From Candidatus Zhuqueibacterota bacterium (GTDB lineage: Bacteria > BS750m-G25), in NCBI GenBank assembly GCA_016783505.1, contig JADHWK010000040.1, positions 1 through 19,538 on the forward strand: DNA of 19,538 nucleotides, written 5' to 3'. Of the stretch, positions 1 through 19,538 are shown in pieces (the stretch's first letter is position 1; the number at the start of each line of letters is the position of its first letter). The notes beneath the pieces were generated by a model. It worked only from the letters and a program-made list of their open reading frames with translations, searched no databases and was not told where the DNA came from. Both the position numbers and the translations under genes were made by a program.

Positions 1-127
1 TGGCTTCTTGAAATTGCCCTTTATTCTCAAATTCGAGGACCCTTTCCATTGGATCCTTCCGAGCACAGCCAATTATAGCAATGAGCCATAGACAGGAGAT
101 TACTAGAATTGAACTTTTTTCGACCAT
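1..127 (-). CDS. Putative lipoprotein, N-terminus only (cut by window edge)
   Basis: An open frame starts with ATG at 127 and runs off the low-coordinate edge, giving about 42 residues. It begins MVEKSSILVISCLWLIAIIG followed by Cys21. This is a short charged start, a hydrophobic stretch and a lipobox-like I-I-G-C, so a lipidated envelope protein is likely. A strong ribosome binding site (AGGAGGAGGG) lies 7-10 bases upstream of the ATG, which supports the start. The residues after the lipobox (DPMERVLEFENKGQFQEA) look like the start of a TPR-type helical repeat, but too little is visible to name a family. It lies downstream of the tRNA on the same strand. Function unknown. Confidence 0.7.
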   Translation of the reverse strand, partial: MVEKSSILVISCLWLIAIIGCARKDPMERVLEFENKGQFQEA

Positions 128-245
128 TTCTAAACCCTCCTCCTATAAATAAATTCCTAACCCTCTAACCGTCGGGATGGTCCCGATTAGTATCAGGACA
201 ACCTTCCCGATAACCCAAGCATTGAATATTGCTTATTTATAAATG

Positions 246-319
246 TCGGAGCGATCCGATTCGAACGGACGACCCCCTGGTCCCAAACCAGGTGCGCTAC
301 CGGACTGCGCCACGCTCCG
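246..319 (-). tRNA. tRNA-Pro, anticodon TGG
   Basis: The minus strand folds into a full cloverleaf of 74 nt. The acceptor stem CGGAGCG pairs with CGCTCCG, the anticodon arm is CCTGG-TTTGGGA-CCAGG with TGG as anticodon, and the T arm is GTCCG-TTCGAAT-CGGAT. The discriminator is A. The genome continues with CA, so the full CCA end is not encoded. A 5' CGG start is typical of bacterial tRNA-Pro. Confidence 0.95.
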
Positions 320-344
320 AGTAAGACTATATCATTTTGATTAA

Positions 345-373
345 AATGTATTCAATTTTTTCCCAAAAGTCAA
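345..373 (-). promoter_or_regulatory. sigma70-type promoter of tRNA-Pro
   Basis: On the minus strand TTGACT (368-373) and TACATT (345-350) are separated by exactly 17 bases, about 25 bases upstream of the tRNA 5' end at 319. Box matches and spacing are close to the bacterial housekeeping consensus. Confidence 0.7.
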
Positions 374-530
374 CCCTAAAGTTAAAAAATATCAATTTCT
401 CCCAATTTATGGCTTCACTGCAGAAAGGTAAAAATTGGTCAGGTTAGTCAGGTGCCTGACTGACGCCTGAGTTAAGTGATCCTACACGGTCTGTGACCAT
501 GTTTAAAGAACTTTTTGCAGTAAGCACCAT

Positions 531-565
531 TAAAAAAACCGTTTCCAGTATGGAATACGGTTTTT
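531..565 (-). terminator. Rho-independent terminator after the sigma/Spy operon
   Basis: Minus strand: AAAAACCGT and TTCCA pair with TGGAA and ACGGTTTTT around a short loop, with one bulged base, and the stem runs into a stretch of seven T. It lies downstream of the gene ending at 713. The other strand also has a T-rich tail, so it may act in both directions. Confidence 0.75.
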
Positions 566-712
566 ATCAGTATGTCTTATTACCCTAAAATTGCCTTACC
601 CAGAGCGGGTTCAAAGAGTATAATCTCAGCTCTTCCTGCATCGGTCGGGTATGCACCTCTAACTATGATTAAACAGAATCATTTGTTCCATAAGAATGGG
701 GGTAGTTAGATA

Positions 713-1243
713 TTAATAATCCATGGGCCTTCGGGGGTCAGGGGGAGGGGGTGGGGACCGATGCTCCAACTCCCTGATGATCTCCCGCACCCGACGGGGA
801 AAGCGATTCTCAAATAGTACCAATCGCGCCACCTGCCAGGAGGACAGCACACCCTTTACATCCTTACGGAAAGCTTTCTTCTCCTCAAAAATTTTCATTC
901 CCAGCTTCTCGCATTCGTCAATCACCTTTTCCAGGTCCTTATCGCTGACCTTTTCCTCTTCGGTGAGCTCCTTCAGTTTGCGGAGCTCCTTTTCCCGCGC
1001 CTGATTCAGATCCCGGATTCGGGATTCAAATTTATGATATTTTGGGAAAAATTTCTCCGCCTGCTCCTCGGTCAGTTCCAGGGCTTCGGTAAGCTTCCAG
1101 ATCTTCACCGTCCGGATCCGCTCTTCGGCCCTCTTCCTTCGAAGTTGAAACCTCTCTTCGGGCTGGGAATAGAGCACGGCTGATCCCAGGGCAAAAAATA
1201 ACCCCAATAGAAAAATAAGAATTAAAAGATATCTCGCTCGCAT
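713..1243 (-). CDS. Spy/CpxP-like periplasmic protein
   Basis: 176 residues. A signal peptide is visible at 1-27: R-A-R, then a hydrophobic core, ending near LYSQ. The rest is a highly charged all-helical protein with an LTEEQAEKFFPKYHKFE segment at about residues 56-72, the kind of LTxxQ repeat seen in Spy/CpxP/heavy-metal-sensor periplasmic proteins. The C-terminus is proline rich (PPPPPDPRRP). These proteins act as periplasmic chaperones or stress sensors. The gene is the last of a three-gene unit (ECF sigma, anti-sigma, this gene) with 16-17 bp gaps. A GGAGGAG ribosome site lies just before the ATG. It is likely a target or feedback component of that sigma factor; this is inferred from position. 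Confidence 0.75.
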   Translation of the reverse strand: MRARYLLILIFLLGLFFALGSAVLYSQPEERFQLRRKRAEERIRTVKIWKLTEALELTEEQAEKFFPKYHKFESRIRDLNQAREKELRKLKELTEEEKVSDKDLEKVIDECEKLGMKIFEEKKAFRKDVKGVLSSWQVARLVLFENRFPRRVREIIRELEHRSPPPPPDPRRPMDY

Positions 1244-1259
1244 TTTCTCCTCCGCAATT

Positions 1260-1871
1260 TTAAATAATTTCTTCCTGCTCTATCTGTTTGAAAACCTCAT
1301 TAAAGCGGTCCTCTTCCAGATTTCCCAAGAGGATGATGATTTCTTCATCGCCGGATGAAAATCCATTTTCTAAGGAGACCAAGGTCTCAACGATGGGCCG
1401 TTCATCCTCGGCCAACAGGGCTTCAAAAACCTCCTTTTCTTTTCCCGATTGAACCAACAGATCGGTGAGGTCGTAGACTTCAGTTTCCCAGGAGAAGGGG
1501 ATCTCTCCGGGCGGCCCAGACCCTCCAGTGAACCGACCCATAAATGTAACCAGGGCGGCGATGAACAAGATAACCAACCCCACCGGGACCAGTTTCGCCG
1601 CCAAGGGAAGGGTTTGGAATCCCCAGGTTTTCCCCCGCTGCTTTTCTTCCAGCCGACGCCGGAGCCGGGGCAGGTAGTTCTGCCAGAAGATCGCCCCGGG
1701 GTCGGGAACTTCGACTTTCCCAAACAGCTTTAATTGGGTCTTAAGGGATTGATAATCTTCCCGGCAGCGGGGACATCCCTTCAGATGATCCTCTACCGCC
1801 CGGCTTTCCGACTGGACAAGTTCGCCCTCAAGGAGATCAATCAAGTTGTCTTTGACCCGCTTACAATTCAT
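1260..1871 (-). CDS. Anti-sigma factor with zinc-finger (zf-HC2) domain, single-pass membrane protein
   Basis: 203 residues. The N-terminal anti-sigma domain carries C3 and the H29-x3-C33-x2-C36 zinc motif typical of ZAS anti-sigma factors. A single membrane helix lies at about residues 94-112 (KLVPVGLVILFIAALVTFMG). The remaining roughly 90 residues, outside the membrane, are acidic and match no domain I recognise. The gene starts 17 bp after the stop of the ECF sigma gene and is followed by the Spy-like gene, so the three are almost certainly co-transcribed. Expected role: holds the ECF sigma at the inner membrane and releases it on an envelope signal. The role is family knowledge; the signal is unknown. 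Confidence 0.85.
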   Translation of the reverse strand: MNCKRVKDNLIDLLEGELVQSESRAVEDHLKGCPRCREDYQSLKTQLKLFGKVEVPDPGAIFWQNYLPRLRRRLEEKQRGKTWGFQTLPLAAKLVPVGLVILFIAALVTFMGRFTGGSGPPGEIPFSWETEVYDLTDLLVQSGKEKEVFEALLAEDERPIVETLVSLENGFSSGDEEIIILLGNLEEDRFNEVFKQIEQEEII

Positions 1872-1888
1872 TCTTTCACCAAAATGAA

Positions 1889-2437
1889 TTAAATTTTACT
1901 TTTCAATTCTCGTCGTAATCTATGAACCGCCTGGAAATAGTTGGCCTTCACCGTCCCCACATTCCGGCCCAGGATGGCGGCGATCTCCTTATGGTGCATA
2001 TTTTCATACTGCCTCAGGATAAACACGATGCGTTGCTTTTGGGGCAGCCGGGCCACCGTCCGCTTGATCTCCTCCATAATCTCGCCGGCGGCCATTATCT
2101 CTTCGGGGTTCTGCTCAGAAGACCCTTTCTCCACTTTCAGCTCTTCCAAGGAGAAAAATCGGGTCCAACGTTTCTTTCGATTAAAGTTAATGCAGTGGTT
2201 GACGGCAATCCGATAAAGCCAGGTGAAAAGGGCCGATTCCCTTTGAAATTTAGCCAGTCCCTTGTAGGCCCGGATAAAGACTTCCTGCGAGAGGTCCTCG
2301 GCATCCTGGGGGTTGTTCACCATTCTCAGGGTGAGAAAATATATTTTCTTTTTGTACCGGTTCACGATTTCGTTGAAGGCCCTTTCGTCCCCACCCTGAA
2401 ATCTTTCCACCAGCTCGATATCCTCGGCCCTCTCCAT
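1889..2437 (-). CDS. ECF-family RNA polymerase sigma factor
   Basis: 182 residues, the usual length for a group IV (ECF) sigma. Region 2 is clear: AFNEIVNRYKKKIYFLTLRM, then DAEDLSQEVFIRAYKGL and FTWLYRIAVNHCINFNRKKR. Region 4 is clear too: LPQKQRIVFILRQYENMHHK, then EIAAILGRNVGTVKANYFQA with its helix-turn-helix. It directs RNA polymerase to stress promoters and is paired with the membrane anti-sigma encoded 17 bp downstream. The segment ENMHHKEIA replaces the commoner E-x-(L/M)-S-x-x-EIA, a small oddity. I could not identify an autoregulatory ECF promoter with confidence. Confidence 0.93.
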   Translation of the reverse strand: MERAEDIELVERFQGGDERAFNEIVNRYKKKIYFLTLRMVNNPQDAEDLSQEVFIRAYKGLAKFQRESALFTWLYRIAVNHCINFNRKKRWTRFFSLEELKVEKGSSEQNPEEIMAAGEIMEEIKRTVARLPQKQRIVFILRQYENMHHKEIAAILGRNVGTVKANYFQAVHRLRRELKSKI

Positions 2438-2965
2438 ACCCCATCCTCTTCAACCTAATAGACAGAAAAAGCGGCTAAAGGTTTAAAGGCACCCGGGAGA
2501 ACTAACCGTACCCAGGCACCTTTTTTATAAAAGGTACGCCACGGTGGGGACATTCAACTTATTATTAAACGAGGAGAGCAATCCCAAAACTTCGGGAGTT
2601 TACCCCGAAACTTCGGGGTTGCATTGAAAAAGCAGGGCTTTTTCACTCCGCCATCGTTGCTAAGTGTTTAATGTGCATGCTTATTTAGAAACTTCGTATA
2701 TCTGCCTGAGTAGTTGTAATTAAAACCCAGCAGCGGGTCCGTGTCCCGGCGACCCAGTACGTAATAAAATATTCCTTCCTAATCTTTATTTCTCATCTTT
2801 GTTCCTCGGTCTTTATTCCTTCCTATCTTTAATTCTTGTTTTTCTTGTGCTTCCCATACAAAAAATCCTTCCCGGAAGGAAGGATTAAAAGATCAGGGGC
2901 TGACTGATTTTTCAAAGTGGACATTACAACTCGCCACCGCACATTAAAAACTTGCGGAATTCGGG
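2438..2965. other. Gene-free stretch between the ECF sigma gene and the PorV-like gene
   Basis: About 530 bp without a credible gene. Contents: a perfect ACCTTT/AAAGGT palindrome at 2518-2535, a CCCCGAA-AC-TTCGGGG palindrome at 2603-2618, and the terminator at 2860-2886. The sigma operon promoter must lie here (2438-2600), but I see no box pair I would defend. Confidence 0.6.
2860..2886 (-). terminator. Rho-independent terminator of the PorV-like gene
   Basis: Minus strand: AATCCTTCC and GGAAGGATT pair over 9 bp around a 5-nt loop, followed by six T. It lies about 80 bp past the stop codon at 2966. Confidence 0.8.
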
Positions 2966-3886
2966 CTAAAATTGAGTACTGAAGGAAATAAGGTGTTGGC
3001 CTCCCAGTTCGCCGAAGGACTGGAAGGCATAATCGAGGATGAAACTTCGAAAGAGAAAGCCCGTTCCCACCGTCAGTCCTCCGAAGCGGGAGGTGCGGGT
3101 GCCCACGTCCAGGTCCTGGGCCCGTGAGAGGCCATACCCCAGCCGGAGTCGGAGATTATCGGTGAGGGTAAATTCCCCCCCGAAGTTGCAGCGCAGGCCG
3201 GCATCGGAATGCTGGTTAACCTCCCCGTTCAAAAGCATGGGCAGATGGGCCAGCCGCTTGGCAAAACCCACCCCATAGGTCAAGGGCAAATCCTCTTTGG
3301 TGTCCACAAAGGCCTTCTTAACCCTGCCCAGATTGAAAACCCCGACCCCGACATCCAGCCCCTCCATGGCGGTGTGATAGATTCCCCCCAGGTCAAAGGC
3401 GTAGGCCGTTGATGTATAGGATTCTATTTTCGACTGAACCCATTTAACGGTAAAGCCCAAAAGTATGTCCTCCCCGGCCTTGGTACCGTAGGCAAAGCTC
3501 AGTGCCATGTCCTGGGCCCCGAAATCCGGAGAGGGATTGCCGTCCTCGTCGAAGCCCTCAAAATCCCCGTAGTCCTGATACTGGACGGCTATTCCAATAG
3601 TTCCCCATCCCGGCCGGTTTTCCCCGTAGGCAACAAATCCTGAGGTGAAATCCAAAAGCAGGTTTCCCAGGGTAGCGGAGACTACCCGTCCTTCGATCTC
3701 TGCCAGCCCAGCCGGGTTGTAATGAATGCTGTAAATGTCGCCGGGAATAGCTAATTGCGCCCCAGCTAAAGCCGCCCCCCGGGCGCTGACATCGCTGCGA
3801 AGAAACCCATACCCCACCGTGCCTTGGGAAATCCCCAGGTTAACGCTAATGGCCAACAAGGTGAAGCCAAGAAAAATTTTCTTCAT
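2966..3886 (-). CDS. PorV/UPF0164-like outer-membrane beta-barrel protein
   Basis: 306 residues. Signal peptide at 1-20 (MKKIFLGFTLLAISVNLGIS). The mature start has the family pattern: GFLRSDVSARGAALAGA, then a YNPAGLAEIEG segment near residues 56-66. The rest alternates short glycine- and aromatic-rich strands, and the chain ends in phenylalanine (ISFSTQF), as outer-membrane barrels do. Proteins of this group (PorV/PorQ, UPF0164) resemble FadL-type barrels and in some phyla serve type IX secretion. Nothing else in the window belongs to that system, so only an outer-membrane protein is claimed. A GGGAGG site precedes the ATG. It has its own promoter and terminator and is therefore monocistronic. 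Confidence 0.8.
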   Translation of the reverse strand: MKKIFLGFTLLAISVNLGISQGTVGYGFLRSDVSARGAALAGAQLAIPGDIYSIHYNPAGLAEIEGRVVSATLGNLLLDFTSGFVAYGENRPGWGTIGIAVQYQDYGDFEGFDEDGNPSPDFGAQDMALSFAYGTKAGEDILLGFTVKWVQSKIESYTSTAYAFDLGGIYHTAMEGLDVGVGVFNLGRVKKAFVDTKEDLPLTYGVGFAKRLAHLPMLLNGEVNQHSDAGLRCNFGGEFTLTDNLRLRLGYGLSRAQDLDVGTRTSRFGGLTVGTGFLFRSFILDYAFQSFGELGGQHLISFSTQF

Positions 3887-4191
3887 TGCCTCCCAACGGT
3901 GATTTTAATCACACCTTTCAATATACGAACTTTTGGGAAAAAATCAAGGGTAAAATTCTAAATTATTGATCTTTTTTCACCAAATTGTTTTGAGTGAAAT
4001 AGATAGGTATAGTAATCTCCTTTTTGTAGATAATGATCACGGTACATGATTGAGAAACGGATATTAAAAAAACGCTGATAGCTTTCCGACAATTTATGGA
4101 AAAGGAGTAACCCCGAAACGATTGATTTTCCGACACCCCATTATTGTCCGAAAGTCCCGTTTCGAAACTTCGGTGTCGGGACATTTTGGAC
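3887..4191. other. Intergenic stretch, promoter only
   Basis: About 305 bp. Apart from the promoter at 3920-3947 I see nothing convincing. A 73-codon minus-strand frame (3963-4184) has no ribosome site and no protein-like composition. Confidence 0.5.
3920..3947 (-). promoter_or_regulatory. sigma70-type promoter of the PorV-like gene
   Basis: Minus strand: TTGATT (3942-3947) and TATATT (3920-3925) with a 16-base spacer, about 34 bases upstream of the ATG at 3886. Confidence 0.65.
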
Positions 4192-4746
4192 CTACTGATT
4201 CACATACAGAAGTTCCCTTTCCAGAACTAACCGGACAATATCATTTAAATCATTATTTCGGGAAAGCTCATCGGTTCGAAAAACCCTTCGGGTGGCGGAT
4301 ACGATCTTAGGCTCCCCGGTGAGGCCGGGGACAAAATTGAGGAGCCGTACATCCCGTTGGGAACGCCTCTTTCTTGAGGATAGTATGGTAATAATGGGCA
4401 AAATGTCGTTCGCCGCCGGCGTAAACGGCATCCCATTGAATCGGAATATCAAGCGGTGGTCTTCCCCCAATCGAATGTCCCCCAGGATCTTGGTTCGTTT
4501 GGGAAAATAGGGCCTCTCGATCTTCCTGGGAAAATTAAGGGAAATGTCGTACCCTCCTCGTCGGTTCAAATCGCGCACGTTCTCCTGAAAAAGCCTGATC
4601 ACCCCCCGGGCCTGTTTCTCCCAGATCCTCGTTTCCAAGCGAATCTCCTTTGATACCCACGCCTGCCGGCGCTGCTTCTCCTTCAATTTGCTCAGAAGAT
4701 TGATGATCCAATCTGAATGCGTTATGGGTTGTGGGTTCTGCCTCAT
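4192..4746 (-). CDS. Hypothetical protein, basic, family not recognised
   Basis: 184 residues, rich in Arg and Lys, with no signal peptide and no membrane segment. The N-terminal third looks helical (WIINLLSKLKEKQRRQAW, then RIWEKQARGVIRLFQENVRD). The middle has beta-like stretches (KILGDIRLGEDHRLIFRFNG, ILPIITILSS) followed by a basic SRKRRSQRDVRLL segment. I do not recognise the family. No clear ribosome binding site precedes the ATG, so the start is uncertain. It lies downstream of V-ATPase subunit D with a 223-bp gap that contains CG-rich short palindromes. Confidence 0.55.
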   Translation of the reverse strand: MRQNPQPITHSDWIINLLSKLKEKQRRQAWVSKEIRLETRIWEKQARGVIRLFQENVRDLNRRGGYDISLNFPRKIERPYFPKRTKILGDIRLGEDHRLIFRFNGMPFTPAANDILPIITILSSRKRRSQRDVRLLNFVPGLTGEPKIVSATRRVFRTDELSRNNDLNDIVRLVLERELLYVNQ

Positions 4747-4969
4747 AAGTTATGTTTAAACTATTGTATTTTTCAATGATGTAGAGTTTTGGAGTGCATC
4801 GTTCATCTAATAATCGTATATCGTTTATCCCGAAGCTTCGGATAGCCTGTATCGAAGCCCGGTTTTGCCGAATACCGAATGCCGTTACCGAAAACCGATA
4901 CGGGCGGCGTCACCGATAAACCAGTTACGATTGTAGTCTGATTAATTTTTACAATAATTTAGTTATGTA

Positions 4970-5590
4970 TTAATGAGCACGAACAATCTCTTTAACCTTC
5001 ATCAGTCGGGTGAGGTTGGAGCGCTCCAGCTCACTCAGTTTGTCGCCTATGAACCTGATGGTCTCCTCTAAGCTTGGTATCAGAATATATTCAAGGGCGT
5101 TCACCCGGCGCCTGGTGGTCTCCAGCTCAGCGGCGAGTAGTTGCAGGGATTTTTCCCTCTCCGCCATCTTGATCATCAGGGGCAATACCCCATAAAAAAT
5201 TCCCAGGGCCAGATCCAGATTTCCTGAAGTGTCCGCGAATCCGTAGGAGAACTGGCCATCCTGCCATTCTAACTTAAATTCGGGAATCCTTAAATTCATA
5301 ACCGGCAGCACGGAGACCTTAAGCTGTGCCTTTTTCTGGGAAAAGGACAGGGCCCCTTCCAGGATCTCCCTGTCCATTTCAAAGCGAGCGGACAGAAAAG
5401 CCCGGTATCCCTCGCTCAGCTTCTCCTCTACCTCTCCCCTCAGTTCCCTGGTCTCTTTTACCAGGGCCAGGAATCTACGCATCAGCTCCTCTTGTTTGTC
5501 CTTCAGGAGCTTATGCCCCCTTCGGGCAAAGGCCAGCCTCCTCCGCAGACGGAGCATCTCCATTCGGTTAGGATTGACCCTCAATCTCAT
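4970..5590 (-). CDS. atpD: V/A-type ATP synthase subunit D
   Basis: 206 residues, the usual length of V-ATPase subunit D (NtpD/AtpD), the central rotor shaft in the A3B3 head. The N-terminal pattern is diagnostic: NPNRMEMLRLRRRLAFARRG, then HKLLKDKQEELMRRFLALVK. So is the C-terminal NALEYILIPSLEETIRFI near residues 165-182. Both ends form the long coiled coil that turns inside the head. It comes last in the F-A-B-D order, as expected, but is separated from subunit B by 1.4 kb carrying two attC-like cassettes, and its leader starts right after the last attC site. A 9-bp stem (5627-5635 with 5658-5666) sits in that leader. The ribosome site is weak (GGGAAG). Confidence 0.95.
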   Translation of the reverse strand: MRLRVNPNRMEMLRLRRRLAFARRGHKLLKDKQEELMRRFLALVKETRELRGEVEEKLSEGYRAFLSARFEMDREILEGALSFSQKKAQLKVSVLPVMNLRIPEFKLEWQDGQFSYGFADTSGNLDLALGIFYGVLPLMIKMAEREKSLQLLAAELETTRRRVNALEYILIPSLEETIRFIGDKLSELERSNLTRLMKVKEIVRAH

Positions 5591-5694
5591 AATCCGTCTT
5601 CCCAGATTTTAATGATATTCATTGATAAATCCGAAATTCGAAGGTTCGGGATCGTGATTCGGATTTTTCAATGTCCTCTGTTTTGCAACGAAGT

Positions 5695-5761
5695 CTCAAA
5701 CGTAAAGCTCAGCCGCCGTGGCCGCGGAGCGGACACGGTCGGCTGAAGCGATAAGTTAGGG
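5695..5761 (-). other. attC recombination site 1 (after the small membrane-protein cassette)
   Basis: Read on the minus strand, the ends are CCCTAAC (R'', 5755-5761) and GTTTGAG (R', 5695-5701). Between them is a 14-bp stem: 5707-5720 pairs with 5734-5749. It has two unpaired extrahelical bases (5739 and 5746), both on the high-coordinate arm, and a 13-nt loop (5721-5733). Unpaired spacers separate the stem from the end boxes. This is the R-UCS-L-EHB-VTS plan of integron attC sites. R' departs from GTTRRRY at its fourth base and at its last base. Confidence 0.75.
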
Positions 5762-6173
5762 AATTCAAATTAATCTTTACCCCGCAAACGTATCTTTAAA
5801 ATTGTTTGCGGGAGATGCCCCGTAATACCTGCTATAGCTACTAATGATAAAAATATCAATAATGCAGAAATTCCTACGCTAATTTTCGATAAATCACCGA
5901 TGCTGTTTATAATCTTGTAGATAAAATAAATACTTAACCACCCAATTGCTGAACCAATAAAATTAAACCAAAATTGAAATAGACCCGATATAAATAACCA
6001 TTCCCACGTAGATTTATTTTTCAAGCCCTCAGAAGGCGTTTTAAAATCAAGATATGATTTACTTAAGGCTCTTATCGCAAAATATAACGTAGTAAATATA
6101 CTTACGACAATAAACGTCATCTTCATACTTAGCACCTCTGTTTAAGGATTATATGAAATACGAAATTGCCTAA
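5701..6173 (-). mobile_element. Integron-type gene cassette carrying a small membrane protein
   Basis: Bounded by the G/TTAGGC cut position of attC site 2 (6174/6173) and the cut position of attC site 1 (5701). The cassette's first seven bases (GTTAGGC box) are complementary at 6 of 7 positions to its own R'' box (CCCTAAC), as expected for a cassette that circularises. It contains one gene and one attC site, in the usual gene-then-attC order. Confidence 0.65.
5770..6126 (-). CDS. Small three-helix membrane protein, cassette cargo
   Basis: 118 residues from ATG at 6126, chosen because AGAGGTG lies 6-7 bases upstream; an earlier in-frame GTG at 6135 overlaps that site. About three membrane helices: residues 1-20 (MKMTFIVVSIFTTLYFAIRA), about 44-73 (LFISGLFQFWFNFIGSAIGW and onward), and about 84-104 (VGISALLIFLSLVAIAGITG). 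The C-terminus is basic (ILKIRLRGKD) and probably cytoplasmic. No family recognised. It is AT-rich compared with the flanking ATPase genes. It ends 9 bp before an attC-like site and starts 41 bp after another, which marks it as cassette cargo. Small membrane proteins of unknown function are frequent in integron cassettes (established for other arrays). Confidence 0.75.
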   Translation of the reverse strand: MKMTFIVVSIFTTLYFAIRALSKSYLDFKTPSEGLKNKSTWEWLFISGLFQFWFNFIGSAIGWLSIYFIYKIINSIGDLSKISVGISALLIFLSLVAIAGITGHLPQTILKIRLRGKD

Positions 6174-6242
6174 CGCTCCGCATAACCGGCTGGCAATGGA
6201 GCGCAGCGGAATTGCCAGTCCGAGTTGATGCGGTTGTTAGCT
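6168..6242 (-). other. attC recombination site 2 (best site in the window)
   Basis: Minus strand: R'' is AGCTAAC (6236-6242). R' is GTTAGGC (6168-6174), a perfect GTTRRRY core. A 20-bp stem lies between: 6178-6197 pairs with 6211-6233, interrupted only by three extrahelical single bases (6219, 6223, 6227), all on the same arm. The loop is 13 nt (6198-6210). Short unpaired spacers sit between stem and R boxes. Extrahelical bases confined to one arm decide strand choice in integron attC sites, so this structure is hard to explain as an ordinary hairpin. Confidence 0.88.
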
Positions 6243-6810
6243 GCAAATATGCTTAGCTTAAACTATTAGCTACAAAGTCTTGGTATTCAGTAAATAGTTC
6301 CCAGGTTTCAACATAACCAAAGAACTTCAATTCTAAATGCTTGCCATCCATTGAGGCATCAATTGTTCTGCCTTTCCAAGAGACAGGCAGAAGGCTCTTG
6401 TCATATTTCTTAAATTCAAACCTGAAATTATGAGAAAGACAGTTCCTAATCATTCGTGCAAATTGATACCATGATTCTGCTTTGAATGCAGAATCCTGTT
6501 TCGTCTTATCGCAATAATTCTTGATAAGCTCAAAAGACTCCTTGATAAGAGCTCGAATCTGCGAAGTAAGAAATTCCTTAATCGCGATATCACGGTCAGC
6601 AGATTTCATCAGAAGATTCTTGACCTGTTTGAATTCAACCGTGTAGGTTCCAAATTTGGCGTGGCTCTCTTCCAAAATTGGATAGACCTTTTCGTTTGAA
6701 AAAAGAGAAATTGCCGCCAGCCCAAGAATGTAGTTGTTCTTGGCATTCTCCAACTGACTCATAAGTTCCTTTTTTGTCATATGCACTCCGAACTATTTTT
6801 GTGCAGCTAA
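6174..6810 (-). mobile_element. Integron-type gene cassette carrying a HEPN-like protein
   Basis: The cassette runs from the cut position in GTTAGCT at 6811/6810 to the G of the next site at 6174. Its two ends match exactly: TGCAGCTAAC at 6802-6811 is the reverse complement of GTTAGCTGCA at 6236-6245 (10 of 10). In integrons the R'' box of a cassette pairs with the first bases of that same cassette in the excised circle, and this is what is seen. Confidence 0.75.
6253..6780 (-). CDS. HEPN-like protein (candidate RNase or toxin), cassette cargo
   Basis: 175 residues from ATG at 6780; GGAG lies 5 bases upstream, better placed than for the in-frame GTG at 6786. The protein is mostly helical. 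Residues 107-119 (FARMIRNCLSHNF) contain R112-x4-H117, the R-x4-6-H signature of HEPN-domain RNases, placed after a long helix, as in that fold. A beta-rich tail follows (FRFEFKKYDKSLLPVSW, then GKHLELKFFGYVETWELF). HEPN proteins act as RNA-cleaving toxins or defence effectors, or as nucleotide-binding partners; which applies here is unknown. No adjacent antitoxin gene is evident. It is AT-rich and sits between two attC-like sites. The HEPN call rests on one motif plus helical context. Confidence 0.6.
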   Translation of the reverse strand: MTKKELMSQLENAKNNYILGLAAISLFSNEKVYPILEESHAKFGTYTVEFKQVKNLLMKSADRDIAIKEFLTSQIRALIKESFELIKNYCDKTKQDSAFKAESWYQFARMIRNCLSHNFRFEFKKYDKSLLPVSWKGRTIDASMDGKHLELKFFGYVETWELFTEYQDFVANSLS

Positions 6811-6857
6811 CATATAATAGACGGCCGAAATGCCGTGTTATAACACTGCGTTTAGGC
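6805..6857 (-). other. attC-like site 3, degenerate (array edge next to subunit B)
   Basis: Minus strand: R'' GCCTAAAC (6850-6857) and R' GTTAGCT (6805-6811) flank a short stem: TATAA (6813-6817) pairs with TTATA (6838-6842), and ACGGC (6821-6825) with GCCGT (6832-6836), around a 6-nt loop. The unpaired bases are not on the arm seen in sites 1 and 2, so it may be a decayed attC or a non-canonical entry site. Its R' supplies the start of the HEPN cassette. Confidence 0.5.
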
Positions 6858-7006
6858 CTTATAAAAACCATTTATTAACTTGGGTTTCATAATAAAAATC
6901 CTAATGTTATGAACAATGATTGTTTTTTTTAGACTGCAACTTTCCCAGTCTAACAATTATGGTGCTTCTCTGTTTTTGATCATCTGTTTGATTTTCCAAA
7001 ACTGTA

Positions 7007-8383
7007 TTAAGCCTTTTCCTTCATATACTTTTTGATATGTTCATCTTTGACCCGTTTAAGCTCTTCCCTGGGCAGAAGCCCCAGCAGTTCCCAGCCCAGG
7101 TTTAGGGTTTCCTCAATCGTTCGATTTTCATCAAGGGTCTGTTGAACGTATCTTCTCTCAAACTCTTCGGAAAATTTAAGGAGGGCCCGGTCGGTCTCGG
7201 TGAGGGCCGCTTCCCCAAGGATCACCTTCAGCTCCTCAGCCTCCTTTCCCCTGGCATAGGCGGCAAAGAGCTGATTGGAAAGCCCGGCGTGATCCTCCCG
7301 GGTTTTGCCTTCTCCGATGCCCCTATCCCTGAGCCGAGAAAGGGAGGGTAAGACATTGATGGGGGGATAGATCCCCTTCCGCTGAAGGGCCCGATCGAGA
7401 ATGATCTGTCCCTCGGTGATGTATCCGGTGAGGTCGGGGATAGGATGGGTCTTATCATCCTCGGGCATGGAAAGGACGGGGATCTGGGTTATGGATCCCT
7501 TTTTCCCCTGAATACGCCCGGCTCGTTCATAGACCGTAGCCAGATCGGTGTAAAGGTAGCCCGGGTAGCCCCGCCTGCCCGGGACCTCTTTTCTGGCGGC
7601 TGAAATCTCCCTTAGGGCCTCGCAGTAGTTGGTCATATCGGTGAGTATGACCAGGACGTGCATGTCCTTATCAAAGGCCAGATATTCAGCGGTGGTCAGG
7701 GCCAGCCGGGGGGTGGCCAGGCGTTCAATGGCCGGGTCGTCGGCTAAATTTACGAAGAGCACCGCCCGGTCAATGGCGCCGGTGCGCTTAAAGTCAGTTA
7801 TGAAATAATTGGCCTCCTCAAAGGTGATCCCCATGGCCCCAAAGACCACAGCGAATTTCTCCTCTTTGCCTAATACGGTGGCCTGCCTGGCAATTTGGGC
7901 CGCCAGTTCCGGGTGGGGCAGGCCGAAGCCGGAGAAGATGGGAAGCTTCTGTCCCCTTACCAAAGTATTAAGCCCATCAATGGCCGAGATCCCGGTCTGA
8001 ATAAATTCCGAGGGATAATCCCGGGCGTAGGGATTGGTGGGATTGCCGCTGATGTCGAGGCGCTTTTCAGGGATAATCCTCGGGCCCCCGTCAATGGGAT
8101 GCCCCATTCCGTCGAAGACCCGGCCCAGCATATCCAGGGAGACCCCCAGTTCGATCCCCTTGCCCATAAATCTTATCCGGCTTTTATAGACATCAACGCC
8201 GCTGGAGCCCTCAAAGAGCTGAACCAGGGCCTTATCATAGTGTACCTCTAAAACCTTTCCCCGACGTATTTCCCCGGTGGGCATCTCCAATTCCACCAAC
8301 TCATCGAACTTTACCCCTTCCACACCCCCCACCAACACCAGGGGTCCCACGATCTCCTCTACGGTCAAATACTCTTTAGCCAT
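7007..8383 (-). CDS. atpB: V/A-type ATP synthase subunit B
   Basis: 458 residues, the usual length of the non-catalytic regulatory B subunit (NtpB/AtpB), which alternates with A in the A3B3 head. Family landmarks in order: [20 protein letters not shown] near the start; [39 protein letters not shown] with [20 protein letters not shown] where the catalytic subunit has its P-loop; [53 protein letters not shown]; and [17 protein letters not shown]. The missing classical P-loop is normal for B. An AGGAG site lies before the ATG. In most bacteria B directly follows A; here 7 kb of unrelated genes lie between, and a hairpin repeat (8413-8485) sits 30 bp upstream of this start codon. Confidence 0.98.
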
Positions 8384-8412
8384 TTAATTCTCCTGGTTTC
8401 ACCTGTCTGTAT

Positions 8413-8485
8413 CAGCATAAAAAAAGGTTTTGCGAAGTAAAAATCTAGGTGAGCCCTGATCTATTGGAACGAACCTTTTATGCTG
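8413..8485. repeat. Hairpin repeat H, copy 1 (overlaps the stop of the PIN-like gene)
   Basis: A 73-bp element starting CAGCATAAAA and ending TTTTATGCTG, so its ends form an inverted repeat, with a further AAGGTT/AACC match inside. It is about 70% identical to copy 2 at 9874-9944 in the same orientation. The stop codon of the gene at 8478-9824 lies inside its GCATAA end. Confidence 0.75.
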
Positions 8486-9824
8486 GGTCATTGGAAGTTA
8501 CTGTAATATTACTTTTTTTTTGCACTCTATAAAGCGTTGTGTATGGCTCACGCCAACTCTCACCATAAACTTCATTCACTTTATCCAAATGTTCCCTGGG
8601 GGCTCTTAATTCTATATCATTCAAATAATTTAAAAATTCATCTTTTATGTTTTGTGAGAAAACCTTTGTTCCATAATCAATGGCATCGTGTAAGGGTTGT
8701 TCATTTAAATACGTTTGGCATTCGTTATCTATGAACATGGCATTGCAATATGGTAATAAGACTGATATAATTTCAATATCATTAGCCATTCCTTGATTTG
8801 GTGGTTTCTTTCTGCCGGTGGCAGCTTTACGTGCTAATGCTGCATACAACATGGAAGAAATTTTAATAAATGGGACATCTTTTAGAGAAGAAGAATCCAG
8901 ATATTCAACGGTCTTCGGCCATATATCTGAATCCTGGATGCCAGCCTTTCTAAAAGCGTCGTGTATTGAATGGATAAAAACAATAGACGACGGAGGGAAT
9001 ATGTCATTCGCTGTTAGCTCAACATGCCCTATGGATATTTCTGCGGATTTTTTTAGATAATTTAAGTATATTTGTAAAGTTACCCTACCAAATGCCATAC
9101 TTTCTTTTTCAAACCAGTAATCAAAAGTTTTATTTCTTTCAGATTGCCATTGCTTAAAAAGTTTACTTAATCCTTTATGCATTTCTTCTCTGTTTTTACG
9201 GAGCTCATCTATCCAATCTAAACCATATTGTATATTCACTGAGATAATTAATCTATCTTGCCAAGCATTGATATTTCCATTAACTACGGTATGCACGTCT
9301 AAATTTAATGCCTTATCCGCCTTCCCAGAAATCCAATTTATTGCATGTTCGTATATCTGAAATCTTTTGATGGTTTCATGATCGTAAAACCTGACATCAT
9401 GAGATAGTAGTTCATACATCCGCTTTAAAGGTTTAAAATATGGTGACAAAAGAGACTCATCAGTGTGAAACCCTGAATCAGGACATGTGATAAGCTGCAA
9501 TTTACAAAGGCTATCTAACCTTTCAAAAAGCCTTACCCAAAATTCATCTAATGTTCCTTTCTTGTATGGTTTCGTTTGAGGGTTAAGCGCTTTCATCATG
9601 TTGCTAATCGCAAATTGGTCAACATAAACAACCTTCTTGTTTAATTCTGGAAGGGGATAGCTTGATGCGGGTTCAGTTCCACGTGGGAAGAAGCAGTCTT
9701 TACATCTTCTACAATAATGATGGTTGCAAATCATTAGAATGCCAAAGCTCTTTTTTCCGCATTTTGGACATTTAATGTATGGTGGAGAGATAAATGTTCT
9801 TGGATCAAAATTAATAGTTTTCAT
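8478..9824 (-). CDS. Zinc-ribbon protein with PIN-like nuclease domain (putative)
   Basis: 448 residues. The N-terminus is a cysteine-rich zinc ribbon: C19-x2-C22-G, then C33-x-H-H-x-C38-x2-C41-x2-C44. After it comes VVYVDQFAIS with D69, a beta strand ending in an acidic residue followed by helix, the usual start of a PIN-like fold. Far downstream ANDIEIISVLLPYCNAMFID carries D349, E351 and D366, fitting the later acidic residues of PIN nucleases. The roughly 280 residues between form a helical insert. PIN-like domains are metal-dependent ribonucleases common in toxin and defence systems; activity here is inferred. The coding region is AT-rich, and two direct copies of repeat H bracket it. 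The ribosome site is weak (AAAGGA, 13 bases upstream of the ATG). Confidence 0.6.
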   Translation of the reverse strand: MKTINFDPRTFISPPYIKCPKCGKKSFGILMICNHHYCRRCKDCFFPRGTEPASSYPLPELNKKVVYVDQFAISNMMKALNPQTKPYKKGTLDEFWVRLFERLDSLCKLQLITCPDSGFHTDESLLSPYFKPLKRMYELLSHDVRFYDHETIKRFQIYEHAINWISGKADKALNLDVHTVVNGNINAWQDRLIISVNIQYGLDWIDELRKNREEMHKGLSKLFKQWQSERNKTFDYWFEKESMAFGRVTLQIYLNYLKKSAEISIGHVELTANDIFPPSSIVFIHSIHDAFRKAGIQDSDIWPKTVEYLDSSSLKDVPFIKISSMLYAALARKAATGRKKPPNQGMANDIEIISVLLPYCNAMFIDNECQTYLNEQPLHDAIDYGTKVFSQNIKDEFLNYLNDIELRAPREHLDKVNEVYGESWREPYTTLYRVQKKSNITVTSNDPA

Positions 9825-9873
9825 TTTGGTTTCAACATCCTTTATCTATCAGAGCAATTTTCAATAATGTTTC

Positions 9874-9944
9874 CAGCATAAAAGAAGTTTTTACTAAGCA
9901 AAAATTTTGGGGTGAGTGCCGTAAGGCACGAACCTTTTATGCTG
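9874..9944. repeat. Hairpin repeat H, copy 2 (upstream of the PIN-like gene)
   Basis: A 71-bp element with the same CAGCATAAAA...TTTTATGCTG ends as the copy at 8413-8485 and the same direction. It has an internal GTGCC-GTAA-GGCAC hairpin. It is immediately followed (9946-9963) by the terminal box of the neighbouring HEPN-like unit, an arrangement resembling an attC stem next to its R'' box. No GTTRRRY box is found at its other end. Confidence 0.7.
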
Positions 9945-9945
9945 T

Positions 9946-9963
9946 GTTAACCGATGCGGCCGC
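9946..9963. repeat. Terminal inverted box of the DUF4145-like unit, 3' side
   Basis: On the plus strand GTTAACCGATGCGGCCGC; its partner at 10663-10680 is GCGGCCATTTCGGTTAAC. They are complementary at 15 of 18 positions and enclose exactly one gene (9979-10644). This resembles the R''/cassette-start complementarity seen at 6236-6245 and 6802-6811. Confidence 0.6.
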
Positions 9964-9978
9964 TGATTTTCATTTAAG

Positions 9979-10644
9979 TCATTTAAGATATTCACTAGCA
10001 AATCTCTGTACCCATTTGACCATATCCTTAACATCCAACTCGGTAAATTGCTCAAACTTAGCATGATCAGCATTATTCCGAATATCTGCTTTGGCAGTAA
10101 TTTCCTTCTGCGTAAGCTTATTGTATGCTCCATCCCTTGCTAAAGAAGTATTGAGTGCGTCTATTTTAGTCTTTTTGGGATAGGGTATATTCCGTTGATC
10201 ACACATTTTCCGTAGCGTATCTTCCAGGACCGCCCCTGTGAGAGATGCAGCTGGAACATAATACCCTTCATTGAGCAGTGTTTCGGCTTGTTCTATAAAA
10301 CTACCAAGTAGATCTGCTCTTATCATAGCCCGTATATCAAATAGAAAATCCTCTGAGAAGTCACGGTATGCCGCTTCTAACACTCCATAACATTGATGGT
10401 AATAAAAACTACTGCCGGATGCACGCTTATCTTCAGCCAAACGCCTCATTTGCTGATAATGTTCGCTTTCTTCACCACAAGTTCGCTTAATGAGATTTAA
10501 ACTTTCGGTGCGGAATCGTAGATAGTCAACATCCGATGGATGCCTATCCCACTGCCTTCCATCCCAACCACATTCCTGAAAGACTCTCTTCCCTTCTGCC
10601 AAAAGCTTTTCAAACTTTTCTTTGATTTTCTCATTCATGCCCAT
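9979..10644 (-). CDS. DUF4145/HEPN-like protein
   Basis: 221 residues, soluble and helical. The C-terminal half looks like the DUF4145 branch of the HEPN superfamily: SFIEQAETLLNEGYYVPAAS, LTGAVLEDTLRKMC, a linker with PYPKKTKIDALN, then KADIRNNADHAKFEQFTELD with R189-x4-H194, the R-x4-6-H motif. The N-terminal 110 residues are unassigned. DUF4145 domains are often found in restriction and defence proteins and in stand-alone genes of unknown role. A good AAGGAG site lies 6 bases before the ATG. The gene is enclosed by an 18-bp imperfect inverted box pair and by hairpin repeat H on its 3' side. Cleavage activity is not shown by the sequence. Confidence 0.65.
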   Translation of the reverse strand: MGMNEKIKEKFEKLLAEGKRVFQECGWDGRQWDRHPSDVDYLRFRTESLNLIKRTCGEESEHYQQMRRLAEDKRASGSSFYYHQCYGVLEAAYRDFSEDFLFDIRAMIRADLLGSFIEQAETLLNEGYYVPAASLTGAVLEDTLRKMCDQRNIPYPKKTKIDALNTSLARDGAYNKLTQKEITAKADIRNNADHAKFEQFTELDVKDMVKWVQRFASEYLK

Positions 10645-10662
10645 TTAATACTCCTTGTTTTA

Positions 10663-10680
10663 GCGGCCATTTCGGTTAAC
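10663..10680. repeat. Terminal inverted box of the DUF4145-like unit, 5' side
   Basis: Partner of 9946-9963 (15 of 18 complementary). It lies about 20 bases upstream of the ATG at 10644 and overlaps the start of the spacer repeat at 10676-10807. It also pairs locally: ATTTCGGTT with AACCGAAAT across 10 bases. Confidence 0.6.
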
Positions 10681-10807
10681 TTAAAACAACCGAAATACTT
10701 CGTTTACCCTTTTAGATAGTATCCCATTAGATAATAAATATCTAACAGGACAGAGCATCTAACGAAGTATATGCTCCAAATTAATTTATTTTACAAAACC
10801 CAACTGA
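10676..10807. repeat. Spacer repeat S, copy 1 (132 bp)
   Basis: Three blocks recur in the same order and spacing class at 11438-11571. Block 1 is 10676-10714 (33 of 39 identical to 11438-11476). Block 2 is a GCATCTAACGRRGTNTATGCT hairpin core (10753-10776). Block 3 is the AAACCCAACTGA end (10796-10807). The part 10729-10785 is also about 86% identical to 12603-12661. Read on the minus strand, block 2 contains CGTTAGATGC, which fits the GTTRRRY integron R' consensus. Confidence 0.65.
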
Positions 10808-10816
10808 GTGGATATT

Positions 10817-11395
10817 TTAGCTTGACTTCGGTCTTTTAAAAGATCTTAGGCCTAAAAGCTCATACATATTTTGTTCCATTAGCATTTTTAATAATTCTAT
10901 ATTCTTTAACCCTTTTTGTAAAGCATTCTCATAAGTAATATCGAAGTTTCCCTTTTTTAGGGAATTCCAGCTCATATTATATTTCTTACTGCTAAGAAGG
11001 GAAAAATTCTCCTCTGAAATATCATCTCGATCTAACTTAAACAATTGTCTTATCCGAAAATTATCTCCCAACCTCAAAATAATAAGTTCATTAAAGATTT
11101 GCCGCTCAACTTTATCCTTAGATAACCAACAGCCAACAGGATTACTTTCTGATTTTCTAATAGTTTTTACTTCAATCTTCTTCCCAGTCTTAGGGTCAAT
11201 ACAATCAAATCCTTTTTCAGATGGGTTAGTATTTATTTTATAATTAAAAAGAATGGAAACATACCATTCACCAATTTCTGGAATAACCTTTCTCGTTCGA
11301 ACGATTTTAAGCTCTTTTAGTCTTTCTTCGATTTTATTATACTTATCAAGAAGGGAGAGCACAACTTTTATCTTTCGAAATCTATCGTCTTTCAT
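10817..11395 (-). CDS. PD-(D/E)XK-like putative nuclease
   Basis: 192 residues. The segment E40-I-G-E43...G62-F-D64-C-I-D-P-K-T-G-K-K-I-E75-V-K77 has the E...D...E-x-K layout of the PD-(D/E)XK restriction-endonuclease fold. An N-terminal helix carries E43, then beta hairpins carry the D and the E-V-K. The remainder is basic and helical. Stand-alone proteins of this kind occur beside restriction-modification systems, but no methylase is present in this window. The coding sequence is strongly AT-rich compared with the ATPase genes, and it lies exactly between the two copies of spacer repeat S, which suggests acquisition as a unit. There is no clear ribosome site, so the start is less certain. 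Nuclease function is inferred. Confidence 0.6.
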   Translation of the reverse strand: MKDDRFRKIKVVLSLLDKYNKIEERLKELKIVRTRKVIPEIGEWYVSILFNYKINTNPSEKGFDCIDPKTGKKIEVKTIRKSESNPVGCWLSKDKVERQIFNELIILRLGDNFRIRQLFKLDRDDISEENFSLLSSKKYNMSWNSLKKGNFDITYENALQKGLKNIELLKMLMEQNMYELLGLRSFKRPKSS

Positions 11396-11437
11396 GAATT
11401 TGCCCTATTGCAATTAATAAACTTCGGGCTTTTCCGC

Positions 11438-11571
11438 TTAAATTAAAATAACCGTAATAGTTCGTTTACTCTATTATATAGCTAGCATCTAACGGGGTTT
11501 ATGCTCTCATATTGATATACCCGCCTGCCGAAGTCCCGGGACGGCGGGCAGGTTTTGCGAAACCCAACTGA
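11438..11571. repeat. Spacer repeat S, copy 2 (134 bp)
   Basis: Same three blocks as 10676-10807, with different filler. Here a GC-rich CCTGCC/GGCAGG hairpin (about 11524-11552) sits between blocks 2 and 3. Together with copy 1 it brackets the gene at 10817-11395. Confidence 0.65.
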
Positions 11572-11597
11572 TAGGAATAAATTCCTATCCTAATTTA
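11563..11597. repeat. Direct repeat T, copy 1, with perfect palindrome
   Basis: CCCAACTGATAGG followed by an AT-rich palindrome (GATAGGAAT-AA-ATTCCTATC, 11570-11589), ending at the guaA stop codon. About 30 of 35 bases match the copy at 15010-15044, in the same orientation. Confidence 0.6.
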
Positions 11598-12563
11598 CTA
11601 AATAGCCTCAATAGTTGAAGGCGGTTTTTTGGTTATGTTGTAAGTAACACTTACAACCCCTGATACTTCCGTTGTTATCCTTTCTGCTAATCTATCCAAA
11701 GTTTCATAGGGAAGTCTGGTTGGTGATCCCGTTATTGCATCTTTGCTATCCCAGCATCTTACCTCTATCTGCAAGCCATAATCCCTTTTCCCTTCTCTAA
11801 CACCGGTGACTCTATCTTCATGCAAGATTGCCAAGTATTGAAATGCCTTTGTATTACATAATTCTTCTTCAACAATTTTCGTAGCTTTTCTTACAATTTC
11901 TACTCTTTCCGGCGTGATTTCTCCTATTATTCTTGCCGCTAAGGCGGGGCCCGGAAAGGGTGGCCTCTTATATATTTCCTCTGGGAGATCCAGAACCTTC
12001 GCCACCCTTCTTATCCCTGATTTTCTAAGCTGGATTAAAGGTTCTATTACTTTATATCCATATGTCTCTTCTGTATCAATTCCAAGCTGTGCTAAGATAT
12101 TGTGCTGTCTTTTAATGCCTGCCACAGTTTCTTCTACATCGGTTAAATTTGTCCCCTGCAAAAGATATTTCGCACCGCTCTCCATTACTAAATTACCAAA
12201 AACATCTTTGTAAAATGCCTGGGTAATAGCTTCTCTTTTTTCTTCAGGATCTGTGAGACCTCTTAATCCGTCAAAAAAGATCTCATTGGCATCAAAAAGT
12301 TCAACATTTACTCCCATATCTTCAAACAATGAAATGATATGTTCAGGTTCACCCTCTCTCATTATACCGTTATCAATAAAATACGTTTTGAGCCTATCAC
12401 CTAAGGCTCTATGCCCTAATATAGTTACGGTTGAAGAGTCAACCCCACCAGACAAAGCATTGACAGCTAAGCCAGTTCCAACGATAGAGGAGATCTCTTC
12501 CACTTTTAGTTTTATAAATTCTTCAGGATGTAAATCCTCCGTTTTTATTTCCTCAATTTTCAT
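11598..12563 (-). CDS. guaAB: GMP synthase, ATP-pyrophosphatase subunit (GuaA C-terminal type, no glutaminase domain)
   Basis: 321 residues. The PP-loop ATP-pyrophosphatase motif SGGVDSS is at 38-44. It is followed by GMP-synthase landmarks: FIDNGIMREGE, LLQGTNLTDV, GIKRQHN, then GYKVIEPLIQLRKSGIRRVA, RPPFPGPALAARIIGEITPE and the C-terminal dimerisation domain ending KKPPSTIEAI. It would aminate XMP to GMP using ATP and ammonia. The fused glutaminase domain of ordinary bacterial GuaA is absent, so this is the separate-subunit form known from archaea, and the partner glutaminase is not in the window. The C-terminus departs from the usual KPPGTIEWE ending. An AGGAGGG site precedes the ATG. It is AT-rich and sits inside the insert splitting the V-ATPase operon, so a transferred or paralogous copy is possible. 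Confidence 0.85.
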   Translation of the reverse strand: MKIEEIKTEDLHPEEFIKLKVEEISSIVGTGLAVNALSGGVDSSTVTILGHRALGDRLKTYFIDNGIMREGEPEHIISLFEDMGVNVELFDANEIFFDGLRGLTDPEEKREAITQAFYKDVFGNLVMESGAKYLLQGTNLTDVEETVAGIKRQHNILAQLGIDTEETYGYKVIEPLIQLRKSGIRRVAKVLDLPEEIYKRPPFPGPALAARIIGEITPERVEIVRKATKIVEEELCNTKAFQYLAILHEDRVTGVREGKRDYGLQIEVRCWDSKDAITGSPTRLPYETLDRLAERITTEVSGVVSVTYNITKKPPSTIEAI

Positions 12564-12602
12564 TATACCCTCCTAATTAGTTTGAAATAATCTAATCCTT
12601 AT

Positions 12603-12661
12603 AGATAGTAAATATCTAACTGGACGAGAGCATCTAACGGAGTTTATACTCCCAAATTAAC
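12603..12661. repeat. Spacer repeat S, partial copy 3
   Basis: 59 bp about 86% identical to 10729-10785 (six substitutions and two single-base indels), including the GAGCATCTAACGGAGTTTATACTCC core. Blocks 1 and 3 of the full spacer are missing. It lies directly upstream of guaA. Confidence 0.6.
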
Positions 12662-12732
12662 ATGTTTTTCCTGGCAACATCGGGATTAATGCACGCTTAT
12701 CGGTGAAGCTTTACTCTCGTTGCTTTCTCCTC

Positions 12733-13563
12733 CTAACTTTTACGGGTACTAAGCAGGGCCATAATAACACCTCCTAAACCAAGCACCGAGGCGACTACCT
12801 TGACCAGCCAGCCCAGAAAGGGCACCCAACCAACTAACCCCAGAATTATTATCCCCCACAACGTCCCCCAGAGCATATTAAGATCGGGCTTCTTCAGGGC
12901 TAAAGCCATCCTATTGCCGATAAGCTGGGCCACCGCAATGTAACCTACCAGAAATGCACAGCCGACCAGAATAATTTCCACCGGTATCAATACTATACCC
13001 ACCACCGATACGGCCAGTAATATTACTAACGGAACGATCAGCACCATCCCCAGAAGCCCCCACAAGAATACTTTCAGAGTGTTTTTCTCCACCGCAGTCG
13101 AAATTTTGCCGATTGGCTTCGGGATAATCGCCACAATCAACAATGCCAGGGCTAAAAAACCGATAAAAACGACAATTCTAAAAGGCCAGAACAACCCCAG
13201 GCCTATACCTTTGCAAACAGATGTAACAGCCCAAGGAATACCAATAATGTCAACCTCAACTTCATCCCCGTATACTATTGCTCCTTCCTCCTTTTTTATG
13301 GTTCCCCCTACCGAAACCGCATCCCCGTCCACTACTGCCCTCGGACCCAAGATAACCGAACCCCCCACCGCCACGGCATCACCATCAACCACACCGTTTA
13401 CGGTAACATCCCCGCCGATGGCCACCGCATCGCCTACCCTCATCCCTTCTTTAACCACAAGATCGCTGCCAATCTTAACTATGTCCTTAACCCCTGCTCC
13501 AGCTATGGGAAGAAATGCCAGGGACAACCCCAAAAGCAGCAAAAAAACAATCCATTTTTTCAT
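12733..13563 (-). CDS. Bactofilin-like beta-repeat protein with membrane helices
   Basis: 276 residues. Signal peptide at 1-23 (MKKWIVFLLLLGLSLAFLPI, then AGA). Residues about 40-100 hold a short right-handed beta-helix of six- to eight-residue steps (VGDAVAIGGDVTVNGVVDGD, then AVAVGGSVILGPRAVVDGD), as in polymer-forming bactofilin-like domains. The C-terminal two thirds hold four or five membrane helices, among them FRIVVFIGFLALALLIVAII and LLGMVLIVPLVILLAVSVVG. The beta-helix is predicted outside the cytoplasm, unlike classical cytoplasmic bactofilins. The role is unknown. An AAGGAG site lies 9 bases before the ATG. The GNAT-like gene ends 32 bp upstream, so the two are probably co-transcribed. 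Confidence 0.7.
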   Translation of the reverse strand: MKKWIVFLLLLGLSLAFLPIAGAGVKDIVKIGSDLVVKEGMRVGDAVAIGGDVTVNGVVDGDAVAVGGSVILGPRAVVDGDAVSVGGTIKKEEGAIVYGDEVEVDIIGIPWAVTSVCKGIGLGLFWPFRIVVFIGFLALALLIVAIIPKPIGKISTAVEKNTLKVFLWGLLGMVLIVPLVILLAVSVVGIVLIPVEIILVGCAFLVGYIAVAQLIGNRMALALKKPDLNMLWGTLWGIIILGLVGWVPFLGWLVKVVASVLGLGGVIMALLSTRKS

Positions 13564-13595
13564 CTTGCGTTTCTCCTTTCTATCTTCATAGCATA

Positions 13596-14711
13596 TTACT
13601 CCAGCGGCATTTCATAGACCCGGTATTTCCGCACCAGCTCCATTCCCAATTTAAGGAGGGCGCCCTTCATGGCGAAATTGTCCTCCAGCACGTAATTCGC
13701 CTCCAGACGAGCACCCCTCGGTTTGAGCGCTTCGTAGGTACGAAGGTAGAGCAGCGTATCAATGCCCCGACGCTGATATTCTTTGACGATGCCCAGAGCC
13801 CAGAGACGATAGCTATTGATCTTCTTGATTCCCTTCAACATTCTGAAGAATACAAAAGGAAACAACCGGCCATTCAGTTTTTTGAGAATCACATTAATGT
13901 CAGGGAAGGTGATGGAGTAGCCAATGGGCTCGCCTTTGGCTTCTACGATGAAAACTATACTGGGGTCTAGGATCCGCTTGACTTCCTTGGCGATGCTGGT
14001 GGCTTCGGCATCAGTCACCGGGGAGAATCCCCAGTTTCCATCAATTGAGCGATTGGTCAGCCCTGTTATGATGCGGATGTCCCGGACTAGGTGCTTTGGG
14101 TCCACTGTACGCACCCTGATGCCATACTTATTTTTAATTCTCTGGGAGTATCTCTTAAAGCGCTCGGGCAGCTCCCATACGGCCATATCTACCGCGTAGG
14201 CTTCCAGGTCTTTGGCCTTGGTCAGGCCGAAGGCCCCCATTTGATTGTTGTAATAGGGCGGGTTGTAGGGTGACATAAGGACTGGCGAGTAATCGAACCC
14301 TTCGATGATGAATCCTGCATTCTGGACCTCAAAATTAATGGGGCTGGGGCCGCGCATAGTCGTCATCCCCCGGGCCACTAACCAATCCCGGGCCACGGTC
14401 AGGAGGGCCCGGGAAGTATCGGTGCAATCCACACACTCGTATGAGCCGAAACTGCCTATCTTCGTTCCCCAATATTCATTGGCATGACGATCAATAAAAA
14501 CTGCTATCCGTCCCATTAGCTCTCCGTCATCATAAGCCACAAAGTAGGCATAATCGCAATGTAGGAGCATCGGATTCCGGCGGCCGTCAAACATCTTCTT
14601 CTGCTCGCTCCTTAAAGGCGGCACCCAATAGGGATCATTTCGGTACAATTTATAAGGGAGTTCCAGAAAGCGCCGAAGTTCCCGCCGTGAAGTTACCTCT
14701 CTAATCTCCAT
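13596..14711 (-). CDS. GNAT-fold acyltransferase-like protein (YghO-like)
   Basis: 371 residues. The N-terminus resembles a widespread family of roughly 370-390-residue GNAT-fold proteins: FLELPYKLYRNDPYWVPPL, then PMLLHCDYAYFVAYDDGELM and GRIAVFIDRHANEYWGTKIG. A central SPYNPPYYNNQMGAFGLTKA segment follows. The C-terminal half holds an acetyl-CoA-binding type motif (ALGIVKEYQRRGIDTLLYLR) where Q-R-R-G-I-D corresponds to the R/Q-x-x-G-x-G/A loop. It is probably an N-acyltransferase; the substrate is unknown. No strong ribosome site is seen before the ATG. It is less AT-rich than the nuclease-like genes further on, so it may have a different origin within the same insert. Confidence 0.75.
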   Translation of the reverse strand: MEIREVTSRRELRRFLELPYKLYRNDPYWVPPLRSEQKKMFDGRRNPMLLHCDYAYFVAYDDGELMGRIAVFIDRHANEYWGTKIGSFGSYECVDCTDTSRALLTVARDWLVARGMTTMRGPSPINFEVQNAGFIIEGFDYSPVLMSPYNPPYYNNQMGAFGLTKAKDLEAYAVDMAVWELPERFKRYSQRIKNKYGIRVRTVDPKHLVRDIRIITGLTNRSIDGNWGFSPVTDAEATSIAKEVKRILDPSIVFIVEAKGEPIGYSITFPDINVILKKLNGRLFPFVFFRMLKGIKKINSYRLWALGIVKEYQRRGIDTLLYLRTYEALKPRGARLEANYVLEDNFAMKGALLKLGMELVRKYRVYEMPLE

Positions 14712-14767
14712 TTATTGATAAGGTGTTATACGCAACGAATGAGTGGGTGTAGTGAGCGAGGAATCGC

Positions 14768-14974
14768 TTATTTCCCAAATGCTTTGTATGTTGGTTTTAT
14801 CCCTGCTAACACGCCAATTACAGCATACCAATACCAGTCTAAACTAAGCAACGGCTCCCAAAGTTTTGCTATCATTAGAACAAAACCAGCACCGCAAAGT
14901 TGTAGTAGTTTTACGTCTACCCAGCTTAATTCTGCCTTTTTTACTGTTGAATTTACCCAGGTTATAAAACCCAT
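14768..14974 (-). CDS. Small two-helix membrane protein
   Basis: 68 residues from ATG at 14974. A strong AAGGAGG lies 10 bases upstream; the alternative GTG at 14983 would be only one base from it. Two hydrophobic segments are visible: LLQLCGAGFVLMIAKLWEPL and about WYWYAVIGVLAGIKPTY. The short, basic C-terminus (KAFGK) is probably cytoplasmic. Family not named. It is the first gene after V-ATPase subunit A in reading order, beyond a 434-bp hairpin-rich gap, and 56 bp upstream of the GNAT-like gene. Confidence 0.7.
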   Translation of the reverse strand: MGFITWVNSTVKKAELSWVDVKLLQLCGAGFVLMIAKLWEPLLSLDWYWYAVIGVLAGIKPTYKAFGK

Positions 14975-15408
14975 ATTTTTCACACCTCCTTATTGTTTGG
15001 ATTCGCTAGCCCAATTGATAGATATAAATTCCTATCCTAATCTAAATGGGAATCCCGAATATTCGGGATAAAACATCTCTAAAAACATCTAATCCAATTG
15101 ACCAGTCAGGCATCCGGGGCTGTGGTAGAACTATCGCGATTGATAATTTAGGGGTTATGTTTAGAACCGCTCTAAAGAGCGGTTCTGGTTAAATGGCTAT
15201 TAAAGAAAGCTTTAACCAGTCCGCTGTACCCGGTCCCAAGATCGCTTTGCGACTAGGGTAGGAGGCTACGCCCAACCTTATCCCGATGCTTCGGGATAGG
15301 TTCTGCCCCTTGCTGGGCAGGCGAGATCTTCAGACGGAAAATCAACAATTTTTGGGTTGTGCCACAGGCCCATTCGACTGATTGGATTTACAAATAACCC
15401 TTAGATTG
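14975..15408. other. Hairpin-rich gap downstream of subunit A
   Basis: No coding frame I would accept. It contains the perfect palindrome ATCCCGAATATTCGGGAT (15052-15069), a 10-bp stem AGAACCGCTC/GAGCGGTTCT with TAAA loop (15163-15186), an 8-bp stem TATCCCGA/TCGGGATA (15279-15298) and repeat T copy 2 (15010-15044). None has a proper T-run on the minus strand, so none is a clear terminator; they could be folded elements left by insertions. Confidence 0.6.
15010..15044. repeat. Direct repeat T, copy 2
   Basis: Matches 11563-11597 at about 30 of 35 positions in the same orientation, 3.4 kb away. The two copies enclose guaA, the bactofilin-like, the GNAT-like and the small membrane-protein genes. 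Confidence 0.55.
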
Positions 15409-17190
15409 CTATCCTTTCACTTCAACCTCAGCACCTGAAGTCTTGATCAATCCCTGAACCTGGCCCTTTATATTCTCGCTTATCCGATCAAAATCGGTCA
15501 ATCTATCCTCGGGGATAAATCTGACTTTGGCAATCTCCTCCCTGACCGGTAAGGAAAAGATTTCCTTAATGGGAACACCCCTTGCCACTGCCTCCCTGGC
15601 CCGGCGGTGAAATTCCAGGACGATCTTGAGCATTCGATACTGCTTCGCAAAAGATGTGTAGGTATCAATCTCATCGAAGGCGTTTTGGTGGAGGAAGTCC
15701 TCCCGGATGGAGCGGGCCGTCTCCAGCGTCAGCCGATCTTCACTGGAGAGGGCGTCCACCCCCACCAGGCGGGCGATCTCCTTTAAGTCGGCCTCCTTCT
15801 GAAGCAGGGCCATGGTCTCCTGACGCACCTGCGGCCAGTCTTCACTGATCTCCTTCAGGAAGAACTCCTTGAGGTTGTCATGGTAAAGTGAGTAGCTGGT
15901 GAGCCAGTTGATGGCCGGGAAGTGTCTTTCATAGGCCAGCCAGTCCTCCAGGCTCCAGAAGACCTTAACGACCTTCAGGGTGGCCTGGACTACCGGATCT
16001 GATAAGTCACCACCTGGGGGGGATACGGCTCCGATGGCGCTCAGAGCCCCTATCCTATTGTCGCTGGAAAGACAGCGGACGCGGCCGGCCCGTTCATAGA
16101 ATTCCGCCAGCCTGGTGGGCAGGTAGGCGGGATATCCCTCTTCACCGGGCATCTCTTCCAGCCGCCCCGACATCTCCCTTAAGGCCTCGGCCCAGCGGGA
16201 GGTGGAGTCAGCCATCAGGGCCACGCTGTAGCCCATATCGCGGAAATACTCGGCAATGGTGATACCGGTATATATGGAGGCCTCACGGGCCGCTACCGGC
16301 ATATTGGAGGTGTTGGCGATGAGAACGGTGCGCTTCATCAGGGGCTCCCCGGTCCTGGGATCCTTAAGCATGGGAAATTCCATCAATACACTGGTCATCT
16401 CGTTGCCCCGTTCGCCGCAGCCCACATAGACGATAATCTCGGCATCGGCCCACTTTGCTAACTGATGTTGAATAATCGTCTTCCCACTTCCAAATGGACC
16501 GGGCACACAGGCCGTTCCTCCCTTGCCAATGGGAAACAGGGCATCTATAACCCGCTGTCCCGTAACTAAGGGAGTTTCAGGCATCAGTTTTTCCTGATAA
16601 GGCCGGAGTTTTCGCACCGGCCATCTCTGCATCATCGTTATGTCCTGGATGTCTTCTGGTCCTTTCACCTTAGCGACGGTCTCCTCAACTGTAAATTCGC
16701 CCTCTTTTATCTCTACGATCTCTCCTTCAACGCCATGGGGAATCATAATCTTATGAAGGACCACCTTGGTTTCCTGCACTGTTCCGATAATATCCCCGGA
16801 GCTGACCTTATCGCCGTTCTTTACCGTGGGTTGAAATTTCCATTTCTTTTCCCTATCGAGACCGGGAAGGCTAATGCCCCGGGTGACGTAATCCCCCACC
16901 ATCTGGCGGATGACATCTAAGGGCCGCTGGATGCCGTCATAGATGGATGTGATCAGGCCGGGGCCCAATTCCACGCTCAGGGGTTCACCGGTGGAAACGA
17001 CCTTCTCCCCGGGACCAATGCCCCCCGTCTCCTCGTAGACCTGAATGGAAGCCTTATCGCCCCGCAGTTCAATAATCTCCCCGATAAGGTTCTTATCGCT
17101 GACCTTCACCACATCAAACATCCTGGCATCGTCCATGCCATCGGCCACCACCAAAGGCCCAGATACCTTGATAATCTTTCCCTCTTTCAT
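15409..17190 (-). CDS. atpA: V/A-type ATP synthase catalytic subunit A
   Basis: 593 residues from ATG at 17190, chosen because AGAGG lies 7 bases upstream. A GTG/TTG-type extension to 17220 adds a non-family [10 protein letters not shown]. Landmarks in order: [39 protein letters not shown]; the non-homologous A-subunit insert (about residues 110-190); the P-loop GPFGSGKT near residue 230; [57 protein letters not shown]; and [14 protein letters not shown]. It carries the catalytic nucleotide sites of the A3B3 head. Subunit F lies 309 bp upstream, an unusual gap, and subunit B is 7 kb downstream instead of adjacent. Full length with all catalytic motifs, so presumably functional. Confidence 0.98.
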
Positions 17191-17498
17191 CCTTAATCCT
17201 CTATAGAAAAATAGCAACAATTCACCACGGAATATCGCGGAACTACACAGAAGCCTTCATCCCGCTTGGGCGGGACATCAGCTCTAATTTTGTTCACGAT
17301 TTTTCAAGGCTAGAAATAGGAATATTAACAGGGGTTAATACGGCTTAAACTCATCGCCATTTTTAGCCTTTTTAGCCCTTCATACCTTCTTTAGCCTTTT
17401 GAAGCCTTTTACAGCCTTTTTCAGCCTCCTCGTTACTTATTAAAGTCTTGAGAACTTTAGTTCGTTAGGATTTCAGAAACTGATTTCTCCTTTGTGCC
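17191..17498. other. Gap between subunits F and A with phased A/T tracts
   Basis: 308 bp without a gene, where these two genes are usually almost contiguous. Positions 17361-17430 hold seven imperfect units (minus strand GGCTnnAAAA) whose AGCC cores on the plus strand start at 17365, 17374, 17393, 17403, 17413 and 17423, with a degenerate unit near 17384. This is a 9-10 bp period with an A/T tract in each turn. Such phasing normally gives curved DNA. A CCCGC/GCGGG stem lies near 17263-17274. Confidence 0.7.
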
Positions 17499-17804
17499 TT
17501 ACAAAATATCAGCACCAACCGCTTTCCTAACGGCCCTTTTGATCTCTTCTGTTCCCAATCCCTGGCTTCCCCTAAGATTGGGAAGGACGGTAATGCTGGG
17601 CAAGGTTTTATCCCTGATTTCATCAATCTGCTCTCGGCAGGCCCTGAAAACCCCCTCGGTGACGAAGATGATGGAGTAATTCCCTGTCAAGGCCCTGGCT
17701 AAGACCTCCTTCTCCTCCCCGTCCTTTACAAAATAGAGTGATAATCCAAAGGCTTTAAAGGCCCAGATAGAATCCCTATCCCCCACCATGGCGATTTTAG
17801 ACAT
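17499..17804 (-). CDS. atpF: V/A-type ATP synthase subunit F
   Basis: 101 residues from ATG at 17804; a TTG at 17810 is less likely. Typical subunit F, the small stalk protein that binds the D shaft. It starts MSKIAMVGDRDSIWAFKAFG, has a central YSIIFVTEGVFRACREQIDE, and ends with ITVLPNLRGSQGLGTEEIKR and KAVGADIL. The length is normal. No good Shine-Dalgarno sequence is seen, perhaps because its leader was replaced: an attC-like site ends 33 bp upstream of the ATG. A truncated second copy of its first 29 codons lies at 18986-19090. Subunits I, K, E and C, which usually precede F, are not in the window. Confidence 0.93.
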   Translation of the reverse strand: MSKIAMVGDRDSIWAFKAFGLSLYFVKDGEEKEVLARALTGNYSIIFVTEGVFRACREQIDEIRDKTLPSITVLPNLRGSQGLGTEEIKRAVRKAVGADIL

Positions 17805-17836
17805 AGACAATCCCAGTTATTGCCGTTTAGCAGTTG

Positions 17837-17884
17837 AGCTAACGCGCGCGGTTTATCGCGTCGCTGTTCAGTGCCTTGTTAGGT
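17837..17884 (-). other. attC-like site after the ZIP transporter gene
   Basis: Minus strand: R'' ACCTAAC (17878-17884), a perfect RYYYAAC, and R' GTTAGCT (17837-17843). A short stem lies inside: GCG-CGCG (17844-17850) pairs with CGCG-CGC (17857-17864), with one extrahelical base at 17861 on the same arm as in sites 1 and 2, and a 6-nt loop. The spacer on the R'' side is about 12 nt but is absent on the R' side, so one arm may have lost sequence. Confidence 0.6.
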
Positions 17885-18734
17885 TTTGTTTTCATCTTAG
17901 CGGACTCTTTCCATTCCCCTCCAGCTCCTTTCGTCTGAAATCCGTGCTACGTCCAGATGGCGATCAGGGCCATAAGGCCGAACCCACACATGATGAGAAG
18001 ACTTTTACGCCAGCGGTCATGGGGTTGCTCGAAAACTTCCTGGATAATGTCGACCACCGCAACATAAAGAAACGTTCCCGCGGCAAAAGCATCAAAACTC
18101 CCCTCAAATATGGCATCCAAATTGCCCGAAAATACCGTTGAGAGGACCGTTCCGAGAATCACTCCAAAGGGAGTCATGGCAGAAAATAAGCAAATGATTG
18201 CGACATGCCTGGAGGTGGGAAAATCACTTTCTCTCAGACTGACGCCGAGCGCAAAGGCAGCCGCTCCCTTGTGTGCGATGATGGCAATGAATATGGCTAT
18301 AGATGATGCCAGTGTTGCCTCCAGCCCCAATGATGCTCCTGCGATGATTGAGTGAACCGAAAGGATGACGCAAAGCACGAAAGGGTAGACACGCCGCCCC
18401 TTGGACATCGTTCCCACATCCTTGCTTCCGCCCAATCCCGCCTTTTCCAGCAACAGCACGAGGAGAAATCCCACACCACAAATGAGAGCGGGGAAAGGGA
18501 AATCAATGTCTCCCGCAAACGCTTTGAAGTTTTCCCACGCATCCGGAAGCATGTGCAGGAGTCCGGCACCAAGGAACACGCCACCGGAAAAGGCATGGCC
18601 CAGCGTTAGCTGTCGCTTTCCTTGCTGGGACACCCTCATTCGTGTGGGCGTGATTCCCGCGAACAAACCTGCGGCAAAAATAACTAAAAGAGAAAGAATC
18701 TTGAACCAGAGTATTTCCATGATCGATGACCTAA
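17843..18734 (-). mobile_element. Candidate integron-type cassette carrying a ZIP transporter
   Basis: The unit starts at the GTTAGGT box (18729-18735, perfect GTTRRRY) 8 bp upstream of the ZIP start codon and ends at the R' of the attC-like site at 17843. The start box GTTAGGT is exactly complementary to the cassette's own R'' ACCTAAC (7 of 7). No attC site is visible on the upstream side of the start box. Confidence 0.5.
17947..18720 (-). CDS. ZIP-family divalent metal transporter
   Basis: 257 residues with about eight membrane helices. ZIP landmarks: H42-A-F-S-G-G...H56-M-L-P-D in helix 2; a glycine/serine-rich loop with few histidines; H123-S124-x3-G128 (VHSIIAGASLGLE) in helix 4; and H150-K151 (HKGAAAFALG) in helix 5. 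Helices 4 and 5 form the metal path, normally for zinc, iron or manganese; the metal here is not predictable. The start lies 8 bases after the GTTAGGT box, whose AGGT is the only Shine-Dalgarno-like sequence, so the recombination box may also serve translation (inference). The gene stands between a truncated and an intact copy of atpF and ends before an attC-like site, suggesting cassette cargo. Confidence 0.88.
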   Translation of the reverse strand: MEILWFKILSLLVIFAAGLFAGITPTRMRVSQQGKRQLTLGHAFSGGVFLGAGLLHMLPDAWENFKAFAGDIDFPFPALICGVGFLLVLLLEKAGLGGSKDVGTMSKGRRVYPFVLCVILSVHSIIAGASLGLEATLASSIAIFIAIIAHKGAAAFALGVSLRESDFPTSRHVAIICLFSAMTPFGVILGTVLSTVFSGNLDAIFEGSFDAFAAGTFLYVAVVDIIQEVFEQPHDRWRKSLLIMCGFGLMALIAIWT

Positions 18735-18985
18735 CATATTATTCACCCGCACGTTTATAAGTATTGACAATCGAATCTTATGGTTAAACTCATAAATTTT
18801 AAGTACATGGATTCATATATTAAGTCTCTACCTAACTACAGCTAATATATCATCTTCAACCTTGCTTCCAGGGTTACCCGATCTATACCAAGAGCGATCA
18901 GACACCGTTTGCAACGGTGTCTTTTAATCTCCTGTAATTTAAAAAAGTTACCTAAAACACCCGTAGGGTGTTTGATCACTTTTTG
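18735..18985. other. Gap with two hairpins upstream of the ZIP gene
   Basis: No gene. Hairpin 18900-18922 (GACACCGTT-TGC-AACGGTGTC, with a T-tail on the plus strand) and hairpin 18955-18973 (AAACACCC-GTA-GGGTGTTT). On the minus strand the second runs into TTTT and a later T-run, so it could terminate transcription coming from the cupin side. A second ACCTAAC box lies near 18830. Confidence 0.55.
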
Positions 18986-19090
18986 CTAAGCCCTTCTTTC
19001 CGCTCCGTCCTTTACAAAATAGAGTGATAACCCAAAGGCTTTAAAGGCCCAGATAGAATCCCTGTCCCCCACCATGGCGATTTTTGACAT
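18986..19090 (-). pseudogene. Truncated second copy of atpF (first 29 codons, then stop)
   Basis: ATG at 19090 opens MSKIAMVGDRDSIWAFKAFG and continues LSLYFVKDG, identical in protein to intact atpF for 29 residues. It then diverges (AERRA) and stops at 18986. DNA 19005-19090 matches 17719-17804 at 83 of 86 positions. The three changes are all third-codon-position and synonymous (Ser, Asp, Gly codons). Weaker similarity extends about 17 bases upstream of the ATG. An intact gene cannot be read here. Silent-only differences suggest the copy diverged as a working gene, for example in a related strain or paralogous operon, before being truncated by recombination. Confidence 0.85.
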
Positions 19091-19137
19091 AGATAACCGA
19101 CCTTATTATTGTTTAATGAAGAAGCTTACAGGCGCCA

Positions 19138-19521
19138 CTAGGCGTCCGGTGCAGCACCTGGATGGCCCCCTGACCTGTTTCCTTTTAGCCAAAAATCAAA
19201 CGACCGACCCGGCACGAAAATATCCAAACCAATGGAAGGTTCGTCCGAAGGATTCATGACAACATGTGGCTCTCCACTTGGAATGTAGGCAGCATCGCCT
19301 TCGCAAAGATGTTGTTCACCGTCGTTGTCCGTAATGATTGAAAGTCTTCCTTTTAGAACTACAAGAACCTGTGCGTTGGAGTGGTCGTGTCGGGGAGAGG
19401 CGTGCTTCTGTGGCTTGACGAAATGCTCAACTGAGATGTCATCTTGATTGCAAATGCTAACCCGTTTCCAGTCCTTTTCAGGTTCATAATTCTCGGCTTG
19501 GTTAAAATGAATAACCTTCAT
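19138..19521 (-). CDS. Small single-domain cupin protein
   Basis: 127 residues, a single beta-barrel cupin. Motif 1 is at 43-60 (PRHDHSNAQVLVVLKGRL), with H45, H47 and Q51 as likely metal ligands. Motif 2 is EGDAAYIPSGEPHVV, with H86. The usual glutamate is replaced by Q51. Stand-alone cupins of this size act as small enzymes (isomerases, dioxygenases) or as ligand-binding proteins; the sequence does not say which. An AAGGAG site lies 6 bases before the ATG. It stands just upstream of the truncated atpF copy, in the position where V-ATPase subunit C or E would normally be expected. Confidence 0.85.
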   Translation of the reverse strand: MKVIHFNQAENYEPEKDWKRVSICNQDDISVEHFVKPQKHASPRHDHSNAQVLVVLKGRLSIITDNDGEQHLCEGDAAYIPSGEPHVVMNPSDEPSIGLDIFVPGRSFDFWLKGNRSGGHPGAAPDA

Positions 19522-19538
19522 TTGATTTCTCCTTGGGG

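Follow-up and report, generated by a model that had tools for sequence, protein, structure and literature searches.

An integrase-less array of two integron cassettes, headed by a dispersed conserved element, in a V-ATPase operon of Candidatus Zhuqueibacterota

Results

An insert separates atpB and atpD

The window analysed in this study, i.e. the whole stretch of DNA examined, comprises 19,538 nt of contig JADHWK010000040.1 (here labelled C53) of GCA_016783505.1, a draft genome of Candidatus Zhuqueibacterota consisting of 89 contigs, about 60% complete and with a contamination estimate of 1.8%. It carries an operon of V-type ATP synthase genes, in which the intact genes atpB and atpD lie 1,416 nt apart; 1,110 nt of this distance are made up of two gene cassettes, placed on the minus strand, which also encodes the V-ATPase (Table 1). 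In each of the ten genomes used for comparison in which both genes are visible, the two adjoin one another (-17 to +13 nt); none of these genomes is a close relative, since they come from other phyla. Moreover, the F-A-B-D gene order of two genomes (G042 and G023) is uninterrupted and contains no cassette genes at this place. An earlier note on this DNA had proposed that integron cassettes reside at the B/D junction of the operon, on its coding strand, and had suggested that the spacing of the two genes be compared with that in related genomes. The comparison agrees with this proposal: the insert is missing from 10 of 10 genomes, i.e. its genes and structures are not retained in these (not closely related) bacteria.

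The DNA segments on both sides of the array, of 143 and 110 nt, are also missing from the other genomes compared. They are unaccounted for, and we count them against the explanation of the locus by cassette insertion. It is highly improbable that the contig joins foreign cassette DNA to the operon through an error of assembly or binning: the sequence is a fragmented and incomplete draft, but intact operon genes are present on either side of the insert within one contig, the element heading the array is common to other contigs of the bin, and the contamination estimate is low. Promoter- and terminator-like matches in the region 4900-8500 were no more common than in shuffled sequences; one weak promoter-like match falls within the head element.

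Table 1. Positions of the features described in this study (window coordinates, unless another sequence is named)
Feature	Position	Strand	Characteristics
atpB	7007..8383	-	V-type ATP synthase subunit B; NCBIfam PRK04196, 790.7 bits; upstream neighbour of the insert, intact
Left flank	6864..7006	-	143 nt, atpB to head element
Array-head element	6811..6863	-	Palindrome around GTGTTATAACAC, then GGCCGTCTATTATATG; last base is the G of G|TTAG
Cassette 2	6174..6810	-	637 bp, first in array; TTAGCTGC... gene ... attC ... G; G|TT boundaries
Cassette gene 2	6253..6780	-	175 aa; conserved R-x4-H motif (RNCLSH)
attC site 2	6168..6242	-	R'' AGCTAAC, 3 extrahelical bases, 20-bp stem, 13-nt loop, R' GTTAGGC
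Cassette 1	5701..6173	-	473 bp, second and last in array; G|TT boundaries
Cassette gene 1	5770..6126	-	118 aa; ORF and translation; hydrophobic
attC site 1 (terminal)	5695..5761	-	R'' CCCTAAC, 2 extrahelical bases (T, A), 14-bp stem, R' GTTTGAG
Right flank	5591..5700	-	110 nt, array end to atpD; inverted repeat 5620-5635/5658-5673
atpD	4970..5590	-	V-type ATP synthase subunit D; Pfam ATP-synt_D, 177.1 bits; downstream neighbour, intact
Insert at the A|B junction	8384-15408		About 7 kb
Gaps with GAGCATAAACnCCGTTAGATGCTC core	10645-10816, 11396-11597, 12564-12732		Core at 10753, 11483 and 12628
Palindromic repeat, ~80 nt	8413-8488, 9870-9950		On either side of the gene for the 448-aa protein
Weak attC-like site	17825-17884		R box GCTAAAC; possibly decayed
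intI remnant (C44)	L009 2866-3193
attI-region candidate (C44)	L009 3182-3315
Duplicated pieces (C44)	L009 5314-5365, 5419-5552
attC-like hairpins (C82)	L010 6158-6295, 5372-5445		Long hairpins

The attC sites

Both attC sites are real. Each contains R boxes, a 5-nt spacer on the R'' side and a long stem, and the unpaired bases (two in site 1, three in site 2) occur only on the 5' arm of the minus strand, i.e. the top strand of the cassette. A scan for the succession of R'', stem and R' with unpaired bases on one arm recovered both sites, in which 18 and 22 positions are paired and bulges (2 and 3, respectively) occur solely on the L'' side, while a site of comparable strength was present in 0 of 60 dinucleotide shuffles of the window. 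When folded as single-stranded DNA, the plus strand (the bottom strand of the cassette) is the more stable one in both cases, as expected for attC: -25.2 versus -19.5 kcal/mol for site 1, and -22.1 versus -20.7 kcal/mol for site 2. R boxes, stem and extrahelical bases are canonically spaced, following the plan 7-5-3-EHB-6-EHB, which fits all 11 attC sites of plasmids used for comparison as well as other sites of this genome.

Two covariance models were built, with the window sites held out of each. The first (R1), based solely on the 11 attC sites of annotated plasmid integrons, placed these two sites at ranks 1 and 2 of the window (E-values of 0.067 and 0.097 with filters off) and found stronger sites on other contigs when applied genome-wide. 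The second (R2) was constructed from the plasmid sites, sites of this genome and one site of a Ca. Acetothermia contig; it detected the two sites with E-values of 3.6e-6 and 2.7e-4 in the window, and of 4.6e-4 and 7.5e-4 (32.7 and 31.8 bits) genome-wide, all values obtained with either model being rough. The order of gene and attC is correct, with only 8 and 10 nt between the stop codon and R''. Models, geometry, folding and shuffles therefore uphold what had been read from the letters, namely two complete attC sites following two single-gene units in the proper orientation, and the search with covariance models, proposed as a check, does find both.

Strong hairpins do lie between genes, and those described here might be imagined as vertically inherited terminators or RNA elements instead of recombination sites. 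We hold this to be extremely unlikely, given the matches to the covariance models and the pattern of extrahelical bases, the lack of the structures in ten other genomes, and the occurrence of one of the cassette genes in several phyla.

Cassette boundaries and cassette genes

The cassettes begin with TTAG and end with G. Complementarity between R'' and R' is higher in the excised circle than in the array, both for cassette 2 (7/7 versus 5/7 positions) and for cassette 1 (6/7 versus 5/7). The same holds for known plasmid arrays and local arrays, where 8 of 8 correctly registered cassettes match at 7/7 positions as circles and at fewer within the array (row L027, one base out of register, is left out of this count). 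The poor R' of site 1 results from the fact that its last six bases are derived from the flank. Thus, both units have the make-up of integron cassettes: a gene with an attC close behind it, and G|TT boundaries which restore the complementarity of R'' and R' in the circle.

The two attC sites of the array lie within 4 kb of one another, and the intI model had no match on contig C53, so that an integrase gene beside the array, as in a complete integron, was not found. With at least two such sites and no integrase in the window, the array is by definition a CALIN, in line with the earlier description of a CALIN-like array with no integrase nearby.

The protein encoded by cassette gene 1 is, judging from its translation, probably a small membrane protein. 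It matched no family of Pfam, NCBIfam or PADLOC, and no relative was found in plasmids or viral contigs. Cassette gene 2 also had no match in these three collections; close relatives of its product exist in metagenome-assembled genomes (MAGs) of two other phyla (79-87% identity), once within an attC array. One of them is encoded on a Desulfobacula MAG contig (85.7% identity). The other, a Ca. Acetothermia MAG protein, is similar over three pieces (79-87% identity; the copy there is frameshifted) and sits among genes with attC sites, two of which score 60.0 and 52.5 bits. These close relatives retain R-N-C-L-S-H, and more distant ones are encoded by Bradyrhizobium and Rhizobium plasmids. The R-x4-H motif resembles the HEPN pattern, which may be taken as a lead, not a result; structure prediction for the 175-aa product gave a mean pLDDT of 54, too poor for a fold search or for a check of this lead. 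A DNA similarity search of the insert against plasmids gave no match, and relatives of either cassette gene were not found in viral contigs.

A conserved element heads the array

A weaker, third attC site had been assigned to positions 6805-6857, closing the array. The structure is real, but its assignment to attC has to be abandoned: neither model matches the site, its extra bases are located on the wrong arm, and it is repeated in the genome. The sequence is instead a conserved, dispersed element of ~55 nt, which precedes the first cassette. A BLAST search with the region 6805-7006 against its own genome revealed copies at C37, C23, C72 and C30, and two at C13. Including C53, the genome holds seven strong copies of the head element and two degenerate ones; among the weaker copies, that at C59 is more divergent, and one at C30 is degenerate. 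In an alignment, the copies have in common a palindrome around GTTATAACAC, behind which come GGGCAGTCTATTATATG and then the G|TTAG junction. The exact head pattern was not found in viral contigs.

Each of the seven strong copies immediately precedes a gene, always in the same orientation, and none was found empty. The gene starts 10-45 nt after the head for most of them, and 263 nt after it at C37. An attC follows the first gene at five of the seven (C53, both C13 copies, C37 and C30), those at C37 and C30 with low scores (18.7-22 bits). At C72 an attC-like site, detected by the geometric scan and not by the model, occurs only ~2.2 kb downstream, and contig C23 ends before any attC could be read. 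The model detected no attC at the weaker C59 copy.

On average, 6.3 of 8 copies carry the majority base at positions upstream of the junction, compared with 4.2 of 8 downstream of it (+5 to +32). A recombination point would leave such a drop of conservation at G|TTAG. The element is placed as an attI site would be, at the head of the array and with a G|TTAG junction. Two candidate relationships by sequence were tried and rejected: similarity to attI1 reached the level of about 5% of shuffles or less in just 3 of 8 copies, and the head is unlike the attI-region candidate of C44 (see below). In the absence of significant likeness to attI1 (for most copies) or to the C44 repeat, it can be called attI-like by position only.

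These observations bear on a simpler explanation, according to which the cassettes were inserted into the genome at non-classical sites of the attG type (G|TT), the palindrome being a frequent repeat that happens to make a good target. Insertion at attG sites is an established process (cited in PMC12901181 and PMC11023631), most head copies are not significantly attI1-like, and the examined stretches of C17 and C44 have attC sites with no head element. Even so, we consider this explanation rather unlikely, since conservation stops at G|TTAG and 7 of 7 strong copies immediately precede a gene, in one orientation, with none found empty.

Other attC loci and a broken integrase gene

A genome-wide search for intI and for further attC sites, as the earlier note had advised, yielded attC sites on at least eight contigs and an integron locus with a broken intI. 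Model R2 gave fourteen attC matches at E <0.01, distributed over contigs C2, C13, C17, C39, C44, C53, C72 and C73, while in other genomes it gave no match at E 0.01 or better in seven of nine cases and clustered matches in the remaining two. The array is not a lone oddity. Neighbours of attC sites include dnaB and relA/spoT (C2) and genes for an NAD-dependent DNA ligase (C72), an H+-pyrophosphatase (C73) and a radical SAM protein (C13). At the loci of C2, C13, C17, C44, C53, C72 and C73 the cassette genes have the same direction as their host neighbours, an observation for which the background rate is unmeasured. The head element was not found in the examined stretches of C17 and C44 that carry attC sites.

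The intI remnant of C44 lies between DegP-like protease and purB-like genes (named from their translations). Residues 12-69 (50% identity to IntI1) are joined directly to residues 278-319 (76%), the middle part being deleted, and the two parts overlap by 8 nt where they meet. The 134 nt following the remnant, an attI-region candidate, recur 2.2 kb downstream with 87% identity, where they head a gene; this duplicate is accompanied by a 52-nt piece of intI, and the two copies cease to match just past a GTT. No full intI above the family cut-off was found in the assembly, which is about 60% complete, and a functional intI could therefore be missing from it. At one end of contig C82 lies a truncated tyrosine recombinase gene, with two more attC-like hairpins, both long, close to it.

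The decay of the C44 integrase gene by internal deletion, together with the duplicated attI-region candidate, raises the question of whether the heads are remnants of several once-complete integrons, each of which lost intI and kept its attI region and a few cassettes. Such an origin would suit a survey of MAGs in which most arrays are CALINs (PMC9668308) and the progressive loss of integron activity described in Xanthomonas (PMC12444791). We nevertheless judge it improbable. At five of the head loci a mere 25-145 nt or so separate the element from the end of the host gene upstream, a space too small for intI, and the dispersed head differs from the attI-region candidate of C44.

Other features of the operon

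The A|B junction of the operon is also split. The genes of this insert encode a GNAT protein, a membrane protein, PP-loop/GMP-synthase-like, mREase_II-like and HEPN-like proteins, and a 448-aa protein; none of them occurs at the corresponding locus in G023 or G042, and the covariance models gave no attC match within the insert. Three consecutive intergenic gaps have in common a palindromic element with the core GAGCATAAACnCCGTTAGATGCTC, which was not found elsewhere in the genome, and they could be another kind of modular array. The palindromic repeat bordering the gene for the 448-aa protein recurs, whole or partial, at C27, C36, C19, C75 and C82. A weak attC-like site (15.7 bits with R2) is placed between a Zip transporter gene and the gene for V-ATPase subunit F. 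An Rfam scan of the window gave a tRNA as its sole match.

Discussion

CALINs, their occurrence in MAGs and their spread over genomes are already known (PMC9024848, PMC9668308, PMC12444791). The array described here shares with them a minimum of two attC sites in 4 kb, the lack of a neighbouring intI and cassette genes in array order, but differs in that a conserved head precedes its first cassette and recurs at other arrays of the genome. The dispersed CALINs of Xanthomonas are likewise small arrays located beside housekeeping genes and away from intI; however, their positions are fairly conserved among species, and the available part of that report (PMC12444791) mentions no shared head.

The insertion of cassettes at attG sites (Loot et al. 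2024, Nat Microbiol, as cited in PMC12901181 and PMC11023631) also places them outside the integron platform, at a G|TT point and among housekeeping genes. According to these citing articles attG sites are divergent and widespread, whereas here a conserved repeat lies upstream of the first cassette; the reference state of the locus, with atpB and atpD abutting, comes from other, not closely related genomes. In the chromosomal integron of Treponema the array head is, as in our case, just upstream of the first cassette, yet one attI per integron is the norm stated there (PMC3607928), in contrast to the seven strong heads of this genome, none of which was found beside intI. Among the titles and abstracts retrieved for several or orphan attI sites, none deals with shared, dispersed array heads, which is weak evidence. 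Integrase-less arrays are thus already known, while a shared dispersed array head looks new.

We consider it likely that a two-cassette array with its head, lacking an integrase gene of its own, arose between atpB and atpD through the action of an integron integrase in trans. The enzyme, acting from elsewhere, would take free cassette circles, whose bottom strands fold into attC hairpins, and join these hairpins to the G|TT point. The conserved palindromic element, common to at least six other loci, would most likely be the attI-like landing site, a role that it may play judging from its position and from its pattern of conservation. Cassette 2 would then occupy the promoter-proximal place beside the head element, and expression of the cassettes would probably depend on read-through of the V-ATPase operon or on the head element itself.

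A bolder, tentative extension, which we regard as possible though not favoured, is a decentralised integron, in which many attI-like palindromes are placed downstream of housekeeping genes and one integrase acting in trans loads cassettes into operons. If this were true, cassettes would be loaded directly into host operons and transcribed at once. Whether arrays come to lie far from an integrase through the loss of intI or through insertion in trans is an open question. A conserved head repeated at many arrays would offer a further, directly testable answer to it, and would show how cassettes are able to enter essential operons with no integron promoter dedicated to them.

Follow-up and report, generated by a model that had tools for sequence, protein, structure and literature searches.

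Evidence that a ZIP transporter gene entered the atpC-atpF spacer of a V/A-type ATPase operon as an integron-type gene cassette

INTRODUCTION

Integration of gene cassettes outside integrons has been shown mainly by experiment. The locus described here raises the question of how a gene for a ZIP-family metal transporter came to lie between atpC and atpF of an ATPase operon, and whether it has the ends of a cassette. If the reading given below is correct, this is a natural genome, that of an uncultured bacterium, with operons reshaped by cassette integration, in which the ATPase operon would have been entered at least twice. The host flanks of the locus are repeated, and comparing the copies with one another is enough to fix the crossover base, with no need of a sister genome. 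They also raise a concrete question, namely, how tandem units that carry such flanks are formed. Should host promoters drive cassettes of this kind, ordinary operons would serve as extra integron platforms.

RESULTS AND DISCUSSION

The atpC-atpF gap is filled with foreign genes

The window, meaning the whole stretch of DNA that was analysed, is contig C53 at its full length of 19,538 bases, from a MAG of 2.5 Mb (89 contigs, 60% complete). It encodes atpF, atpA, atpB, and atpD of a V/A-type ATPase, and atpC is located near the end of a separate contig, C66. The two contigs have identical 139-bp ends, both inside a cupin gene, which indicates that they probably abut; the linkage rests on this one overlap. 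The genes first needed here are as follows:

17499 to 17810, minus strand: full atpF, the right host flank (Pfam PF01990, E = 8.3e-16)
17947 to 18720, minus strand: ZIP-family metal transporter ORF, 257 aa (Pfam PF02535 [Zip], E = 2.2e-42)
19138 to 19521, minus strand: cupin ORF, the cassette of unit 2 (Pfam Cupin_2, 3.8e-14)

The ZIP ORF also matches TIGR00820 with an E value of 3.2e-25, which is under the family cut-off, and a sequence search of the PDB gave no relatives at E ≤ 0.001. The gene order in relatives is C-F-A-B-D, and the gap between AtpC and AtpF in 73 other genomes has a median of −5 nt and does not exceed 59 nt. Among 81 other atp loci searched, in comparison genomes related to this one at the level of the same domain only, none encodes the ZIP protein, the cupin, the product of gene1 (a 597-aa ORF on C66), or the proteins of the cassettes between atpB and atpD. 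This, together with the short gap elsewhere, indicates that the C-F gap is filled here with foreign genes. Conservation of ZIP and its flanks beside atpF, which the preliminary description had named, along with failure of the attC model, as what would speak against insertion, was thus not seen. Judged by eye, the present C-F spacer bears no likeness to that of L040, the nearest relative by AtpA (77%). In L040, a PilZ-like ORF, named from reading the sequence, lies between atpF and atpA (641 to 1069) and has no attC match.

Three tandem units repeat the host flanks

The gap contains three tandem units, which carry gene1, the cupin gene, and the ZIP gene. Each has a copy of the atpC end (about 150 nt) on one side and of the atpF start (about 130 nt) on the other. 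The following elements are found in the window:

18735 to 18889, minus strand: left flank of unit 3, comprising the last ~48 nt of atpC and a 106-nt spacer (135/151 positions shared with the true end of atpC on C66)
18887 to 18984, minus strand: palindromic joint P, ~95 nt, between the atpF copy and the atpC copy (83/93 identical to P on C66)
18985 to 19115, minus strand: truncated copy of the atpF 5' end, the right flank of unit 2 (repeat D1, 88%; 115/127 over the compared flank)

Since the first of these copies the end of atpC and the last the 5' end of atpF, the ZIP unit is the last of the three, which the preliminary description had overlooked. The true end of atpC lies on C66 ahead of gene1, and a further copy is situated ahead of the cupin gene. 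The product of gene1 has no Pfam or NCBIfam match.

The left flanks of the three units are 89 to 93% identical in pairwise comparison (137/147, 135/151, and 134/147). They resemble one another up to GTGAATAATAT and diverge exactly at the crossover base, continuing as a^TTAGAA (gene1), G^TCGGCC (cupin), and G^TTAGGT (ZIP). On the right side, two units present ATTAAACAATAATAAGG and the ZIP unit presents GCTAAACGGCAATAAC, in each case followed by the atpF start. Joining of the flanks gives a predicted empty site of the form ...GTGAATAATATG^TTAAACAATAATAAGG...atpF, in which the join would read GTGAATAATATG^TTAAAC.

The order between units is truncated atpF start, P, and atpC end. The C66 copy of P folds far better than its shuffles (z = −5.0). 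A genome-wide search retrieved only the two copies at the atpC-atpF locus, and P was rejected as a dispersed MITE because it is confined to this locus.

The ZIP gene has the boundaries of an integron-type cassette

Two covariance models were used to examine the ends of the units. Nine attC sites from class 1 integrons of plasmids went into R1. Run on 20 intI-bearing chromosomal loci of unrelated genomes, this model gave 26 hits, from which R2 was made. R1 gave three matches in the window and L127 (the adjoining contig), and R2 gave exactly five, which all share the operon strand and each mark the end of a predicted cassette:

17824 to 17884, minus strand: ZIP attC site, R'' ACCTAAC ... R' GCTAAAC (R1, 15.8 bits, E = 0.023 to 0.034; R2, 21.6 bits, E = 0.0021 for 29 kb)
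L127, 8916 to 9051, operon strand: attC at the end of the gene1 cassette (R2, 25.6 bits, E = 2.1e-4)
19110 to 19167, minus strand: decayed attC of the cupin cassette (R2, 14.9 bits, E = 0.11)
6167 to 6242, minus strand: attC of the first cassette between atpB and atpD, ORF 6253 to 6786 (R2, 41.7 bits, E = 1.8e-8)
5694 to 5761, minus strand: attC of the second cassette between atpB and atpD, ORF 5770 to 6135 (R2, 33.2 bits, E = 2.5e-6)

With filters off, the ZIP site ranks third in the window with R1 (E = 0.023). In the control set, R2 gave no match at E ≤ 10 in 944 kb of atp loci from 46 other genomes; in the atp loci of 15 more (226 kb), no match was obtained at E ≤ 5 (1.17 Mb and 61 genomes in total). 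The models align the ZIP site and the two sites between atpB and atpD to one consensus with unpaired positions in the 5' arm. The hairpin z-score of the ZIP site is weak when taken alone (−2.27; 4/200 shuffles) and was not relied on.

The attC-like site that the preliminary description had placed directly upstream of atpF is therefore recovered by two models that were both built without it. The boundaries of the cassette follow from the models on the right and from the divergence of the flanks on the left:

17831 to 18734, minus strand: ZIP gene cassette, 904 bp, starting with the TTAGGT that follows the crossover and ending with the G of R'
18729 to 18735, minus strand: start box GTTAGGT with crossover G^TTAGGT, where the three flanks diverge

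The start box was correctly recognised from the outset, as was its relation to R'' (17884 to 17878, minus strand), which is its exact reverse complement. The right end had been misplaced. The GTTAGCT at about 17843 to 17837, first taken as R', sits in the inner L' arm and was dropped, because both models extend the site to 17824 and identify R' as GCTAAAC, with its G at 17831; the cassette consequently spans 17831 to 18734. The joins are 17831^17830 and 18735^18734, and the right boundary lies 12 to 13 nt further out than the join at 17843 that had been proposed. Nor is the site specially short, the attC being of an ordinary 61 nt.

Complementarity between start box and R'' is 7/7 for ZIP, 6/6 after the crossover for gene1, 7/7 and 6/7 for the first and second cassettes between atpB and atpD, and 5/7 for the cupin. 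R' is one base off GTTRRRY in all three tandem units (GCTAAAC in ZIP and ATTAAAC in its two sisters), and the ZIP site may for this reason no longer work. On the left, the ZIP cassette is joined precisely to host DNA at G^TT (18735/18734). At the level of sequence, insertion at a precise boundary and the kinship of the site to attC are thus established, and they support the ZIP gene as an integron-type gene cassette.

Carriage of ZIP by a transposon or MITE, with the attC-like site incidental, is hardly credible. The strong palindrome of ~95 nt at the unit joints, which CTTAGC bounds at either end in the C66 copy, would suit such an element, but P lies between units and not at the ends of ZIP, which match cassette boundaries and the attC models. 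Moreover, none of the ORFs in the C-F region was recognised as a transposase, and the genome-wide search showed no P-bounded mobile copies elsewhere.

The reading favoured here, with a probability of roughly 0.87, is that IntI put a mobile ZIP cassette at G^TTRRRY in the atpC-atpF spacer and that this site was occupied at least three times, giving three tandem units. Recombination between an attC and a genomic site would have joined the attC of the ZIP cassette to the G^TT site in the spacer, and different cassettes would have taken that site on at least three occasions. The orientation shared with the operon suggests that ZIP would be expressed by read-through from the operon promoter.

Cassettes at other points of the operon and of the genome

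The two cassettes between atpB and atpD are of the same class, which argues that cassettes came into one operon at two distinct points. This had been suggested before and is supported by attC matches at both places. An attI-like motif, Q, precedes the first of these cassettes:

6812 to 6863, minus strand: element Q, directly before the first cassette between atpB and atpD (crossover G at 6811)

Q reads GTGTTATAACACGGC.TTT.GGC.GT followed by ..ATATG^TTAG and contains the palindrome GTGTTATAACAC. It is located directly ahead of GTTAG start boxes on C13 (twice), between atpB and atpD in the window, and on C23, C37, and C72, and it was found in none of 289 other genomes. Q is thus a candidate attI-like site of this lineage. 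The left flank at C-F has no attC match and is without Q, yet it ends in TAATATG^TTAG, like the Q sites.

Genome-wide, R2 revealed 27 dispersed attC candidates at E ≤ 1, which are spread over about 17 contigs. When 172 kb of the genome's own stretches (18 sources, the window and L127 included) was searched more closely, 40 were obtained at E ≤ 1. At three more loci, host sequence is repeated next to cassettes in a manner comparable to C-F. On C13 (L224, 14000 to 26000), cassettes lie between a radical-SAM gene and the host gene that follows it, and the array is interrupted by copied host flanks, first the right one (6648 to 6792 of L224) and then the left one (6838 to 6936), so that the order is host-left, cassettes, host-right', host-left', cassettes, and host-right. 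On C72 (L229, 30000 to 42000), nfeD and the slipin gene paired with it are kept apart by about 11 kb that contains several attC sites, and the 3' end of nfeD is present in three further copies (10797 to 11041, 4820 to 4904, and 3268 to 3346 of L229). On C44 (L122, 1 to 12000), an intI remnant with an internal deletion (2866 to 3193, covering only positions 1 to 55 and 264 to 304 of TIGR02249) adjoins a DegP-like protease gene, followed by an array with three attC sites (8845, 10249, and 11207). A 127-nt stretch starting at the end of intI is repeated there at 5419 to 5545.

No intI match was found on C53 or C66, the best match in the genome is under the family cut-off, and an intact IntI was not found in this MAG, which is 60% complete. 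The combination of intI and attI beside the array that makes a complete integron is absent at C53/C66. Catalysis may be ascribed to an IntI now lost or unassembled; this incomplete genome contains only a deleted intI remnant. On C82 (L121/L002), the C-terminal part of a Xer/IntI-like recombinase has next to it long inverted repeats resembling long attC-type sites (L002, about 715 to 850 and 1395 to 1470), where R2 gave no match.

The recurrence of repeated host flanks on C13, C72, and C44 also makes it very improbable that the locus is an artefact in which a metagenome assembler chained strain variants. The 89 contigs of the MAG, and the end of both C66 and C53 in a cupin gene with a 139-bp overlap, would be in keeping with such an error. 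However, the copies are just ~87 to 93% identical, both P joints are inside contigs with distinct sequence, and C53 alone spans the cupin end, the atpF copy, P, the atpC copy, ZIP, and atpF.

Formation of the tandem units

The most likely route to the duplicated host flanks is that copies of the locus, by then filled with different cassettes, recombined with one another, aided by gene conversion with the intact atpF. The two truncated atpF copies differ in 8 synonymous and 2 nonsynonymous codons, whereas neutral decay predicts about 22% synonymous changes (binomial, 1.9e-4). This bias points to copies that followed functional alleles, by conversion or by separate descent, although with 29 codons compared such a history is suggestive only. 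It would fit units assembled from diverged strains or species that carried different cassettes, a fragment or circle having been integrated by flank homology, as would the similar order on C13 and the repeated nfeD ends on C72. Against this stand the P joint common to both junctions, which implies that the tandem structure is, at least in part, older than the divergence, the stop codon in the C13 copy of the host gene, and the fact that no donor strain was seen. Assembly from strains in this form falls a little short of an even chance.

A tentative alternative is that the atpC-atpF junction was amplified first, giving three empty copies that each took a cassette, with the flanks decaying in place. 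One cassette per copy would then be simple, and the two occurrences of the joint of truncated atpF, P, and truncated atpC are homologous (83/93) and are the only ones, which argues that the tandem order arose once. The ratio of 8 synonymous to 2 nonsynonymous changes in this short stretch would in that case need gene conversion or the separate descent of functional alleles.

It is unlikely, though worth setting out, that in the chromosome of this lineage cassettes travel together with host flanks, each arrival at an occupied site regenerating the left and right host junctions. One gap would then become a series of units, each made of upstream gene end, cassette, and downstream gene start, read from the host operon promoter and seeded partly at dispersed attI-like motifs Q.

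Comparison with known systems

Integration of cassettes at nonclassical genomic attG sites is described by Loot et al. (2024, Nat Microbiol 9:228), as cited in PMC11023631, PMC12444791, and PMC12901181, and off-target activity of IntI and secondary sites are covered in PMC10127599. Like attG insertions as presented in those citing papers, the ZIP cassette, with its own attC, is joined precisely at G^TT, apparently away from attI and from intI. Unlike them, it is natural and lies in a conserved operon that was apparently entered at least twice, with host flanks repeated at C-F.

Clusters of attC without an integrase are called CALINs (IntegronFinder 2.0, PMC9024848), and single attC sites without one are called SALINs (PMC12690207). 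The attC sites on about 17 contigs here likewise have no nearby integrase, but several of the dispersed insertions share the private attI-like Q, and cassettes are separated by copied ends of host genes. The sedentary chromosomal integrons of Xanthomonas (PMC12444791) also combine one integron platform with attC clusters at other loci. Their CALINs occupy a few conserved loci, whereas the 27 candidates here are scattered and come between paired genes, atpC-atpF, atpB-atpD, and nfeD-slipin among them. In Delta-attI-type cassettes of class 1 and 2 integrons (PMC12901181), a piece of the recipient site is repeated adjacent to cassettes, which resembles the 127-nt repeat on C44. The repeated piece there is attI, while the repeats at atp, C13, and C72 consist of ordinary host gene sequence. 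Cassettes at nonintegron sites are therefore already known, and repeated host flanks around cassettes are unusual. A full-text literature search for operons in which cassettes occur with tandem duplication retrieved nothing but an unrelated review, which is no proof of novelty.

Other features of the window

Between atpA and atpB (8478 to 15400), the window contains several further genes, most of them of low G+C content, and some of these are separated by repeats such as AGCATCTAACGAAGTATATGCTC at 10754, 11484, and 12629. The attC model has no match in this interval, which suggests a different kind of insert or decayed sites. An Rfam search of the window retrieved tRNA only, plus one weak TPP match under the gathering score: a TPP-riboswitch-like stretch at 565 to 670 on the minus strand (28.7 bits, gathering score 54.3), with a tRNA gene nearby at 246 to 319.
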